NCBI RefSeq assembly: GCF_017355935.1
Contig: NZ_JAFIQT010000003.1
Span: forward strand, 317,450 to 381,449
Direction of reading: 5' to 3'
Source of the DNA: Telluribacter humicola
GTDB taxonomy: Bacteria; Bacteroidota; Bacteroidia; Cytophagales; Spirosomataceae
Length of the DNA: 64,000 nucleotides
Positions 1-64,000 of this stretch are shown here, piece after piece; within the stretch, counting starts at the first letter, position 1, and each line of letters starts with the position of its first letter. A model generated the notes under the pieces. That model worked only from the letters and a program-made list of their open reading frames with translations. It made no database searches and was not told where the DNA came from. Made by a program: the position numbers and the translations under genes.

Positions 1-9
1 ATAATAGAT

Positions 10-1374
10 ATGATACATAGTAAAAGTTCACAAATGATAACCGACGTTGATGGATTTGAAATGGAAATCCATCAACGTCGTTCTAAAGACAAAACAAAAT
101 ATATCAAAAGAGCTATATGGCTATATTTCTATCTAATAATATTTGAAGGAGCTTTAAGAAAGTGGTTGCTTCCAAGTTTAGCCTCACCTTTATTAATAAT
201 TAGAGATCCAGTTGCTCTATATATGATATTAGCATGTTATCATCAAAGAATAATATTCACAAGATGGTATGTAGTAGCAATGTGGTTTATTATGCTTATT
301 TCTTTCTTCTATACTATACTCATAGGACATGGTAATCTTACAGTTGCGCTTTATGGACTACGTATTTTCGCACTTCACTTTCCACTTATATTTATAATTG
401 GAAAAGTGTTTTCTAAAGAGGATGTAGTAAAGGTAGGCAACTTCCTATTATGGATTTCTCTTCCAATGACCCTTATAATGATAATGCAATTTTACAGTCC
501 ACAAAGCTCATTTGTTAATAGAGGTGTTGGTGGTGATACCGAAGGTGCTGGATTCAGTGGTGCCTTAGGATTCTTTAGACCGCCTGGAACCTTTTCATTT
601 ATCAATGGCCTTACATTATTTTATGGACTGGTCGCTTCTTTTATCTTCTACTTTTGGAATGATATAAATAAAAAGATAATAAATAAGCCTTTACTTATAC
701 TATCTTCTGTTTGCTTGATTACTGCAATACCTCTATCTATTAGTCGCACTTTATTTTTCCAATGTATTCTATCCTTATCATTCTTTCTGTTCATTTCACT
801 TACTAACCCTAAACAAGTCACTAAATCTATTGCTTATATATCATTTGCTACGATTGTATGTTTAGCATTGATGAATACAGAAATATTTAGTACTGCTACA
901 AAAGCCTTAATAACTAGATTTGAATCAGCAAGGGAATCTGAAATAGCATCTGGAACTAGCACATTTGATAGAGTATTAGGTGGTGCATTTAAATTAAATA
1001 CTAATAAAGAAGTTCCACTTTTCGGTTTCGGTCTAGGAATTGGCACAAATGTTGGCGCAAAGTTGATAACAGGTAAAGTAGCATTTGGATTCGCAGAAAT
1101 GGAATTTGGTAGAATGATTGCTGAACTAGGCTACTTTTTAGGCGGAATTGCCATAATTATACGATTTAGACTAATCATTGAACTTTGTATCAAATCATAT
1201 AAAGAACTTAATGCAGGAAATTGTCTCCCATGGATGCTCCTAAGTTTTAGCTTTTATGTAGTATTACAGGGGCAGTGGGCTCAACCTACTGGGCTAGGAT
1301 TCGGTATATTAAGTGGAGGCCTCACATTAGCGGCATTAAAATCTAAATCAAAAGTTAGCAAATCTATATTATAA
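10..1374 (+). CDS. O-antigen ligase/polymerase-like membrane protein of the EPS locus
   Basis: The 454-residue protein is dominated by about ten hydrophobic segments from residue 35 to the C-terminus, with a larger soluble loop at about residues 300-350 (FESARESEIASGTSTFDR, then GFGLGIGTN). This is the layout of Wzy polymerases and O-antigen ligases, which join lipid-linked repeat units at the periplasmic face of the inner membrane. Sequence conservation in this class is low, so the call rests on topology and on the sugar-transferase neighbours. Only 9 bases precede the ATG at 10 and they hold no stop, so a start outside the window is possible. Base composition is strongly AT-rich, as in the next four genes and unlike everything after about 5 kb. 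Polymerase versus ligase cannot be decided. Confidence 0.65.
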   Translation: MIHSKSSQMITDVDGFEMEIHQRRSKDKTKYIKRAIWLYFYLIIFEGALRKWLLPSLASPLLIIRDPVALYMILACYHQRIIFTRWYVVAMWFIMLISFFYTILIGHGNLTVALYGLRIFALHFPLIFIIGKVFSKEDVVKVGNFLLWISLPMTLIMIMQFYSPQSSFVNRGVGGDTEGAGFSGALGFFRPPGTFSFINGLTLFYGLVASFIFYFWNDINKKIINKPLLILSSVCLITAIPLSISRTLFFQCILSLSFFLFISLTNPKQVTKSIAYISFATIVCLALMNTEIFSTATKALITRFESARESEIASGTSTFDRVLGGAFKLNTNKEVPLFGFGLGIGTNVGAKLITGKVAFGFAEMEFGRMIAELGYFLGGIAIIIRFRLIIELCIKSYKELNAGNCLPWMLLSFSFYVVLQGQWAQPTGLGFGILSGGLTLAALKSKSKVSKSIL

Positions 1375-1409
1375 ATATAATTTAACACAACCCTAGCTAT
1401 TTAACTTAG

Positions 1410-2609
1410 GTGAAAAATACTCTAATTTTAATAACTCGTGAATTTCCTTTCGGGAGAAATGAAACCTTTTTGGAATCAGAAATTGTCATATTAAGCAAAC
1501 ACTTTGATAATATAATAGTTTTCCCTTCAATAAAATCTAAATCCTGCCGAACAATACCAGAAAATGTAAAATTAGACTTAACTATAGCAGATTTATATAA
1601 TAGAAAATCCTGTTTGGTTTTAAAATCTATTTTGACTACTTATTTTTTCAATACTATCTTTTCTTACTACTTTCAAATAAAAAGCTTTCGAAAGCTGATT
1701 AATCTTCTAAAATATATTGTCTCCTATAATATATATAAACATGCCGCAAAATTAATTTTAGCTAAAAATCCAACAATTATTTATTCCTATTGGTTGAGTC
1801 CTGCTGTAGATGCATTAGTGGATGTCAGACTTAAATATAATTACAAATCAAAGATTGTAAGTAGAGCCCACCGAGGTGATCTATATGAAGAATTTAGTAG
1901 CCTTGGTTTTTTTCCACATAGAGCAACAAAAATACACCGTATAGATACTATATATAGCATTTCTTTCGATGGCCTCTTATATCTAAAACAAAAATATAAT
2001 TTCCTCAACACAAAGTTGTCACGCCTTGGTGTTTTTGAAAAGTCATATATTTCAAAATCTTCTAACCCTGGACATATATCAATCGTATCTGTTTCAAATG
2101 TTATACCTGTAAAAAGAGTTGATCTGATAGCAAGATCGATACTACAAGTTGCTCTAAATTATCCAGATATAAATATTCAATGGAACCACTTTGGTGATGG
2201 CAACGAAATGGGAAAGGTCATTTCCTTACTTAATAATAGTTCATATAAAAACTTTGACTATAAATTTCATGGTAGAATACCAAATATTGAAATTTATAAT
2301 TTCTATTCTAATAATATAGTTGATTGCTTGATAAATTTAAGTATATCCGAAGGAATACCAGTTTCAATGATGGAGGCTATCTCATTTGGAATTCCATTGA
2401 TTGGGACCAATGTTGGTGGTGTTTCTGAAATTATTAATGATACAACGGGCATTTTACTTCCACCTAACCCTTCTTTAGGTGAAGTAGAGAAAGCAATACT
2501 TAAAATAAATAGTTTCAAAAAAGAAAAATATTCGATAAAGCGCTTCTGGGCAGACAATTATTCTGCTGATAATAATTACACTAAGTTTGCCATTGAGCTA
2601 ATAAATTAA
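1410..2609 (+). CDS. Glycosyltransferase, GT4/GT-B type
   Basis: A 399-residue cytoplasmic protein that probably transfers a sugar from a nucleotide donor to the lipid-linked EPS repeat unit. The C-terminal Rossmann half has GT4 hallmarks: VSVSNVIPVKRVDLIARS, a typical start of the donor-binding domain at about residue 225, and EGIPVSMMEAISFGIP, the E-x7-E signature, at about 315, followed by GTNVGGVSEI. The start is a GTG at 1410; it fits the family N-terminus (LILITREFPFG) and no ATG lies closer. It begins 35 bp after the preceding gene and is followed 8 bp later by another GT4 gene, so the three are probably co-transcribed. Acceptor and sugar are unknown. AT-rich composition. Confidence 0.85.
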   Translation: MKNTLILITREFPFGRNETFLESEIVILSKHFDNIIVFPSIKSKSCRTIPENVKLDLTIADLYNRKSCLVLKSILTTYFFNTIFSYYFQIKSFRKLINLLKYIVSYNIYKHAAKLILAKNPTIIYSYWLSPAVDALVDVRLKYNYKSKIVSRAHRGDLYEEFSSLGFFPHRATKIHRIDTIYSISFDGLLYLKQKYNFLNTKLSRLGVFEKSYISKSSNPGHISIVSVSNVIPVKRVDLIARSILQVALNYPDINIQWNHFGDGNEMGKVISLLNNSSYKNFDYKFHGRIPNIEIYNFYSNNIVDCLINLSISEGIPVSMMEAISFGIPLIGTNVGGVSEIINDTTGILLPPNPSLGEVEKAILKINSFKKEKYSIKRFWADNYSADNNYTKFAIELIN

Positions 2610-2617
2610 AATAATTC

Positions 2618-3853
2618 ATGAGAATTCTTAGGATTATACATAGTATGGACCCTGCTTACGGTGGTCCCAGTCAAGGGATACGTGTTTCTATTCCTGAACT
2701 AGAAAAGCTTGGAGTTCATAATGAAGTAGTATGCTTAGATGAGCCGAATAATGAATCTTTACAAAATGACACATTTCCTATACATGCACTTGGCAAAGCT
2801 AAAGGTCCATGGGCATATAATAGAAATATATCCCCGTGGCTTTTTGATAACTTAGATCGTTTCGATGTAGTTATTTTACATGGATTATGGCTGCACTACG
2901 GCTATTCCCTTTACAAAGTAATCAATCAAATTAAGAAGTTTCATCCTAAAAAAAGCACTCCCAGGTTTTATATTATGCCTCACGGTATGTTAGACCCTTG
3001 GTTCCAAAATGCAAAAGGGCGGAGATTGAAAGCAATTAGGAACTCACTTTACTGGAAGCTCTTTGAAAACAAAATCATAAATCATGCTGATGGAGTTCTT
3101 TTTACATGTAAACAAGAACTATTATTAGCAAGAGAAACCTTTCCTAATTACTACCCTAAAGAAGAATTAAATGTGGGATATGGAATCGCTACTCCACCGG
3201 AACACTCTGCTGAAATGGATATGGCATTTTATGAAAGATGTCCTGAAGTTAAAGGGCAGCCGTATATATTGTTTCTAAGTCGCATAAATGTTAAGAAAGG
3301 TGTAGACTTACTTGTTAATGCTTACCTATATTTGAAAGCGAATGGGCTTGTACTTCCGAAAATTGTTATAGCCGGACCGGGATTAGATTCTCCTTATGGA
3401 AAGAGCATTAAACAAATTGCTTCTGTTGATAAAGATATAATATTTCCGGGAATGTTAACAGGTAACGCCAAATGGGGAGCTTTTTATTGCTGCGAAGCCT
3501 TTGCACTACCTAGTCATCAAGAAAACTTCGGAATTGCCGTTGTAGAAGCAATGGCTTGTAGTAAACCTGTCTTAGTTTCTAACCAAGTTAATATTTGGAG
3601 AGAAATTGAAGTCAATAAAGGTGGAATTATTGCTGATGATACTCTTGATGGAACCTGTCAAATCTTGAAAAGCTTCATCACTTGTACAAATGATGAAAGA
3701 AATACTATGGGTAAATCAGCATTTTGTACTTTTAAGAAGCACTTTCATATAAGAACAACTGCCTATCAATTATACCAATCACTATTTCAATCTTTCGATT
3801 CTAATGATCAAACAAATAGTTCTGCTTGTAATGATCCTCGTTCACTCGAATAA
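2618..3853 (+). CDS. Glycosyltransferase, GT4 family
   Basis: A 411-residue GT-B glycosyltransferase. The N-terminal half opens with MRILRIIHSMDPAYGGPSQG, the usual first strand and glycine loop. The donor domain starts near YILFLSRINVKKGVDLL (about residue 215), and the E-x7-E signature is in ENFGIAVVEAMACSKPVL (about 302). The sequence SMDPAYGGPSQG followed by PHGMLDPWF resembles GT4 enzymes of colanic-acid-like loci, but the linkage formed cannot be inferred. The ATG lies 8 bp downstream of the preceding glycosyltransferase stop. A 55-bp gap separates it from the acetyltransferase gene. The C-terminal 15 residues are polar and probably disordered. Confidence 0.87.
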   Translation: MRILRIIHSMDPAYGGPSQGIRVSIPELEKLGVHNEVVCLDEPNNESLQNDTFPIHALGKAKGPWAYNRNISPWLFDNLDRFDVVILHGLWLHYGYSLYKVINQIKKFHPKKSTPRFYIMPHGMLDPWFQNAKGRRLKAIRNSLYWKLFENKIINHADGVLFTCKQELLLARETFPNYYPKEELNVGYGIATPPEHSAEMDMAFYERCPEVKGQPYILFLSRINVKKGVDLLVNAYLYLKANGLVLPKIVIAGPGLDSPYGKSIKQIASVDKDIIFPGMLTGNAKWGAFYCCEAFALPSHQENFGIAVVEAMACSKPVLVSNQVNIWREIEVNKGGIIADDTLDGTCQILKSFITCTNDERNTMGKSAFCTFKKHFHIRTTAYQLYQSLFQSFDSNDQTNSSACNDPRSLE

Positions 3854-3908
3854 TAAACTAATAATAAATTTATTCACAGATATTTTAACATATATTTAAA
3901 ACAAAATA

Positions 3909-4502
3909 ATGTACCAAAATCTCTCATTATTCAACTTGCCACCAAACTTTCGAGGAAGGCCTGGTTGGTATGTACAACTGTGGTGGATTATTGAATCTTT
4001 ATTTTTCAAAACATCTCCACAATTCATGTATGGATGGAGGCGGTTCCTTCTTCGTTCTTTTGGTGCATCTATCGGGAAGAATGTTATAATTAGGCCCTCA
4101 GTCCATACCCAGTTTCCATGGAAGTTGAAGATTGGTGATAATTGTTGGATTGGAGATGGCGTTGTATTATACAACTTAGGCGAAATTATTATAGGCACTA
4201 ATGTAGTTGTGTCTCAAAAAAGCTACTTATGCACTGGGTCACATGATTATGAAGCTATTAACTTTCCTATTTATTCAAAACCTATTGTTATCGAAGATGA
4301 CTGCTGGATTGCTACCGATGTATATGTAGGGCCTGGTGTTGTTATTAAGAGAGGCACGGTAGTTGGAGCCCGATCTTCTGTATTTAAATCTTTACCAGGA
4401 AACAAAATTTGTATAGGATCACCAGCAAAACCAATAAAAGACCGGCTTGCTGCCACCGAAGAAGATATTTACAGCTTAACTTATGAAAAAGGCTATATAT
4501 AG
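3909..4502 (+). CDS. wcaF: WcaF-like hexapeptide-repeat acetyltransferase
   Basis: The 197-residue protein is a left-handed beta-helix acyltransferase: hexapeptide repeats run from about residue 60 to 175 (IGKNVIIRPSV, IGDNCWIGDGVVLYN, IEDDCWIATDVYVGPGV). The N-terminal block with GRPGWYVQLWWIIE and the FGASIGKNV junction are typical of the WcaF colanic acid acetyltransferase subgroup, which O-acetylates an EPS sugar with acetyl-CoA in the cytoplasm. Residue H112 in TGSHDYEA is the probable catalytic histidine. The gene end overlaps the start of the VanZ-like gene by 20 bp in another frame, which implies translational coupling. The family call is firm; equivalence to E. coli WcaF is by similarity only. 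Confidence 0.85.
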   Translation: MYQNLSLFNLPPNFRGRPGWYVQLWWIIESLFFKTSPQFMYGWRRFLLRSFGASIGKNVIIRPSVHTQFPWKLKIGDNCWIGDGVVLYNLGEIIIGTNVVVSQKSYLCTGSHDYEAINFPIYSKPIVIEDDCWIATDVYVGPGVVIKRGTVVGARSSVFKSLPGNKICIGSPAKPIKDRLAATEEDIYSLTYEKGYI

Positions 4503-4890
4503 TACTTTGATAGTACTAGGTGTTCTATTCATCTTTTACTTCAGCTGGCTACCAGATCCTAACATAGGAAACCTGCCTTTTTTCCCAGCATGGCTAGGAA
4601 AATGGACAAATTCTAATGCCAACCTTCGAACAGCAGTTCCCTTCTTGTTCATAGGAATTATTGGTGAAATGTATATCAAAAGAAATTCAACAGATACAAG
4701 ACAATCCCGAATTTTAGCTTTATTTTCACTAACATTGATAGTACTTATTGCTGAATTGGGTCAAATTTTTATACCAAAAAGGCATTTCGATATAGCTGAT
4801 GTCGCTTGGGGTGTTGCCGGGTCAATAGTAGGAATGTCATTATGTGCTATTGCATCAAAAAAAATTTCTAATTTAAAAAAAGTAAGCTGA
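4483..4890 (+). CDS. VanZ-like membrane protein
   Basis: A 135-residue protein with four predicted membrane helices (about residues 5-22, 48-64, 78-95 and 105-125). The block ELGQIFIPKRHFDIADVAWG at about 91-110, an acidic residue with an R/H-F-D-x-x-D motif in the last loop, is the signature of the VanZ-like family. VanZ itself gives low-level teicoplanin resistance, but family members are common in capsule and EPS loci, where their role is unknown. The ATG at 4483 sits inside the preceding acetyltransferase gene (20-bp overlap), so the two are co-expressed. A role in envelope polysaccharide assembly is inferred from context alone. Confidence 0.8.
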   Translation: MKKAIYSTLIVLGVLFIFYFSWLPDPNIGNLPFFPAWLGKWTNSNANLRTAVPFLFIGIIGEMYIKRNSTDTRQSRILALFSLTLIVLIAELGQIFIPKRHFDIADVAWGVAGSIVGMSLCAIASKKISNLKKVS

Positions 4891-4950
4891 GGCCGCTTTA
4901 ACTCCCAAATTTTGTGTTGCTGGGCTGCATTATAAATTATCAAAGAATAC

Positions 4951-6222
4951 ATGAGAATACTAATTTATGGCATTAACTATGCACCTGAACTGACGGGCAT
5001 TGGAAAATATACAGGTGAAATGGGAGCTTGGTTGGCCCAGCAAGTCCATGAGGTGTCAGTTATTACAGCCAAGCCTTACTATCCGGAATGGCAGGTACAC
5101 CAGCCGTATAAAGGTAAATGGTGGTATACTGAAGAAATGGAAGGGGTGAAGGTGCATCGTTGTCCTTTATATGTTACCAATCCTACTTCAGCGGCCAAAC
5201 GCATCCTCCATGAATTTTCCTTCGTGCTTAGCTCTCTGATATTTTGGTTGCCGTTTTTTTTTGGCAGACGGCTTGATGTAGTCATTGGTGTATGTCCTCC
5301 TTTTCATCTGGGATTTCTTCCCTTTTTATATTCAAAGCTAAGAGGTGTTCCCTACATCTGCCATACACAGGACCTGCAGGTGGATGCGGCCAAAAACCTG
5401 GGCATGATCAAGAATAAGCGTTTCCTTGACCTGATGTTCAGAGCCGAACACTTTATACTACATCATGCCAAAGCTGTTTCTACCATTAGTACAGGTATGC
5501 AGAAGAAAATTGAGAAGAAAGGCATAGCCTCATTTAGGATACTCCTATTCCCCAATTGGGTTGATGTACAGGCTATTCGTCCACTCTCAAAAGAAGAGTC
5601 TTTAAGGCGGGAGCTAAGTATCGCTGATGATCATAAAGTGGTTCTCTACTCCGGAAACCTGGGTGAGAAGCAAGGGCTGGACCTCCTGATCGAAGCGGCA
5701 CGCCATTTCCCTGACCCACAGGTATGCTTCCTTATCGTAGGTTCAGGAGGCGGGAAAGCGCGGCTAGAGGAGATGGTAGAGCAATATGGCCTTACCAATG
5801 TTCGCTTCCTGCCTTTGCAGCCTTACGAGAAATTATCTGCCTTGCTGGCGACGGCGGATCTGCACCTGGTACTTCAAAAGAAAAAAGCAGCGGACCTGGT
5901 GATGCCTTCCAAGCTAACCAGTATACTAGCCGCTGGTGGCTGTGCACTGGTGACAGCCCTTCCTGAGACTACTCTGTATGAAACAATTCAGAAATATAAT
6001 CTGGGAATATTGATAGAGCCGGAATCGGTAGAGGCGTTAAAAGAGGGGCTGGCTTATGCGTTAGAGTCAGACCTTAAGACATACCGGAGGAACGCCCGTT
6101 TATACGCGCAGGAATTTTTAGAAAAAGAGCATATTATGAAAGCTTTCGAAAAAGAGATTTTACATCTTTCTCTTTCGGAAGAAGTAAAAGAAACAGCTAC
6201 GGCCAATTTAGATTGGCAATAA
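4951..6222 (+). CDS. wcaI: WcaI-like colanic acid glycosyltransferase
   Basis: A 423-residue GT4 enzyme whose N-terminus (MRILIYGINYAPELTGIGKY, then GEMGAWL) and internal CHTQDLQVDAAKNLGM block match the WcaI/putative fucosyltransferase group of colanic-acid-type EPS loci. The donor domain starts at VVLYSGNLGEKQGLDLLIEA (about residue 230) and ends with the MPSKLTSILAAGG stretch near 315, which replaces the classical E-x7-E. It is expected to add one sugar to the undecaprenyl-linked repeat unit in the cytoplasm. It begins 60 bp after the VanZ-like gene and is the last gene before a 415-bp non-coding AT-rich stretch. Its base composition is intermediate between the AT-rich genes to the left and the GC-richer rest. 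Confidence 0.85.
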   Translation: MRILIYGINYAPELTGIGKYTGEMGAWLAQQVHEVSVITAKPYYPEWQVHQPYKGKWWYTEEMEGVKVHRCPLYVTNPTSAAKRILHEFSFVLSSLIFWLPFFFGRRLDVVIGVCPPFHLGFLPFLYSKLRGVPYICHTQDLQVDAAKNLGMIKNKRFLDLMFRAEHFILHHAKAVSTISTGMQKKIEKKGIASFRILLFPNWVDVQAIRPLSKEESLRRELSIADDHKVVLYSGNLGEKQGLDLLIEAARHFPDPQVCFLIVGSGGGKARLEEMVEQYGLTNVRFLPLQPYEKLSALLATADLHLVLQKKKAADLVMPSKLTSILAAGGCALVTALPETTLYETIQKYNLGILIEPESVEALKEGLAYALESDLKTYRRNARLYAQEFLEKEHIMKAFEKEILHLSLSEEVKETATANLDWQ

Positions 6223-6637
6223 TTTGAACATTCAACCACCTAACCTATTGTCCTCTGAAAAACTTTTTAAATGAGACTAATTTTTATTACATAGCTAATA
6301 CTTTTTAGCATTAATCGACTAAGTAAGAACCGTTCGATAAATAGAAATTTATTAACAAAGGAAAATGGATTATTATTTGCAACTTGCCCCTTTAATAAAT
6401 CATTTTTGGATTACTATGCATAACTAATAAAGTTTATCAATTCAATAAATGTTAAAATAACTTTATTAGGCAAAGAAATTAAAAATTGGCTCGATTTTTG
6501 CCTGCCAATCTAGTACCTAAAAAGGCAGCAAGGGAACTGCTAAAAGTAGCTAATCATAATTATTGGTAATTGGTAGATTATCAATATAATACACACCCTC
6601 CTGTAGTGCAAGAAATGATATATCCTCAGTGTCTGTT
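6223..6637 (+). other. AT-rich non-coding leader upstream of the sugar transferase gene
   Basis: 415 bp without a supportable ORF. The first 250 bp are very AT-rich and low in structure. The stretch 6486-6501 is a near-consensus sigma-54 promoter (separate entry). About 120 bp of leader then follow before the ATG at 6638. The AT-rich part could carry enhancer-binding sites for an NtrC-type activator, but no clear inverted-repeat operator was found by eye. Confidence 0.5.
6486..6501 (+). promoter_or_regulatory. Candidate sigma-54 (RpoN) promoter
   Basis: The sequence TTGGCTCGATTTTTGC matches the -24/-12 consensus YTGGCACGRNNNTTGCW at every position except A to T inside the -24 box and the final W. 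The invariant GG and GC doublets are separated by exactly 10 bp. It would start transcription near 6513, about 125 nt before the sugar transferase ATG. No sigma-54 activator is encoded in the window. Confidence 0.6.
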
Positions 6638-8005
6638 ATGAAAAATCGTTCTACTAGTTTACTTCCCAAGGCTCACCTGTGGACGGACATCCTGCTGCTG
6701 AACGCGTCCTTCCTGATCGCCTATCTGCTGCGGATTGAAGAGGGGCTGCTGGAGCAGAATGAGCACTACCTCAACCTGCTGCTGATGAGCAACCTGTTGT
6801 GGGTGCTGATCATCTACTCACTGAAGACCTACCACTTTACGCGCCTGTCGTACAACTTCAACGACCAGATCGGTGGGTTGCTGAAGGCGGCCCTGCTGCA
6901 TGCCTCCTGCACGATAACTCTCCTGTACCTGATCAAGGAAGGAGAGGCTTACTCCCGGGTGCAGATGGGGCTTACCTACGGACTGTTTATCGTTGCGGCG
7001 ACGGGGGCTCGAATAGCCTTGCTGCTCTCAATGCAACTGTACCGCCAGGCCGGCTATAACTCCAAATGCTACGCGGTGATCGGCCACGACGAAGTGATCG
7101 ACTACATCAGGGGCTTCTACGAGCAGCGGCCCCAACTGGGCTACCGCTATAGTGGCCTGTTTGAATTCCGGGGTCAGGCCACCGACGAAGCAGCCCTGGA
7201 AGAATACATGGAAGAAAGAGGGCTGGACTTTATCTACTGCTGCCTGTCGCGGCTCAATGACGAGCAGGTACGTAGCATTATTAGGGTAGCCGAGCGGCAG
7301 CGTACGCAGGTCCGACTGGTACCCGATTTTCGGGGCTTTGTCTCCAACCTGGCTACCATTGAGTACCACGACGTATACCCGGTGATAGACGTGTCGACCA
7401 AGCCCTTTTCGAGCGTACAGGACCAGACGGTGAAGCGGGCCTTTGACCTGGCGTTTTCGCTAACGGTGATGCTGGCGGGTGCGCCTGTATTCCTGCTGGT
7501 GATGGGGGCGGTAAAGCTGACGTCGAAGGGGCCGGTGTTCTTCCTGCAGGAGCGCTCGGGCCAGTGGGGCCGGATCTTTAAGATCTACAAGTTCCGCAGC
7601 ATGTACGTGGATGCTGATAAGATGGGCCTCAAACACTCACAGGGTGACCATGACCCGCGCATTACGCCCATTGGTCGCTTCCTGCGCCGCAGTCGGCTGG
7701 ATGAGTTGCCGCAGTTCCTAAACGTGATCCGGGGGGAGATGTCGATCGTGGGGCCGCGGCCGCTGTACAAGTATGACGTCGATATGCTGATGCAGGCGGC
7801 GCCGCACGAGTTCAAGAAGATACTGACCGTGAAGCCGGGCATAACCTCCATCGGGCAGATCAAGGTAGGCTACGCCACCAATGTAGCGGAGAATGTAAAT
7901 CGTCTCAAGTACGACCTGGAGTACCTGGGCAAGTACAGCCTTCGGCAGGACATCAGTCTGGTGTTTCAGACAGTACTAGTCATGGCTCTTGGCAGAGGAA
8001 GGTAG
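6638..8005 (+). CDS. Undecaprenyl-phosphate sugar phosphotransferase (EPS initiation)
   Basis: A 455-residue polyisoprenyl-phosphate hexose-1-phosphate transferase of the WbaP/WcaJ type, the membrane enzyme that starts EPS repeat-unit synthesis. Four N-terminal helices (about residues 15-125) are followed by a CoA-binding-like Rossmann domain (130-250). After a fifth hydrophobic segment (AFSLTVMLAGAPVFLLVMGA) comes the catalytic sugar-transferase domain with YKFRSMYVDAD, RRSRLDELPQFLNVIRGEMS and VGPRP. ATG 6638 is chosen over the GTG at 6629 because MKNRSTSLLPKAH is a normal family start. Codon use is GC-rich, unlike the genes at 1-4.9 kb. It has its own candidate sigma-54 promoter, so initiation of polymer synthesis may be controlled separately. 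The donor sugar (glucose-1-P or galactose-1-P) is not determinable. Confidence 0.92.
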   Translation: MKNRSTSLLPKAHLWTDILLLNASFLIAYLLRIEEGLLEQNEHYLNLLLMSNLLWVLIIYSLKTYHFTRLSYNFNDQIGGLLKAALLHASCTITLLYLIKEGEAYSRVQMGLTYGLFIVAATGARIALLLSMQLYRQAGYNSKCYAVIGHDEVIDYIRGFYEQRPQLGYRYSGLFEFRGQATDEAALEEYMEERGLDFIYCCLSRLNDEQVRSIIRVAERQRTQVRLVPDFRGFVSNLATIEYHDVYPVIDVSTKPFSSVQDQTVKRAFDLAFSLTVMLAGAPVFLLVMGAVKLTSKGPVFFLQERSGQWGRIFKIYKFRSMYVDADKMGLKHSQGDHDPRITPIGRFLRRSRLDELPQFLNVIRGEMSIVGPRPLYKYDVDMLMQAAPHEFKKILTVKPGITSIGQIKVGYATNVAENVNRLKYDLEYLGKYSLRQDISLVFQTVLVMALGRGR

Positions 8006-8120
8006 TGTCAGTGACCAATTGTGCAGTGACCGGGCGGGAGGCGCCGCTGCCGCTTCGGCGGTCCGACACGGTGGCTCCTCCGACGTTCCGCCAATGTTCA
8101 GTGACCAGTGACCATTGAAC
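8006..8120 (+). repeat. Heptamer/GC-palindrome dispersed repeat, copy a
   Basis: Directly after the TAG of the sugar transferase. CAGTGACC words (8009-8030) lead into a GC-rich insert with GGGCGGGAGGCGCC and GGTGGCTCCTCCG, then more CAGTGACCAGTGACC words (8099-8113). The GC insert can fold on itself. The same composite recurs at 13.9 kb and 29.6 kb. Confidence 0.85.
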
Positions 8121-8468
8121 AATAAAAGCTTGAATGAGCTCCTTTGACCGTCGCCGTGAATAAAGAGTAGTGACAGTTTCATAAACAAAGAAACTCATAA
8201 ACGTTGAACTCATAAACTGAACAACGGCTGCTTATAGATTCTAAATACCCTTAATGGGAGAAAAAAGCTACAAAGGAAGCGTGATAAACGAGCAAAACGT
8301 TCTAATATTGCGTGTTAGTCCGGATAAAGTAGCATGTTTTTCTTACTGGTAAGGGGAGTTGGAACGGAGGAGAAGGAGATCAATCTGGTTGAACGCCCGC
8401 TCCGCCACCCGAATGAAAGTTTACTTTAATAAACCTTATACACAACAAAAACAGAACTACCTTTTCCA
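8121..8468. other. Non-coding interval before lipoprotein paralog A
   Basis: About 350 bp with no supportable gene. At 8178-8215 there is a word repeat (CATAAAC, AACTCATAAACGTTGAAC, ACTCATAAACTGAAC). The purine-rich run GGAGGAGAAGGAGA is at 8365-8380. No clear promoter match or terminator was seen. Confidence 0.5.
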
Positions 8469-9473
8469 ATGAAAAAACGCTATGCATCCCTGTTCGCGTA
8501 CGGTCTCTTCGCTACGCTGGCCCTTTACAACTGTAAGGACCACGAAACTCCTACCCCTACCCCTGATTTTGAAAACGAAGTATCGGGCATTGTTGTAGAG
8601 CAAGTAACCCTGACCGCTCCGGCTGCCGTTACGGCTCAATCAAGTACCTTTACGGCTCCAACTAATACCACCATCAGCAGCTACACCGGGGGTGCTCCAT
8701 CCCAGGCGGTGCAGGATGCCGCTGGTCAGGTAAGTTCTACCCTGAGCAACGGCGAAATCACGGCGCTGAACAACATCACGCCGGCTCAGCTTCAGGACGT
8801 GGCCAATGGTGGAACCCTGCCCGCAGATCTTAAAACGGCGCTGGATAAGATCAAGGCCAACCCAGCACTGGCTGGCTTCCTGCCTACCTTTACGCTGCCT
8901 CAGGTAAACGGAAGCGCCGTAACCGGCCGTACCGGGCTGCCCGAGCTGCTCGATCAGGTAGAGGCGATCAAAGCGGACGATGCCTGTCTTAAGAAAGCGC
9001 AGGATGCCCTGGCTAACGTGATCAACAAGCTGAAGGCGGATGCCAAGACGCAGCAGGACAAAGTAGATGCCGAAGCCCAGAAGCAGATAACGGATGCTAA
9101 CGCGGCCGAAACCAGCTGTAAAGCGGGTATACCTGCTACCTTTGCGGCCTACCGCACCGCGGCTAAAACGCAGTTTGATGCGACCATGGCTACACTGGAC
9201 AACAACCAGGCTGCCCTGGGTACGAATTATGCTATCCTGAAAGCGCTGGTGATCGTATCGTATGGCTCAGCCCTGGATACCATCAACGCGCTGGAAAAAG
9301 CCGAGACTGCTGCCTGTACCGCTAAAAAGAATGCTGCCATTGCCAACGCCAATGCCGCGAAGACCGAGAACACCAACAAGGTAACGGCTGCTCTGAACAA
9401 GGGACTGACTACGGCTAATGACAAAATCAAAGAACTGGCTGCCCCTTGCCACAACCAGGGAGGAGGAAAGTAA
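8469..9473 (+). CDS. Putative lipoprotein of unknown family, CHNQGGGK paralog A
   Basis: I do not recognise a family. The 334-residue protein has a lipoprotein-type signal (KKRYASLFAYGLFATLALYN, then Cys22), a proline/threonine-rich linker, and an Ala/Lys/Asp-rich body predicted to be mostly helical and possibly coiled-coil. Besides Cys22 it has four cysteines (in DDAC, ETSC, TAAC and the terminal PCHNQGGGK). The minus-strand gene at 12796-13800 has exactly the same length, a signal with Cys19, four cysteines in the same order, shared GF-x-P-x-x-TLP and RTG blocks, and the same last eight residues. Two disulphides in a periplasmic or surface lipoprotein is an inference. The YjbH-like pair lies directly downstream, so a link to EPS export or attachment is plausible. 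A heptamer repeat follows the stop. Confidence 0.75.
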   Translation: MKKRYASLFAYGLFATLALYNCKDHETPTPTPDFENEVSGIVVEQVTLTAPAAVTAQSSTFTAPTNTTISSYTGGAPSQAVQDAAGQVSSTLSNGEITALNNITPAQLQDVANGGTLPADLKTALDKIKANPALAGFLPTFTLPQVNGSAVTGRTGLPELLDQVEAIKADDACLKKAQDALANVINKLKADAKTQQDKVDAEAQKQITDANAAETSCKAGIPATFAAYRTAAKTQFDATMATLDNNQAALGTNYAILKALVIVSYGSALDTINALEKAETAACTAKKNAAIANANAAKTENTNKVTAALNKGLTTANDKIKELAAPCHNQGGGK

Positions 9474-9477
9474 TTTA

Positions 9478-9520
9478 CAGTGATCAATGACCAGTGACCA
9501 ATGACCAATGACCAATGAAG
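9478..9520 (+). repeat. Heptamer dispersed repeat, copy b (pure tandem form)
   Basis: The clearest tandem copy: after the TAA of paralog A the sequence steps through GATCAAT GACCAGT GACCAAT GACCAAT GACCAAT with a strict 7-bp period and no GC insert. Confidence 0.9.
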
Positions 9521-9567
9521 AGTACTAGTTATTGATTCATAAAGTGACTGGTTAGGAAATTGTGAGG

Positions 9568-10434
9568 ATGAGCATGATGCTAAATAAACTCATAGCAAAA
9601 AGGGGTAGTGTAATACTACCCTTTTTTGTGTTTTGGCTGATGGCCTTGAATGGCTACGCCCAAATGAATCTCTCGGGTAAGCCAGGACTGATGTATATAC
9701 CCACAGCCCGCGAAACAGCGGATGGTACCTTTACCGTTGGGTACGCCTATAACCCCGAAAGATACGGACTCCGCTCTATCAGGTATCGTCAGCAAAATGG
9801 CACCTTATATTCAGAGCGGGTATTGTATGCCACTCTTACCCTACTACCACGACTGGATATCAACGTAAATTTGCTACACCTGAATGGATCAAATATACCT
9901 CTGACCGAAAGGGGAATTGGTGACCGGCAATTAGATATACGTTATCTATTGTTAAAAGAGAAAGAAATAAGGCCCTCAGTAGCGGTAATCATGTCCTCTC
10001 CCTTTACAGTGGACGCTTCTATGGTCACGTATGCACTCGTAGCTACCAAGCATCTTAAGCTTACGGATGATCTGCAGGCTGAGATTTCGGCAGGTATGGG
10101 TAGCCCCTACTATATATTCCGGGATGAAAACATTAACAACAATGTTGACGTATTCTCGAAATTCAAGCTGCGTAAGAAGAGTGAGGATATCTATAACAAC
10201 GGCTACCTGACTGGACCCTTCGGCGGTATAAGCGTAAACTACCGGAAGCGGGTGGGCCTGATGGCCGAATGGGACTCGCAGCGCGTGAACGTAGGTGGCT
10301 ACGCTACGCTGTGGAAGCGCTGGACCATCCAGGCGGGCCTGCTCAACTTTGACCAGGTTACCTTTGGTACCTCGTACACCGTACAACTCAACGCCCTCCC
10401 CCGTCCCCTCCGGAAACTCCATGAAACAGAATAA
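9568..10434 (+). CDS. YjbH-like EPS outer-membrane protein, N-terminal half
   Basis: A 288-residue exported protein (signal peptide to about residue 32, cleavage near NGYAQ). Mature residues begin NLSGKPGLMYIPTARETADG followed by TFTVGYAYNP. This is the diagnostic opening of the YjbH/YmcA exopolysaccharide family, beta-barrel proteins of the EPS secretion apparatus; alternating hydrophobic strands (LYATLTLLPRLDINVNLLHL) fit an outer-membrane barrel. Classical YjbH is about 700 residues. This gene covers only the front part and the next gene seems to carry the rest. Start: GTG 9562, ATG 9568 and ATG 9574 are all in frame; 9568 is preferred with AGGAAA upstream. The end overlaps the next gene by 14 bp. 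Family call fairly sure, exact function inferred. Confidence 0.7.
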   Translation: MSMMLNKLIAKRGSVILPFFVFWLMALNGYAQMNLSGKPGLMYIPTARETADGTFTVGYAYNPERYGLRSIRYRQQNGTLYSERVLYATLTLLPRLDINVNLLHLNGSNIPLTERGIGDRQLDIRYLLLKEKEIRPSVAVIMSSPFTVDASMVTYALVATKHLKLTDDLQAEISAGMGSPYYIFRDENINNNVDVFSKFKLRKKSEDIYNNGYLTGPFGGISVNYRKRVGLMAEWDSQRVNVGGYATLWKRWTIQAGLLNFDQVTFGTSYTVQLNALPRPLRKLHETE

Positions 10435-11593
10435 ACTCTTTCCTCTCCTGCTCCTGCTGGGCCTTGTGGCACCGGTCCGTCCGGCGCAGGCCCAATCTAC
10501 TCCGGCGGCCCGCCCCTCCCTCCGGCAGAACTTTGAGAATATCTCCATTGATACCACCGGCCGGGAGGGGGGTACGGTCTACTACGAACAGCGCCTGTAC
10601 CGCAACCCCTTTGTGGGGCTCGCCCAGATGCGCCACTCCGTGGGGCACTCCCTCGGCCAATCCAGCCCAATCAGGGAGTACGTCCCCCTGATCCAGGGCG
10701 TACCGGTGGGAGCGTACCGCTTCGATACGGCCGCGCTGGCATACCGGTCCCTGAGCCGGGAAGAGCGGAAAGGGTACTACTTCCACCATCCGTACCGCCC
10801 GTGGCGGCAGTACAAGTGGGACTTCTGGCTGCAGCCGCAGTTTGCGGCCTACTTCGGCAACCACAACCAGCCCATCGAAAGCAATACGGCCGTACTGCTG
10901 CAGAGCCAGCTGTACCTGACGCGCGGCCTGGTGCTGAACTGGGGCGTGCTGTTCCCGATCACCAACGAGCTCGACAACCGGCCTAATATCGTACGTCCGG
11001 CTCCTGTATTCCTGAACCAGTTTCTGGCGCTGGAAGGCGATCACTACCTCAGTGCCTCGGCAGGCTTCTTCCACGATGACCAGTACGGCCTGAACCTGCA
11101 GTACCGCCACATGCCGCTGAGCGGGGCGTGGTCGTTCGGCCTGGAGACGGGCCTGACGGGCGAGTACTACTTTACAAAGCGGGGGGCCATCTACGGGCAC
11201 CTGGATAACCTGCTGCTGCTGGCGGATGTGGCCTACCGCCTCCCCCACCCCGACCTGACGCTGAAGCTGTCGGGCGGTCAGTACCTGGCCGATGACGTGG
11301 GCGCACGCGTAGATATCATCAGGCAGTTTACGAACGTGGAGGTAGGGCTGTACACCACCAAGAGCCGCAACGGCGCGACGCTGGGCTTTAACCTGGCGGT
11401 ACCCATTCCACCCGGCAAACTGTGGCAGGGCAACCACGCCCGCCTGCGTACGGGAGAGGAGTTCCGGTGGGAGTATACCTACACGCGGGGCTACAACATC
11501 GGGGAACGCTACCGCACCGGCTACCAGCTGGACCAGCGCCTCCGACAGTACCATCGCAACTACCTGAACCGCCAGTACCAGATGCTTAAATAA
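10421..11593 (+). CDS. YjbH-like EPS outer-membrane protein, C-terminal half
   Basis: A 390-residue exported protein with its own signal peptide (NKLFPLLLLLGLVAPVRPAQ, cleavage near AQAQS). The body is rich in amphipathic strands. The late segment LKLSGGQYLADDVGARVDII, then RQFTNVEVGLYTT and GFNLAVPIPPGKLW, resembles the C-terminal barrel of YjbH proteins (G-x-YLA-x-D-x-G, then GF and IP). ATG 10421 is inside the preceding gene (14-bp overlap, different frame). Together the two total 678 residues, about one YjbH. Because the second half has a complete signal peptide, this is a real two-gene split and not a frameshift. An alternative is an unrelated outer-membrane porin-like protein. An imperfect 12-bp hairpin follows the stop. 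Confidence 0.55.
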   Translation: MKQNKLFPLLLLLGLVAPVRPAQAQSTPAARPSLRQNFENISIDTTGREGGTVYYEQRLYRNPFVGLAQMRHSVGHSLGQSSPIREYVPLIQGVPVGAYRFDTAALAYRSLSREERKGYYFHHPYRPWRQYKWDFWLQPQFAAYFGNHNQPIESNTAVLLQSQLYLTRGLVLNWGVLFPITNELDNRPNIVRPAPVFLNQFLALEGDHYLSASAGFFHDDQYGLNLQYRHMPLSGAWSFGLETGLTGEYYFTKRGAIYGHLDNLLLLADVAYRLPHPDLTLKLSGGQYLADDVGARVDIIRQFTNVEVGLYTTKSRNGATLGFNLAVPIPPGKLWQGNHARLRTGEEFRWEYTYTRGYNIGERYRTGYQLDQRLRQYHRNYLNRQYQMLK

Positions 11594-11598
11594 ACAGA

Positions 11599-11630
11599 GA
11601 GCCGTTGTCCGGAAGGTCGGGCGGCGGCTC
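11599..11630 (+). terminator. Hairpin after the YjbH-like pair
   Basis: A 12-bp stem (GAGCCGTTGTCC with GGGCGGCGGCTC, three G-U pairs) and an 8-nt loop begin 6 bp after the stop. There is no T-run after it, so an intrinsic terminator is uncertain; it may stabilise the 3' end instead. Confidence 0.35.
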
Positions 11631-11696
11631 CTATAGACCCCTGCCCAACGTAAAGGAAGCAGCAGGATATATATAGTAGCTAAACCTAGTCAACAT

Positions 11697-11774
11697 CCCC
11701 TCTCCCCCCTTCCTCCTCTCCTCCGGCCGCCTTTCCCCTTTCCTCCCCTCCTCCTTTCCCCCTTTCCTCCTTCC
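11697..11774 (+). repeat. Polypyrimidine tract, CTTTCCTCC words
   Basis: About 78 bp that are almost only C and T on the plus strand, with repeated CTTTCC and CCTCC words; the purines are confined to one CCGGCCGCC. Similar tracts occur at 15599-15661 and 44966-45022, and in purine orientation at 14003-14038. The rest of 11594-11961 holds no gene that I can support. Confidence 0.8.
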
Positions 11775-11961
11775 AAAAACCATGTAACCGCTATAGCCCC
11801 TGCCCGTTTACGATAAGTTGAGCCATAACCAACTGTATACTAGACAAATCCCGTACACAGTAGTAACTTTACAAGAACTTAATGAGCGTCATAGCGGATG
11901 AATGGGGGAAGAGTTATATTTCGTGAGAATATATACCTCCTGTTCCATTACTATACCGCAC

Positions 11962-12288
11962 ATGAAAAAGTCAAACATTTTTGCCTACGTCGAGCTGTCC
12001 AAGCTGGTAGGTAACCTTGAGGGAACCCCTCTGAAAGAACGCCTCAAATCGCAGGCCGCTTACTTTAACATTATCGAAAGCCGGCTATTCTCAGATGAAC
12101 TGGCCAAAGACTGGGAAGCGATCGTTAGCTCGGTAAAACCGGCCGCCGTTCCTACTGTGGCAGGAGACCGGGTATCGCTCAGCCAGGTTGCCGGTACCAT
12201 CGAGCAGATGAACGAAAAAGACTGCCAGCTCCTGGCCACCCGCCTGAAAGCCCTGCACCAAAAGCTGGAAGCGGAAATAAATCAGTGA
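11962..12288 (+). CDS. Small hypothetical protein, 108 aa
   Basis: No family recognised. The 108-residue product (MKKSNIFAYVELSKLVGNLE onward) is predicted to be soluble, helical and cytoplasmic with no signal or membrane segment. ATG 11962 is preferred over the in-frame ATG at 11902, whose extra 20 residues (ELYFVRIYTSC) look like untranslated leader. The last residues INQ and the stop (AATCAGTGA) run into a heptamer repeat, so part of the C-terminus may be repeat-derived. It stands alone between the YjbH-like pair and a strong hairpin at 12416-12461. Codon periodicity looks normal, so it is probably real. Confidence 0.6.
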   Translation: MKKSNIFAYVELSKLVGNLEGTPLKERLKSQAAYFNIIESRLFSDELAKDWEAIVSSVKPAAVPTVAGDRVSLSQVAGTIEQMNEKDCQLLATRLKALHQKLEAEINQ

Positions 12289-12292
12289 ATTT

Positions 12293-12348
12293 CAATGACC
12301 AGTGACCGGGCGGCGTTCCGCCAGTTACCAATGTCCAGTGGCCAATGT
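12293..12348 (+). repeat. Heptamer/GC-palindrome dispersed repeat, copy c
   Basis: AATGACCAGTGACC, then a minimal GC hairpin (GGCGG-CGTT-CCGCC), then CAGTTACCAATGTCCAGTGGCC. It starts 5 bp after the stop of the 108-aa gene and reads in the same direction as that gene. Confidence 0.85.
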
Positions 12349-12415
12349 AAAAATTACTTAGTAGTTGGTAGAGATGGGTGGGTGGGGTGAAGGCAACCGG
12401 GAATTGATACTCCAA

Positions 12416-12461
12416 AAACACGAAAGCCGCCGTAGCTCTTGCTGCGGCGGCTTTCGTGTTT
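12416..12461 (+). terminator. Strong hairpin with GAAAGCCGCC arms, terminator-like
   Basis: A 17-bp perfect stem, 12416-12432 with 12445-12461 (AAACACGAAAGCCGCCG and its complement), flanked by A-rich and T-rich ends so it could act on both strands. It is placed to end the 108-aa gene transcript. Its core recurs in the hairpin at 12639. Confidence 0.7.
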
Positions 12462-12638
12462 GGGTATGCCAGGTAGCTCCTACACCACCTATTTCTTGCC
12501 CTGTCCTTCACAAGGCCCTCGCCCGCTCCATACAGGACTGTGGAGACACAGCCCACGGACAGCCTATGAAAAGATCCGGCCCACAGATTGGGAAACCAGG
12601 GGTGGAGTGGGACGGAGTGGTATAACCAAAACGAAGAA
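12462..12638. other. Non-coding spacer between two related hairpins
   Basis: About 180 bp between convergent transcription units. The apparent ORFs here are short, lack initiation context and read through hairpin arms. I see nothing else in it. Confidence 0.5.
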
Positions 12639-12666
12639 AGCCGCCATAGCAAAGGCTACGGCGGCT
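12639..12666 (-). terminator. Hairpin with the same arms, probable terminator of paralog B
   Basis: AGCCGCCATAGC at 12639-12650 pairs with GCTACGGCGGCT at 12655-12666 (one mismatch). Read on the minus strand it is followed by TTTCTTCGTTTT, so it could terminate the minus-strand lipoprotein gene. The arms are nearly the same as those of the hairpin at 12416. Confidence 0.6.
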
Positions 12667-12747
12667 CATTAATCTATTCAATGCAGTGTTCCTGACTAAA
12701 AAACCTGAATAGTACTTTATCAGTCTGACAGAAGCTCAAGTACCAGA

Positions 12748-12786
12748 AACATTGGTCACTGGTCACTGAACACTGGTCATTGAAAC
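12748..12786 (-). repeat. Heptamer dispersed repeat, copy d
   Basis: ATTGGTCACTGGTCACTGAACACTGGTCATTGAA on the plus strand, meaning TGACCA words on the minus strand, just downstream of the paralog B stop. No GC insert. Confidence 0.88.
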
Positions 12787-12795
12787 CACTGAAAA

Positions 12796-13800
12796 CTACT
12801 TCCCTCCTCCCTGGTTGTGGCAGGCGGCAATGATGGCGTTGGCGATGCCGGTGGCTTTGTCGGCCTCCTTTTTATAACCTGCTTCAATGCTTTGCTTGTT
12901 GGCGTTCAGCGCAGCCAGCGCGGCAGCCTCACGAAGGGACTGAGCCTGGGTACAGGCCGTCAGCTCCTGCTGATAGATGGTATTGATGGCGTCCAGCTCG
13001 GCGTAGAACAGGGCGTTGAGCGCGGCGGCGCTGGTGGTATTCTTCTTGTTCTTTTCCAGATCGCTGTACAGCTTCTTGTACTTCTTGTCCAGTTCCTGCA
13101 CGGCCGACTTGCGGTTTTTATCGGCTTCGCACTGCCCCCCCGAACGGGCTTCTTTCAGGGCCTTCTGGTACTCGGCTTCGGCTTTGTCCAGCTGGTCACC
13201 CTTTTTGTCCTGTAGCTTCTGGAGTACTTTCTGCAGAGCCTCCAGGGCAGAGCTCTTACAGCCGTCCTCGCCTTTCATTACCTCCTCGATCAGGACGGGA
13301 GCGCTGGTCTCTTCCACGGCTCCCGTACGGGCAGCGGCGGGCTTACCCTGCACGACGGGCAACGTGAGCTGGGGCATAAAGCCGGCGGCCTGGGCCGGAA
13401 GGCTTTTGAAGGAGTTGATAAACCCCTTCTGGGCACCGGTATACGCCTTCTGGCTCATGATCTGCGTCAGGGTAGCGGAGTTTGTTTCGCGGATGACGGC
13501 ACTGGCTTCGGCCTTGGGTGCCGTATTGATAACAGCATTAGCAAACTGCTCGGTAGAAGCCGACAGCTTACCCGCACCGGACAGCTCGGTACCGGCCGTA
13601 GCCCCCAGAGCCGACACGGTGACCGCACCGGGAGAAACCGTGATGGGAGCCGGACGCTCGAGGGTCACCTGGGGCAGGTCTACTTTTTCCAGATCTTGTA
13701 GTGAATAGCCGAAAGGATCGACAGAGGAGAGTTCCTGGGGGGAGCAGCTATACAGGAAAGCCACTACACCGGCCGTGTAGAGTAAAATTTTTCTTTTCAT
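12796..13800 (-). CDS. Putative lipoprotein of unknown family, CHNQGGGK paralog B
   Basis: The divergent paralog of the gene at 8469-9473: also 334 residues, with a lipoprotein-type signal (MKRKILLYTAGVVAFLYS, then Cys19) and an N-terminal linker region. A Lys/Glu/Ala-rich helical C-terminal half contains four cysteines in the same order (EDGC, GGQC, LTAC, AACHNQGGGK). Shared blocks are GFMPQLTLP against GFLPTFTLP, RTG, LDAINTIYQQELTAC against LDTINALEKAETAAC, and the identical terminal octapeptide. ATG 13800 is chosen because it opens a proper lipoprotein signal; the 25 residues upstream in frame do not. It is oriented opposite to the YjbH-like genes, so the two copies flank them. Function unknown. 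Confidence 0.75.
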   Translation of the reverse strand: MKRKILLYTAGVVAFLYSCSPQELSSVDPFGYSLQDLEKVDLPQVTLERPAPITVSPGAVTVSALGATAGTELSGAGKLSASTEQFANAVINTAPKAEASAVIRETNSATLTQIMSQKAYTGAQKGFINSFKSLPAQAAGFMPQLTLPVVQGKPAAARTGAVEETSAPVLIEEVMKGEDGCKSSALEALQKVLQKLQDKKGDQLDKAEAEYQKALKEARSGGQCEADKNRKSAVQELDKKYKKLYSDLEKNKKNTTSAAALNALFYAELDAINTIYQQELTACTQAQSLREAAALAALNANKQSIEAGYKKEADKATGIANAIIAACHNQGGGK

Positions 13801-13888
13801 GAGAACGAGGATAACGTTGAGTAAAGCACGTTTTTGTGCTGGTGACAAAGAACTAAAAGAAAAACCCGAAAACACGACCGTTCACGAA

Positions 13889-14005
13889 ATCAATGACCGC
13901 TAGTCAATGTCTAGTGAGCAGTGACCAGTGATCAATGACCAGTGACCGCAGCGGGAGGCGCCCCTCCGGCGGATGCCAGTTATCAGTGATCAATGACCAA
14001 TGAGG
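13889..14005 (+). repeat. Heptamer/GC-palindrome dispersed repeat, copy e
   Basis: A long composite: CAATGACCGCTAGTCAATG, several CAGTGACCAGTGATCAATGA words, then GCGGGAGGCGCCCCTCCGGC, then CAGTTATCAGTGATCAATGA. It lies upstream of paralog B and downstream of hemB, opposite in orientation to both. Confidence 0.87.
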
Positions 14006-14038
14006 AGAAAAGGAGGAAAGGAGATGGGAGGAAAGCAG
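14003..14038 (+). repeat. Polypurine tract
   Basis: GAGGAGAAAAGGAGGAAAGG then AGATGGGAGGAAAGCAG. It shares GAGAAAAGGAGGAA and GGGAGGAAAGCAG words with the reverse complement of the tract at 15599-15661. Confidence 0.7.
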
Positions 14039-14100
14039 TGACGGGTTATAAGTGATCGGGAGGGAGGTGCTCTATCAGGGAATGGTCATTGTCAGGGAAT

Positions 14101-14136
14101 AAAAAAAGCCCACACGCTTAACTGAAGGTGTGGGCT
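14101..14136 (-). terminator. Intrinsic terminator of hemB
   Basis: AGCCCACAC (14107-14115) pairs with GTGTGGGCT (14128-14136). On the minus strand the stem is followed by seven T (AAAAAAA at 14101-14107 on the plus strand). It lies about 155 bp downstream of the hemB stop. Confidence 0.8.
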
Positions 14137-14164
14137 CTACTTTACTTGGGTACCTATTATGTTA

Positions 14165-14212
14165 ACCACAGAGGTAAAAGGAGTAAAAGCACAGAGTAAC
14201 GCTGAGTTTTTC
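14165..14212 (+). repeat. CACAGAG-word repeat, copy 1
   Basis: ACCACAGAGGTAAAAGGAGT, then AAAAGCACAGAGTAACGCTG and AGTTTTT: imperfect repeats of CACAGAG separated by A-rich spacers. A second copy is at 15523-15568. Confidence 0.7.
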
Positions 14213-14223
14213 ATTCCTCCGCG

Positions 14224-14302
14224 CGGTCAATGGTCACTGGTAATTAGTCACTGTAAGCTGATCATTGGTCACTGGTCAATGGTAATTGGTCACTGATCAT
14301 TG
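14224..14302 (-). repeat. Heptamer dispersed repeat, copy f, running into the hemB 3' end
   Basis: About ten TGACCA/TGATCA words on the minus strand. The repeat overlaps the hemB coding end: AATGATCAGTGACC supplies codons N-D-Q and the TGA stop (14290-14292). Confidence 0.88.
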
Positions 14303-15273
14303 AGCACCTCCGCTACTTCTTTGGCGAAGTAGGTAAGGATGACCTTGGCTCCGGCGCGGCGGATGCTGAGCAGAACCTCCAGCATAGCCCGTTGCCCATC
14401 GATCCAGCCGTTCTGACCGGCGGCTTTGATCATGGCGTACTCACCCGATACGTTATACGCAGCAATGGGCAGATCAAAATGGTCGTGGAGCAGACGGATA
14501 ATATCCAGGTACGACAGGGCGGGCTTGACCATCAGGAAGTCAGCTCCTTCTTCGACGTCGAGCTGGGCTTCGATCAGGGCCTCGCGGCGGTTGGCGGGGT
14601 TCATCTGGTAGGTCTTCTTATCGCCAAAGCGGGGAGCCGACGCGAGGGCATCCCGGAAGGGACCGTAGAACGAGCTGGCGTACTTGGCGGTATAGGACAT
14701 GATGCTCACATGGGAGTAGCCTTCGGTGTCGAGCAGGTCGCGGATGTAGCCCACGCGGCCATCCATCATATCGCTGGGGCCGAGGATATCGGCACCGGCT
14801 TTGGCCTGGGCCACGGCCATCTTGCCCAGTACCTCAAGGGTCAGGTCATTGACGATCTCCCCGTTCTCGACCACGCCGTCGTGCCCGTCGCTGCTGTAGG
14901 GGTCCATGGCGATGTCGGTCATCAGGGCCAGGTCGGGGAATTGGTCCTTAATGGCCTTGAGGGTATCGAGGTACAGGGTACCTTCACGGTGGCTCTCGGT
15001 GGCGTACTTGTCCTTTTTGTCTTCGGGGTACATCGGAAACAGACAAATGGCCTTGATACCCAGGTCGGTGACCTCTTTCAGCTCTTCGAGCAGCGTGTCT
15101 TTGGAAAAACGGGAGATGCCGGGCAGGGACTTGATCTCGGTGCGCAGACCGGAACCTTCCTGCACGAACATAGGGAATATCAGATCCGAAACCTGCAGGG
15201 TAGTTTCCTGCGCCAGCTCACGAAGGGCGGCGGACTTACGGTTGCGGCGGGGACGACGGGGTATGTAGATCAT
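14290..15273 (-). CDS. hemB: Delta-aminolevulinic acid dehydratase (porphobilinogen synthase)
   Basis: A 327-residue cytosolic enzyme that condenses two 5-aminolevulinate molecules to porphobilinogen in haem and corrinoid synthesis. The Schiff-base lysines are visible: K197 in MSYTAKYASSFYGPFRDA and K250 in FLMVKPALSYLDI. In the metal site the zinc-binding cysteines of the E. coli/human type are replaced by the Asp-type sequence DIAMDPYSSDGHDG (residues 120-133), so the enzyme should not need catalytic zinc and is probably Mg-stimulated. Length is normal. The last three residues (NDQ) and the stop are encoded by an intergenic repeat. It is monocistronic, with a terminator at 14101-14136. High confidence. 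Confidence 0.97.
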   Translation of the reverse strand: MIYIPRRPRRNRKSAALRELAQETTLQVSDLIFPMFVQEGSGLRTEIKSLPGISRFSKDTLLEELKEVTDLGIKAICLFPMYPEDKKDKYATESHREGTLYLDTLKAIKDQFPDLALMTDIAMDPYSSDGHDGVVENGEIVNDLTLEVLGKMAVAQAKAGADILGPSDMMDGRVGYIRDLLDTEGYSHVSIMSYTAKYASSFYGPFRDALASAPRFGDKKTYQMNPANRREALIEAQLDVEEGADFLMVKPALSYLDIIRLLHDHFDLPIAAYNVSGEYAMIKAAGQNGWIDGQRAMLEVLLSIRRAGAKVILTYFAKEVAEVLNDQ

Positions 15274-15282
15274 TGTTTTAGA

Positions 15283-15314
15283 GCTTTAGGCTATATGCTG
15301 TATGCAATACGCTT
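15283..15314 (+). repeat. GCTATATGC-word repeat
   Basis: GCTTTAGGCTATATGCTGTA then TGCAATACGC, a quasi-tandem of TATGC words just upstream of hemB. Short and low in information. Confidence 0.4.
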
Positions 15315-15338
15315 TTAGTAATCAATACTACTAACAAA

Positions 15339-15364
15339 AACGGCTGAATCCAGATTCAGCCGTT
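15339..15364 (-). terminator. Intrinsic terminator downstream of the response regulator operon
   Basis: A perfect 12-bp stem, AACGGCTGAATC (15339-15350) with GATTCAGCCGTT (15353-15364), with an A-run before it on the plus strand, i.e. a T-run after it on the minus strand. It lies about 320 bp past the response regulator stop and 65 bp before the hemB start. Confidence 0.75.
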
Positions 15365-15381
15365 GCAAAGATAGTTTGTAG

Positions 15382-15416
15382 GAATTCTGAATGATGAATT
15401 ATGAATGCTGAATTCT
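15382..15416 (+). repeat. TGAAT-word repeat
   Basis: GAATTCTGAATGATGAATTA then TGAATGCTGAATTC: six imperfect copies of a TGAAT word with a period of 6-8 bp. Confidence 0.7.
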
Positions 15417-15522
15417 CTTCTGCCATTTGTAAAGTGGCTTGAACAGCAGATAGTTTACCACCTATTAGATGGCAGGGGGAAACCTAATGACACGCTGTTA
15501 CTTTTTTAACCGCCCGGCGGCC

Positions 15523-15568
15523 CGGCACAGAGTAAAAAAGAGTCTTTCACAGAGAGCCACAGAGTTTG
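15523..15568 (+). repeat. CACAGAG-word repeat, copy 2
   Basis: GGCACAGAGTAAAAAAGAGT, then CTTTCACAGAGAGCCACAGA and GTTTG: the same word family as at 14165-14212. It directly follows a GC-rich CCGCCCGGCGGCCCGG palindrome at 15509-15524. Confidence 0.7.
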
Positions 15569-15598
15569 TTTGTATCTGTTAGAAAAAGACGAGTATAT

Positions 15599-15661
15599 CC
15601 TTTCCTCCGAGCGGCGGCCGCCCTTCCTCCTTTTCTCCCTTCCTGCTTTCCTCCCTCTCCC
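15599..15661 (+). repeat. Polypyrimidine tract with GC palindrome
   Basis: CCTTTCCTCC, then a GCGGCGGCCGCC palindrome, then repeated CCTTCCTCC/CTTTTCTCCC words to 15661, abutting a heptamer repeat. It is the pyrimidine-strand relative of the tract at 14003-14038. Confidence 0.75.
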
Positions 15662-15682
15662 ATTGGTCACTGGTCATTGCCT
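15661..15682 (-). repeat. Heptamer dispersed repeat, copy g
   Basis: CATTGGTCACTGGTCATTGC on the plus strand. On the coding strand it follows the response regulator TAG after two bases (GCAATGACCAGTGACCAATG). Confidence 0.85.
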
Positions 15683-16379
15683 AGCTGCTCATCAGCTTAA
15701 ACCCTTCGCCGTGCAGGTTCATAAGTTGGACGTCGGGATCTTCGCGGAGGTGCTTGCGGAGCTTGGTCACGTATACATCCATGCTGCGGGCGTTGAAGTA
15801 GGAGTCATCGCCCCAGATCATCTTGAGGGCGTAGCTGCGGCTGATGGGTTGGTTGAGGTTCTGGCAGAATAGCTTGAGCAGCTCTGATTCCTTACTGGTG
15901 AGCCGGGTGGTGTCGCCGGCGCGGCGAAGCTGCTGGTGGTCGTAGTCGAAGGTATAGGAGCCTACCTGGTAGATATGCGTGTCGACGGCGCTGTCGGCCG
16001 CGCCGTTGCCGGGCTGCCGACGGTACCGGCGCAGGATCGCCTCAATGCGCAGCAGGAGTTCGTCCTGATCGAAGGGTTTGGTAACGTAGTCGTCGCCCCC
16101 GATCCGGAAGCCCTGGATGGTATCTTCCTTCATGGACTTGGCCGTGAGGAAAATGATAGGTACATCTTTCCCGCTCATGCGTACTTCCTTAGCCAGCGAA
16201 AAACCATCCTTGCGGGGCATCATGACGTCGAAGATACAGAGGTCATATTCGTTATCCACAAAAGCCTGCCACCCTTGCTGCCCATCGGTAGCCAGGTCGG
16301 TAGGGTAGCCTTTGTGGGTCAGGTACTCCTGCAGGAGCCCTCCCAGATTCGGATCGTCTTCAACTAATAAAATTTTCAT
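15681..16379 (-). CDS. OmpR-family response regulator
   Basis: A 232-residue two-component regulator. The receiver domain (residues 1-118) has the acidic pair E7-D8-D9, phospho-acceptor D51 (CIFDVMMPRKDG) and K in FLTAKS near 101. The C-terminal winged helix (about 135-230) has LTSKESELLKLFCQN and SRSYALKMIWGDDSYFNARS. The start at 16379 (MKILLVEDDP) is chosen; the 16 upstream in-frame residues (LVTDNWSLK) are a translated repeat. It is the obvious partner of the histidine kinase at 16985-18859, but a four-helix-bundle gene lies between them. The regulon is unknown. Stop TAG is followed immediately by a heptamer repeat. Confidence 0.93.
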   Translation of the reverse strand: MKILLVEDDPNLGGLLQEYLTHKGYPTDLATDGQQGWQAFVDNEYDLCIFDVMMPRKDGFSLAKEVRMSGKDVPIIFLTAKSMKEDTIQGFRIGGDDYVTKPFDQDELLLRIEAILRRYRRQPGNGAADSAVDTHIYQVGSYTFDYDHQQLRRAGDTTRLTSKESELLKLFCQNLNQPISRSYALKMIWGDDSYFNARSMDVYVTKLRKHLREDPDVQLMNLHGEGFKLMSS

Positions 16380-16381
16380 TT

Positions 16382-16430
16382 TCAGTGACCAGTTATCAGT
16401 GACCAATGACCGCGCGGCGGCCGCCAATTA
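16382..16430 (+). repeat. Heptamer/GC-palindrome dispersed repeat, copy h
   Basis: CAGTGACCAGTTATCAGTGA then CCAATGACCG and the palindromic CGCGGCGGCCGCCA (16413-16426). The 14-mer recurs inverted at 16968-16981 on the other side of the four-helix-bundle gene. Confidence 0.88.
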
Positions 16431-16516
16431 ATTAATAATAAAATGACTGCTTCACAGCGACTACCTCAACTACACATATCACATCATTGCTCATTGCATT
16501 ACTTAGTGATCATTAA

Positions 16517-16933
16517 TTACTGTTTATCGATTCTTGTTGTTTTTAGTATAGCGTAAAGGAGTTTAGATAATTCACGGGAGGCGATCCTCTGTGCATCAGT
16601 ATTCATGCTGATATAGACTTTCTCTTCTATAAACCCTGTATCTTTCAGCAGGGAGAGCCAATACTTGGTTTCTAAACACTCTTTATAGGCAATAGATATT
16701 TTATTTGAAAAATCAGCTTTTGATATAGCCCCATTGGCTTCAGAAACATTTGCCCCGATGGAAGTACCCGCCCGGAGCAACTGTTTCGATAACACAAACT
16801 CCCTTTTCTCCTCATTCAAAAACTGATACGCTTTTACAACACGTATGGCAAAGGCATACGCCTTCTCATACAACAAATTCCCCTCCTTCATATCATAAAA
16901 GTAGCTATCATCACTCAATTCCACCTCCAACAC
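16517..16933 (-). CDS. Four-helix-bundle protein (23S rRNA IVS / Avd-like family)
   Basis: The 138-residue protein matches the IVS-type four-helix-bundle family: LYEKAYAFAIRVVKAYQFL, then FVLSKQLLRAGTSIGANVSE, then AISKADFSNKISIAYKECLE, ending in a helix with SRELSKLLYAILKTT. These proteins were first noted inside 23S rRNA intervening sequences and include bAvd of diversity-generating retroelements; as stand-alone genes their role is unknown, possibly nucleic-acid binding. No rRNA or reverse transcriptase lies nearby. It is inserted between a histidine kinase and its response regulator and is bracketed by inverted repeat copies h and i. Its DNA is more AT-rich than the two flanking genes. Together these point to a later insertion. 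Family call firm. Confidence 0.9.
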   Translation of the reverse strand: MLEVELSDDSYFYDMKEGNLLYEKAYAFAIRVVKAYQFLNEEKREFVLSKQLLRAGTSIGANVSEANGAISKADFSNKISIAYKECLETKYWLSLLKDTGFIEEKVYISMNTDAQRIASRELSKLLYAILKTTRIDKQ

Positions 16934-16958
16934 CTGATCATTCCTCAGAAAACTGATA

Positions 16959-17010
16959 ACCGATCACTGGCGGCCGCCGCGTGGTCACTGGTCACTGAAC
17001 ACTGGTAATT
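16959..17010 (-). repeat. Heptamer/GC-palindrome dispersed repeat, copy i
   Basis: On the minus strand: CAGTGTTCAGTGACCAGTGA, then CCACGCGGCGGCCGCCAGTG and ATCGG. It overlaps the 3' end of the histidine kinase gene and supplies its last codons (V-F-S-D-Q-stop). The 14-mer at 16968-16981 is the inverted partner of that in copy h. Confidence 0.88.
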
Positions 17011-18859
17011 GCAGACTGAACCGGCTTCCCTGGCCGGGGCGGCTTTCGACCTGGATGGTACCTTCGTGTACTTCCACCATTTTCTTGACGTAGCTGAGGC
17101 CCAACCCGAAGCCCTTGACATCGTGCAGGTTGCCGGTGGGTACGCGGTAAAACTTATCAAAGATCCGGTTCACCTGCTCGCGCGTCATACCAATACCCCG
17201 GTCGGCAATGTCGATGCGGATGCCGGGGCGGGAGCCACTCTGGCGGGAGTTCATAGGTTCGTTGCGGGTCTGGATGGTCAGGTGCAACCGGTCAGGGGAG
17301 TACTTAATGGCATTGTCGACGAGGTTGTAGAGTACGTTGGTCAGGTGCAGCTCATCCCCCAGAACCAGCTCCTGATCCGCCTCAAAGTCCAGCTCTACCT
17401 CGCCCTGCCGCTGCTCGATCTGAACGCCCAGGTTGTTGAGTACCTTTTCGATCAGATCGTGCATGTTGACCTCCGTCTGCTTCAGTTTGACGTCGCCGCG
17501 GTCAAGCAGCGCCATCTGCAGTACTTTCTCGACGTGGGTACCCAGCCGCTTGTTCTCTTCCCGGATGATACCCAGGTAGCGGTTCAGGCGCAGGGTCAGG
17601 TCGGGCGCAGGGCCTGTGCTGACATTCTCCTGGGCCATGTCGGTAGCCAGTGCTATGGTGGAGATAGGCGTCTTGAACTCGTGCGTCATGTTGTTGATGA
17701 AGTCGTTCTTGATATCCGACAGCTTCTTCTGTCGCAGGATGGTGGTAACGGCCAGGTAGAAGCACGTCAGGATCACCAGCACCAGCACCGCCGAACCGGC
17801 CAGCATGGCGCTCATCTTGCTCAGGATATACTGCTGCTGGTCGGGAAAATATACGTACAGGAGGTTGTTACCGCTGAGCATCTCACTCGGGAACAGGGAT
17901 ACTTTATAGGCGTGCTGCTCCCAGTCGCCCGCCTTCAGCTCGGCCGTAGCCAGTACGGGACGAGATCCGGCCTGGGTACGTACCGCGAACTCATAGGGCA
18001 GTGTGATGCCATTCTCTACCAGTTCTTTTTTCAGGAGCGAGTCCAGCAGGAAACGGTTGACCCGCTCGTTGATGGGGCGCTGGGTGTACATAAGGTCTTT
18101 CATCACTTCCCGGAGCAGTTCAGCTCTATCCAGAGGGGCACTTTCCTGGGGCTTGTTAACGGCCGCGGATTGGGCGGGTATATCTTCCCTGGGCTTCTTC
18201 ACAACTGGTTTTCCCGCCCGTCCGGCGACGCTGTCGCGCAAGCGGGCAGCTTTACGTCCCTGTTCAGCTTCCTGAAAAAAAGCCCCCAACTGTTTTTCTT
18301 CCTCCATCCGCCGCCGCACAAACTCATCCAGACCGGCCAGGCCCAGGCGCTGGGCCTGAAAAAACTCTTCGATGATCCGCTGCTGATGATCGGCCATCAC
18401 CCGGGAGTTGGGGCTGAGTACATCCGAGGGAGCTACCTCGGAATAGAACTGGTACTGCACCTCCCCCATCGGACCAACCGTGATCTCAAGATTGGAGGTA
18501 GGGGGTACCAACGCCAGCCGGTGCTCCGGGAGTCGCTGCTCCGGGAGCCGCTCAGATGGATCGGGCCGGGCAGGAGCCGCTTTGTGGGTAGCCCTGGCTT
18601 TAGGCTTTTCGTTTACCTGCGTGATCCGGTCAAATTTGGCCTGCTGCTGTTCGGCTTCGATGCGCTGCTGCAGCAGGTACATCATCTCCTGCTTCTCGAT
18701 CCGGTGTACCACGGACTGCACCGACTCGGCTACTTTATGGTTGAATTGTTCATTACGAATAGCGATGGCTTCACGGATCCAGTACCACTGAAACCCGATC
18801 AGCCCCACCAGTGCCAGGCACATCAACCCCACTATGATCTGTATCTTTCTTTTGGTCAT
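16985..18859 (-). CDS. Membrane sensor histidine kinase
   Basis: A 624-residue sensor kinase. TM1 is at about residues 8-27 (IIVGLMCLALVGLIGFQWYW). A long extracytoplasmic sensor region (28-345) is rich in charged and Pro residues with a coiled-coil-like Q/E stretch. TM2 is at about 350-372. HisKA has the phospho-accepting His near 391 in NMTHEFKTPIS, and the HATPase domain shows NVLYNLVDNAIKYSP, DRGIGMT and GFGLGLSYVKKMVE. No HAMP domain is evident. The sensor resembles no ligand domain that I know. It probably phosphorylates the OmpR regulator encoded at 15681-16379. The C-terminal VFSDQ and stop derive from a dispersed repeat. It is divergent from the T9SS gene at 19105 across a 245-bp region. 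Confidence 0.93.
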   Translation of the reverse strand: MTKRKIQIIVGLMCLALVGLIGFQWYWIREAIAIRNEQFNHKVAESVQSVVHRIEKQEMMYLLQQRIEAEQQQAKFDRITQVNEKPKARATHKAAPARPDPSERLPEQRLPEHRLALVPPTSNLEITVGPMGEVQYQFYSEVAPSDVLSPNSRVMADHQQRIIEEFFQAQRLGLAGLDEFVRRRMEEEKQLGAFFQEAEQGRKAARLRDSVAGRAGKPVVKKPREDIPAQSAAVNKPQESAPLDRAELLREVMKDLMYTQRPINERVNRFLLDSLLKKELVENGITLPYEFAVRTQAGSRPVLATAELKAGDWEQHAYKVSLFPSEMLSGNNLLYVYFPDQQQYILSKMSAMLAGSAVLVLVILTCFYLAVTTILRQKKLSDIKNDFINNMTHEFKTPISTIALATDMAQENVSTGPAPDLTLRLNRYLGIIREENKRLGTHVEKVLQMALLDRGDVKLKQTEVNMHDLIEKVLNNLGVQIEQRQGEVELDFEADQELVLGDELHLTNVLYNLVDNAIKYSPDRLHLTIQTRNEPMNSRQSGSRPGIRIDIADRGIGMTREQVNRIFDKFYRVPTGNLHDVKGFGLGLSYVKKMVEVHEGTIQVESRPGQGSRFSLQLPVFSDQ

Positions 18860-18920
18860 TTTTTCGGTAAGCTATGCAACATCTGCTGTTGACAAAACGA
18901 CTTTATGGTACTTCATCAAA

Positions 18921-18928
18921 CAAAAATA
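18921..18928 (-). promoter_or_regulatory. Candidate Bacteroidota -7 element for the histidine kinase operon
   Basis: On the minus strand TATTTTTG fits TAnnTTTG, about 60 bp upstream of the kinase ATG. No TTG was found at the expected -33 spacing, so the match is weak. Confidence 0.3.
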
Positions 18929-19104
18929 AGCCCTTTGGAGTGCCTGCTAACGAGCATTCATGCTTTTTAACATTCTTTAACAGAGCTCGCTAAGCTGGAG
19001 ATGGGCCGTAAGAGTTATTTTTGAAGGTAAGGTTTTAAACCCAAAGCCGATAGTAAAGTCTAATAGAACAAATAAAGACTTGTAAATCAAAATAAACGAG
19101 TACC

Positions 19105-19902
19105 ATGAAAAAGAGATTGTATCAGACCCTGTTGGTGAGTGCCCTGCTGCTGGGAGGACTGAGCCTGGGCTCGGAGGTCTACGCCCAGTCGAAGGAGGGT
19201 AAAAAGGAGGAGAAAAAGACAACGATCCGGGTAAAGGTGTCGGAGAAAAAAGACGGCCGGACCGAGGAGAGTGAACGAAGCTACCGGGTGGGTGCCATGT
19301 CGGATCAGGAGCGGAAGGAGTTTGTAGATAAGGTACTGGACTCGCTGGGCACCAATACCAACCGGCGCGTAACGGTGATGGTGGACGAAGGTGACGGCAA
19401 CATAACCACCCGCGAGCGTCGCCGCGTGGAGGTACGCGAGCGGAACGATGACGAACCGGCCGTATTCAGCTGGCGGGACAACGACGATGACTTTCATATT
19501 GAGTTTGACTCTAAAGAAATGAAGGAGAAGCTGCGGCGTATTGAAGAAGAGGTACGTCCGCGCGTGAGGGTAATGATGCGGGATCTGGAGAACGCCGGTG
19601 AGCGCATGGGCGATATCTGGACCAGCGAAACGGGTCAGCCTGCCAGTGTACGCTCACTGAACGTGTACCCCAACAACCCCAACAACGGAATGCTGAACCT
19701 GCGCTTCAGTGTACCGCAGAAAGGCGATGTGACCATTACGGTAACGGATACCCGCGGCAAGGAAGTAGCCCAAAAAGAGATCAGAGACTTCAGCGGAGAG
19801 TACGTGGGACAGATCGAACTGAAGAAGAATACCAAAGGTACCCTGTTCGTGACCGTCGTGCAGAACGAAGACGGCGTGGTACGGCGGGTGGTTATACCTT
19901 AA
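19105..19902 (+). CDS. Secreted charged protein with T9SS type A sorting domain
   Basis: A 265-residue protein with a signal peptide (RLYQTLLVSALLLGGLSLGS, cleavage near VYAQS) and a very charged middle (Arg/Lys/Glu/Asp-rich, about residues 28-170) with no family that I recognise. The C-terminal domain of about 80 residues (VYPNNPNNGMLNLRFSVP, ITVTDTRGKEV, LFVTVVQNEDGVVRRVVIP) is a type A T9SS sorting signal. T9SS passengers are exported through the Sec system, moved across the outer membrane and usually anchored or released after cleavage of this domain. It is divergent from the histidine kinase, so it may be a target of that two-component system (inference). A strong terminator follows. Confidence 0.8.
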   Translation: MKKRLYQTLLVSALLLGGLSLGSEVYAQSKEGKKEEKKTTIRVKVSEKKDGRTEESERSYRVGAMSDQERKEFVDKVLDSLGTNTNRRVTVMVDEGDGNITTRERRRVEVRERNDDEPAVFSWRDNDDDFHIEFDSKEMKEKLRRIEEEVRPRVRVMMRDLENAGERMGDIWTSETGQPASVRSLNVYPNNPNNGMLNLRFSVPQKGDVTITVTDTRGKEVAQKEIRDFSGEYVGQIELKKNTKGTLFVTVVQNEDGVVRRVVIP

Positions 19903-19923
19903 TAGCAACTGGTACCCTATTTT

Positions 19924-19959
19924 AGCCCGAAGCACGCCCTGTGCTTCGGGCTTTTTTTG
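19924..19959 (+). terminator. Intrinsic terminator
   Basis: A perfect 12-bp stem, AGCCCGAAGCAC (19924-19935) with GTGCTTCGGGCT (19941-19952), a 5-nt loop and seven T. It ends the transcript of the T9SS protein gene. Confidence 0.92.
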
Positions 19960-20120
19960 TCCCCTTCACCCGTCCCGTCCTCACGTTCGCAAGTGGACGA
20001 AGAATGTCCGATAATGGACAGGTCACTACTCCCAAAAGGGCCTTTACGGCCTGTCTGGGCCTATAAAGAGGTTTGGCAAAGGATTTGTACTACAAAATAG
20101 AAACTAATACACAAAGTCCT

Positions 20121-20459
20121 ATGCGTAGAACGTACCTGGGAGAGTTTGAAGAAATTGTGTTGCTGATGGTAGCCATACTGGACGGTGAAGCCTACGGAGT
20201 GAGCGTCAGTCAGGAGTTAGAGCGGCAAACGGGCCGACTCGTTACTTTTGGCGCAATACACAACACGCTCATCCGTCTGGAAGAGAAAGGCTTCGTATGC
20301 TCGGAGCTGGGCGGAGCTACTACCGAGCGGGGCGGCCGACGCAAACGGTTGTTCTCCATCACCGCCTACGGCAGCCGTACGCTGCAGGACATCCAGCAGC
20401 AACGGAGCCAACTGTGGCAACTGGTACCTCCTACTTCCCTAAAAGTAAGCGGCTCATGA
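20121..20459 (+). CDS. PadR-family transcriptional regulator
   Basis: A 112-residue winged-helix repressor. The PadR core is visible: LGEFEEIVLLMVAILDGEAY, GVSVSQELE, TFGAIHNTLIRLEEKGFV, then the wing with GGRRKRLFSITAYGSR. ATG 20121 (MRRTYLGEFEE) is preferred over the in-frame ATG at 20073. The gene ends in an ATGA overlap with the first FtsX-type permease gene, so the three form an operon. This is the common Bacteroidota arrangement of a PadR gene in front of permease-prefix transporters, where the regulator probably controls its own operon in response to the transported or damaging compound. The ligand is unknown. Confidence 0.92.
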   Translation: MRRTYLGEFEEIVLLMVAILDGEAYGVSVSQELERQTGRLVTFGAIHNTLIRLEEKGFVCSELGGATTERGGRRKRLFSITAYGSRTLQDIQQQRSQLWQLVPPTSLKVSGS

Positions 20460-23152
20460 ACCCAAATATGCCTACCCCACCCCGCTGGGCGCAATGGCTG
20501 CTGACGCGGCTGCACCCGGACGATACGTTGGAGGAAGTAGAGGGAGATCTGCAGGAGCTCTACACCTACTGGTACCAACGGTCGGGTAAGCGGCAGGCTA
20601 CCCTCAGGTACCTGCTCAATGTACTGTCGGTACTGCCCCCTCTGGTACGGCGACGAAAGCGAGAAAAATCCCCCTATGTACCCTCTAGCCTTAGCCCTGA
20701 TATGATAAAAAACTACCTCAAAATTGCCTGGCGGAACCTGTCCAGGCATAAAGTCAGCAGCCTGATTAACCTCTCAGGCCTTACCCTGGGCGTAACCGCC
20801 TGCCTGGTGATCTACCTGATCACGAGCTTTGAGCTTAGCTTCGATACTTTCCATCCCGATGGGGAGCGGATCTACCGCGTAGTAGGAAACATAAGAATGG
20901 GGAAAACGACCGAAACAAAGCCTGTTGGATTCATACCACGGGCGGCACCTCAGGCCATCCGGGCGGAGGTGCCCGGCATAGAGACGGTCGCTGCTTTTCA
21001 TAATATGCATTCGGATGTCATTATTCCGGCCGAACACCAGGAGCCCAGGCACTTCAAGGCGGGTGAACTAGGCGCAGACAGAGCACAAATCATTATTGCG
21101 GATCCAGGGTACTTCGACATCTTCCGGTACGAGTGGCTGGCCGGTAGTCCCCAGACCTCGCTGAGTGAGCCTTATAAGGTAGTACTTTCGGAGCAGAAAG
21201 CTCGTACGTACTTTGGTGATATGCCCCTGGAGAGTATGCTGGGCCGGGAGGTGATTTACCGGGATTCCATCCGGACCATCGTCAGTGGCATTGTCAAAAC
21301 CTGGAATCACAACACGGATTTTGCCTTCACCGATTTTATTTCGGCCGCTACGATTCGGGCCAGTGCTCTGAAGCGGGAGATCAATCTGGACGAGTGGAAC
21401 GACATCTGGTCGGCCTCCCAGACCTTTGTGAAGCTGGCTACCGGTACCACCCCGGCGCAGGTTGAAGCCCGCTTCGCGGTCTTTGCCAACAAGCACTTCG
21501 GCCCCAACCGGGGTACGGGCGACTTCTGGCTGGTGCCGGCGCTGCAACCCCTGTCAGATGTACACTTTAATGAGCAGTACCAGGACAACTATACACGCAA
21601 AGCACACCTGCCTACACTATATGCCCTGATGGGCGTGGCAGTGTTTATCCTGCTCATTGCCGCTATCAACTTTATAAACCTGTCTACCGCCCAATCCGTA
21701 CAACGTACCCAGGAAATAGGAATTCGTAAGGTACTGGGCAGCAATCGCCAGAGTATCATAGCGCAGTTTATGAGCGAAACCCTGCTCCTTACTATAGTAG
21801 CGGTACTGCTGGCCCTGCTGCTTACCCAGCCCGTTTTGTCTGCCTTTGAACAATTTATTCCCAAGGGGGTCGCGCTGGATGTATTTAACCCCCGGATTAT
21901 GCTGTTTCTGCTGGCGCTCCTCGTTATGACCACCGTACTGGCAGGCTTGTACCCCTCCTGGGTGCTGGCAGCCTACCAGCCTGCCCAGACGCTGAAAGGG
22001 CAGCGCGTACCCGTTGGGCACCGGCACGACTCTCTCCGCAAGGGGCTGATCGTGTTCCAGTTTACCGTTTCGCTGGTATTCATCATAGGGATGCTCGTGA
22101 TAGGACGCCAGCTTACCTACATACGTGATAAGGACCTGGGCTTTTCGACGGATGCCATAGTCCTGATCAATACGCCCGACCTCGAGAAAAGCAAAGTACT
22201 GGCTCAGAAGATCAGGCAACTCACCGGCGTAGAGCGGGTAGCGAGACAATGGTCGCCGCCCATGAGCGAAGGCTACATGCTCACCAGAATCAAGTACCGG
22301 GGTACTACCGAAATAGAAACGGAGGCGTCGGCCAAGGTCGGAGATGAGCATTTTGTCCCGCTATATGAGCTGAAGCTGGTGGCCGGACGCAACATCATGC
22401 CCACCGACACGCTACGCGAGCTGCTCATCAACCAGACTTACGCCCGGGTACTGGGCTTCAAACAGCCCGCCGAAGCGGTAGGCAAGCTGCTCCACTTCAA
22501 CGGGAATGATTACCCGGTAGCGGGTGTGGTCGCCGATTTTCACGAAGAGTCATTACGTAGCCCCATCAAGTCGACCTTCATTGCCTACATACCCGGCTTG
22601 TCAAGGGATATGGCCGTAAAACTCGCTACCAGCGGACAGCGGCTAAGTGAGGCGAAGGTAACGCTGGCTGCCATCGAGAAAGCCTGGCAACAGGTGTTCC
22701 CCGACGAGGAGTTTGCGTATACCTTCCTGGACGACTCCATTGCCAAACTCTACGAGAAAGAGCAGAAAACAGCTCAGCTGGTCAATACCGCAACGGCCAT
22801 TGCGATCCTGATCTCGTGCATGGGCCTGTTCGGTCTGGCTACCTTTACCACCCAGCAGCGGACCCGGGAAATTGGGGTTCGAAAGGTACTGGGCGCGTCG
22901 GTCGCCAGTCTGGTAGCCCTGCTGTCCTTGGATCTGATCAAGCTGGTGGTGGCGGCAATCGTAACGGCCTCCCCCATTGCCTGGTACATGACCAACCGGT
23001 GGCTACAGGACTTTGCCTACAAGGTGGATGTGGAGTGGTGGGTGGGTGTGCTGGCGGGCCTGCTCGCGACGGGGATTGCCCTGCTGACCGTCAGTTTCCA
23101 GAGCGTGAAGGCTGCGTTAATGAACCCGGTGAAGAGCCTGCGGAGCGAATGA
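20456..23152 (+). CDS. FtsX/MacB-type ABC transporter permease with permease-prefix domain, copy 1
   Basis: An 898-residue inner-membrane permease. It has an N-terminal soluble prefix of about 80 residues (PPRWAQWLLTRLHPDDTLEE, GDLQELYTYWYQRSGKRQA) typical of PadR-linked permeases. Next come TM1 near 110, a MacB-like periplasmic domain, a three-helix FtsX domain (about 395-560), a second periplasmic domain, and a second FtsX domain at the C-terminus (IAILISCMGLFGLATFTTQQ, REIGVRKVLGAS). Such permeases work with a separate ATPase, not encoded here, in lipid/drug extrusion or mechanotransmission. The start overlaps the PadR stop (ATGA) and the end overlaps the next permease (ATGA). The two permeases share near-identical DNA at both ends but differ in the middle. 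Confidence 0.9.
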   Translation: MNPNMPTPPRWAQWLLTRLHPDDTLEEVEGDLQELYTYWYQRSGKRQATLRYLLNVLSVLPPLVRRRKREKSPYVPSSLSPDMIKNYLKIAWRNLSRHKVSSLINLSGLTLGVTACLVIYLITSFELSFDTFHPDGERIYRVVGNIRMGKTTETKPVGFIPRAAPQAIRAEVPGIETVAAFHNMHSDVIIPAEHQEPRHFKAGELGADRAQIIIADPGYFDIFRYEWLAGSPQTSLSEPYKVVLSEQKARTYFGDMPLESMLGREVIYRDSIRTIVSGIVKTWNHNTDFAFTDFISAATIRASALKREINLDEWNDIWSASQTFVKLATGTTPAQVEARFAVFANKHFGPNRGTGDFWLVPALQPLSDVHFNEQYQDNYTRKAHLPTLYALMGVAVFILLIAAINFINLSTAQSVQRTQEIGIRKVLGSNRQSIIAQFMSETLLLTIVAVLLALLLTQPVLSAFEQFIPKGVALDVFNPRIMLFLLALLVMTTVLAGLYPSWVLAAYQPAQTLKGQRVPVGHRHDSLRKGLIVFQFTVSLVFIIGMLVIGRQLTYIRDKDLGFSTDAIVLINTPDLEKSKVLAQKIRQLTGVERVARQWSPPMSEGYMLTRIKYRGTTEIETEASAKVGDEHFVPLYELKLVAGRNIMPTDTLRELLINQTYARVLGFKQPAEAVGKLLHFNGNDYPVAGVVADFHEESLRSPIKSTFIAYIPGLSRDMAVKLATSGQRLSEAKVTLAAIEKAWQQVFPDEEFAYTFLDDSIAKLYEKEQKTAQLVNTATAIAILISCMGLFGLATFTTQQRTREIGVRKVLGASVASLVALLSLDLIKLVVAAIVTASPIAWYMTNRWLQDFAYKVDVEWWVGVLAGLLATGIALLTVSFQSVKAALMNPVKSLRSE

Positions 23153-25761
23153 AATCCCCTACCCCACCGCGCTGGGCGCAGCGGCTGCTGACCTGGCTGC
23201 ACCCGGCCGATACGTTGGAGGAAGTAGAGGGAGATCTGCAGGAGCTCTACACCTACTGGTACCAACAGTCGGGTAAGCGGCAGGCTACTCTCAGGTACCT
23301 GCTCAATGTACTGTCGGTACTGCCGCCCTTCGTGCGGCAGCGTAAACGTAAAGAAGACTTCTATCAACCTTATCTCCTAAGCCCTGATATGATCCGGAAC
23401 TATCTCAAAATCGCTTTTCGCAATCTCTGGCTCAATAAGCTGTATAGTCTGCTCAATCTGACAGGGCTTAGCGTAGGTCTGGCAGCATCGGTACTGATTC
23501 TGCTCTGGGTGCAGAACGAACTAAGCTTTGACGATTATCACCACCAGGCCGACCAGACATTTCGGGTGACCAACACCCTGAAGGTATCTGATGAACCCTG
23601 GGTATGGTCAAACTCACCGCTCATGCTGGGTGAAGCAGCCCTGCGGGAGGTACCTGGTATCGAGCGCGTAACCCAGTTTAAAAAGCCATGGCAGGCACTT
23701 GCTTTTCGAATAAATAATGACCTGCGAAGCGAAGAGAATGCCGCTTTTGTAGACTCGACCTGGTTTGCTTCTTTTGATTATCATTTTCTACTAGGTGATC
23801 CCAAGCGGGCTCTTGATGAACCTAATAGTATCGTTCTGACCGAAAGTAAAGCCCAAAACTGGTTTGGAGAGCCTGCGGCAGCCATGGGCAAAATGGTCCG
23901 TCTGGATTCACTGGACATGGTTGTTCGGGCTGTTGTGCGCGACAATCCTCCGAATTCCAGCTTTCGGTACGATGTACTTCTATCTAATGTTCAAAACAGA
24001 GAGCGTAGCCATGATGAAAACTGGAATAACTTTAACTACCAGCTCTTTCTCCAGCTGAAAGCGGGTACCCAGCCGGAGAAGATTGGTCAGCAACTGACTC
24101 AGCTTTATCACACGTATAAAAAAGACTCCAGCATAACGGCCAGTCTGATACCTCTTCGGGATATCCATTTCAATACTACATTTCAAAGCGACAGCCTACC
24201 CAAAGGGAACCGCCGAACGGTTACGACGCTGGGGCTGGTGGGACTGCTGATTCTTATCATCGCCAGCATCAACTACGTGAACCTGGCTACTGCATTAACC
24301 AGTCAGCGGGCAAAGGAGGTGGGCGTAAAAAAGATAATCGGGGCCGGACGGAAGCGCTTATTTGCCCAGTTCATGACTGAATCAACGTTGCTTACACTGC
24401 TGGCATTGGGGCTGGCGCTTGCAATAATCAGACTTTGTCTGCCGCTCTTTAATAACTTTACCGGGCATCAGTTTACACTTGACTTTCAAAATGGTACTCT
24501 GTGGCTATTGCTTCTGGGTAGTATCGGACTGACTATACTGTTATCAGGCGTGTATCCTTCGCTGCTTCTTTCTTCGCTTGAACCAGTAAAAGTTCTGAAA
24601 GGAGGTAATGTACTAAGTTCAAAAAATACCCATTTCAGGCAGGGGTTGGTTATCGTGCAGTTTACTATTTCCATCATTCTCATTGTCAGCACAATCGTTA
24701 TTTTCCAGCAGCTTCGTTTTGCGCAGACTCAGGATCCGGGCTATCAGCGGGAACACGTGTTTACTTTCCAAATGCCCTATTCAGCAGGAGCCTCCACACC
24801 CAATAACCGTGATTTTATAAAGCACCGTTTACGTGAATTACATGGTGTTGTTGGTGTCACTTCGGCAAATCAGTCTATTGTCGACCTTCAGAGTAAGCAC
24901 AGCGGAAGCCTGAAATGGGAAGGTCGCCCGGAAGAGTATGAACCTACTGTAGCCCAGTTTTCAGTTGAACCCGAAACACGCTCTGTTTTAGGCCTGAATC
25001 TGGCCCAGGGGCGATGGTTTCAGGAAGATATGAAATTGGACACGGCTAATGTTATTCTGAATGAGACTGCGGTCAAAACACTCGGATTAAAAGCGCCCGT
25101 AGTAGGTCAGTGGTTTGAGTTTCAGGGTCGGCGCGGACAAGTCATTGGCGTAGTGAAGGATTTTCATTTTCGGAGCTATCACCAGAAAATAGAGCCGATG
25201 GTACTATTCTATAATCCTGGCTGGCAGATGCAGGTCTTCGCCAGGATCAGTCCCGGAGCCGCTGCGCGGTTGCTGGCCGAAGCAGAGCGTATCTGGCATG
25301 AGCGATATCCCGAAACTCCTTTCCGTTATACCTTTCTTGATGAAAGTTTTGATCGGCTTTACCAGGCTGAACGTAAAGCCGGGCAGTTATTTAATGTCTT
25401 TGCCAATATCGCTATTCTCATTTCCTGTCTAGGTCTGTTCGGACTAGCCACGTTCTCCGCTGAACGTCGTACCAAAGAAATCGGTGTGCGTAAAGTTTTG
25501 GGAGCATCAGTGACCAGTATTATTTCTTTACTCTCCAGAGATTTTGTTATTCTGGTCTTAATCGCTCTCGCCCTTGCTACACCCGTCGCCTGGTATGCCA
25601 TGCACCAGTGGCTGCAGGACTTCGCTTACCGGATTGATATTGAATGGTGGGTGTTTGTGCTGGCGGGTACTTTGGCGGTAGGTATCGCCCTGCTGACGGT
25701 CAGCTTCCAGAGCGTGAAGGCAGCCCTGATGAACCCGGTAAAGAGCCTAAGGAGCGAGTAG
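23149..25761 (+). CDS. FtsX/MacB-type ABC transporter permease with permease-prefix domain, copy 2
   Basis: An 870-residue paralog of the preceding gene with the same order: soluble prefix (PPRWAQRLLTWLHPADTLEE), TM1 near 95, MacB-like periplasmic domain, FtsX domain 1 (LIIASINYVNLATALTSQRA, KEVGVKKIIGA), periplasmic domain 2, and FtsX domain 2 (CLGLFGLATFSAERRTKEIG). No ATP-binding domain is present, so it needs an ATPase from elsewhere. The ATG is formed by the stop region of copy 1 (GCGAATGAAA), giving tight coupling. The prefix and the last 25 codons are almost identical at DNA level to copy 1, suggesting duplication with later gene conversion at the ends. The two could form a heterodimer (inference). 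169 bp separate it from the serine hydrolase gene. Confidence 0.9.
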   Translation: MKSPTPPRWAQRLLTWLHPADTLEEVEGDLQELYTYWYQQSGKRQATLRYLLNVLSVLPPFVRQRKRKEDFYQPYLLSPDMIRNYLKIAFRNLWLNKLYSLLNLTGLSVGLAASVLILLWVQNELSFDDYHHQADQTFRVTNTLKVSDEPWVWSNSPLMLGEAALREVPGIERVTQFKKPWQALAFRINNDLRSEENAAFVDSTWFASFDYHFLLGDPKRALDEPNSIVLTESKAQNWFGEPAAAMGKMVRLDSLDMVVRAVVRDNPPNSSFRYDVLLSNVQNRERSHDENWNNFNYQLFLQLKAGTQPEKIGQQLTQLYHTYKKDSSITASLIPLRDIHFNTTFQSDSLPKGNRRTVTTLGLVGLLILIIASINYVNLATALTSQRAKEVGVKKIIGAGRKRLFAQFMTESTLLTLLALGLALAIIRLCLPLFNNFTGHQFTLDFQNGTLWLLLLGSIGLTILLSGVYPSLLLSSLEPVKVLKGGNVLSSKNTHFRQGLVIVQFTISIILIVSTIVIFQQLRFAQTQDPGYQREHVFTFQMPYSAGASTPNNRDFIKHRLRELHGVVGVTSANQSIVDLQSKHSGSLKWEGRPEEYEPTVAQFSVEPETRSVLGLNLAQGRWFQEDMKLDTANVILNETAVKTLGLKAPVVGQWFEFQGRRGQVIGVVKDFHFRSYHQKIEPMVLFYNPGWQMQVFARISPGAAARLLAEAERIWHERYPETPFRYTFLDESFDRLYQAERKAGQLFNVFANIAILISCLGLFGLATFSAERRTKEIGVRKVLGASVTSIISLLSRDFVILVLIALALATPVAWYAMHQWLQDFAYRIDIEWWVFVLAGTLAVGIALLTVSFQSVKAALMNPVKSLRSE

Positions 25762-25930
25762 GCTGGTGAAAATGGGTCAATCAGTAGCTAATTACATCAC
25801 TATATCAATAATCTGGAATCGGACAAAAGGGTACTATGGCAGACAAAATAAGGGAACTTGCAGAATAGCTTTTAAGGAGCCAACAGGATGAGGCAATTTT
25901 GAGACAACAACTAACCAAACTCGTTGCTCC

Positions 25931-27049
25931 ATGAAAAACGTACTGATGCTACTTGGCTTGCTCTGCTGGTTTCCAGCCATTGGACAAAATGTGGGGCGCC
26001 AATCCAAAGAATCCATTAAGGACAAAAGCTATTTAACCGCCATTCGGCGAGCCGAAAAGTACATTGATTCGCTCCGGGTAGTTCAGGACATTCCGGGTAT
26101 CTCGGTTTGTGTAGGTACCAGCCAGAATATTCTGTGGGCGGAAGGCTTTGGCTACGCCGATCTGGAAACTCACCAGCCGGTTACCATCCATTCCAAATTT
26201 CGGATTGGCTCGGTATCCAAGTCACTTACCTCCTTAGCCATAGGCAAGCTGGTAGAACAAAAAAAACTTGATCTGGACGCGGCCGTTCAGCAGTATGTAC
26301 CCCTATTTCCGGCAAAAAAATATCCGGTTACCGCCCGGCAGCTGGCTACCCATACCTCCGGTATCCGCCACTATCGGGACAGTGATCCGCTGGCTTGCCC
26401 CCGTCGGTATGCCTCGGTGCAGGAGGGATTGACCATTTTTAGCCAGGACAGCCTCCTGTTCAGACCGGGGACGGCTTATGGTTACTCCACCTACGGGTAT
26501 ACCTTGTTAAGTGCCGTTATTGAAGGAGCGAGCCACCAGGACTACCCCTCCTATATGCAGCAGGCCGTGTTTACGCCCCTGGGGATGTCTGATACAGGAG
26601 TAGATGCCAGTGACAGCATCATCGTTAACCGGGTCAGGTTTTATGAACATGACCACAAGGGCCGGCTGGTCAATGCCGCCCAGGTAGACAATAGTTATAA
26701 GTGGGCGGGTGGTGGCCTGTTATCCACTCCCGCAGATCTGGTTAAACTGGGGCGTGGACTCCTGAACCATTCGCTATTACGGAAAGAAACGGTAGCTTTA
26801 CTATTCACTCCCCAGCTTCTGCTGGACGGAACCAATACCTACTATGGCCTGGGGTGGCGCCTGGGTACCAGCCCTCAGAACCGGAAAATTATCCACCACG
26901 GTGGGACAATCGACGGTGGCAGAACCTTTTTGCTAATGTACCCCGAGCATGACCTGGTGGTGGCGATTACAGCTAACATGAGCGGCGTCAACATCAATTT
27001 GCCGGAAGTAGAAACCATTGCCAGTTACTTTTTTGAGGTGAAACAATGA
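25931..27049 (+). CDS. Exported serine hydrolase, class C beta-lactamase/DD-peptidase fold
   Basis: A 372-residue protein with a signal peptide (MKNVLMLLGLLCWFPAIGQN) and the three motifs of the S12/AmpC-like fold: S94-V-S-K97 in RIGSVSKSL, Y185-S-T replacing Y-x-N, and HHGG in IIHHGGTIDGG near 320. Members include DD-carboxypeptidases, esterases and beta-lactamases; the exact substrate cannot be read from sequence, and the Y-S-T variant argues against assuming beta-lactamase. It overlaps the sensor kinase gene downstream by 4 bp (ATGA), so a periplasmic hydrolase is co-translated with a LytS/LytTR system, which may sense a product of its activity (inference). Confidence 0.88.
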   Translation: MKNVLMLLGLLCWFPAIGQNVGRQSKESIKDKSYLTAIRRAEKYIDSLRVVQDIPGISVCVGTSQNILWAEGFGYADLETHQPVTIHSKFRIGSVSKSLTSLAIGKLVEQKKLDLDAAVQQYVPLFPAKKYPVTARQLATHTSGIRHYRDSDPLACPRRYASVQEGLTIFSQDSLLFRPGTAYGYSTYGYTLLSAVIEGASHQDYPSYMQQAVFTPLGMSDTGVDASDSIIVNRVRFYEHDHKGRLVNAAQVDNSYKWAGGGLLSTPADLVKLGRGLLNHSLLRKETVALLFTPQLLLDGTNTYYGLGWRLGTSPQNRKIIHHGGTIDGGRTFLLMYPEHDLVVAITANMSGVNINLPEVETIASYFFEVKQ

Positions 27050-28128
27050 AAAAAGCAACCGTCATTCTGCTGCATCTGAGCTATTGGCTCTTGTACTGCT
27101 TTTTGGTCAGTTTTCTGTTTCTCCTGTCCCAGGCTACCGAGGAATCCGCCGTGGAGGATTGGGAGGATTGGGTCGCTATTCTTCTCTTTGCCTTACTGAC
27201 CGGAATTAGTAGCTTCTATGCTTTTTATGGCTGGCTGGTTCCTCGTTACCTGACTACCCGGCGCGTCAGACTCTTTGTTGGCGTTGGGCTGCTGGTAAGT
27301 AGTGGCATCGGCCTGTTTTCTACCTTTATGGTGTCAATGGCAACGACGATCATTATCTACATAGCCCTGCATCAGACTGAATTCCTTCTCTTTCAGCCGA
27401 AGGATCAACTGGTACTGATGACCGGATTCACCCTGCTGGCCCTTGTGAATGGTATGATGGGCACGGTCATCAGGGGGTTCATTACCTGGTATACGGATAT
27501 ACATATGAAAGAAATGGTGGCCGGTAAAGCCCTGCGCACCGAAATAGAACTGTTGAAAGCGCAGCTTAACCCCCATTTTCTGTTCAACACGCTGAACAAT
27601 ATCGACATCCTTATAGAGCGGGATGCTCCCCGGGCTTCCCTGTACCTGAACAAGCTGTCAGACTTGCTGCGCTTTACCCTGTACGAAACGCAGGCCGATC
27701 AGATCCTCTTAACCCACGAGCTGGCCTACATCAAAAAGTACATTGAGCTGCAGAAAGTCAGAACTCCCAACGAACAGTATGTGACCCTGCACATGGAGGG
27801 GCCGGTCGAGGGGGTACAGATTGCCCCCATGCTCTTTATACCTTACATCGAAAATGCCTTCAAGTACGCGACCAACAAGAAAGTCCCGGAAGCGATCCGC
27901 ATTTACTTTTCGGTGGTAGAAAACCAGATCCAGTTCCGGTGTATCAATGTCATTGATAAAAGCAAAACCGGGTCGAAAGAGCAGGGAGGCCTGGGGCAGA
28001 GGCTGCTCCGACAACGATTAACCCTTTTGTATCAGGAGAAGTTTACCCTGGAGATCCAGCCTACTGAAGATACGTATTCCGTCTATCTGGTTTTACCTGT
28101 AAATTCCTATGAGATGTCTACTCATTGA
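27046..28128 (+). CDS. LytS/YehU-type sensor histidine kinase
   Basis: A 360-residue kinase with four N-terminal membrane helices (about residues 5-27, 40-60, 75-105 and 118-145) and no large periplasmic sensor. It has a His_kinase domain with the phospho-accepting His in QLNPHFLFNTLNNID (about residue 178), followed by LNKLSDLLRFTLYE, an N-box in IPYIENAFKYA (about 270), and a glycine box in GGLGQRLLRQRL. This is the usual Bacteroidota LytS-like architecture, and its partner is the LytTR regulator encoded 20 bp inside its own 3' end. The stimulus is presumably detected in or near the membrane. It is tightly coupled to the serine hydrolase gene upstream. Confidence 0.93.
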   Translation: MKKATVILLHLSYWLLYCFLVSFLFLLSQATEESAVEDWEDWVAILLFALLTGISSFYAFYGWLVPRYLTTRRVRLFVGVGLLVSSGIGLFSTFMVSMATTIIIYIALHQTEFLLFQPKDQLVLMTGFTLLALVNGMMGTVIRGFITWYTDIHMKEMVAGKALRTEIELLKAQLNPHFLFNTLNNIDILIERDAPRASLYLNKLSDLLRFTLYETQADQILLTHELAYIKKYIELQKVRTPNEQYVTLHMEGPVEGVQIAPMLFIPYIENAFKYATNKKVPEAIRIYFSVVENQIQFRCINVIDKSKTGSKEQGGLGQRLLRQRLTLLYQEKFTLEIQPTEDTYSVYLVLPVNSYEMSTH

Positions 28129-28798
28129 AGATGAGCCCTTAGCCATGTTGCGGCTGAAAGAGTACGTCCAGCGGGTTCCCTTCCTGACGCTCAGCCATGC
28201 GGTCGATAACGGACTGGAAGCCATTCCCCTGCTCCAGCGGGAGCCAATTGACCTGGTGTTCCTGGATATCGAAATGGACGGTTTCTCAGGACTGCAGCTG
28301 CTGGAAACCTTACCGGTACGGCCCGCCGTAATCCTGACAACGGCTTATGATCAGTATGCGCTCAAGGCTTTTGACCTACAGGTAGCTGACTACTTACTGA
28401 AGCCATACACCTTCGACCGCTTCCTGCAGGCCGTCACCCGCGCCCGGCAAAGGCAGGTAGCTGTCCCGGAGGAGACGCGACAGTCGTTCTTGTTTATAAA
28501 AACGGAGTACCGGCTCCAGAAAGTAGACTTCGACCAGATCCTGTACATCGAAGGAATGCGTGATTACCGGCGTATCCATATGGCGACTGAAAAAATCATG
28601 ACGCTGGAAACGTTCGGTGAACTGGAGCGTCAACTGCCACGCCAGCAGTTTTGCCGGGTTCACAAGTCCTATCTGGTAGCTCTGGATAAGATCGACTCCA
28701 TTGAACGGGATCGGTTAAAGATACAACAGGCCCTTATCCCCCTATCAGGTACCTACCGGGACCACTTCTACCAGTTGATCGGCCGCTCTATGAAGTAA
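28109..28798 (+). CDS. LytTR-family response regulator
   Basis: A 229-residue regulator. The receiver domain (1-118) has E7-D8-E9 and phospho-acceptor D53 in LVFLDIEMDGFSG, with the later YLLKPY. The C-terminal LytTR DNA-binding domain (about 130-229) has FIKTEYRLQKVDFDQILYIE, TLETFGELERQLP and FCRVHKSYLVALDKIDS. The ATG lies 20 bp inside the kinase gene in another frame. With the serine hydrolase and kinase it makes a three-gene operon ending at a possible terminator near 28855. Typical LytTR targets are envelope and secretion genes; the target here is unknown. Confidence 0.94.
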   Translation: MRCLLIEDEPLAMLRLKEYVQRVPFLTLSHAVDNGLEAIPLLQREPIDLVFLDIEMDGFSGLQLLETLPVRPAVILTTAYDQYALKAFDLQVADYLLKPYTFDRFLQAVTRARQRQVAVPEETRQSFLFIKTEYRLQKVDFDQILYIEGMRDYRRIHMATEKIMTLETFGELERQLPRQQFCRVHKSYLVALDKIDSIERDRLKIQQALIPLSGTYRDHFYQLIGRSMK

Positions 28799-28854
28799 CA
28801 GGCTAACTGATCAGATCAGCAGGTACCTGTCATAGATTCTCTAACGCCACCTCC

Positions 28855-28885
28855 TCCCGCACGGCTAGCATTGCGGGGACTTTTT
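28855..28885 (+). terminator. Possible terminator after the LytTR operon
   Basis: CCCGCA (28856-28861) pairs with TGCGGG (28872-28877), with a 10-nt loop, followed by GACTTTTTA. The stem is short. Confidence 0.5.
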
Positions 28886-28929
28886 ACGTTAAAATCAGGG
28901 GAAAGTAGCCAAGCATGGCCGAAGTGTTG

Positions 28930-28937
28930 TAAATTTG
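28930..28937 (+). promoter_or_regulatory. Candidate Bacteroidota -7 element for adk
   Basis: TAAATTTG matches TAnnTTTG exactly, ending 45 bp upstream of the adk ATG. The same TAAATTTG octamer precedes the second esterase gene (34224) and nuoA (36540). No convincing -33 TTG was seen. Confidence 0.5.
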
Positions 28938-28982
28938 CTGGGTCAAACTATTACTACTAAGGTAAATAATCACTCTGCCATC

Positions 28983-29558
28983 ATGCTTAATCTTGTTCTG
29001 TTTGGCCCTCCGGGGGCTGGTAAAGGTACCCAAAGCGAGAAAATCATTGATAAACATAAGCTCGTACACCTTTCCACGGGCGACTTGCTGCGCTCCGAAA
29101 TAAAAGCAGGTACCGAACTCGGACTCCAGGCCAAAACACTCATGGATCAGGGAATACTGGTGCCGGACGAAGTAGTGATTGGTATGATCGACAATAAGCT
29201 GAAGGAAAATAAGGAGGCCGCCGGTTTTATATTCGACGGATTTCCGCGTACGGTGAAGCAGGCCGAAGCACTCGACAACCTGCTGCACAGCTACAACGAA
29301 CAGATCACGGTGATGGTAGCGCTGGTAGTAGACGAAGAAGAACTGGCCAAACGTCTGTTACTGCGCGGTGCTACCTCCGGCCGCCCCGACGACCAGAACG
29401 TCGACCTGATCCGGAAGCGCATCCAGGAATATAACGAAAAAACGACCCCCGTGGCAGATTACTACCGTCAGCAGGGCAAGTACGTAGGGGTAGACGGCAT
29501 TGGCGAAATCGACGAAATATTTATCACCATCTGTAACGCGATCGACACCACAGCCTGA
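28983..29558 (+). CDS. adk: Adenylate kinase
   Basis: A 191-residue cytosolic kinase catalysing ATP + AMP to 2 ADP. The P-loop GPPGAGKGT is at residues 8-16, the AMP-binding region includes LSTGDLLRSEI and GFIFDGFPRTVKQAEAL, and the short LID lacks the zinc cysteines (LLLRGATSGRPDDQNVDLIR). This is the short form common in Bacteroidota. ATG 28983 is chosen because the 16 extra in-frame residues from 28935 overlap the candidate promoter and are not conserved in kind. The stop TGA lies in GCCTGACCAG, the first word of a heptamer repeat. It is followed at 340 bp by obgE. Confidence 0.96.
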   Translation: MLNLVLFGPPGAGKGTQSEKIIDKHKLVHLSTGDLLRSEIKAGTELGLQAKTLMDQGILVPDEVVIGMIDNKLKENKEAAGFIFDGFPRTVKQAEALDNLLHSYNEQITVMVALVVDEEELAKRLLLRGATSGRPDDQNVDLIRKRIQEYNEKTTPVADYYRQQGKYVGVDGIGEIDEIFITICNAIDTTA

Positions 29559-29632
29559 CCAGTGAACAATAGCCAGTGACCGCGCGGGAGGCGCCACTGC
29601 CACGGTGGCTCCTCCGGCGGCGGCCAGTCACC
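29554..29632 (+). repeat. Heptamer/GC-palindrome dispersed repeat, copy j
   Basis: TGACCAGTGAACAATAGCCA then GTGACCG, the GC insert GCGCGGGAGGCGCCACTGCC and ACGGTGGCTCCTCCGGCGGC, then GGCCAGTCACC. It overlaps the adk stop codon and is nearly the same composite as copy a, 21 kb away. Confidence 0.88.
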
Positions 29633-29852
29633 CCAAGGGCAGGCTTCACTACACTGGCTATCTATGCTCGCTTTCTAATCATCCGTCTCTGAATAGTACT
29701 ACCCGAGTGAAGTAACGGAAGAAAACAACCGGCTCTCTGATTCAGTTGTAAAAAGTAAAATTATCGTTAAATAAATGGCTCCCGGTATACAGCCGGTAGC
29801 TCTGAATCAGTGACAGACTGCACCTACAGGTCACGTCGGACTTCCGCACTAA
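29633..29852. other. Non-coding spacer between adk and obgE
   Basis: 220 bp between two inward-facing heptamer repeats. I see no gene, terminator or clear promoter in it. Confidence 0.5.
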
Positions 29853-29897
29853 ATGATCACGCGCGGTCTCAGGTCACTGATCATTGAACACTGAAAC
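29853..29897 (-). repeat. Heptamer dispersed repeat, copy k
   Basis: GATCACGCGCGGTCTCAGGT then CACTGATCATTGAACACTGA, i.e. TGATCA/TGACC words on the minus strand, ending directly at the obgE ATG. Confidence 0.8.
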
Positions 29898-30905
29898 ATG
29901 GCTTCATCAAACTTCATCGATTACGTAAAGATAAATGTACGCTCCGGAGCCGGAGGTGCCGGATCAGTACATTTCCGCCGGGAAAAGTATGTAGATAAAG
30001 GCGGCCCGGACGGAGGTGACGGCGGACGTGGCGGGCACATCATCCTGAAAGGGAATGCCCAGCACTGGACACTGCTTCACCTTAAATACACCAAGCACAT
30101 CAAAGCCGAACCGGGAAAAGCCGGAGAAGGCGGACGACGCAAGGGGGCCCAGGGCAAAGACGTTATACTGGAAGTACCACTGGGTACCGTAGCGCGCGAT
30201 GCCGAAACGGGAGAACAGATCCTGGAAATAACCGAAGACGGACAGGAGGTGATTCTGATGCCCGGCGGGCGGGGTGGACTGGGCAATGACCATTTCAAAA
30301 ACTCAACGAACCAGACCCCTCAGCACGCCCAGCCTGGTGAACCCGGCGGAGAGTCCTGGGTTATACTGGAGCTGAAGGTACTGGCGGACGTAGGTTTGGT
30401 AGGTTTCCCCAACGCGGGTAAATCGACGCTCCTGTCGGTGATATCGGCCGCTCGTCCCGAAATAGCCAACTATCCTTTTACAACCCTGGTACCCAACCTG
30501 GGAGTAGTAGCCTACCGCGACTACAAATCGTTTGTGGTAGCTGATATTCCCGGTATCATAGAAGGTGCCTCACAGGGCAAAGGACTTGGACTGCGATTCC
30601 TTAGACATATCGAACGCAACTCTATTCTGCTGTTCATGATCCCGGCCGACTCCGAAGACATCAAGGGGGAATATGAGACTTTACTCAACGAGCTGCGGCT
30701 GTATAACCCCAGTCTGCTGGATAAGCAGCGTCTGCTGGCTATCACCAAAGTTGACCTGCTGGATGAGGAAGAGCGAGCGAAGCTCTCGGATCAAGTACCT
30801 GTTGATGTACCTTGTATCCAGATTTCGGCAATTATTCAGGAAGGAATAGACGCACTAAAAGACCTGATTTGGAAAACGCTGAACGAGGAACAGCCCGTTC
30901 AATAA
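29898..30905 (+). CDS. obgE: GTPase Obg
   Basis: A 335-residue Obg/CgtA GTPase that binds the 50S ribosomal subunit and links ribosome assembly to growth and stress. The N-terminal glycine-rich Obg domain (about 1-158) has the signature [28 protein letters not shown] and GRGGLGN. The G domain follows with P-loop GFPNAGKST (about 167-175), [10 protein letters not shown] (G3) and TKVDLL (G4). The variable C-terminal extension is absent, as in many Bacteroidota. The ATG is immediately downstream of a heptamer repeat, so the 5' leader is probably partly repeat DNA. Confidence 0.96.
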
Positions 30906-30987
30906 CTTCATGGAATAAAAGTTGCTTTCCGTTCGTTGTAAAATGAAATTTGCAGGATGGAAAATACTTGGAAAGTAATCTATTAGC

Positions 30988-33900
30988 ATGAAATATCCTT
31001 TACGTACACTAATGGTTACACTCGTCTGGGGTGTAGCCTTTATTTTGCCACAAGTACTAGGCCAGGTCAGTATTAACTATCCTAAAAACCGCGCCGTCTT
31101 TCAGCGGGATAAAAGTAATTCAGCTACTATCTACATAGCGGGCAGCTATACCGAAGCTGCCGACCGGGTAGAGGCCCAGCTGACACCAGTACAGGGAGGA
31201 AACCATTCCGGCTGGATCACCATTCAGAATAATCCCCAGGGAGGACAGTTTTACGGCAGTATGGACTGGTCGGGTGGCTGGTATACGCTGGAGGTACGCA
31301 TGTGGCGCGGGGATCAGCAGGTTGGAAGTGCATCCGTCTCCCGGGTCGGTATCGGAGAGGTATTTATTATAGCAGGCCAGTCAAACGCCCAGGGATACCA
31401 GGGCTACGGAGGCCCCGGGGCGAATGATGATCGTGTCAACACGATTAACTACTACAACAATGATGACCCGGGCAATGACCTCCCCTATCCGGAGTTCAGC
31501 CATCTGGATGCCAACTCATTTATCTCACCCCGTGGTAACTCAGCCTGGTCGTGGGGACGCCTCGGCGACCACCTGGCCAACCGGTTAGGAGTTCCAATCC
31601 TGTTCTACAACGTGGCATGGTATGGCTCCGCCGTCAGAAACTGGCGCGAGAGCATTAATGGGACTGCTTACTCTGTATTTGATGGTGGTCCATTCTCGCC
31701 GGCAGGTATGCCCTATAAAAATCTGAGGCTGGTCATGCAGTACTACGTACCTATCACGGGCATAAGAGGAGTACTCTGGCAACAGGGCGAATCAGATACC
31801 TACGCCAATACCAGCGCATCTTCTTATGCTAATGACCTACGCACTGTCATTGAGCAAAGCCGAAACGAATCCGGCAAGAACCTGTCGTGGGTTATAGCCC
31901 GAACCTCTTATTTCCCATTGGGAGGCGGTACCAGCGCACAGGTTATACAAGGGCAGAATAACGTAGTGGCTTCCGTGCCCAACACCTTCGCTGGCCCGGA
32001 AACTGACAATATCCCCAGCCATCTCCGCAGCGACGGAACCCACTTTGCCAATGAAGGGCTGACCATACTGGGGGATATGTGGAGTAATTCACTGAATGAT
32101 AATTTCTTTAACCGCTCGGAGCCTTACAAAGCACTGCCGCTGCCGAAGGTAACGGTCAGTAACTGTTCTAACGAAAATAATACCCTAACCCTTACGGTAG
32201 AGGGGAACTACTCGTCCATCAACTGGAATACCGGTGCCGGTGACCGCACAATCACCGCAGGCCCCGGCACCTACCGGGTACAGGTGCGGGATGGAGCCGG
32301 AAATATCATACGCACGCCGGAGATCCGAATCCCGGACAATGTTCGGGCCTCTACCCCCAATGTGACCAACGAGGGGAGAAACCCGATCTGTCAGAATGGG
32401 TCAACGGTGCTGTCGGCGAATAGCTCTGGCAAAGTTACATGGAACAATGGTCAGAATGGGGAGCGTATCACAGTAAGTTCGGCCGGTGAGTTCTTCGCAA
32501 CTGTTCAGAACGCCTACGGTTGCCAGGCTACTTCATCACGAACAACCATTACCGTACTTCCGACCCCACCACCAGCTACCCCCAGTATCACGGTGACGGC
32601 TCCTACTACTTTCTGCGAAGGCGGCGAAGTAAAGCTCGTATCAAGTGCCCCCCGGAATACCTGGTCCAACGGCATGGAAGGGAAGGAAGTAGCCATACGT
32701 ACCTCGGGGGAATACCGGGTACGGGCCGTTGATGAGCAGGGGTGTTTTTCGGCGGAGTCTGCTCCTGTGTCCATTGTTGTTAATCCGCTCCCGGCTCAGC
32801 CCGTGGTTTCGCCCAGCAGCAGCACCACCTTCTGCCAGGGAGGTAATGTAACGCTCACCTCCAGCTATCCCAACGGAAATGTGTGGTCTACACAGGCTAC
32901 CTCGCAGGCCATAACCGTAGCCCAGTCGGGCTCCTATACCGTACGGGTCCGTGATGCCAATGGCTGCGAAAACACCTCCCGCCCCGTAGATGTACGGGTA
33001 AATCCACTGCCGGCTGCTCCGGCCATAACGCCTCTGCGCCCTACTACTTTCTGCGAGCGGGACTATACAGTATTACAATCCAGCGAAGCTCATATGTACC
33101 GGTGGAGTACCGGCCAGACAGGTCGTGAGCAGGAAATACGTACTCCCGGCGACTACTCACTTACCATCACCGACATCAACGGCTGTACCTCACCGTCCTC
33201 CGCGGCGGTGAAGGTAGTAGTGAACCCGCTGCCTGCCATCCCTACTATTACGGCGGCTGGCCCTACTACGTTCTGCGCGGATGAAAACGTTACATTGCAG
33301 TCCAGCCCGGCCTTTGGCTATTCGTGGAGCCACGGCGAAAGCAGCAAGGATGTGGCCGTAAATAAAACGGCAGAATACAGCGTACGCGCTAAAAACGAGT
33401 TTGGCTGTCTGTCGGACCCTTCCAACCGGATCGCGGTCAATGCCATGCCTTTGCCTCCCATACCTACCGTGACCGCCCTGGGGCCCACAAGTTTTTGCGA
33501 AGGAGATGAGGTAACCCTAACGGCTGCCGGTATAGGTCCTGTTTCCTGGAATACCGGTGTCGCAGCCCCTTCTATTACCGTTAACCAGACGGGTAACTAC
33601 GCCGCCCGGGTGCAGGGAACCAACGGATGTTTTTCACCCTACACGGCTGCCACCCAGGTACTCGCCAATCCTATTCCGTCGAAGCCGGTGATCCAGCAGG
33701 CTGGTACCTTTAGTCTGGAGGCGGAAAGCCCCATAGAGGCCGAGCGCTACGAGTGGAAACGCGATGGGATAACAATTCAGACCGAAAGTCAGTCACTGAT
33801 CAAGGCCGGCCAGTCCGGTACCTACTCCGTCAGAGGCTTTATTGTCTACAGCCCAACGCTTACCTGTAGTTCAGAAGAGTCAGAGATGTTCCGTTTTGAG

Positions 33901-34161
33901 GTAGATATGAGTACCGGTGGATTCAGCATCTACCCCAATCCGAGTGTGGATGGACGGGTAACGCTGGAAACCCTGCAGGATCTGCAGAATGCCACGGTTC
34001 AGCTATACGACCTGCGAGGAAATCTGGTTCATACCTTTTCGTCACTTTCATTCGAAGAACGTAAAGTGATAGACTTGTCTACCCTGCCTGATGGTGTTTA
34101 TATAGTCCGTATTGAGTCCGGCTCTTTCACCGCTGTACAGAAAGTTATTCTTGCCCATTAA
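30988..34161 (+). CDS. Secreted SASA-type carbohydrate esterase with Ig-like repeats and T9SS domain, copy 1
   Basis: A 1057-residue protein with a signal peptide to about residue 27 (VLGQ). After a small beta domain (29-120) comes an SGNH/SASA esterase domain (about 125-375) with nucleophile Ser in FIIAGQSNAQG, the QGESD block near 266 and the D-x-x-H pair in SDGTHF near 349. Such enzymes deacetylate sialic acid or plant and microbial polysaccharides. About seven Ig-like units follow; six start with a Cys (CQNGSTVL, TTFCEGGEVKL, TTFCQGGNVTL, TTFCERDYTVL, TTFCADENVTL, TSFCEGDEVTL). The protein ends with a type A T9SS sorting domain (FSIYPNPSVDGRVTLET to the end). It is followed by a shorter paralog. 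Its role is probably in glycan use or surface adhesion. Confidence 0.88.
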   Translation: MKYPLRTLMVTLVWGVAFILPQVLGQVSINYPKNRAVFQRDKSNSATIYIAGSYTEAADRVEAQLTPVQGGNHSGWITIQNNPQGGQFYGSMDWSGGWYTLEVRMWRGDQQVGSASVSRVGIGEVFIIAGQSNAQGYQGYGGPGANDDRVNTINYYNNDDPGNDLPYPEFSHLDANSFISPRGNSAWSWGRLGDHLANRLGVPILFYNVAWYGSAVRNWRESINGTAYSVFDGGPFSPAGMPYKNLRLVMQYYVPITGIRGVLWQQGESDTYANTSASSYANDLRTVIEQSRNESGKNLSWVIARTSYFPLGGGTSAQVIQGQNNVVASVPNTFAGPETDNIPSHLRSDGTHFANEGLTILGDMWSNSLNDNFFNRSEPYKALPLPKVTVSNCSNENNTLTLTVEGNYSSINWNTGAGDRTITAGPGTYRVQVRDGAGNIIRTPEIRIPDNVRASTPNVTNEGRNPICQNGSTVLSANSSGKVTWNNGQNGERITVSSAGEFFATVQNAYGCQATSSRTTITVLPTPPPATPSITVTAPTTFCEGGEVKLVSSAPRNTWSNGMEGKEVAIRTSGEYRVRAVDEQGCFSAESAPVSIVVNPLPAQPVVSPSSSTTFCQGGNVTLTSSYPNGNVWSTQATSQAITVAQSGSYTVRVRDANGCENTSRPVDVRVNPLPAAPAITPLRPTTFCERDYTVLQSSEAHMYRWSTGQTGREQEIRTPGDYSLTITDINGCTSPSSAAVKVVVNPLPAIPTITAAGPTTFCADENVTLQSSPAFGYSWSHGESSKDVAVNKTAEYSVRAKNEFGCLSDPSNRIAVNAMPLPPIPTVTALGPTSFCEGDEVTLTAAGIGPVSWNTGVAAPSITVNQTGNYAARVQGTNGCFSPYTAATQVLANPIPSKPVIQQAGTFSLEAESPIEAERYEWKRDGITIQTESQSLIKAGQSGTYSVRGFIVYSPTLTCSSEESEMFRFEVDMSTGGFSIYPNPSVDGRVTLETLQDLQNATVQLYDLRGNLVHTFSSLSFEERKVIDLSTLPDGVYIVRIESGSFTAVQKVILAH

Positions 34162-34223
34162 GGTGTGTGAGTAACTATGTGACTCAAAAAAAAATTTGAT
34201 GTATTATAGCAGAAATAATCTTA

Positions 34224-34231
34224 TAAATTTG
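34224..34231 (+). promoter_or_regulatory. Candidate Bacteroidota -7 element for the second esterase gene
   Basis: TAAATTTG, an exact TAnnTTTG match, 116 bp upstream of the ATG and 3 bp before a long hairpin. The nearest upstream TTG (34196-34198) is 25 bp away, longer than usual. Confidence 0.45.
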
Positions 34232-34234
34232 TAG

Positions 34235-34286
34235 TCGGCTGACGTGTGCTCAATACTGAAATGAGATAGGAGCATACGTCAGCCGA
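34235..34286 (+). promoter_or_regulatory. Long hairpin in the 5' leader of the second esterase gene
   Basis: TCGGCTGACGTGTGCTC (34235-34251) pairs with GAGCATACGTCAGCCGA (34270-34286): 17 bp with one G-T, and an 18-nt loop. A second small hairpin, ACTATC-CT-GATAGT, follows at 34288-34301. There is no T-run, so a simple terminator for the upstream gene is unlikely. It would start near the 5' end of the transcript and may control mRNA stability or translation. Confidence 0.6.
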
Positions 34287-34347
34287 TACTATCCTGATAG
34301 TACTGTAATGATGGTCGGAAGTCTAGTTTTTCTTATTTATCTAGTCA

Positions 34348-36450
34348 ATGCGTAAATCCTCTACTAATCATTTTTTTCTTAAAATCTGGTTCCTGATTGT
34401 TTGTGTTCCCCTGGCGGTTAGCGCCCAGATTAAAATTACCTCCCCTTCTGACCGAGCCATATATCAACGGGATATTAGCGGCCAGACCACCTTTTCGATA
34501 ACAGGTACCTATTCACAACCCATCGACAAGGTAGAAGTAAGGGCTGTACCGGTAGTACCGGGCCAGGGGATAGGTACTGAATGGGCTACTCTTCAGAGTA
34601 ATCCCTCCGGCGGTACTTTTCTGGGTTCACTACGACTGCACGGTGGATGGTATACCCTGGAAGTACGGGGCCTGATGAACGGAGCTTTAGTGGGACGTGA
34701 CGTAGTCCCTCGTATGGGCGTTGGGGAAGTGTTTGTAATCGCGGGACAATCCAACGCGCAGGGCCTGAGAGACTACCCGGGCCCCGGTGCAAAAGATGAT
34801 CGGGTCAACTACATCGTGTACGATAACATTGTTAACTCTCTGTTCGATCCGCCTGCACCCACTTTTGCCCAGCTTACCTCTGAGGCCATTGTTGGTCCTC
34901 ACGGCCAGTCTGCCTGGAACTGGGGAATATTGGGGGATCAGTTAGCACGAAAGTTAAACGTACCCGTCCTATTCATTAATGCTGCCTGGGAAGGAACCTC
35001 GGTACGAAACTGGGCCCAAAGTGCGGCCGACCAACCTACCTACAATGTATACGGCGGTTTTCCGTATCCTCCTCAAATGCCTTATGGTAACCTCCTGCTT
35101 TCTGTCCGGCATTATGCCAATATGCTGGGAGCAAGAGCGGTCCTATGGATGCAGGGCGAGTCAGATACCTATCCGGCTAACATGAGCAAAGCTGAATACC
35201 AGGGCCATTTGCAATTCCTGGTGAATAAGTTGGGAGGAGATATCAATAAAAGGATCATCTGGGTAATCGCCCGAACCTCACGCACGGCTAATAATTTGGG
35301 GGCCTCAATCACCAGCCCGGAAATAATTGCCGCTCAGAATGCCGTACTTAACACGCAGTTTAATGGTACCTACGCCGGCCCGGAAACGGATAATCTGGCG
35401 GTCCCACGGGCGGATGGGGTCCATTTTATTGGAGAAGCAGCTCTTAATACCCTGGCCAACGCCTGGAATAACGTACTGAATACAACATTCTTTTCGACAG
35501 TCACACCGCTGACACCGGCTGCTATTCCTGCTGTTACTACTGCCTGTGCCGCGGACAACAATACCATAAGCCTTACGCTGCCTACCGGCTACTCCTCCTA
35601 TACCTGGAGCACCGGACAGTCTGGCCGTACGATCAATGTATCTTCACCCGGCACCTACCGGGCTACGCTGAAAGATGCCAGCGGCAACGCTATTCTGAGC
35701 CAGAGCGTGACGATCGAAAACTCAGTTAAGCCTGTTAAGCCTACCATTATTCCCGGTGGCGAGCGGCAGGCTTGTGCTGATTCAGGACTTATATTGTCTG
35801 CCTCAGGCGGCACTGACCTGTTTATGTGGAGTAACGGTACGACCGGCCGTACTACCCGCGCCCTTCAGAGTGGCAACTATACCGTACGGGCTCAGAATGT
35901 TTTTGGATGCGTGTCGGAAGTATCGGCTCCAACCAGCCTGACGGTTCGTCCGGCGGTACCACAGCCAACTGTAATCCAGTCAGGACCTTTCAGTATGCAG
36001 GCTACCTTACCCGACCCGGATCTGATGGTAACGTATGAGTGGAAGCGCAATGATCAGGTGCTTACGCCTGGTACCAGTGTCATCAAAACCTTGGAAGACG
36101 GTAACTATATAGCCAGAGCCAAGACAGTATACAACCTGGGCAGCAGCAACCAACTTACCTGCTACTCGGCATTTTCTAATCCGATCACCTATATTCCTTC
36201 CGAGGGTGATGCCATTGTGATCTTCCCCAATCCTGCTCCTAATGGAGTAATCGCCGTCGAAACCAGGGAGGATCTGACCGATGCCGAAGTAGCCATATTT
36301 AATATGAACGGTGCACTGCTCCGGACCCAGAGCTTCCCCACCCTGAACCAGCGCCGCACCATTAATATCAGTACGCTTCCTCCTGGAGCCTACGTAGTGC
36401 GGGTGAGGTCTGCGGGGGTGGATGTCTCCAAAAAGATTATAATAGATTAA
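34348..36450 (+). CDS. Secreted SASA-type carbohydrate esterase with Ig-like units and T9SS domain, copy 2
   Basis: A 700-residue paralog of the preceding gene with the same order: signal peptide (to about residue 28, AVSAQ), beta domain, SASA esterase (FVIAGQSNAQG near 130, QGESD near 270, DGVHF near 356), one glycan-binding-like unit (YSSYTWSTGQSGRTINVSSP), one Cys-type Ig unit (RQACADSGLILSA), a last linker domain and a type A T9SS domain (VIFPNPAPNGVIAVET to the end). It lacks five of the Ig repeats found in copy 1, which accounts for its smaller size. It has its own candidate promoter and a structured leader, so the two esterases may be expressed independently. A terminator follows. Confidence 0.88.
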   Translation: MRKSSTNHFFLKIWFLIVCVPLAVSAQIKITSPSDRAIYQRDISGQTTFSITGTYSQPIDKVEVRAVPVVPGQGIGTEWATLQSNPSGGTFLGSLRLHGGWYTLEVRGLMNGALVGRDVVPRMGVGEVFVIAGQSNAQGLRDYPGPGAKDDRVNYIVYDNIVNSLFDPPAPTFAQLTSEAIVGPHGQSAWNWGILGDQLARKLNVPVLFINAAWEGTSVRNWAQSAADQPTYNVYGGFPYPPQMPYGNLLLSVRHYANMLGARAVLWMQGESDTYPANMSKAEYQGHLQFLVNKLGGDINKRIIWVIARTSRTANNLGASITSPEIIAAQNAVLNTQFNGTYAGPETDNLAVPRADGVHFIGEAALNTLANAWNNVLNTTFFSTVTPLTPAAIPAVTTACAADNNTISLTLPTGYSSYTWSTGQSGRTINVSSPGTYRATLKDASGNAILSQSVTIENSVKPVKPTIIPGGERQACADSGLILSASGGTDLFMWSNGTTGRTTRALQSGNYTVRAQNVFGCVSEVSAPTSLTVRPAVPQPTVIQSGPFSMQATLPDPDLMVTYEWKRNDQVLTPGTSVIKTLEDGNYIARAKTVYNLGSSNQLTCYSAFSNPITYIPSEGDAIVIFPNPAPNGVIAVETREDLTDAEVAIFNMNGALLRTQSFPTLNQRRTINISTLPPGAYVVRVRSAGVDVSKKIIID

Positions 36451-36468
36451 CTACAATATGCTTAGTTG

Positions 36469-36497
36469 AAGGCTCCTGATATCAGGAGCCTTTTTTT
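36469..36497 (+). terminator. Intrinsic terminator
   Basis: AAGGCTCCTGAT (36469-36480) and ATCAGGAGCCTT (36481-36492) form a hairpin followed by a T-run. It separates the esterase gene from the complex I operon. Confidence 0.92.
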
Positions 36498-36539
36498 GTA
36501 CTTTTTCTGTAAGCAAGACTACGCAACGTATTTGGTTGA

Positions 36540-36547
36540 TAAATTTG
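36540..36547 (+). promoter_or_regulatory. Candidate Bacteroidota -7 element for the nuo operon
   Basis: TAAATTTG, an exact TAnnTTTG match lying between the terminator at 36469 and the nuoA ATG, giving a leader of about 90 nt. The -33 box is not obvious. Confidence 0.5.
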
Positions 36548-36640
36548 CAAATAGTAATTTTACAGCAAGTACTATACTTGCCTTAATAATCGTTAGTAAA
36601 CGTTTCTTATCTAAAATATGTTAAGAAACTAAGAAGAACT

Positions 36641-37015
36641 ATGAATACGACTTATCTCCCTTCCGATTTTTTACCCATAGTGGTACAGCTTGGTCTGGCG
36701 CTGGCATTTATTGTCGGTACGATGATTGTTACCCACCTTATTGGACCCAGCCGTAAGAGCAGTCTTAAGGATGATCCTTTCGAGTGTGGAATCGAAGTAA
36801 AAGGTAATGCCCGTACTCCCATATCCGTGAAGTACTTTCTGGTAGCGATTCTGTTCGTACTGTTTGATGTGGAAGTTATTTTCATGTACCCATGGGCGGT
36901 TAATTTCAGACAACTGGGCATGCTCGGATTTATCGAAATGCTACTGTTCATGGCCTTATTGCTGGCCGGCTTCTACTACATAATCCGTAAGGGTGTACTG
37001 AAGTGGGAAGAATAA
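36641..37015 (+). CDS. nuoA: NADH-quinone oxidoreductase subunit A
   Basis: A 124-residue membrane subunit of complex I with three helices (about 11-33, 62-82 and 92-113). The conserved cytoplasmic loop KSSLKDDPFECGIEVKGNAR and the following FLVAILFVLFDVEVIFMYPW are diagnostic. NuoA lies at the joint between the peripheral and membrane arms and helps form the quinone channel. It is the first gene of the cluster, with a candidate promoter upstream; nuoB starts 41 bp downstream. Confidence 0.97.
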   Translation: MNTTYLPSDFLPIVVQLGLALAFIVGTMIVTHLIGPSRKSSLKDDPFECGIEVKGNARTPISVKYFLVAILFVLFDVEVIFMYPWAVNFRQLGMLGFIEMLLFMALLLAGFYYIIRKGVLKWEE

Positions 37016-37056
37016 CCTGTTTGTTTAATTAGTTGATAATTAAAATCTATAATACT

Positions 37057-37599
37057 ATGAGCTCTGTAAAGATGGTGGAGGCCCCGGATGGATATAGTGG
37101 AGCTGGTTTCTTTGCTACTTCATTAGATGAGGTGATTGGTCTGGCGCGTAGCCACTCGTTGTGGCCGCTGCCTTTTGCCACATCCTGCTGCGGTATTGAA
37201 TTTATGGCGACCATGGGTTCGCATTATGATATATCACGTTTTGGTTCCGAACGCCCCAGCTTCTCGCCCCGCCAGGCTGACCTGCTGATGGTAATGGGTA
37301 CCATTGCCAAGAAGATGGCACCTATTGTAAAGCAGGTATACCTGCAGATGGCCGAGCCCCGCTGGGTAATGGCCGTAGGAGCCTGTGCTTCCAGCGGTGG
37401 TATATTTGATACATACAGCGTACTCCAGGGTATTGACCGGATTATTCCTGTCGATGTATACGTACCTGGCTGTCCGCCGCGCCCCGAACAAATCCTGGAA
37501 GGTCTGATGCAGGTACAGGAGCTGACCCGCAACGAATCGCTGCGTCGTCGCAACTCAGATGAGTACCAACACCTGCTGGAGTCATATAAAATACAATAA
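37057..37599 (+). CDS. nuoB: NADH-quinone oxidoreductase subunit B
   Basis: A 180-residue subunit holding the terminal [4Fe-4S] cluster N2. The ligands are visible: adjacent cysteines in [15 protein letters not shown] in VGACASSGG and C in [12 protein letters not shown] 37057 ([12 protein letters not shown]) is chosen over the ATG at 37033, which lies in AT-rich leader. It passes electrons to quinone at the NuoB/NuoD interface. nuoC starts 6 bp after the stop. Confidence 0.97.
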
Positions 37600-37605
37600 C
37601 CCTCT

Positions 37606-38106
37606 ATGCTTAGCAATCAGGAAGTAGCCGAAGAGCTGATCAAGAAGTTCGGCAACGATGTATACGATTTTGAAGATCCTTATGGGCTGCTTACCCTCAC
37701 TACTACCCGGGAGCAGATCATACCAATACTAGAGTACCTGTTTCACCACGACCGTTTCAAGATTAACTTCCTGACGGATATTACCGGAATACATTATCCG
37801 GACAGTCCGGGACAGGAGTTCGCGGTGGTGTACCATGTCCATAGCCTTACTCAGAACTTCCGGGTGAGGCTTAAAGTGTTTCTGGCCGAAGCAGATATTC
37901 ATGTTCCAACGGCTACTCCTGTGTATGCCTCCGCCAACTGGATGGAGCGGGAGACGTACGACTTCTTCGGGATCATTTTTGACGGACATCCTGACCTGAG
38001 ACGTATCCTGAACATAGATGAAATGGATTACTTCCCGATGCGGAAGCAGTACCCGATGGAAGATGCTACGCGTCAGGACAAGATCGACGCGCTCTTTGGC
38101 CGTTAA
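37606..38106 (+). CDS. nuoC: NADH-quinone oxidoreductase subunit C
   Basis: A 166-residue peripheral-arm subunit without cofactors. The family signature WMERETYDFFGIIFDGHPDL followed by RRIL is complete, and the preceding VYHVHSLTQNFRVRLKVFL strand pair is typical. It is a separate gene here and not fused to nuoD as in E. coli. Stop is followed after 28 bp by nuoD. Confidence 0.96.
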   Translation: MLSNQEVAEELIKKFGNDVYDFEDPYGLLTLTTTREQIIPILEYLFHHDRFKINFLTDITGIHYPDSPGQEFAVVYHVHSLTQNFRVRLKVFLAEADIHVPTATPVYASANWMERETYDFFGIIFDGHPDLRRILNIDEMDYFPMRKQYPMEDATRQDKIDALFGR

Positions 38107-38134
38107 TCTCCTACTATCTAACTGAGTAAGTACA

Positions 38135-39364
38135 ATGGCAGATATAGAATTAGTACCTAATAAGAATTTTCCGGCCAAGAACGACCATCCTGATCTGGTA
38201 GGGGAGCTCACCACCCTCAACCTGGGACCTACCCACCCGGCTACCCACGGTATCTTTCAGAACATCCTGCAGATGGACGGAGAGAAGATCGTGTCGGGTG
38301 AGCAGACGATCGGGTATATTCACCGGGCCTTTGAGAAAATAGCTGAGCGTCGTCCGTTCTACCAGATCACTACCCTGACTGACCGGATGAACTACTGTTC
38401 GTCACCGATCAACAACTTCGGCTGGCACATGACCGTAGAGAAGCTGCTGGGTATAGAAGTACCTAAGCGGGCGCAGTACATCCGGGTGATCCTGATGGAG
38501 CTGGCCCGGATCAGCGACCACCTGATCTGTAACGGTATCCTGGGTGTGGATAGCGGAGCTTACTCCGGCTTCCTGTACCTGATGGAGAAGCGGGAAGAGA
38601 TCTACGAAATATACGAAGAAATATGCGGAGCCCGTCTGACAACCAACATGGGTCGTATAGGCGGTATGGAAAGAGATTTTTCCAATGAAGCGCTACGCAA
38701 GATACGGGAGATGCTTAAATCACTGCCGCCGGTATTGAAGGAGTTTGAAAACCTCTTCAACCGGAACCGGATCTTTATGGACCGTACCATTAACGTAGGG
38801 CCTATATCGGCCGAGCGTGCGCTGAGCTACGGATTTACCGGACCTAACTTGCGTGCCGCCGGGGTGGACTACGATGTACGGGTGATGAATCCGTATTCGT
38901 CCTACGAAGACTTTGACTTTATCATTCCGATAGGTCAGAGCGGCGATACCTACGACCGGTTCATGGTACGTAACGAGGAGATGTGGCAGAGTATGAAGAT
39001 TATTGATCAGGCCATGAACAACCTGCCCGAAGGTCCTTTCTTCGCCGACGCCCCTGAGTACTACCTCCCTCCCAAGCAGGAAGTATACCGTAGCATGGAA
39101 GCGCTCATCTACCACTTCAAGATTGTGATGGGTGAAATAGACGCTCCGGTGGGTGAAGTATACCATTCGGTAGAGGGTGGCAACGGAGAGCTGGGCTTCT
39201 ACCTGATCAGTGACGGAGGCCGCACACCATACCGTCTGCACTTCCGTCGTCCGAGCTTTATCTACTACCAGGCATTCCCTGAGATGTGCAAAGGCACGAC
39301 GCTGTCCGATGCCATCCTGATCATGAGTAGTCTGAACGTAATTGCCGGAGAGCTGGACGCGTAA
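38135..39364 (+). CDS. nuoD: NADH-quinone oxidoreductase subunit D
   Basis: A 409-residue 49-kDa-type subunit. Conserved features: LGPTHPATHGIFQNILQMDG (residues 31-50), HRAFEKIAERRPFYQ, the MGRIGGMERDF loop, and the C-terminal DGGRTPYRLHFRRPSF and NVIAGELDA. It forms most of the quinone-binding pocket with NuoB. The first 25 residues are a polar extension with no known role. It lies 28 bp after nuoC and 33 bp before nuoE. Confidence 0.97.
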   Translation: MADIELVPNKNFPAKNDHPDLVGELTTLNLGPTHPATHGIFQNILQMDGEKIVSGEQTIGYIHRAFEKIAERRPFYQITTLTDRMNYCSSPINNFGWHMTVEKLLGIEVPKRAQYIRVILMELARISDHLICNGILGVDSGAYSGFLYLMEKREEIYEIYEEICGARLTTNMGRIGGMERDFSNEALRKIREMLKSLPPVLKEFENLFNRNRIFMDRTINVGPISAERALSYGFTGPNLRAAGVDYDVRVMNPYSSYEDFDFIIPIGQSGDTYDRFMVRNEEMWQSMKIIDQAMNNLPEGPFFADAPEYYLPPKQEVYRSMEALIYHFKIVMGEIDAPVGEVYHSVEGGNGELGFYLISDGGRTPYRLHFRRPSFIYYQAFPEMCKGTTLSDAILIMSSLNVIAGELDA

Positions 39365-39397
39365 ATTAACCATTGGATTCCTTCTCGTAGAAAGATA

Positions 39398-39895
39398 ATG
39401 ACCGAAGCACCTAATACAGTAGCATTTACGCCGGATCGTCTGGCCAAATCAAAGGAAATCATTGCCCGTTATCCCGAAGGCCGCCAGAAATCGGCGCTTC
39501 TGCCCCTCCTGCACCTGGCTCAGGAACAGTGGGGATGGGTAAGCCCGGAGGTGATGGACTACGTAGCCGAACTACTGAGCATACTACCTATTGAGGTATA
39601 CGAGGTAGCTACCTTCTATACCATGTTCCACCTGGATCCCGTCGGAAAACACGTCATCGAATACTGTCGTACCGGTCCCTGCTGCCTGATGGGTGGTGAG
39701 GATGTGTATGGCTACCTCCGCGAAAAGCTGGGAGTGGAAGCCGGACAGACTACGGCCGACGGTAAGTTTACTGTGAAAGAAGTAGAGTGTCTGGCCGCCT
39801 GCGGCTGGGGACCTGTGTTCCAGATTCGGGAGAAGTACTATATGAACCTCACCCGGGAGCGGGTTGATGAGATCATTGACGAGTTAAGCAAATAA
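39398..39895 (+). CDS. nuoE: NADH-quinone oxidoreductase subunit E
   Basis: A 165-residue 24-kDa-type subunit with the four ligands of [2Fe-2S] cluster N1a, in YCRTGPCCLMGG (C-x4-C) and VECLAACGWGP (C-x3-C). The N-terminal helical part has EGRQKSALLPLLHLAQEQWG and YEVATFYTMF. It works with NuoF in the NADH dehydrogenase module. nuoF follows after 31 bp that contain an AAGCTGCTGTAAGCTGCT word repeat. Confidence 0.97.
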   Translation: MTEAPNTVAFTPDRLAKSKEIIARYPEGRQKSALLPLLHLAQEQWGWVSPEVMDYVAELLSILPIEVYEVATFYTMFHLDPVGKHVIEYCRTGPCCLMGGEDVYGYLREKLGVEAGQTTADGKFTVKEVECLAACGWGPVFQIREKYYMNLTRERVDEIIDELSK

Positions 39896-39926
39896 GCTGC
39901 TGTAAGCTGCTATACTATATTGAATA

Positions 39927-41267
39927 ATGGCAAAGAAGATCTTAACCGAATATATTAACGTTCCCGGCATTGACACCTTTGAGGTGTACCGCAAGCACGG
40001 GGGCTATACGGCTGTTGAGAAAGCGCTGAAAACCATGACTCCCGAAGAGGTAGTGGAAGAGGCGAAGAAATCAGGCGTGCGCGGACGAGGCGGTGCCGGA
40101 TTCCCGATGGGAATGAAGTGGAGCTTCCTGGCTAAGCCGGAAGGTGTACCCCGCTACCTCGTGTGTAACGCGGACGAGTCAGAGCCGGGTACCTTTAAGG
40201 ACCACCACCTGATGAAGGAGCTACCCCACCTACTTATAGAGGGGATGATCGTATCGAGCTTTGCGCTGGGTGCCCACAAATCGTTTATCTACGTACGGGG
40301 CGAGCTCATGTACGTGATCCGCATCCTGGAGAAAGCCATCGAAGAGGCCAAAGAAAAAGGCTTCCTGGGCAAGAATATCCTGGGTACAGGCTACGACCTG
40401 GAACTGGTAGTACAGCCCGGAGGTGGAGCTTATATTTGTGGGGAAGAAACAGCCCTATTGGAATCGCTGGAAGGAAAGCGTGGTAACCCGCGTAACAAGC
40501 CTCCTTTCCCTGCTATCAAGGGACTTTATCAGAGCCCTACGGTAGTAAATAACGTGGAGTCTATCTCCAACATGCCCTGGATCATCAACAACGGGGGCGA
40601 CGCCTATGCTGCCATCGGAGTGGGACGTAGTACCGGAACTAAGCTGATCTCGGCTTCGGGTCATATCCGGAAGCCCGGTGTATATGAAATTGAGCTGGGC
40701 GTGTCAGTAGATGAGTTCCTGAACTCGGATGAGTACTGCGGTGGTGTTCGTGACGGTCATTATCTGAAGGCGCTGGTAGCCGGAGGATCGTCGGTACCCA
40801 TACTGCCGGCTCACCTGATTACAAAGACTGCCAACGGTGAAGATCGTCTGATGACGTACGAGTCACTCTCGGACGGAGGCTTCGCCACCGGTTCGATGCT
40901 GGGCTCGGGTGGATTTATCGTATTTGACGAGACCGCTTGTATTGTACGCAATACCTGGAACTTCTCCCGCTTCTACCACCACGAGTCGTGCGGGCAGTGC
41001 AGCCCCTGCCGTGAAGGTACCGGCTGGATGGAGAAGGTGCTCCACCGTCTTGAGCACGGCCACGGTAGCATGCATGACATTGACCTGCTGGTAGATATAT
41101 CGAAGAAAATAGAAGGAAATACGATCTGTCCGCTCGGGGATGCGGCAGCCTGGCCGGTAGCCAGTGCCATTCGTCATTTCCGTGAAGAGTTTGAATGGCA
41201 CGTTACCCATCCGCACGAAGCTACTCAGCCTGGTGCAGTATACATGGGTTCAGCGGCCTTGGTGTAA
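39927..41267 (+). CDS. nuoF: NADH-quinone oxidoreductase subunit F
   Basis: A 446-residue 51-kDa-type subunit that binds NADH, FMN and [4Fe-4S] cluster N3. The NADH-binding GRGGAGFPMGMKW is at about residue 51, the FMN-binding NADESEPGTFKD near 78 and PGGGAYICGEETALLESLEG near 163. The cluster ligands are in ESCGQCSPCREGTG near 354 and the later CPLGDAA. It is the electron entry site of complex I. A 100-bp gap with low-complexity sequence separates it from nuoG. Confidence 0.98.
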   Translation: MAKKILTEYINVPGIDTFEVYRKHGGYTAVEKALKTMTPEEVVEEAKKSGVRGRGGAGFPMGMKWSFLAKPEGVPRYLVCNADESEPGTFKDHHLMKELPHLLIEGMIVSSFALGAHKSFIYVRGELMYVIRILEKAIEEAKEKGFLGKNILGTGYDLELVVQPGGGAYICGEETALLESLEGKRGNPRNKPPFPAIKGLYQSPTVVNNVESISNMPWIINNGGDAYAAIGVGRSTGTKLISASGHIRKPGVYEIELGVSVDEFLNSDEYCGGVRDGHYLKALVAGGSSVPILPAHLITKTANGEDRLMTYESLSDGGFATGSMLGSGGFIVFDETACIVRNTWNFSRFYHHESCGQCSPCREGTGWMEKVLHRLEHGHGSMHDIDLLVDISKKIEGNTICPLGDAAAWPVASAIRHFREEFEWHVTHPHEATQPGAVYMGSAALV

Positions 41268-41367
41268 TTTGAGTTAATTTTGAATGGGTGAATTAGTGGT
41301 TAAGTGAATATCAGAAGGATTTGTTATTCTCTCAATCAATCATTCTCTCAGTCACTCATTGAGAAAC

Positions 41368-42483
41368 ATGGAAGAGACCAAACCAAATCTGTTTAAAATA
41401 ACCTTCGACGGTATCGAAGTCGAAGTAGAGCCGGGTACTACCATCATGCAGGCAGCCCGTAAGATTGCCGAAGCGGACCGATCACACGATGCCCTGGTAC
41501 CTCCGGCGATGTGCTACTACGAGCCTCTGAAAGGAACGGGCGGAAAATGCCGCGCCTGTCTGGTAAAGGTAACACAAGGTTCTGCCAAGGATACGCGTCC
41601 CATGCCTAAACTGGTGCCTTCGTGCATTACGCAGGTACAGGATGGTATGGTAGTAGAAAATACCACTAACCCGGCCGTACTGGAAGCTCGCAAAGGTGTA
41701 GTAGAGTTCCTGCTCATCAACCACCCGCTGGACTGTCCCGTATGCGACCAGGCCGGTGAGTGCCACCTGCAGGACTTTGCTTATGAGCATGGAGCAGCCA
41801 AGACTCGCTACGAGGAAGAGCGCCGTACTTTTGATCGGCACGACCTGGGTCCTTATATCCAGCTGCACATGACGCGCTGTATCCTGTGCTACCGTTGTGT
41901 ATTCACCGCCGATCAGATTACGAACAAGCGGGTACACGGTGTTATGCACCGGGGCGATGCGGCCGAAATCAGTACTTATATTGAGAAAGCCATTGACAAC
42001 GATTTCTCCGGAAACGTCATTGATGTATGTCCCGTAGGAGCTCTGACGGATAAGACCTTCCGCTTCAAGAACCGTGTATGGTTTACCAAACCCGTGGATG
42101 CTCACCGCGACTGCCCTACCTGTAGCGGTAATGTGACGCTGTGGTATCGGGGTGAAGAGGTGATCCGGGTGACGGCTCGTAAGAACGAATGGGGTGAGGT
42201 AAAAGAGTTTATCTGCAACACCTGCCGCTTCGAGAAGAAGAATACCAGCGACTGGACCATCGAAGGACCTGCCAAGGTATTACGCAGCTCGGTGATCTCG
42301 GCGAATAAGTACCGGGCGGACCTGGTGAAGAAGCCTGACTTCGCTCTGAAGCTGGCTAACTCCCAATATAAGCCTATTGACGACAGCCGTTCGTATACGA
42401 CTGATCAGGACCAGATCCGTCAGTTGAGCATTGAGAATAATGACAAAGCCAACCACCGTTCACAGTTGGCCGACAAGAACTGA
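41368..42483 (+). CDS. nuoG: NADH-quinone oxidoreductase subunit G, short form
   Basis: A 371-residue iron-sulfur subunit. The N-terminal [2Fe-2S] ferredoxin domain (to about 90, MCYYEPLKGTGGKCRACLV) is followed by the His/Cys cluster region (HPLDCPVCDQAGECHLQDFA), a ferredoxin-like pair (TRCILCYRCVF and VIDVCPVGALTDKTF), and a short part of the molybdopterin-oxidoreductase Fe-S domain (CPTCSGNVTLWYRGEE, FICNTC). The large C-terminal molybdopterin-like domain of the 900-residue NuoG is absent, as is usual in Bacteroidota, so this is not a local truncation. ATG 41368 is chosen over TTG 41359. The C-terminal 30 residues are Gln/Asn-rich. Confidence 0.93.
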   Translation: MEETKPNLFKITFDGIEVEVEPGTTIMQAARKIAEADRSHDALVPPAMCYYEPLKGTGGKCRACLVKVTQGSAKDTRPMPKLVPSCITQVQDGMVVENTTNPAVLEARKGVVEFLLINHPLDCPVCDQAGECHLQDFAYEHGAAKTRYEEERRTFDRHDLGPYIQLHMTRCILCYRCVFTADQITNKRVHGVMHRGDAAEISTYIEKAIDNDFSGNVIDVCPVGALTDKTFRFKNRVWFTKPVDAHRDCPTCSGNVTLWYRGEEVIRVTARKNEWGEVKEFICNTCRFEKKNTSDWTIEGPAKVLRSSVISANKYRADLVKKPDFALKLANSQYKPIDDSRSYTTDQDQIRQLSIENNDKANHRSQLADKN

Positions 42484-42540
42484 TCCATCTACTAATAACC
42501 TATTCCGGAGGTACTAAGCTACCTCCGGCTGTATACAACC

Positions 42541-43620
42541 ATGGAACTAACAGAGTTCATTATTAAGGCCATTGTCATAGCAGTGATCTTCGGACTAACC
42601 CTCCTGATCGCTATGTACTCTACCTATGGCGAACGTAAAGTAGCGGCCTTCATTCAGGATCGTATTGGTCCTAACCGGGCGGGTCCGTTTGGAATGCTGC
42701 AGCCGCTGGCTGATGCCGGAAAGATGTTCTTCAAGGAAGACTTCATTCCTGCCCAGGCTAATAAGTGGCTGTTCATCGCCGGTCCTGCACTAGCTATGCT
42801 TACCGCTTTGATGGCGAGTGCCGTTATTCCCTTTGGGCATACGCTTCGCTATGATGGCGTAGAGGTGGCCGTACAGGCCGTAGAGGCTAACATCGGTATC
42901 CTATATATCTTCGGTGTAGTATCGCTGGGTGTATACGGAATCATGGTGGGAGGCTGGGCGTCTAACAACAAGTTCTCCCTGCTGGGTGCTATCCGGGCGG
43001 CGTCTCAGAACATCAGCTACGAAATAGCGATGGGTATGGCTATTGTAGCTATTCTGATGATGACCGGATCACTGTCCCTGCGTGAGATCGTAGATCAGCA
43101 GCACAGCGGTAACTGGAATATCTGGTATCAGCCACTCGGATTTATTATATTCATCACCTGTGCCTTCGCGGAGTGTAACCGTACACCCTTTGATCTCCCT
43201 GAATGTGAGACAGAGCTGGTAGGTGGCTACCACACGGAGTATAGTAGTATGAAGCTAGGTTTCTATCTGTTTGCTGAGTACATCAACATGTTTATTTCAT
43301 CTGCTGTGATTTCGGCACTGTACTTTGGTGGCTATAACTACCCTGGTATGGATTGGGTATACACCCAATTGACGGGTGCCTTCGGTGAAGTAGCCGGCCA
43401 CAATGCCGCTACACTAATCGGTACCGCGGTGTTCTTTGGTAAGGCGTTGTTCTTCGTATTCTTCTATATGTGGGTACGCTGGACACTACCACGCTTCCGC
43501 TACGACCAGCTCATGAACCTGGGCTGGAAGGGTCTGATCCCTCTGGCTATTCTTAATATTATCATCACAGGTACTGGAGTACTGTTCCTGGAGCCTTATT
43601 TTACGGCTCTGCTTAAGTAA
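42541..43620 (+). CDS. nuoH: NADH-quinone oxidoreductase subunit H
   Basis: A 359-residue membrane subunit with about eight helices. Conserved loops are YGERKVAAFIQDRIGPNRAG (about 28-47), the acidic AFAECNRTPFDLPECETELV region near 215 and the late RFRYDQLMNLGWKGLIPLA near 320. NuoH closes the bottom of the quinone chamber and couples redox chemistry to proton pumping. Start ATG 42541 lies 57 bp after nuoG. nuoI follows after 27 bp. Confidence 0.97.
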   Translation: MELTEFIIKAIVIAVIFGLTLLIAMYSTYGERKVAAFIQDRIGPNRAGPFGMLQPLADAGKMFFKEDFIPAQANKWLFIAGPALAMLTALMASAVIPFGHTLRYDGVEVAVQAVEANIGILYIFGVVSLGVYGIMVGGWASNNKFSLLGAIRAASQNISYEIAMGMAIVAILMMTGSLSLREIVDQQHSGNWNIWYQPLGFIIFITCAFAECNRTPFDLPECETELVGGYHTEYSSMKLGFYLFAEYINMFISSAVISALYFGGYNYPGMDWVYTQLTGAFGEVAGHNAATLIGTAVFFGKALFFVFFYMWVRWTLPRFRYDQLMNLGWKGLIPLAILNIIITGTGVLFLEPYFTALLK

Positions 43621-43647
43621 TCCCGTACCCTGCAAACATACATTGCC

Positions 43648-44241
43648 ATGCAGTTGACCAATCGCTCTAAGCAAGTTAGCAATAAAGAAATGACGCTGGC
43701 CGAAAAAGCCTACCTGCCTGCTATCGCGCAGGGGATGGCGATTACGATCAAGCATTTCTTCAAAAAGAAAGTAACTATACAGTACCCCGAGGTAAAGCGG
43801 TATCTGGGTCCCGTTTTCCGGGGACGTCACATCCTGAAGCGTGACGAGCAGGGACGCGAGCGCTGTACCGCCTGTGGGCTGTGCGCCGTAGCCTGTCCCG
43901 CCGAAGCTATCCAGATGGTGGCCTCCGAGCGTGAGAAGGGTGAAGAGCATCTGTACCGTGAAGAAAAATACGCGGCAGTATACGAAGTAAATATGCTGCG
44001 TTGTATCTTCTGCGGACTGTGCGAAGAAGCCTGTCCCAAGCAAGCTGTATACCTGCGTCACGACGAAATGGTACCCGTCTTTGTTGAGCGTGATCAGGTA
44101 ATATGGGGTAAGGATATGCTCGTAGAGGACATGAACAATCGCTACAAGCGCGAAGCCTGGACCAAAGAAGAAGCCCGCCTGCTGGATGAGAAAAAAGCCA
44201 GAGGTGAAGTTTCGAACGTTGAGCCACGGGCTATTCCCTGA
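43648..44241 (+). CDS. nuoI: NADH-quinone oxidoreductase subunit I
   Basis: A 197-residue ferredoxin-like subunit with two complete [4Fe-4S] motifs, CTACGLCAVACP (about residue 73) and CIFCGLCEEACP (about 115), carrying clusters N6a and N6b. The N-terminal 30 residues form the membrane-associated helix (AIAQGMAITIKHFF). The C-terminal 35 residues are charged and variable. A 66-bp gap with a possible internal promoter separates it from nuoJ. Confidence 0.97.
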   Translation: MQLTNRSKQVSNKEMTLAEKAYLPAIAQGMAITIKHFFKKKVTIQYPEVKRYLGPVFRGRHILKRDEQGRERCTACGLCAVACPAEAIQMVASEREKGEEHLYREEKYAAVYEVNMLRCIFCGLCEEACPKQAVYLRHDEMVPVFVERDQVIWGKDMLVEDMNNRYKREAWTKEEARLLDEKKARGEVSNVEPRAIP

Positions 44242-44256
44242 ATCTAACTAATTTTA

Positions 44257-44264
44257 TACCTTTG
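44257..44264 (+). promoter_or_regulatory. Possible internal -7 element before nuoJ
   Basis: TACCTTTG, an exact TAnnTTTG match in the nuoI-nuoJ gap, followed by a GC-rich CCGCGCGG palindrome. No -33 box seen; it could be chance. Confidence 0.3.
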
Positions 44265-44307
44265 CCGCGCGGTAGTCGCCGCCCCGGAAAGTGACTATTA
44301 CCTGTTT

Positions 44308-44826
44308 ATGAATCCGACGCTATCGATTTTTTATTTCCTGTCGTTTCTGACAGTGCTCAGTGCCCTCATGGTGGTTTTCTCGCGTAGCCCCATTCACAGT
44401 GTACTCTACCTGATTCTGACGTTCTTCTGTCTGACGGGTCACTACATCCTGCTGAATGCGCAGTTTCTGGCGGCGGTAAATATTATCGTGTACGCCGGAG
44501 CGATCATGGTACTCTTCCTCTTTGTGATCATGTTCCTGAACATGAAGAAAGAAGATGAGGAAGCCAAGACCAACCTGACCAAGATAGCTGCGATGATCGT
44601 AGCAGGTACTCTGTTCGTGATCTTGTTCGGAGCGTACCGCAAGTCTATCATTGGCGCGTACAACCCTTATGAGTACAACTCGCAGGTAGGTATGGTGGAG
44701 AGCCTGGGAGCCGTGCTATTCAGAGACTACCTGCTGCCTTTTGAGCTGGCGTCGGTGCTTTTCCTTATAGCGATGACCGGTGCTGTGATGCTGGGTAGAC
44801 GCGAAGTGGGAGAGCGTCATTTCTAA
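44308..44826 (+). CDS. nuoJ: NADH-quinone oxidoreductase subunit J
   Basis: A 172-residue membrane subunit with five helices. The family motif YAGAIMVLFLFVIMFLNM (about residues 61-78) and the first helices (FFLSFLTVLSALMVVFSRSP, HSVLYLILTFFCL) are clear. It forms part of the proton path next to NuoH. The operon ends here with a strong terminator; nuoK, L, M and N do not follow. Confidence 0.96.
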   Translation: MNPTLSIFYFLSFLTVLSALMVVFSRSPIHSVLYLILTFFCLTGHYILLNAQFLAAVNIIVYAGAIMVLFLFVIMFLNMKKEDEEAKTNLTKIAAMIVAGTLFVILFGAYRKSIIGAYNPYEYNSQVGMVESLGAVLFRDYLLPFELASVLFLIAMTGAVMLGRREVGERHF

Positions 44827-44856
44827 CAATTGACCCTGTACCTGTTTGCATAGTTT

Positions 44857-44892
44857 GCGGGGCTGGCCTAAGTGGCCAGTCCCGCTTTTTTT
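44857..44892 (+). terminator. Intrinsic terminator of the nuo operon
   Basis: GCGGGGCTGGCC (44857-44868) pairs with GGCCAGTCCCGC (44874-44885, one G-T), with a 5-nt loop and seven T. It shows that the transcription unit truly stops after nuoJ. Confidence 0.92.
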
Positions 44893-44965
44893 GCTTTTGG
44901 GAGTAATTATAGGATTCAGGCTTTGATTGAAAACGTCAGATGTTATATCTATACATATACCACCT

Positions 44966-45022
44966 GCCCTACTTTTCTCCCTTAATTCCTTCCTCCTTTC
45001 TTACCTTTTCTACTTTCCTCCC
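44966..45022 (+). repeat. Polypyrimidine tract overlapping the GMC oxidoreductase 3' end
   Basis: TTTTCTCCCTTAATTCCTTC, CTCCTTTCTTACC, then TTTTCTACTTTCCTCCC on the plus strand. It resembles the tracts at 11697 and 15599 and encodes the last residues of the minus-strand gene ([15 protein letters not shown]). Confidence 0.65.
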
Positions 45023-46612
45023 TAGTACCAGATCCGCCCCTTTCTCCCCGATCATAATAACAGCTGCGTTGGTATTGCCCGCGATGATACGCGGCATGAT
45101 GGAGGCATCCACCAACCGCAGCCCCTCTATCCCATGCACCCGCAGCTCTGAGTCCACTACGGCCATCTCATCATGCCCCATCTTACAGGTACCAACCGGA
45201 TGATACACCGTTTCCATAACCTTTTTGATGTGCAGTAGTATGGCTTCATCCGAACTCTGGTCAGGCGGAGTAATGATTTGGGTACGAAATGCATCCAGCG
45301 CTTCCGCTCTCATTACCTCAAGAGCCCGACGGGTACCCTTGATGAGTGTTTTAACATCGTCTTCCTCTGACAAAAAGTTAGGCTGTATTACCGGAGCATC
45401 CAGGGGGCTAGATGAGCGCAAGCCAACGTATCCACGGCTCTTAGGCTTCAGGATGGTAGGCAGGATGGTAAAGCCATTGGTACGGGGGTAGGTACTGGCA
45501 TCGTAAAAATCAGGTTTGTAGTCATTGCCAATGTGAATAGGCGCGAAGTGGAGCTGAAAGTCCACCGGGTCCGGACTGTCGGTCAGCTTCAGAAAAGCAT
45601 TAGCCTCCAGGGGGCTGGTCGTGAACATTCCCTTCTTGAACAGGAGGTAGTTGAGTATCCCCAGCACCTGATTGTGTGGCTTGAGGTAATGGTTAGCGGT
45701 AGGTACGGTAGTCAGGGCACTCACCGATAGAAACAGGTGATCCTGCAGGTTCTTCCCTACTCCCGGCAGGTGCTTCCTGACGGGGATCTGGTGTTTTCTT
45801 AATTCATCCGCATCACCAATGCCCGACAGCATCAGGAGCTGAGGCGAGTTAAACGATCCTGCCGAAAGGATAACTTCCCGGGAGGCGTAAGCTACTTGAG
45901 TACTTTTTCCAGTAATAAATTCGACGCCAACCGCCCGGTCATTTTTGATCAGTACCTGTCTGGTGTGGGCGTGAGTAATGACTTTCAGGTTAGGGCGCTG
46001 CAGTACCGGCTTCAGAAAGGCTCCCGCCGTACTATGCCGCTTCTGATCTTTAATTGTAAACTGAAACAGCCCGGCCCCCAACTGCTCCGCTCCATTAAAA
46101 TCAGGATTGGCCGGAAGACCGCTTTGAATACAGGCCTCTACGAACGCATCCGCAACGGGTGTTCGGAATCGTTGGGCGAAGGTAATATTGAGAGGCCCCT
46201 GCTGACCATGGTACGAGTCAAGGATCTGTTCATTATGCTCTGAGCGGGTAAAGTACGGCAGTACCTCCTCATAGCTCCAGCCGGTATTTCCCAGCGCTGC
46301 CCATTCGTCGTAGTCGGCCCGGTTACCCCGCACATACGCCATCGCGTTGATAGAACTGCATCCGCCCAGTGTCTTGCCCCGCGGCAGGTACATCCGTCGG
46401 TCCAGCACGTGCTTCTGCGGTTCAGTAAAGAAGCCCCAGTCGACCTCGGACCGGCTAAGGCGAGAATAAGCGGCCGGAATCCGGATCTCCAGCTTGGTAT
46501 CGGGGCCTCCTGCTTCCAGCAGTAACACCGTCACCGCCGGGTCCGCCGAAAGCCGATTGGCCAGTACACAACCAGCCGAGCCAGCACCCACGATGATGTA
46601 GTCGTATTTCAT
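44969..46612 (-). CDS. GMC-family FAD-dependent oxidoreductase
   Basis: A 547-residue flavoenzyme of the glucose-methanol-choline family, close in type to BetA-like choline/alcohol dehydrogenases. FAD-binding Rossmann motif [18 protein letters not shown] is at residues 4-21, GMC signature 1 is in [19 protein letters not shown] (about 80), and signature 2 is in [15 protein letters not shown] (about 252). The catalytic region is [10 protein letters not shown] near 470, with [15 protein letters not shown] at the end of the FAD domain. The alcohol substrate cannot be inferred. It lies alone on the minus strand, convergent with the nuo operon. The basic C-terminal tail ([11 protein letters not shown]) is encoded by a low-complexity polypyrimidine tract and may be a recent extension. 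Confidence 0.92.
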
Positions 46613-46849
46613 AGCTTCATGAGAGTTTTAGATGGGTTTACACTATTCGCTGTACCTACCAGCGAACCACATTAATTTACCATTAAATCATAGATTGTAC
46701 ACATAAAATTCTGGTATTTTACATGCTTTGCAAAAACAGCACTCTCTTTCTATAGTTTTTGAAATGAGGTGTACCCTAAAATCGTTTGTTTTATCAGGCA
46801 ACACCGGTATTGTCTGACTAAGTAGTATGTATATAAGTAGCAGTAACTG

Positions 46850-47650
46850 ATGAAGCAACGACATATCTGGTACGTCCTGCTGGCCAACGGCTTGTTCGCA
46901 ACAATAGCCAATCTGTTGTTCCTGATCGATGGCATCCAGCAACTGTGGAAAATTCTGTGGCAAAGCCTCCTGTATGGAATGGTCGTATACGCTTTTCAGA
47001 TCGCCCTGACGTACTACCTCATTCAGAAATACGCCTCCCGCTCCTGGCTGTATCAGCCTTTCAAAGCTAAGGCCTGGGCAGTCGGCTTGGGTGTAAGTTT
47101 AGGCATCTGGCTTCTTTATACCGGCGTCTATTGGTTTAAGCACTCAACTAACCTCCTGTTTCCTAACTCGTCCGGGAGCTTCATCCGCTTCCTTTCGGTT
47201 TTTCTTTTTAACTCACTGCCCGGTGCACTCATTGAGGAGTATCTTTTCAGGTACCTTCCGGTTCGGTACGTCGAAAGCAAAAGGCTGGATAAATCTAAGG
47301 CGTGGCTCCTGTACCTGGGCGTTCTGATCCTATTTACACTGGTGCATATACCCGCTTATATCCTCCGCGACCAGGTACCGCTCTCGGCGCTCTGGAGTCC
47401 CTTCTCGATGGGAATCGCTTTTTTCTTTGTCTACCACACCACCCGCAACCTTCCCTTTGCGGCCCTTTTTCACGCTTTTACCAATAATTCGTGGTTTATC
47501 TACGGCCCCAGTAAAAATACCGATTACTCTATTGTGATCCTGGTTAGTATTGTCTGGCTTATGCTGCGCATCTGGCAAAAGCAGCGGGAATACAAGCTAA
47601 AGGTTCTTGAAGAACTTGAGAGCTCTCAACTCGAGCGCCAGCCGGAGTAA
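46850..47650 (+). CDS. CPBP-family intramembrane metalloprotease
   Basis: A 266-residue protein with about eight membrane helices and the three CPBP (CAAX protease/bacteriocin-processing, Abi) motifs: E129-E130-x3-R134 (IEEYLFRYL), H166 in FTLVHIP, and H208-x3-N212 (FHAFTNN). Members cleave prenylated or small peptides in the membrane or serve bacteriocin self-immunity; the substrate here is unknown. The C-terminal 30 residues are charged and cytoplasmic. It is a single gene with GDPD 84 bp downstream. No promoter match was recognised in the 237 bp upstream. Confidence 0.88.
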   Translation: MKQRHIWYVLLANGLFATIANLLFLIDGIQQLWKILWQSLLYGMVVYAFQIALTYYLIQKYASRSWLYQPFKAKAWAVGLGVSLGIWLLYTGVYWFKHSTNLLFPNSSGSFIRFLSVFLFNSLPGALIEEYLFRYLPVRYVESKRLDKSKAWLLYLGVLILFTLVHIPAYILRDQVPLSALWSPFSMGIAFFFVYHTTRNLPFAALFHAFTNNSWFIYGPSKNTDYSIVILVSIVWLMLRIWQKQREYKLKVLEELESSQLERQPE

Positions 47651-47734
47651 CCCCTCCATCCTTTACAAAATAGTAACAGTTTCATCTTTATTTTTTATAG
47701 TAAATTGCGTCCATCACCTACCCTTACTGTACCC

Positions 47735-48514
47735 ATGAAAAGAACCCTATTGATTGCCGCGCTAGGTCTGACTACACTTGCCTTTCTTCAGAGTATGATC
47801 GCTACTAAGAAAAAGACTAATAAAGTAATAGCTCATCGCGGTGCCTGGAAAAATACCGGTGCCCCCCAAAACACAATTGCTTCCTTACAGCATGCCATCA
47901 AGCTTGGCTGCTACGGTAGTGAGTTTGATGTACATATGTCAGCCGACTCGGTACTGGTTATCAACCATGACCACACCATACAGGGGGTAGCTCTGGAGAC
48001 AACTCCGGCGGCTCAGCTTTCGGCTATCAAACTGAGTAACGGCGAGCCACTACCCACGCTGGAAGCTTATCTGAACGAAGGTAAAAAGCAGAAACGTACG
48101 CGGCTCATCCTGGAAATAAAAGCTTCACAACTCGGGAAAGAGCGCTCGCTGGCGCTGGCTCAGAAGTGTGTGGAGATGGTCCGCAAAACAAAGACCCGTA
48201 GCCTGGTCGACTACATCAGCTTTGACTACGATGTATGTAAGAAGGTAAAGGAACTGGATCCGGCCGCGCAGGTAGCCTACCTCAATGGCGATAAAACGCC
48301 GGAGCAGGTAGCAGCAGACGGCCTGTACGGACTGGACTACCACTACAGCGTCTACAAGAAGAATGAAAACTGGATCAAGGAAGCGCAACAAAAAGGCCTG
48401 ACCCTGAACGCATGGACCGTTAACGACCGCAGCCTGATGGATTGGTTCCTGGAACGAAACGTGGACTTCATCACTACGGACCAGCCGGAACTACTACTGG
48501 AAATTACGCAGTAA
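47735..48514 (+). CDS. Glycerophosphodiester phosphodiesterase
   Basis: A 259-residue GDPD, probably exported (N-terminal hydrophobic KRTLLIAALGLTTLAFLQSM). The TIM-barrel active-site residues are visible: H34-R35 in IAHRGAWKN, E and D in GSEFDVHMSADS, and the general acid His in VINHDHTIQG. The late block NAWTVNDRSLMDWFLERNVD then FITTDQPE is the usual GDPD end. It hydrolyses glycerophosphodiesters to glycerol-3-phosphate and an alcohol. ATG 47735 is chosen; the TTG at 47705 would disrupt the signal sequence. It is convergent with the NlpC/P60 gene. Confidence 0.93.
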   Translation: MKRTLLIAALGLTTLAFLQSMIATKKKTNKVIAHRGAWKNTGAPQNTIASLQHAIKLGCYGSEFDVHMSADSVLVINHDHTIQGVALETTPAAQLSAIKLSNGEPLPTLEAYLNEGKKQKRTRLILEIKASQLGKERSLALAQKCVEMVRKTKTRSLVDYISFDYDVCKKVKELDPAAQVAYLNGDKTPEQVAADGLYGLDYHYSVYKKNENWIKEAQQKGLTLNAWTVNDRSLMDWFLERNVDFITTDQPELLLEITQ

Positions 48515-48538
48515 GGAGCCTAACGGACAACGGAGTTC

Positions 48539-49054
48539 TTACTCCTCGTCGTCCTGAGTCAGGATACGGCGGATAGCCAGAAAACGGTTACGGTAGTACT
48601 GGGACTGGAGCAGGTCGTAGCGGATACCTCCTTTGAAGGCCGAGTGAATAAAACGGACATAGCCAGGAGTCACTTCGGTGATAATACCCACATGCCCTAC
48701 CTGGGCGCTTTTAGTATTTTGTCCTTTGAAAAAGATCAGATCGCCGGGGCGTGCCTCGGCGATTTCTATTTCTTTGCCTTTATCAGCCTGCGCCGCACTC
48801 GAATGAGGCAGGGAGAATCCCCAGTTAGAGAATATATAGCGAACAAAGCCCGAGCAATCAAATCCTTTTCTGGAAGCTCCTCCCCGGCGGTAAGGAATAT
48901 GCAGATGGCGTTCGGCGAAGTTGATAAGTGACTCTATCATACCGGTAGTTTCGGAAGTAGAGGTGCTGGTTGACTGTGCCTGTACCGGCTCAGCCAGTGC
49001 TGTTCCTACCCAGGCGATGAGGCCCAGGAGCATTACTTTAACAGAACTTTTCAT
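48539..49054 (-). CDS. Exported NlpC/P60 (C40) cysteine peptidase
   Basis: A 171-residue peptidoglycan endopeptidase with a signal peptide (MKSSVKVMLLGLIAWVGTAL, cleavage near VQAQS). The NlpC/P60 domain spans about residues 38-165: catalytic C67 in FDCSGFVRYIF, H121 in VGHVGIITE and the third polar residue H137 in FIHSAFKGG. It cuts stem-peptide bonds, typically gamma-D-Glu-meso-DAP. A short Ser/Thr-rich linker follows the signal. There is no cell-wall-binding domain. Convergent with the GDPD gene 24 bp away. Confidence 0.93.
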   Translation of the reverse strand: MKSSVKVMLLGLIAWVGTALAEPVQAQSTSTSTSETTGMIESLINFAERHLHIPYRRGGASRKGFDCSGFVRYIFSNWGFSLPHSSAAQADKGKEIEIAEARPGDLIFFKGQNTKSAQVGHVGIITEVTPGYVRFIHSAFKGGIRYDLLQSQYYRNRFLAIRRILTQDDEE

Positions 49055-49621
49055 TCGTAACAGGAGGGTTCAATCTATACTGGCTCTCAAAAAAAGCCAA
49101 TTCCTGTTACAATACCACACTTTTTGTGCCATTTTTGGACAGCCACCGCTTATAACGAAAGCAACATATCCCCCTGCCAGAGCCTCTTCCTCATCTGCAT
49201 GCTGAGAGTTACTCCCAGCTACAAAACCCTCACTCTCTATACATTAATGCAAGCTTACGCTTTCATTTCCAATCTCATACAAGCTGCCAAACCTAATTAA
49301 ACAGGCGGCATAAATAAAACTTTTTGAAGGGCATGAACCAAGAGTGACAGTAGCTGGTACAGAGGCTAAAAAAATGGTTGAAAGAAAAGTGCAAAATCAC
49401 AGCAGAAGTACCCATCACTTTCCATGCAGCCACAGTTTACCGGCGTCCGATGAATTAAAGTGCCAGAACCCTGACTTCACACACATGCTGCTTTTAAGGC
49501 TTGCTCATTTACATTTCTGACAAAAAATGGAGACATTGCAACCTTTGTAGCCGGATTTCACAACTGTTTTAGGGACTTAGCTAAGTCTTTTTTAACTTTA
49601 TTGCTTTAACAAGTACAAGTC
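49055..49621. other. Non-coding interval between divergent genes
   Basis: 567 bp between the NlpC/P60 and HupE/UreJ genes. I see no ORF with coding character, no RNA fold that I recognise, and no repeat of the families seen at 8-17 kb. AACCTTTG at 49539-49546 is one mismatch from TAnnTTTG and could be a promoter for the downstream gene. Confidence 0.5.
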
Positions 49622-50245
49622 ATGTCTGAATTTGAAGCGTACCTCCAACTAGGATTTGAACATATCACTGACCCCAATGGCTATGATCATATACTTTTTG
49701 TAATAGCGCTGTGTGCTATCTATACCCTGCGCGACTGGAAGAAGGTACTGGTTCTCATTACGGCTTTTACCATAGGACATTCGGTTACCCTGGCGTTAGC
49801 TACGCTCAATATTATCCAGGTACGTTCGGATGTGATCGAGCTGCTGATCCCAATCACGATCCTGTTTACCGCATTCATGAATTTTTTTCATCATATACCC
49901 AAGACTACCCTTATTACCGATGAAAAAAGCTCGCCTCTAAGATACCCGATGGCCCTGCTGTTTGGACTTATTCATGGCCTGGGATTCTCGACCTATCTGA
50001 GGAGCCTGCTGGGGGGAGAAGCCAGTATCGTAGAGCCGCTGCTGGCGTTTAATGTTGGGCTCGAGCTGGGACAGATCCTGATCGTGTTCATTGCGCTGTT
50101 GATAGCCCTTGCGATCGTAGAGTTTTTCCGCTCGCCCAAGCGCAGCTGGAATTACATCATATCAGGTATAATTGCCGGCATGGCTATATCGTTGATTATT
50201 AATAATGAGCTTTTTAGAGAGCTGGCGGGTCTTCCTGTTGAATAA
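49622..50245 (+). CDS. HupE/UreJ-family membrane protein
   Basis: A 207-residue membrane protein with six or seven helices. The N-terminal FEHITDPNGYDHILFVIALC and the following FTIGHSVTLALA contain the His/Asp residues typical of the HupE/UreJ family, whose studied members are nickel or cobalt permeases. The later FGLIHGLGFSTYLRSLLG fits the second conserved half. No hydrogenase, urease or cobalamin genes lie nearby, so a metal-uptake role is by family only. 59 bp separate it from the M1 peptidase gene. Confidence 0.85.
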   Translation: MSEFEAYLQLGFEHITDPNGYDHILFVIALCAIYTLRDWKKVLVLITAFTIGHSVTLALATLNIIQVRSDVIELLIPITILFTAFMNFFHHIPKTTLITDEKSSPLRYPMALLFGLIHGLGFSTYLRSLLGGEASIVEPLLAFNVGLELGQILIVFIALLIALAIVEFFRSPKRSWNYIISGIIAGMAISLIINNELFRELAGLPVE

Positions 50246-50304
50246 CTTTACCTACTTATAAGTACCTAACCTAAATCAATCCATTCATCACAGTAAACCA
50301 AACC

Positions 50305-52686
50305 ATGAACAAACTCCTTTCTTTTGTGGTAGCGTGTCTGTTGGTAACGGGTGTTCAAGCGCAACGGCTTCCAACCTCTGAGAGGTATAACGCCAACGAC
50401 AGTTTTGAGCAACTGGGTACCACCCTCCCTACCCCCAACACCTACCGCACCGCCTCCGGAGCTCCCGGGCGCGAGTACTGGCAGATGCGCGCTGACTATG
50501 ATATAAAGGCCGAACTGGACGATCAGAACCAGCGTATCACCGGTACCGAAACCATTACATTCTTTAACAACTCTCCGGACGAGCTTCGCTACCTCTGGCT
50601 CCAGCTGGATCAGAATATATTCGACAAAAGCTCCATTTCGGGAGTGACCGGTACGGGAGGTATTGGACCAAACGGTGCTACGCCCCGGCAGCTTCAGAGC
50701 CTCAGTTCCAATGGCAGCCATGGCAACAAGGCCAACAGCGAGTACGGCTACAACATCACTGCCGTTCGTGATAAGGCCGGTAAGCCACTCCCCTACACCA
50801 TCAACAATACCATGATGCGTATAGACCTGCCGACCCCGCTGAAGCCGGGTGCCAATGTGGTCTTTGGGGTAGACTGGAACTACTACGTTACTGACTACTA
50901 CGGTCGCAGCGGGTATGAGTTCTTCGAAAAAGATGGCAACTACAACTACTTCATCGCGCACTGGTTCCCCCGCATGGCTCCCTACGATGATGTCAACGGC
51001 TGGCAGAACAAGCAGTTCCTGGGTCAGGGTGAGTTTGCGCTGATCTTTGGTAACTACAAAGTAGCCATCACAGTACCTAATGACCATATCGTAGCCGCAA
51101 CCGGCGAATGCCAGAACTACGCGCAGGTACTTACGCCTACGCAGCGTCAGCGCCTCAAGCAGGCCGAGACCTCCAAGGTACCTGTAGTAATCGTAACGCA
51201 GCAGGAAGCCGAGCAGGCCGAAAAAGGCAAGCCTACCGGCAAGAAAACCTGGGTATACAAAGCTGACAACGTTCGTGACTTTGCCTTTGCCAGCAGCCGT
51301 AAGTTTATCTGGGATGCTATGCAGACCGATGTATACGGCAACGGCCGCAAGATCTGGTCTATGTCTTACTACCCTAAGGAAGGTAACCCACTGTGGGGAC
51401 AGTACTCGACCCGCGCCGTGGAGCACACCCTGAAATCGTACGGTAATCGTACCTTCGAGTACCCCTATCCGGTAGCTATCTCCTGCCACGCGGTACCCGG
51501 TGGTGGTATGGAGTACCCCATGATCAGCTTCAACGGTGGCCGCCCCGAGCCGGATGGTACCTATACCGAGCAGGTGAAGTACGGCATGATCGGGGTGATC
51601 ATCCACGAGGTAGGTCACAACTTCTTCCCCATGATCGTAAACTCCGATGAGCGTCAGTGGACCTGGATGGACGAAGGCCTGAACACCTTCTGCCAGTACC
51701 TGGCTGAGAAAGAGTGGGACTTCAACTACCCTACCCGTCGTGGAGAACCTATTCAGATCGTCGACTATATGTCGTCAGATAAGTCGGTACTGTCGCCTAT
51801 CATGACTTCGTCGGACAATGTGATTGGTCTGGGACCTAACGCCTACGCCAAGCCCGCTACGGCGCTGAACATCCTGCGCGAGACGGTAATGGGCCGCGAG
51901 TTATTTGACTATGCATTTAAAGAATACGCCAACCGGTGGCGCTTCAAGAGCCCTACTCCGGCCGACTTCTTCCGTACCATGGAGGATGCCTCAGGGGTTG
52001 ATCTGGACTGGTTCTGGAAGGGCTGGTTCTACGGTGTACAGCCGGTAGATCAGGCGCTGGTCAATGTAGAGTGGTACAACCTGAACACACAGAACCCGGA
52101 AATAGAGAAGGCACTGGCCCGTGAAGAAGCAGCCCGCCGCGCTCAAACCATGAGCAAGATCCGGGATGCCCAGAACAAGGACAAAACGGTAGTAGCTCAG
52201 GATTCGACCATGCGCGACTTCTACAACAGCTACGATCCTTATAAAGTAACTCCGGCGGATCGTCAGAAGTACGAAGAGTACCTGGCTACGCTGACGCCTG
52301 AGGAGCGCGAACTGGTACAGAATAACCAGAACTTCTATACCCTGACCCTTAAGAACCAGGGCGGAGTGGTGATGCCGGTGATCGTGCGGATGGAATTCGA
52401 AGACGGAACGGACTCTGTAGCCCGCTTCCCCGCCGAAATCTGGCGCTTCAACGATCAGCAGATCCTGAAGGTAATCTCTACCAAGAAGAAGGTAGTACAG
52501 TGGACACTCGATCCATTCAACGAAATTGCTGATATCGAAACCAGCAACAACTCCTTCCCGCCGGTGCAGAAGCCTACCCGCTTCCAGCTCTATAAGCAGC
52601 AGCAGCGCCGTACTCCTAACCCGATGCAGCAGGAACAGCAAAGCGGTGGAGCCGGCAGGCTGGGCAGTGGCAGTAGTAACAAATAA
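50305..52686 (+). CDS. Exported M1-family metallopeptidase
   Basis: A 793-residue aminopeptidase-like enzyme with a signal peptide (MNKLLSFVVACLLVTGVQAQ). The zinc site H-E-x-x-H is in IIHEVGHNFFPM (about residues 434-438), with the third ligand Glu in WMDEGLNTF (about 456). The substrate-binding GGMEYP motif of M1 peptidases is in PGGGMEYPMISF near 400. The N-terminal part (residues 50-330) forms the usual beta saddle. The C-terminal 140 residues, Gln- and Asn-rich at the end, are variable. It probably trims peptides in the periplasm. No T9SS sorting domain is present. A terminator follows. Confidence 0.95.
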   Translation: MNKLLSFVVACLLVTGVQAQRLPTSERYNANDSFEQLGTTLPTPNTYRTASGAPGREYWQMRADYDIKAELDDQNQRITGTETITFFNNSPDELRYLWLQLDQNIFDKSSISGVTGTGGIGPNGATPRQLQSLSSNGSHGNKANSEYGYNITAVRDKAGKPLPYTINNTMMRIDLPTPLKPGANVVFGVDWNYYVTDYYGRSGYEFFEKDGNYNYFIAHWFPRMAPYDDVNGWQNKQFLGQGEFALIFGNYKVAITVPNDHIVAATGECQNYAQVLTPTQRQRLKQAETSKVPVVIVTQQEAEQAEKGKPTGKKTWVYKADNVRDFAFASSRKFIWDAMQTDVYGNGRKIWSMSYYPKEGNPLWGQYSTRAVEHTLKSYGNRTFEYPYPVAISCHAVPGGGMEYPMISFNGGRPEPDGTYTEQVKYGMIGVIIHEVGHNFFPMIVNSDERQWTWMDEGLNTFCQYLAEKEWDFNYPTRRGEPIQIVDYMSSDKSVLSPIMTSSDNVIGLGPNAYAKPATALNILRETVMGRELFDYAFKEYANRWRFKSPTPADFFRTMEDASGVDLDWFWKGWFYGVQPVDQALVNVEWYNLNTQNPEIEKALAREEAARRAQTMSKIRDAQNKDKTVVAQDSTMRDFYNSYDPYKVTPADRQKYEEYLATLTPEERELVQNNQNFYTLTLKNQGGVVMPVIVRMEFEDGTDSVARFPAEIWRFNDQQILKVISTKKKVVQWTLDPFNEIADIETSNNSFPPVQKPTRFQLYKQQQRRTPNPMQQEQQSGGAGRLGSGSSNK

Positions 52687-52715
52687 GTCAGAACCACAAC
52701 GGGTCTGAATACGTT

Positions 52716-52756
52716 AAAAGAGTCTGTACGCGATACGTGTACAGACTCTTTTGTTT
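52716..52756 (+). terminator. Intrinsic terminator
   Basis: AAAAGAGTCTGTAC (52716-52729) pairs with GTACAGACTCTTTT (52739-52752), with a 9-nt loop. The A/T ends let it work in both directions; here it ends the M1 peptidase transcript. Confidence 0.9.
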
Positions 52757-52790
52757 ATTGCTAATACCACACCATTAGCTTTCGGACTAT

Positions 52791-53753
52791 ATGCCTGTTC
52801 TACGCCACTCTTCCTACCCCGGCCCTCCGCGTTACCTGTACAACGGGCACCTGCAGACGATCGTCCCCAGCGCCTTTCGGAAGGTAAAAGGCTTGGTGTA
52901 CGAGCGTGAGCGGCTGGATCTTTCGGATGGCGATTTTCTGGATCTGGACTGGGTCGACCGGGGCAGCAAGCGACTGGTCATCCTGACACACGGCCTGGAG
53001 GGTGACTCCTACCGCCCCTACATGATGGGTACGGCCAAGCTGTTCGCTCAAAGTGACTGGGATGTACTGGCCTGGAACTGTCGCTCGTGCAGTGGTGAAA
53101 TGAATCGTGCCTTCCGGCTGTACAACCACGGTGAGATCGGCGACATTCACGAAGTCATACAGCATGCCCTGCGCACCCGGCGGTACGAAGAGGTAGCGCT
53201 GATCGGCTTCAGTATGGGTGGTAATATCACGCTGAAGTACCTGGGGGTGCACGGCAAGGAGGCTCCCGATGTGATACGACGTGGGATGGCTGTTTCGGCG
53301 CCCGTTGATCTGGGCTCCAGCGCCCGTATTCTCGACAGCCCTTCCAACCGTTTTTATAAAAAGCGATTTCTAAACAAGCTCACCAGGAAAGTACTGCTGA
53401 AGGCGGAGCTGCACCCAGGTCTGCTGGATATTACCAGGCTCCAGTCTGTAAGGGTGTGGCAGGACTTTGACGAGGCATTCTCGGCTCCACTGGGAGGCTA
53501 CCGCGATGCTACCGACTTTTATACCCAGGCTTCGGCGCTCAACTATATGCCGGGCATACAGATACCGGTACTATTGGTCAATGCGCAGAACGACCCAATA
53601 CTTACTCCCCAGTGCGCTCCGGCTGCTCTGGCCGAACAGCACCCCCACATTTACCTCGAAACGCCCCGGCTCGGCGGCCACGTGGGCTTCATGGTAGCTC
53701 GTGATGAATATACCTGGTCCGAAAGGCGGGCGCTTGAATTTGTAAGTAGCTAG
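52791..53753 (+). CDS. YheT-like alpha/beta hydrolase
   Basis: A 320-residue hydrolase of the AB_hydrolase_4/YheT group. The family opening YNGHLQTIVPSAFRK, the oxyanion region LTHGLEGDSYRPYM, the nucleophile Ser in IGFSMGGNITLKYLG (about 140), the acid Asp in NAQNDPILTP and the His in LGGHVGFM are all present. Such enzymes are esterases or lipases with poorly known substrates, and no signal peptide is present, so it acts in the cytoplasm or at the membrane. Single gene with a terminator upstream and 97 bp to the next gene. Confidence 0.93.
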   Translation: MPVLRHSSYPGPPRYLYNGHLQTIVPSAFRKVKGLVYERERLDLSDGDFLDLDWVDRGSKRLVILTHGLEGDSYRPYMMGTAKLFAQSDWDVLAWNCRSCSGEMNRAFRLYNHGEIGDIHEVIQHALRTRRYEEVALIGFSMGGNITLKYLGVHGKEAPDVIRRGMAVSAPVDLGSSARILDSPSNRFYKKRFLNKLTRKVLLKAELHPGLLDITRLQSVRVWQDFDEAFSAPLGGYRDATDFYTQASALNYMPGIQIPVLLVNAQNDPILTPQCAPAALAEQHPHIYLETPRLGGHVGFMVARDEYTWSERRALEFVSS

Positions 53754-53850
53754 AAAAAATACAGATCTTTGCCCTTACCCAATACTGTACTACCCCATCA
53801 CTATTGATAACCTGAGGTACCTGCTACCTCCTGACTTACTACCACTACCT

Positions 53851-54804
53851 ATGAACATTGTTATCCTTGACGGCTATACCCTTAACCCCGGCGACCAAAG
53901 CTGGGAATCCATTGAAGCACTAGGTACTGTTACTATCTATGACCGTACTCCCACGGAGCAGATTGTAGAGCGGGCTAAGGATGCCGATATCGTGCTGGTC
54001 AATAAATTAGAACTACGCGATAAACAGCTAGCCCAACTGCCAAAGCTAAAATACATCGGCGTAACGGCCACCGGATATAATAATATAGATCTGGAAGCTG
54101 CCCGTAGTCAGGGAATCGTGGTAACAAATGTAAAGGGATATAGCTCACCCTCCGTAGCCCAACATACCTTTGCCCTCTTGCTAGCACTCACCAACCACGT
54201 AGAGCTGCACAGCCAGAGTGTACACAGCGGCGACTGGACTAAATCTCCCGACTTCTGCTACTGGAAAACGCCCCTGGTAGAATTGAGTGGTAAAACAATG
54301 GGACTGATCGGGCTGGGTGACATAGGCTCGCAGGTAGCTCAGGTGGCGCTGGCTTTTGGTATGGAGGTACTGGTCTATCGCAAGCATCCCTCCCAGACCG
54401 ACAATAGTCAGATCCAAAATGTAAGCCTGGAAGAACTTTTCAAAAATAGCGATGTGGTAAGTCTGCACTGCCCCCTTACAGAGGATACGCGGGAGATCGT
54501 AAACGCAGAATCACTGGCCCTGATGAAACCGTCAGCCTACCTCATCAACACCGGCAGGGGGCCGCTTATCAATGAAGCCGATCTGGCCGATGCTTTGCAA
54601 AAGGGACAAATAGCCGGGGCTGCACTGGATGTACTTTCCTCAGAGCCACCTCAGGCGGATAATCCGTTATTCAATGCTCCCAACTGTATTATTACCCCCC
54701 ACATAGCCTGGGCATTCTTTGAGTCACGGCAGCGGTTGTTACAGCTAGCGGCAGAAAATATTGAGGCGTTTCAGGCAGGTAGCCCGCAGAATGTAGTAAG
54801 CTAG
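53851..54804 (+). CDS. D-2-hydroxyacid dehydrogenase (NAD-dependent)
   Basis: A 317-residue dehydrogenase. NAD-binding motif is in GLIGLGDIGSQVA (about residues 151-163). The catalytic residues are visible: R in NTGRGPLINE (about 234), E in SSEPPQADNP (about 262) and H in ITPHIAWAF (about 281). It resembles glycerate/hydroxypyruvate dehydrogenases most closely, but the substrate is not fixed by sequence alone. Its stop TAG is shared within CTAG with the stop of the convergent MerR gene (4-bp tail-to-tail overlap at 54801-54804). Confidence 0.93.
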   Translation: MNIVILDGYTLNPGDQSWESIEALGTVTIYDRTPTEQIVERAKDADIVLVNKLELRDKQLAQLPKLKYIGVTATGYNNIDLEAARSQGIVVTNVKGYSSPSVAQHTFALLLALTNHVELHSQSVHSGDWTKSPDFCYWKTPLVELSGKTMGLIGLGDIGSQVAQVALAFGMEVLVYRKHPSQTDNSQIQNVSLEELFKNSDVVSLHCPLTEDTREIVNAESLALMKPSAYLINTGRGPLINEADLADALQKGQIAGAALDVLSSEPPQADNPLFNAPNCIITPHIAWAFFESRQRLLQLAAENIEAFQAGSPQNVVS

Positions 54805-55679
54805 GATTCTACAAATTTGATCAGGTCGTCTACTTTGTTAATGACAACGACATTCTCGGCTGTATCAATACCCTGCCCTACAACCTGGTACCCCGTCAGC
54901 AGGATGGTAGAATTAGGAAAGCGAGCGGACAAGTTATCCACATAAGGCTGTACATCACTATTGGCGGGTGCCGATGTAATAGCGGTGAAGACATAGTCAG
55001 GCTTGTGAATGTCGTAGGCGAACTCCAGTTCATTGAACGGCAGACTCTGCCCCAGATACACCACTTTGTTATGGCGCGCCCGGATGATGTAGTTAGCAAA
55101 TAGCAGGCTTATCTCATGCAGTTCACCTTCGGGTAAATACAGCAGGTACTTCTTTGAGTTGGGACCTAACTTTACCACCTGTCCGTCTATGGCTACGATA
55201 ATTTTCTGCCGGACCAGATTGGTAATGAAGTGCTCCTGAGCAGGCCCGATTGATCCAGTAACCCATAATGTACCGATCCGGCTCAGAAACGGGTAGATGA
55301 TATTGGCCATTGTACTCTCAAATCCAAACTGCAGGATATTAGTACTTATTACTTTCTCAAATCGCTCCTCATCCAGATCAATCATGGATATCGTGAGTGA
55401 ATGAATCTGATCGGGATAGTTAAGCTTACGGTCAGAGATGGCTATGACTTCATTACTCATCTCCTCAAAGCTCATCTTGGCTATTTCAGAGATCTTGTAC
55501 CCGTGGTCTTTAAGCAGTGAGATATTCAGGACGAGTTTGAGATCCTGGTCGTCGTACAGACGAATATTGGTATCGGTACGCTTGGGAGAAATAATGTTGT
55601 AGCGCTGCTCCCAAATACGCAACGTATGAGCTTTTATCCCCGAAAGTTGTTCAAGATCGCGTATAGAATAGTTGCTCAT
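54801..55679 (-). CDS. MerR-family regulator with CarH-like B12-binding domain
   Basis: A 292-residue regulator. The N-terminal MerR helix-turn-helix (residues 3-70) has YSIRDLEQLSGIKAHTLRIW followed by EQRYNI. The middle helical bundle has W139-x9-E149-H150 (LWVTGSIGPAQEHFITNLV), which matches in spacing the Trp/Glu-His cap over the adenosyl group in CarH. The C-terminal Rossmann-like domain (about 175-290) has H188 in PEGELHEISLLF, in the place of the lower-axial His ligand, and VVYLGQSLPFNEL. CarH proteins repress carotenoid genes in the dark with adenosylcobalamin and are released by light. The adjacent CruF-like gene supports that role. Cobalamin binding itself is inferred. Confidence 0.85.
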   Translation of the reverse strand: MSNYSIRDLEQLSGIKAHTLRIWEQRYNIISPKRTDTNIRLYDDQDLKLVLNISLLKDHGYKISEIAKMSFEEMSNEVIAISDRKLNYPDQIHSLTISMIDLDEERFEKVISTNILQFGFESTMANIIYPFLSRIGTLWVTGSIGPAQEHFITNLVRQKIIVAIDGQVVKLGPNSKKYLLYLPEGELHEISLLFANYIIRARHNKVVYLGQSLPFNELEFAYDIHKPDYVFTAITSAPANSDVQPYVDNLSARFPNSTILLTGYQVVGQGIDTAENVVVINKVDDLIKFVES

Positions 55680-55919
55680 AGTTTACTGAAAGAGGGCTTA
55701 AAAAAGATTATGTCGTTGCTTTATATAGTAACAGATCCAAATAGATATTGTTCCTTCCTACAAATCTGACGGGACAGCATTAGCCTTGAAACCTTCTATA
55801 AGTCAGGCGCTTCGTGTCTACTATACTTCCTATTCAGATAGCTACCCTCTTTTAGTATACACGCCTGTTCGGACAGACATACAATTAACAACCGATTTCC
55901 AAATTTGTTTAATTTTTGT
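55680..55919. other. Intergenic region between carotenoid gene and MerR gene
   Basis: 240 AT-rich bp. It contains CAAATTTG and AGATTTGTAG-like words that approach the -7 consensus on the minus strand but no clean match, and no obvious tandem operator. A short plus-strand ORF here lacks coding character. Confidence 0.4.
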
Positions 55920-56597
55920 TTACCAAAAAATAAACAAGGTACTCAACCCAAAGAAAAAAAACTGCAGCAGAAAGAGCAAAGGTGCCAGCCGGTTGTCTTT
56001 GCTAAAAGAGAGGCGGTAGAATAGCAGGAGGAGTAAAGCCGAAACTACGTACCAGGCCACGTAGTTTTGCAGAGGAATAGTTGCACTGTTCCAGCTCCAG
56101 AAGTCCAGTTCGATAGCCACCGGCTCGATCAGGATATCCAACCCAACCATTAGTGCAGCAGCTATGAGCGCCTTAACCCAGGCTGGTGCAGATAACCGGT
56201 CACAGATACTCCCACTGGCGTAGGTCAGCATAAGCCAGTTGCTCCCAATTACCAGCGGTACTTCCCATACCTTCCAGCCCAGAGCCGAACCATACTGATA
56301 GGAACCAAAAATAAGGCCGGTATGAACGCCTGCCACTTCTACAAAAAAACCAACCAGAAAGGCCGTTACGCAATACAGCAGGAAGGAACGGTTCCAGTCG
56401 GTATGGAACAGCAGAAGCAGCCCCAGAGAAGCTAGTAAGTTGAGAGGAATGAGCGGACGAAAGACAGGCTGAAGCGACTCTACCTGCAAGCCAATTACCC
56501 CCGCCAGGTACATAAGGGGTAGCACTATGAAAATGATCCGCCGGGTAGTGGGAGTTAACAGCGGTGGCCTGACCGGGATGGATTGTTGTGTAATCAA
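55920..56597 (-). CDS. CruF-like carotenoid biosynthesis membrane protein
   Basis: A 225-residue protein with seven or eight membrane helices. The block FFVEVAGVHTGLIFGSYQYG then SALGWKVWEVPLVIGSNWL, followed by LDILIEPVAIELDFWSW, is characteristic of the CruF/bisanhydrobacterioruberin-hydratase family, which hydrates the end groups (C-1',2' double bond) of acyclic or monocyclic carotenoids such as in myxol or 2-hydroxylated xanthophyll synthesis. Conserved E, H, D and E residues in these loops are the probable catalytic set. It is transcribed toward the CarH-like MerR gene 240 bp downstream and may be its target. No other carotenoid gene lies in the window. Confidence 0.85.
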   Translation of the reverse strand: MITQQSIPVRPPLLTPTTRRIIFIVLPLMYLAGVIGLQVESLQPVFRPLIPLNLLASLGLLLLFHTDWNRSFLLYCVTAFLVGFFVEVAGVHTGLIFGSYQYGSALGWKVWEVPLVIGSNWLMLTYASGSICDRLSAPAWVKALIAAALMVGLDILIEPVAIELDFWSWNSATIPLQNYVAWYVVSALLLLLFYRLSFSKDNRLAPLLFLLQFFFFGLSTLFIFW

Positions 56598-56749
56598 GAT
56601 AGTACTTTACGGATGAGTGGGACAGAGAATACGTTGTTTACAGGTCACATGACCTGACACATAAACACGTAAAGCCGGCAAAAGTTGCAAGGAAACGATT
56701 GGGCTATAAGCACCAGGTACCAATGAACAGACTCCCTAGGTACCAAAAG

Positions 56750-56775
56750 AAAAACCCCGCTTACGCGGGGTTTTT
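56750..56775 (-). terminator. Terminator of tRNA-His
   Basis: AAAAACCCCGC (56750-56760) pairs with GCGGGGTTTTT (56765-56775) with a 4-nt loop, and TTTTC follows on the minus strand. It sits 6 bp past the 3' end of the tRNA. Confidence 0.92.
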
Positions 56776-56781
56776 CGGAGG

Positions 56782-56856
56782 GGAGAAAGACGGGTCTCGA
56801 ACCCGCGACCTCCAGAACCACAATCTGGCGCTCTAACCAACTGAGCTACAATCTCC
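56782..56856 (-). tRNA. tRNA-His (anticodon GTG)
   Basis: A 75-nt cloverleaf on the minus strand: acceptor GGAGATTG including the extra G-1 typical of tRNA-His, D arm GCTC-AGTTGGTTA-GAGC, anticodon arm CCAGA-TTGTGGT-TCTGG with anticodon GTG, 5-nt variable loop, T arm GCGGG-TTCGAGA-CCCGT, and 3' strand CTTTCTCC pairing G-1 with C73. No CCA is encoded. Oddity: the acceptor stem has two adjacent T-T mismatches (positions 5-68 and 6-67). All other stems are intact. Confidence 0.93.
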
Positions 56857-56949
56857 GTTTTTGAGAGTACAAAACTATACAAAAGGTTTATGGCTTGCAA
56901 TACCAACAGGCATTTTTTTTACAAGCCATAAACCTTTCATTACTCTATA

Positions 56950-57561
56950 TTAGGCCTTACGGGCTGATTTATAGTTCTCTTCAGCGGCATTCCAGTCTAC
57001 TACATTCCAGTAAGCATCCACATAATCAGGGCGCTTATTCTGATATTTGAGGTAGTAGGCATGCTCCCACACGTCCAGACCAATGACAGGAGTACCTTTG
57101 GTTTCGGCTACGCCCATCAGAGGGTTGTCCTGATTCGGAGTAGAAGTAACAGCCAGATCACCACCTTCGGTAACGATCAACCACGCCCATCCTGAACCAA
57201 AACGGCCACCTGCCGCTTTTTTGAACTCCTCTTTTAACGCATCAAACGAACCAAACTTAGACTCAATAGCCTGAGCTAACTCGCCTTTGGGGCTACCACC
57301 TCCATTAGGAGAAAGAGTTTTCCAGAAAAAAGAGTGGTTCCAGTGTCCACCTCCGTTATTACGAACAGCCGCCGACAGATTAGATCCCGACAGAATCTCT
57401 TCTATGCTTTTACCTTCCTGGTCTGTACCAGCGATGGCGTTGTTGAGGTTGTTAACATAAGCCTGGTGGTGGCGATCATGGTGGATCTCCATGGTCATAG
57501 CGTCGATATGAGGCTCAAGCGCGTCATTAGCGTAGGGTAGTGGATCGAGTGTAAATGCCAT
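56950..57561 (-). CDS. sodA: Superoxide dismutase, Fe/Mn family
   Basis: A 203-residue cytosolic enzyme that converts superoxide to H2O2 and O2. The metal ligands of the family are present: His27 in [16 protein letters not shown], His in [15 protein letters not shown], and Asp and His in the signature [19 protein letters not shown]. The GGG before HWNHSFFW and the conserved G-x-GWAWLIV are typical. Mn versus Fe (or cambialistic) use cannot be assigned with certainty from sequence. No signal peptide. It lies between tRNA-His and tadA on the minus strand. Confidence 0.95.
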
Positions 57562-57625
57562 TGTAAAATACAGTTTATAGGTTATAAGATTTAGATTTCG
57601 CTTTAGGTAACAGAGGAAATCTTTT

Positions 57626-58069
57626 TTATGTTCTTAGGCGGCGAAAAAAGTTGAGAAGCAACTGGCGGCTCTCCTCCTCCATAATACCACTATCCAGGAC
57701 GGTCTTTGGATGTAGTACAGACTTTCCTAATCGGCTGAAACCACGCTTATCATCACTGGCCGCATAGACCACCCGCCCCAATTGTGCCCAGTACAGCGCC
57801 CCCGCACACATGACACAGGGCTCCAGCGTGACGTACAGGGTACAATCCTGCAGGTACTTGGCTCCCAGGTACTCCGAAGCCGTCGTAATGGCCAGTATCT
57901 CGGCATGAGCCGTGACATCGTGCAGCAACTCGGTCTGGTTAAAAGCGCGGGCTATAATACGCTGCTTACACACCACGACTGCGCCTACGGGTATTTCCCC
58001 TGCCTCCGCTGCACGATGCGCCAGGCTGAGCGCTTCGCTCATAAAGTAATTGTCCGTGTATAAATCCAT
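57626..58069 (-). CDS. tadA: tRNA adenosine(34) deaminase
   Basis: A 147-residue cytidine-deaminase-fold enzyme that makes inosine at the wobble position of tRNA-Arg(ACG). The zinc site is complete: H55-A-E57 in [10 protein letters not shown] and PCVMCAGAL (C85 and C88). The C-terminal [19 protein letters not shown] and the final FFRRLRT fit TadA. A minus-strand TACTTTTG (58074-58081), matching TAnnTTTG, lies only 4 bp before the ATG, so the mRNA could be leaderless (weak). The terminator of the giant repeat gene lies just upstream. Confidence 0.93.
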
Positions 58070-58090
58070 GGGGCAAAAGTAAGGACATAT

Positions 58091-58122
58091 AAAAAGCGAG
58101 AAGGCTCACCTCCTCGCTTTTT
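58091..58122 (-). terminator. Terminator of the Ig-repeat T9SS gene
   Basis: AAAAAGCGAG (58091-58100) pairs with CTCGCTTTTT (58113-58122) around a 12-nt loop. T-run on the minus strand. It lies 26 bp past the stop of the 58148 gene. Confidence 0.85.
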
Positions 58123-58147
58123 ATAATTTATAGATCAGTATTAGTTA

Positions 58148-61100
58148 TCAGTCCTGCTTTACAATTCGTCGTACTGCCACCCGGCCGCCGTTTTCAACCT
58201 GTATCAGGTATATACCCGAAGCCATGCGACTAAAGTCTACTTCTGTCCTGGTGGCGCGTACTTTCTTTTCCAGCACCGGCCGTCCACTTATATCAAACAC
58301 CCGTAACTGAGCTTCTCCCGCTACCAGCGAGGCCTCTATATCTACAATACAGGTGGTTTGTACCGGGCTTGGATATACCGTCAGCCATTTCGCATTCAGT
58401 ACCGGCTCTACCCCCAGGATAGGATCTACCTGCACGCGTGCCGTGCCGCTGGCCTTACCGGTACCACACTGGTTAGACACCGCTGCCACCGAGTAAGTAG
58501 TAGTAGTACCAGGCTTCACCGTTACAATATGCGGAGTTACACTGGTTGTGATAAGCGAATCACGCGTACCATTATTGAAGGTAAAGGTCCAGGGACCGTC
58601 ACCCGTCAGAGCTACACTCAGGTTAGCCGTTTCGCCAATCAGGATGGTAGTAGCACCCGTCAGCGTAGCTGTAGGTAGTGGACGTACTGTAACATTGACA
58701 GGGCTTATGCTTCCGCGCAATATAAACTGTGGGCTCTCCCCTACTACCCGTACAAAGTAGTTGCCGCCCCTGGTACTATCAGGTACGGTAGCTACGGCAT
58801 CGTTACCATTCTGGACAGTAGGTATGGTGTAGAAATTCCGGTCGGTGGTGTCTGGAGAGATCTGTACATTGAATTTGTTAGTAGATACGAATTCACCCGA
58901 TGCCTGGAAGGGGATCGTAAATGTTCTGCCGGCACACAGGCTGGCCGTAGTAGGGTTACCAGTGCTGATGGTTGGGATCAAAACAGTTACCATAGCACTA
59001 CCGTTAGGCGTTCCCTTACCACATTCGTTGGACACCTCCGTTACCAGGTAGGTAGTAGTGCGCTGCGGAGAAACCTGAACACGCAGAGGATTCTGAGAAG
59101 TACGTCCGGACAAACCATTGGATAGTACATAGCTCCATGGGCCATCGCCGGTAAAGTTTACCAGTATCTCGGCCGACTGCCCCAGACTAATGGCTTTATC
59201 TCCACCGATTGTAGCCGATGGCAGAGGCTTGATGCGTACTTTGATCTCTTCCTTAGGGCTTTCACACTTATTGCTACCTGTCTGGGTTACATAGAAAGAG
59301 TAAGTACCTACATTAGCCGTAAAAGGAGTAAAAGGATTAGTCTGTGACTCCGTTGATGCAGACTCACGGTACCACTTGAGATTTTCACCCTGCGCGGCGA
59401 GTGGACTAGCCGTGACATTCTGACAATACTCAATCGGTGAAGTAACAGCCGGCTTGGGAGTAGTATTGATACGAACCTTGATCTCAGCCCGATCTCCCAC
59501 GCAGCCTCTCAACGTCTGGCTTACATAATAAGAGGTAGTACCACCATCCTGTGTAGAGGGTACAGGTGCGTTAGCGGAAGCGGAACCACCAGTGGCATTA
59601 GTACCATACCAGTTGATAGTAGCCCCAGTCTCAGGGGTAGCCGCTAGCGGTGTGGCTGTAACAAACTGGCAATATTCTATCAGTGACTGCACAGTGGGTA
59701 GAGCAGGCAGACGCTTTACTTCCACCCGAAGCTGAGCTCTCGGTCCTTCACAACCTTTCACAGTTACCTGACTTACATAGTAAGAGGTAGTATCCACATT
59801 GAGCAGATTAACATTAGGGGCGGTAGTGTTGCCCGTACCACCACTGGCAGCTGTATACCAGCGGAAGGTATTGCCCGCAGCACCGGTAGCCGCCAAGGTA
59901 ATGTTTTGGGCCTGGCGTGTCTGACACTGCTCTACCGAGGTAACAGTAGGTTGTACAGGCAGCGGATTGATAACAACAGTAATCTTAGCCCGGGGGCTTT
60001 CGCAAGTAAGATTTGTTGTACCTACTGCTTTGGTTTGAGTTACAAAGTAAGAAGTGCTATCAGCCTTTGTGGTATTAGGTGTCGGAGCCGTAGTACTTGC
60101 AGTTCCACCCGTTGCTACAGTATACCATTTCAGATTATCGCCCTGAGCCGCAAGAGGTGTGGCCGTGGCATCCTTACAGTATTCTTCACGAGTACTCACA
60201 GTTGGCAGAGGAGTAGTATTGATACGTACTTTAATCTCGGCCCGGTCACTCTCGCACCCGTTCACCGTCTGACTCACATAGTACGAAGTAACGCCTCCTT
60301 CCTGTGTAGATGGTACCGGAGCAGTAGCGGAGCTGGTTCCACCGGTAGCATTGGTTCCATACCAGTTAGGGGTAGCTCCATTTGAGAAAGTAGGCTTTAA
60401 AGCAGTAGCCGTAGCAAACTGACAGTATACAACATCTTGCGTTCCTGTTGGCGAAGCAGGTAAAGGATTTACCCGAACATCAATTTTAGCTCTTGAACTT
60501 TCACACCCCTGAGGTGTTACCTGGCTGACGTAAAAGGTATGATTAGTAGCATTGACGAGGTCTATGACTGGAGCAGAGATAGCCGTACCACCGGTGGCTG
60601 CCTGATACCAGCGCAACTCGTTTCCGGCAGAAGCCGTAGCATTTAAAGTGCGAGAAGTAGCTGTTTTTGTCTGGCAGTATACAGCCGGACCATCAAGAGT
60701 AGGAGCAGCAGGAATAGCACTCGTAGTTACTTTTATTTCAGTGGGAGCACTTTCGCAGCCAAGGCCGTTTCTTTGAGTTACTTTATATACCTGCTCACCA
60801 ACTGTGTTAGTACCCGGGACAGGAGCGGTAGCCTGGGAATTACCATTGGGCAGGTACCATCGTAGCGTATTACCACTAGTGGCCGTAGCCGACAGAGCCT
60901 GAGCCGTAGCTCCCTGACAGTACCCTACTGTAGCCTGGGCTACAGCCGGGGCAGCAGGAGCGGGACTAATCGTTACAACAACAGTTTTTTTGACACTCTC
61001 ACATCCTCCCTTCGTTTGCGTCACATAGTAGGTACCCGCACTGGTAGGCTTAGGTGCTTCTGTCAGCAGATTATTAGATGAGTCGTACCAGCGCAGATTA

Positions 61101-62038
61101 TCACCAGTAGCTGTCAGCGTTGTGCTGGCACATACTTCAACAGGGCTTGTGGCAGTAGGTGCCGCCGGAACCTCACTTACGGTAACAGTAATGGTCACCT
61201 TTGAGCTTTCACAACCGCCTGAGTTTACCTGTGATACTTTATAGGTAGTTGTACCTGCTGATGAAGTAGAGGGCGTAGGAGCTTCGGTTAAAGGAGTATC
61301 ATTAGCTTGATACCATTTAAGGGTATTTCCTGAAGTAGCGGTGGCGCTAAGGGGAGTAGCCGTTTGTCCTACACAGTAGCTGTAGCTAGCCTGGGATACT
61401 GCAGGAGCAGCCGGAGCTGGCTTAATGGTAACCTCTATCTGGGCACGAGGGCTTTCACACCCTCCATTGCTTGACTGACTGACATAGTAGGAAGTTACCC
61501 CTGCTGCCGATGAACTGGGAGTAGGAGCCGTAGCGCTTGCAGTTCCGCCCGTAGCAGCAGTATACCATTTCAGGTTAGTACCCGTTGCCGTAAGTGGAGC
61601 TGTTGCTGCATTCTGACAATATTCTACATTGGCTACTGCCGGAGCGTCCGGTGCAGTCTGAATAGTAAGTACTGAGGTGCTGGCCGTACCCACTGTAAGG
61701 GGGTCTTTAGCTACAACACGTACTTTATAAGCAGTACCAGCTTCAACACCAATAGTAGGTATAGTTACTACCAGTGGGCTGGCGGCGCCGTTAGGCGTTA
61801 AGTTGAATACGTGTTCAAAGCTACCGGCAGCATTCGAAAGCTGTACAGTAAATTCATTGCCAGCATTAAAAGTACCCGTCTTAGTAAAGGGTACTGAAAT
61901 GGTCCCCCCCAGGCATACTACTGTCTTGTCCGGTACTCCGGTAGTAATGGTGGGTGTTGTTTGTGCCAAAGATTGACCAGCCCACAACCAACTGACAAAT
62001 AGCACTACCAGCCAACTAGTAAAAGTTTTTCCTTGCAT
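58148..62038 (-). CDS. Giant secreted Ig-like repeat protein with T9SS sorting domain
   Basis: A 1296-residue surface or secreted protein with a signal peptide to about residue 25 (GQSLAQT). An N-terminal beta domain (TITTGVPDKTVVCLGGTISV) is followed by ten Ig-like units of about 75-90 residues. Each begins with one Cys (EYCQNAATAPL type), has a K/RWY core (NLKWYTAATGG), a YYVSQ strand and a second Cys (GGCES). Two domains with a TGDGPW motif follow, separated by a second copy of the N-terminal domain type, and then a type A T9SS sorting domain (LTVYPSPVQTTCIVDIE to the end). Cys pairs within units probably form disulphides. No enzyme domain was seen, so adhesion or a structural role is inferred. 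Units 5-7 and 8-10 are a three-domain duplication. Confidence 0.88.
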   Translation of the reverse strand: MQGKTFTSWLVVLFVSWLWAGQSLAQTTPTITTGVPDKTVVCLGGTISVPFTKTGTFNAGNEFTVQLSNAAGSFEHVFNLTPNGAASPLVVTIPTIGVEAGTAYKVRVVAKDPLTVGTASTSVLTIQTAPDAPAVANVEYCQNAATAPLTATGTNLKWYTAATGGTASATAPTPSSSAAGVTSYYVSQSSNGGCESPRAQIEVTIKPAPAAPAVSQASYSYCVGQTATPLSATATSGNTLKWYQANDTPLTEAPTPSTSSAGTTTYKVSQVNSGGCESSKVTITVTVSEVPAAPTATSPVEVCASTTLTATGDNLRWYDSSNNLLTEAPKPTSAGTYYVTQTKGGCESVKKTVVVTISPAPAAPAVAQATVGYCQGATAQALSATATSGNTLRWYLPNGNSQATAPVPGTNTVGEQVYKVTQRNGLGCESAPTEIKVTTSAIPAAPTLDGPAVYCQTKTATSRTLNATASAGNELRWYQAATGGTAISAPVIDLVNATNHTFYVSQVTPQGCESSRAKIDVRVNPLPASPTGTQDVVYCQFATATALKPTFSNGATPNWYGTNATGGTSSATAPVPSTQEGGVTSYYVSQTVNGCESDRAEIKVRINTTPLPTVSTREEYCKDATATPLAAQGDNLKWYTVATGGTASTTAPTPNTTKADSTSYFVTQTKAVGTTNLTCESPRAKITVVINPLPVQPTVTSVEQCQTRQAQNITLAATGAAGNTFRWYTAASGGTGNTTAPNVNLLNVDTTSYYVSQVTVKGCEGPRAQLRVEVKRLPALPTVQSLIEYCQFVTATPLAATPETGATINWYGTNATGGSASANAPVPSTQDGGTTSYYVSQTLRGCVGDRAEIKVRINTTPKPAVTSPIEYCQNVTASPLAAQGENLKWYRESASTESQTNPFTPFTANVGTYSFYVTQTGSNKCESPKEEIKVRIKPLPSATIGGDKAISLGQSAEILVNFTGDGPWSYVLSNGLSGRTSQNPLRVQVSPQRTTTYLVTEVSNECGKGTPNGSAMVTVLIPTISTGNPTTASLCAGRTFTIPFQASGEFVSTNKFNVQISPDTTDRNFYTIPTVQNGNDAVATVPDSTRGGNYFVRVVGESPQFILRGSISPVNVTVRPLPTATLTGATTILIGETANLSVALTGDGPWTFTFNNGTRDSLITTSVTPHIVTVKPGTTTTYSVAAVSNQCGTGKASGTARVQVDPILGVEPVLNAKWLTVYPSPVQTTCIVDIEASLVAGEAQLRVFDISGRPVLEKKVRATRTEVDFSRMASGIYLIQVENGGRVAVRRIVKQD

Positions 62039-62056
62039 ATACCTGATTTTGAAGAG

Positions 62057-62087
62057 AAGGGTAATTTTTTGTTAAAAAATTGCCCTT
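62057..62087 (-). promoter_or_regulatory. Long A/T hairpin between two minus-strand genes
   Basis: AAGGGTAATTTTTT (62057-62070) pairs fully with AAAAAATTGCCCTT (62074-62087, one G-T) around a 3-nt loop. It lies 18 bp upstream of the Ig-repeat gene start and 50 bp past the GH3/beta-lactamase stop. It may be a terminator for the latter or a leader structure; the T-run is inside the stem, so a classical terminator is uncertain. Confidence 0.45.
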
Positions 62088-62137
62088 AAAGTTAGGTATA
62101 TTTTTTCAAAGAAAGATGCCAGGGGTGCAACCGGTGA

Positions 62138-64000
62138 CTAAAGCTTCAGGATCGAATCATACACCAGATCATGTACTTTACGACGCGTGCGGTGGCGGTT
62201 GATTCCGTTGTTCTCCATGTCGGGATGAATACGGTTGGAAAGAAAAACAAACACCAGTTCTTCGTCCGGATCTACCCACGCTACTGCTCCCGTGAAACCA
62301 GTATGCCCAAAGGAGTTGATGGAAGCCTTAGAAGAGACATAGGAGCTATTTCCGCTCACCGGCGCTTTATCCCATCCTAAGCCCCGATGGTGAATGTTAT
62401 CCTGCATACGGGCAAATAGCGGAACCGTCTCCGGCTGATAAAACTGTTTCCCGGCGTATATACCTTTCCACAAATTCATTTGCAGCAGGGTGGCTACTTC
62501 GAAGGCCGTTCCAAACAGGCCGGCATGACCGGAGACGCCTCCCTGAATAGCCGCCATCTGATCGTGAGCGGTTCCCTGGATCAGCTGACTCCGGAACCGG
62601 ATGTCCTGCTCAGTGGGTGCGATCAGATTCTGGGGGAAACGACGAAGCGGGTTGAAGCCAAGGCGGGTCAGTCCCAGGGGCTCATAGATATTTTGATGTA
62701 CAAACAGATCCAGGGGCTGAGCAGTCACGCGCTCCACGATTTTCTGCAGGGTGAGGAAGCCCAGATCACTGTATACATAGGAGTACTGTCCGGAACGTTC
62801 ACGGCGGTTATGAAGCGGCGACTCCACGACCCACTTCCATACTGAGTCACGCAGCGTAGGCTTGGCATGTAGCCGGGGCGCAACCTGCAGCGGGAATGTA
62901 CTATCGGCCGAAGCACTGTAGTACTCAGGGAGAAGTCCGCCGCCTCTGGTCATGGTACGCTCCCACAACTTAGGGTAAAAGGATACCAGGCCGGAGCGGT
63001 GCAGCAGGAGGTCACGGATAGTAAAGTACTGTTTGTTAGTAAAGCGGAGCTCCGGAAGGTACTCTGAGGCTTTTTTGTCCAGATCGATCAGCTTCCGATC
63101 GTAGAGCAGCATAACAGCCTGTAAGGTAGCGGCCACCTTGGTTACCGAAGCAAGATCATAGATAGTCTCTTCGTTTACACGCTCAGCCGAACGGTAGTTA
63201 AGGGTACCGTAGGATTTGTCGAACACGACTTTACCTTTTCTGGCCACCAATACCTGACAACCGGGAAACACATGCTCATTGATCGCTTCCGTGATTACAT
63301 AATCAATATTGTGCAGTATACGGCTACTCATACCTACACTCTCAGCCGACCCGTAGCTCATGCGGCCAATGGCTTGTGTTTCGTACCCGTGGCCCGGCTG
63401 GTAAGATAACACGGATACGGGTAGTACTCCCTGACCAGGTAAGGCTCCGAATATAACCTGTGCTGCGGCCATTTGTGAATCCTCGCCGTCCTGGTTGGCA
63501 CATAAAAGAACATCGGTTTCAGGGAAAAGCGGAATACTGTAAGGCGTACCAAACAAGGCCAGTACTACGCGCTTCCCCTGCTGTTTCATCCGGCTGATGA
63601 AGTTAACCGTACCGGCAGTTATACCGTGGTTACGGCGGGCCGAGGAGCTAATACCATGCACACTTACAATAATGGTTTCGTAGGCCTCCAGATGGGTCAT
63701 CATCTGAGCAATCTCTTCGTCTGTACTGGGCTTATCCGCAAAGGTATGGTGACGCATCGGGGCATAGTGAGCGATCATTTTCTGGAAGGCTGTACCGGTA
63801 CCAGCACCTATGGTTACCGAGGCTACCTTCATTCCCTCTATGCTTCGGATCGGCAGGAGACCATTATCATTACGAACCACAGTTACTGCCGCTTCGCTCA
63901 ACTCACGGATCAGCTCTTTGCTTTCGACATTGTTCAGATCCTGATACAGGTTTGCCAGCTCTATAGGCTTGTATTGATTTAATCCTGCCCAGTACTTAGC
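62138..64000 (-). CDS. GH3 / class C beta-lactamase fusion protein, 5' end outside the window
   Basis: The reading frame continues without a stop through 64000, so the N-terminus is missing; 620 codons are visible. The first part (AKYWAGLNQYKPIELANLYQ, then ELSEAAVTVVRNDNGLLPI) is the end of the GH3 (beta-N-acetylglucosaminidase-like) catalytic domain and the start of its C-terminal domain. From about 200 codons in, a serine-hydrolase domain follows with S-x-x-K in DLASVTKVAATLQ, Y-S in YSYVYSDLGFL (Y-x-D in place of Y-x-N) and HTGFTG near the end. Such fusions are common in Bacteroidota and are thought to act in peptidoglycan recycling, hydrolysing GlcNAc-MurNAc products. An apparent TTG start at 63901 is not the real start. 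Confidence 0.88.
   Translation of the reverse strand, partial: AKYWAGLNQYKPIELANLYQDLNNVESKELIRELSEAAVTVVRNDNGLLPIRSIEGMKVASVTIGAGTGTAFQKMIAHYAPMRHHTFADKPSTDEEIAQMMTHLEAYETIIVSVHGISSSARRNHGITAGTVNFISRMKQQGKRVVLALFGTPYSIPLFPETDVLLCANQDGEDSQMAAAQVIFGALPGQGVLPVSVLSYQPGHGYETQAIGRMSYGSAESVGMSSRILHNIDYVITEAINEHVFPGCQVLVARKGKVVFDKSYGTLNYRSAERVNEETIYDLASVTKVAATLQAVMLLYDRKLIDLDKKASEYLPELRFTNKQYFTIRDLLLHRSGLVSFYPKLWERTMTRGGGLLPEYYSASADSTFPLQVAPRLHAKPTLRDSVWKWVVESPLHNRRERSGQYSYVYSDLGFLTLQKIVERVTAQPLDLFVHQNIYEPLGLTRLGFNPLRRFPQNLIAPTEQDIRFRSQLIQGTAHDQMAAIQGGVSGHAGLFGTAFEVATLLQMNLWKGIYAGKQFYQPETVPLFARMQDNIHHRGLGWDKAPVSGNSSYVSSKASINSFGHTGFTGAVAWVDPDEELVFVFLSNRIHPDMENNGINRHRTRRKVHDLVYDSILKL

Follow-up and report, generated by a model that had tools for sequence, protein, structure and literature searches.

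Lipoprotein genes around a split YjbH

The window, a 64,000-nucleotide stretch of Telluribacter humicola DNA, carries two lipoprotein genes that end in the same octapeptide and lie on either side of a YjbH-like gene pair. This raises the question of why such a short C-terminal end should be kept on proteins that otherwise differ. Translation confirmed the two genes as described in the initial annotation: each encodes 334 aa and ends in CHNQGGGK (Table 1). Both products also contain the lipobox Cys and four ordered Cys that had been reported, at positions 22, 173, 217, 283, and 327 in P0001 and at 19, 181, 224, 283, and 327 in P0002, as well as the GF-x-P-x-x-TLP and RTG blocks. For P0002 the ATG at 13800 was taken as the start, the mechanical ORF start being a GTG at 13875. 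Outside the shared blocks the paralogs are mostly diverged, as previously noted; their overall identity is 30% over 349 columns (BLASTP, E 2e-22). Their equal length holds for this pair, but not beyond it. Searches of Pfam and NCBIfam gave P0001 and P0002 sub-threshold matches only, in line with the earlier statement that no family is recognised. Judged by sequence comparison, P0001 and P0002 are members of one so far unclassified lipoprotein family. A first contig scan of genomes with P0001 alone as the query confirmed no relative, and the best hit of the family profile among PDB sequences was coiled-coil-like (E 0.022). One class-level match, in genome G146, was rejected as a relative, as it covered only the lipobox on an unrelated ORF with repeats.

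Table 1. Features of the lipoprotein/YjbH locus, in window coordinates
Feature	Position	Strand	Basis
P0001, CHNQG-family lipoprotein, 334 aa	8469..9473	+	translation, profile family, AlphaFold model
P0001 octapeptide CHNQGGGK codons	9447..9470	+	sequence, family conservation
P0002, divergent P0001 paralog, 334 aa	12796..13800	-	translation, 30% identity, profile match
P0002 octapeptide CHNQGGGK codons	12799..12822	-	sequence
YjbH-N, N-terminal barrel half of split YjbH/GfcD	9562..10434	+	PF06082, Fibrella alignment
YjbH-C, middle domain and C-terminal barrel	10421..11593	+	PF06082, alignment to fused protein, model
Small protein of ~108 aa, without signal	11962..12288	+	ORF listed from 11902
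Priming glycosyltransferase-like gene, end of EPS-like cluster, upstream	6629..8005	+	sequence, named by eye

Both genes between the lipoproteins scored above the PF06082 cut-off of 24 bits: YjbH-N with 45.8 bits (E 5.2e-12, profile positions 5–245 of 658) and YjbH-C with 47.5 bits (E 1.6e-12, best stretch 480–597). The two genes overlap by 14 bases. Against the fused 633-aa protein of Fibrella, YjbH-N aligns to residues 5–267, one out-of-frame row of the YjbH-N profile having been left out, and YjbH-C to residues 281–633; YjbH is fused also in several other genomes, as judged by open-frame length. The pair in the window is probably a GfcD-like double barrel split over two genes. In the YjbH-C model the middle domain has five strands as well as helices, and there are 13 long barrel strands and two C-terminal helices; a fold search of the PDB ranked a porin highest (E 5e-4, TM 0.30). 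Our literature searches found no paper on YjbH with Bacteroides capsules and none on YjbH in Spirosoma.

Other genes of the locus recur as well. Neighbours comparable to the priming glycosyltransferase-like gene were found in L041, L045, L046, and L079. ORFs similar to that of the ~108-aa protein were seen by eye near YjbH in L041, L045, L079 (two), and L150; this protein has no match in Pfam or NCBIfam and may be part of the YjbH system.

Conserved cysteines and the predicted hairpin

We compared 89 family members, distinct by their last 120 residues, whose genomes may repeat species. Cys173 and Cys327 occur in all 89, while Cys217 and Cys283 are either both present (81/89) or both absent (8/89). 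The AlphaFold model of P0001 (pLDDT 81.5, pTM 0.72) shows a helical domain and a long antiparallel hairpin. Along the chain, a signal with lipobox Cys22 would be followed by the helical domain (~34–150), a linker (154–170), the hairpin (173–327), and the tail (327–334), which is modelled with low confidence. The arms between the paired Cys are equal, 44 residues each, and match the predicted hairpin, a geometry that would fit two nested disulfides. The previously suggested disulfide-locked end thus gains from the equal arm lengths and the joint loss of Cys217 and Cys283, although the bonds themselves are putative.

Whole-model searches for a specific fold relative of the lipoprotein gave none: Foldseek returned no match to known folds at E ≤0.001, and the best VIA hits were generic coiled coils (Z 7.9, rmsd 9.7 over 221 residues). 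Hydrophobicity periods in the hairpin arms hint at a possible 11-residue repeat.

The C-terminal tail is constrained as protein

CHNQG is present in 78 of the 89 members; position by position, the 89 have C in 100%, H in 98%, N in 89%, Q in 99%, and G in 100%. The octapeptide proposed as invariant is therefore identical in P0001 and P0002 but not strictly so in the family, whose last residues vary. A degenerate CHNQG codon pattern matched the host's own 6.56 Mb genome twice, exactly in the P0001 and P0002 genes, and a reversed-pattern control gave no match; the shared end of the two proteins is more than chance. Because synonymous codons of CHNQG vary across the 78 members, the constraint acts on the protein, and a nucleotide-level signal was ruled out. 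Despite their predicted flexibility, the residues after Cys327 are more conserved than the remaining protein. Literature searches for CHNQGGG, HNQGGG, or CHNQG retrieved no paper.

At the other end of the protein, we looked for a surface-export signal after the lipobox. Two acids within the next five residues were counted in 34 of 88 members, a result that is not decisive; the lipobox Cys was assigned automatically, in some rows incorrectly. O-glycosylation-type motifs (D[ST][AILVMTC]) are absent from 44/89 members.

Lipoprotein and YjbH occur together

The initial annotation had named co-occurrence with YjbH as a check, and in the host's taxonomic family it proved near-complete. Of 222 genomes, 78 have a YjbH (GfcD/DUF940) match, and every one of these carries the lipoprotein, which is present in 79 in all (Fisher p 4e-60, uncorrected for relatedness). 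The one lipoprotein-positive genome without a YjbH match, G568, counts against an accessory-subunit reading. The 79 positive genomes hold 87 strong copies, most genomes showing one. For at least 76 of the 87 copies, a YjbH match follows downstream on the same strand within 2.5 kb. Several exceptions weigh against an accessory subunit. In G053, G547, and G550 the lipoprotein is away from YjbH among the matches listed, as are five second copies, and in G053 it adjoins genes named by eye as Wza/Wzc-like instead.

Results also showed that the enclosing arrangement seen in the window is not a conserved layout. P0001 is upstream of YjbH and co-directional, while P0002 is on the opposite strand; in G015, the other genome of the same genus among those searched, the P0002 ortholog is away from the YjbH matches listed, on a different contig and next to a gene that looks HemB-like by eye. 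With mostly one strong copy per genome, usually upstream of YjbH, the idea of paralogs acting as a pair around YjbH was not borne out. Where the barrel halves are encoded at separate places (G819, G932), the lipoprotein sits with YjbH-C. In G902 and G865 it adjoins YjbH-N, with YjbH-C next, which counts against docking on YjbH-C.

His/Gly tails on lipoproteins of other families

We then read lipoproteins in YjbH-C clusters of two other Bacteroidota families, f2 and f34. A His/Gly tail was present on 19 of 19, of which 13 have no significant similarity to the CHNQG family. BLASTP groups the 19 into eight clusters, and a transthyretin-like domain is common to several of these, so the independent cases are fewer. 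One ends in HNQGGGQ. A His followed by at least two Gly in the last 22 residues was found in all 19, as compared with 24 of 646 background ORFs, and the stricter pattern H.{0,9}GG in 15/19 vs. 3/646. Background ORFs were mechanical, and known family members and ORFs with C[HE][NDEY][QE] near the end were left out of them. The tail idea was formed after two tails (G819 and G319) had been seen; the stricter pattern was set with five f2 loci still to be read, of which it holds in three, and the looser one after all had been seen. For the 15 lipoproteins read after the idea was formed, the looser pattern fits 15, the stricter 13, and a last-12-residue version 12.

The HMM of the host's taxonomic family detected six f2 relatives (E 3e-14 to 3e-32, Z=5000) and gave no significant match to the G936 lipoprotein, the G819 lipoprotein, or 11 f34 proteins. 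Clear relatives outside the taxonomic family are those of G782, G825, G932, G938, G943, and G952, all in YjbH clusters. The G936 lipoprotein carries HNQGGG inside a YjbH cluster without detectable homology to the family; its body looks peptidase-like, but no Pfam match supports this. The G819 lipoprotein ends in ECHDSGG with GNCG upstream, a motif present also in the helical family relative of G782, and hhalign aligned its signal-peptide region alone. A search of five f2 genomes for HNQGxG codons gave matches in four. The real C-terminal ones belong to YjbH-linked lipoproteins, at most one per genome; the rest are internal or in short non-coding frames.

Recurrence of the tail on apparently unrelated lipoproteins near YjbH suggests a docking tag for an export machine. 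The recognition tag proposed earlier is thus strengthened by similar ends on lipoproteins without detectable homology, while contact with YjbH itself is conjectural.

A possible role for the lipoprotein and its tail

In the light of these data, we favour, with a probability of about 0.5, the view that P0001 and P0002 are stable accessory subunits of YjbH-C, with the tail recognised by the YjbH-C side. The family would be dedicated to a YjbH/GfcD-type outer-membrane apparatus, made here of two proteins, the YjbH-N barrel and YjbH-C with its middle domain and GfcD-C-type barrel. The lipoprotein body would combine a small helical domain with a hairpin built from two ~75-residue helices (~11 nm) and stapled at the base (Cys173-Cys327) and usually also half-way up (Cys217-Cys283). 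The base staple would fix the extreme C-terminus, leaving the HNQGxG tail beyond it as the recognised element; other Bacteroidota may have kept the His/Gly tail on a different body. The lipoprotein would hold the place of E. coli GfcB/GfcC, and gene context points to a possible role of the system in EPS.

Exchange of the body under a constant tail fits an exported protein at least as well as a subunit. YjbH-C might export the lipoprotein, with the His/Gly tail as a C-terminal export signal, the lipid leaving through a lateral gate, and varied bodies binding or holding polysaccharide at the cell surface. The published GfcD-C model has a lateral opening that would serve lipid-anchored export (PMC11494523), a function in adhesion or carbohydrate binding outside the cell was suggested for DUF3869 relatives (PMC4387736), and extra copies lie away from YjbH, among the matches listed, in genomes having YjbH elsewhere. 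On the other hand, most genomes have one copy, as expected of a subunit, and the tail-ending genes of the five f2 genomes are YjbH-linked only, at most one each. Hairpins of 75 residues would need to pass the barrel or be unfolded, and no known surface signal was established downstream of the lipobox. We consider this cargo role rather doubtful. Its wider form is unlikely in our view: that bodies without detectable homology acquired the His/Gly tail, HNQGxG in these Cytophagales, as a portable signal, that a lateral-gate YjbH-C/GfcD-C handles lipoproteins as cargo, and that YjbH/GfcD is a lipoprotein exporter, in Bacteroidota at least.

The universal base staple (89/89) would also be explained if the tail simply capped the hairpin base next to Cys173-Cys327, YjbH co-occurrence reflecting a shared EPS locus without contact, and tails elsewhere being convergent metal-binding or wall-binding His/Gly ends. 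Such binding was proposed for the His-rich ends of DUF3869 proteins, to metals or charged wall moieties (PMC4387736), and the G053 lipoprotein sits with Wza/Wzc-like genes, not YjbH. We nevertheless judge a purely structural end quite improbable: HNQGGG occurs on the G936 protein, which lacks detectable homology, in a YjbH cluster without the same-spaced staple next to CxxHNQ, the post-staple residues combine high conservation with predicted flexibility, and presence or absence of the lipoprotein tracks YjbH almost exactly. Inheritance of the tail within one very diverged family that includes the G936, G819, and DUF3869 types, rather than a portable tag, would agree with the same genomic place, with all being lipoproteins, and with the GNCG shared by G819 and G782. 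It is nonetheless very improbable, as the family HMM finds the six f2 relatives and misses the G936, G819, and 11 f34 proteins, the G819 alignment is limited to the signal-peptide region, and DUF3869 proteins are beta-sandwiches (PMC4387736) vs. the helical model obtained here.

As a subunit's docking element or otherwise, a short, exactly placed tail on lipoproteins of no detectable homology in YjbH-C clusters offers a concrete handle on GfcD-type function. The split of the barrels, and their location at separate loci in G819 and G932, provide a natural test of whether YjbH is one machine or two.

Comparison with known systems

Among the closest counterparts are the Bacteroides DUF3869 (PF12985) lipoproteins BVU_4064 (PDB 3kog) and BF1687 (PDB 3g3l), which have a lipobox, DUF940 and OmpA-like neighbours, and a His/Gly C-terminus; their His-rich ends and DUF940 neighbours were noted in 2015 (PMC4387736). 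P0001 and P0002 share with them the lipobox, the His/Gly end (CHNQGGGK), and a DUF940 pair (9562–11593). In contrast to the two-domain DUF3869 proteins, they are modelled as helical, and with E values of up to 1 allowed neither matches PF12985, the profile of the N-terminal transthyretin-like domain. Among the tailed lipoproteins from other families, that of G914 matches 3kog through its last residue (E 2.2e-45), and PF12985 is over the cut-off in 4 of 11 f34 partner lipoproteins. In the consulted parts of the DUF3869 paper (PMC4387736) we found no mention of the CHNQG family or of a link between tail and YjbH.

E. coli GfcB/YjbF (PF11102) is alike in being a lipoprotein gene just upstream in the YjbH/GfcD operon, gfcB being followed by gfcC, gfcD, gfcE, etp, and etk. 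GfcB, reported to have a LolA-like fold, binds GfcD together with GfcC (PMC8592465). Unlike GfcB and YjbF, which are without the tail, P0001 and P0002 have no PF11102 match at E up to 1 (gfcB control, E 1.2e-69). GfcD homologs were described as widespread in outer membranes (PMC11494523), and the authors of a 2021 study stated that they had no direct data for annotating GfcD function (PMC8592465). The GfcD family has, on a single chain, an N barrel, a periplasmic middle domain, and a 13-strand C barrel with plug. With its middle domain and 13 long barrel strands, the YjbH-C model resembles GfcD as described (PMC8592465, PMC11494523), whereas YjbH in the window is split over two genes, unlike the single-chain GfcD.

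The lipoprotein pair and its relatives

The initial annotation described two lipoproteins of equal length, P0001 and P0002, and its description was borne out: both are 334 aa long and end in the identical octapeptide CHNQGGGK, and besides the lipobox Cys they share the GF-x-P-x-x-TLP block and four more Cys in the same order. The two proteins are 30% identical and neither had a match above cut-off in Pfam or NCBIfam. Searching their own genome with P0001 returned only this pair, and a degenerate codon pattern for CHNQG was found only at the two genes. The window also contains a 7-base tandem-repeat family, CAGTGACCARTG, with 30 matches at up to one mismatch vs. 0.38 expected; 28 of these lie within 8.0–17.0 kb, mostly in intergenic gaps.

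With P0002 as query, matches were obtained in 32 of 121 Spirosomataceae genomes. A 29-sequence profile had matches in 79 of 222 genomes of the family, spread over 16 of 36 genera; genera with relatives include Fibrella, Spirosoma, Runella, Dyadobacter, Arundinibacter and Rhabdobacter (Cytophagales, Cytophagaceae according to NCBI). The class-level profile search (395 genomes) matched four, three from Spirosomataceae and one false. At order level (291 genomes) 23 matched, 18 of them from Spirosomataceae; two clear matches lay outside it (G782 and G825) and the remaining three were short and N-terminal.

Coordinates of the features in the window and in the loci read (L numbers)
Feature	Location	Strand
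Lipoprotein P0001	window 8469-9473	+
YjbH-N	window 9562-10434	+
YjbH-C	window 10421-11593	+
Lipoprotein P0002	window 12796-13800	-
CAGTGACCARTG repeats (28 of 30)	window 8009-16997	
MKxSNIFAYxEL protein	window 11962-12288; L041:13485-13871; L045:13164-13493; L079:4273-4602; L079:5446-5772; L150:6612-6932	
Outer-membrane-looking protein (~230-250 aa)	L036-L040; L176:8189-8941; L177:5694-6389; L181:4485-5174	
E. coli K-12 gfcA	L172:8440-8745	
E. coli K-12 yjbE	L171:2907-3149	

Association with YjbH

Matches to PF06082 were present in 78 of the 222 Spirosomataceae genomes, all 78 of which encode the lipoprotein; G568 was the sole genome with the lipoprotein and no YjbH match. At least 77 of 87 strong lipoprotein copies (raw counts, kinship ignored) have a listed YjbH match no more than 2.5 kb away; 76 of these copies are upstream of it on the same strand, and the remaining one is P0002. 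The ten copies further from listed matches comprise that of G568, five second copies (G015, two in G061, G546, G573), one just past the cut with YjbH upstream (G571), one 27 kb away (G053) and two on contigs other than that of YjbH (G547, G550). In G568 (L073), G547 (L076) and G550 (L077) the lipoprotein adjoins a shared hydrolase-like gene (MxQLKKEDIKQEVFDLYDDYAHDRIDRRNF type), not YjbH.

In the Spirosoma/Fibrella loci the lipoprotein comes first, followed by a ~240-aa outer-membrane-looking protein, a split or fused YjbH and, named by eye, Wza-like and Wzc-like genes. An intervening protein of this kind was also seen in several genomes of another Bacteroidota family, f2. A small protein starting MKxSNIFAYxEL recurs next to YjbH, with two copies in G015; in G547 it adjoins a fused YjbH, the lipoprotein being on another contig.

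The window's YjbH halves match opposite ends of PF06082. In a 633-aa Fibrella protein in which both are fused, YjbH-N aligns to residues 5-267 and YjbH-C to the neighbouring stretch 281-633. In the YjbH-C model, five strands with helices precede a set of 13 long strands, and two helices follow at the C-terminus. GfcD is reported to have an N barrel (19-278), a middle domain (279-423) and a C barrel (424-698), the C barrel having a lateral opening as well as a C-terminal plug (PMC11494523); 5 strands and 3 helices are described for the middle domain (PMC8592465). In its middle domain and 13 long strands the YjbH-C model follows this layout, which places the split point between N barrel and middle domain. 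In G819 (L152, L160) and G932 (L177, L178) the halves occupy separate loci: YjbH-N is surrounded by genes of polysaccharide type, and the lipoprotein accompanies YjbH-C.

A predicted hairpin with a conserved end

Conservation was counted in 89 distinct members (87 from Spirosomataceae, 2 from f2; P0001 numbering). Cys173 and Cys327 occur in all 89; Cys217 and Cys283 come or go together, with 81 members having both and 8 having neither. The Cys173–Cys217 spacing is 44 residues in 72 of these 81 and the Cys283–Cys327 spacing is 44 in 80, so that in an antiparallel hairpin the two Cys pairs would face one another. AlphaFold, run on 13 sequences (pLDDT 81.5, pTM 0.72), predicts a helical domain at ~34-150, followed by a linker of low confidence and by long helices at 173-245 (with one-residue breaks) and 253-327, a helix of 75 residues at 0.15 nm each measuring 11 nm; confidence is low for the last five residues. 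Joint Cys loss and this geometry suggest disulfides across the hairpin. Exact CHNQG was found in 78 members, the 11 variants being CHDQG (6), CEEQHDQG (2), CEYQQG (2) and CHNEG (1).

The tail on other lipoproteins

In f2, 7 of 80 drawn genomes had YjbH and, together with G782 from an earlier search, all eight carried a lipoprotein with a His/Gly tail in the YjbH-C cluster; a second G943 locus runs off the end of its contig. A Spirosomataceae-only HMM recognised six of the eight lipoproteins as homologs (E 3e-14 to 3e-32, Z=5000) and detected no homology for those of G936 (end KKHNQGGGQ, E 1.1) and G819 (end KECHDSGG). In a further family, f34, YjbH was found in 11 of 76 genomes, and 10 of the 11 together held 11 lipoproteins next to YjbH-C or one gene away from it; HTGGGN, GHSGGSGR and HGHGTDPNAGGGIVIAD are examples of their ends. 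YjbH-C in the 19 clusters was called by PF06082 over cut-off (11), below cut-off (7) or by position only (1, G848). The portions read of four YjbH-N-only stretches (G193, G895 contig 12, the first G819 locus, G932 contig 87) contained no tail-bearing lipoprotein.

A His with two or more Gly after it in the last 22 residues was found in 19/19 lipoproteins vs. 24/646 background ORFs (4/147 of those with a lipobox-like Cys), and H.{0,9}GG in 15/19 vs. 3/646. Single-linkage clustering by BLASTP sorts the 19 into 8 groups; six f34 members exceeded the cut-off for DUF3869, CarboxypepD_reg or PEGA-type domains (G319, with a PEGA match, is among or related to these), and since several share domains, the independent cases of the tail number fewer than 8.

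Because the tail persists while the body changes, it is the best candidate for the element recognised by the YjbH-C side. We put the probability that the lipoprotein is a stable accessory subunit of the YjbH/GfcD apparatus at about one half; the main rival, that it is cargo, seems rather unlikely. From gene context alone, the system may be linked to EPS.

Comparison with known systems

In the literature searched, we met no description of the helical family, of its putatively stapled tail or of the tail's recurrence on lipoproteins without detectable homology. Related work from 2015, on the structures of two Bacteroides lipoproteins of the DUF3869 type, pointed out C-termini rich in His, suggested that these bind metals or the wall, and reported DUF940 and OmpA-like neighbours (PMC4387736); DUF940 is the GfcD/YjbH family (PMC8592465). 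The G914 partner lipoprotein matched the DUF3869 structure 3kog with E 2.2e-45.

In E. coli K-12, the small Thr-rich products of gfcA and yjbE contain stretches rich in Gly close to the C-terminus (NDSGDGGSHNTST, TGGGDGSNTG), and these are possibly a counterpart of the tail. P0001 and P0002 are not members of the GfcB family (PF11102), and E. coli GfcB and YjbF lack the tail borne by the lipoproteins of YjbH-C clusters. The order gfcB-gfcC-gfcD-gfcE-etp-etk is comparable to that of the Spirosoma/Fibrella loci. On the evidence as a whole, the lipoprotein would act like an accessory of the YjbH/GfcD apparatus, as GfcB does.
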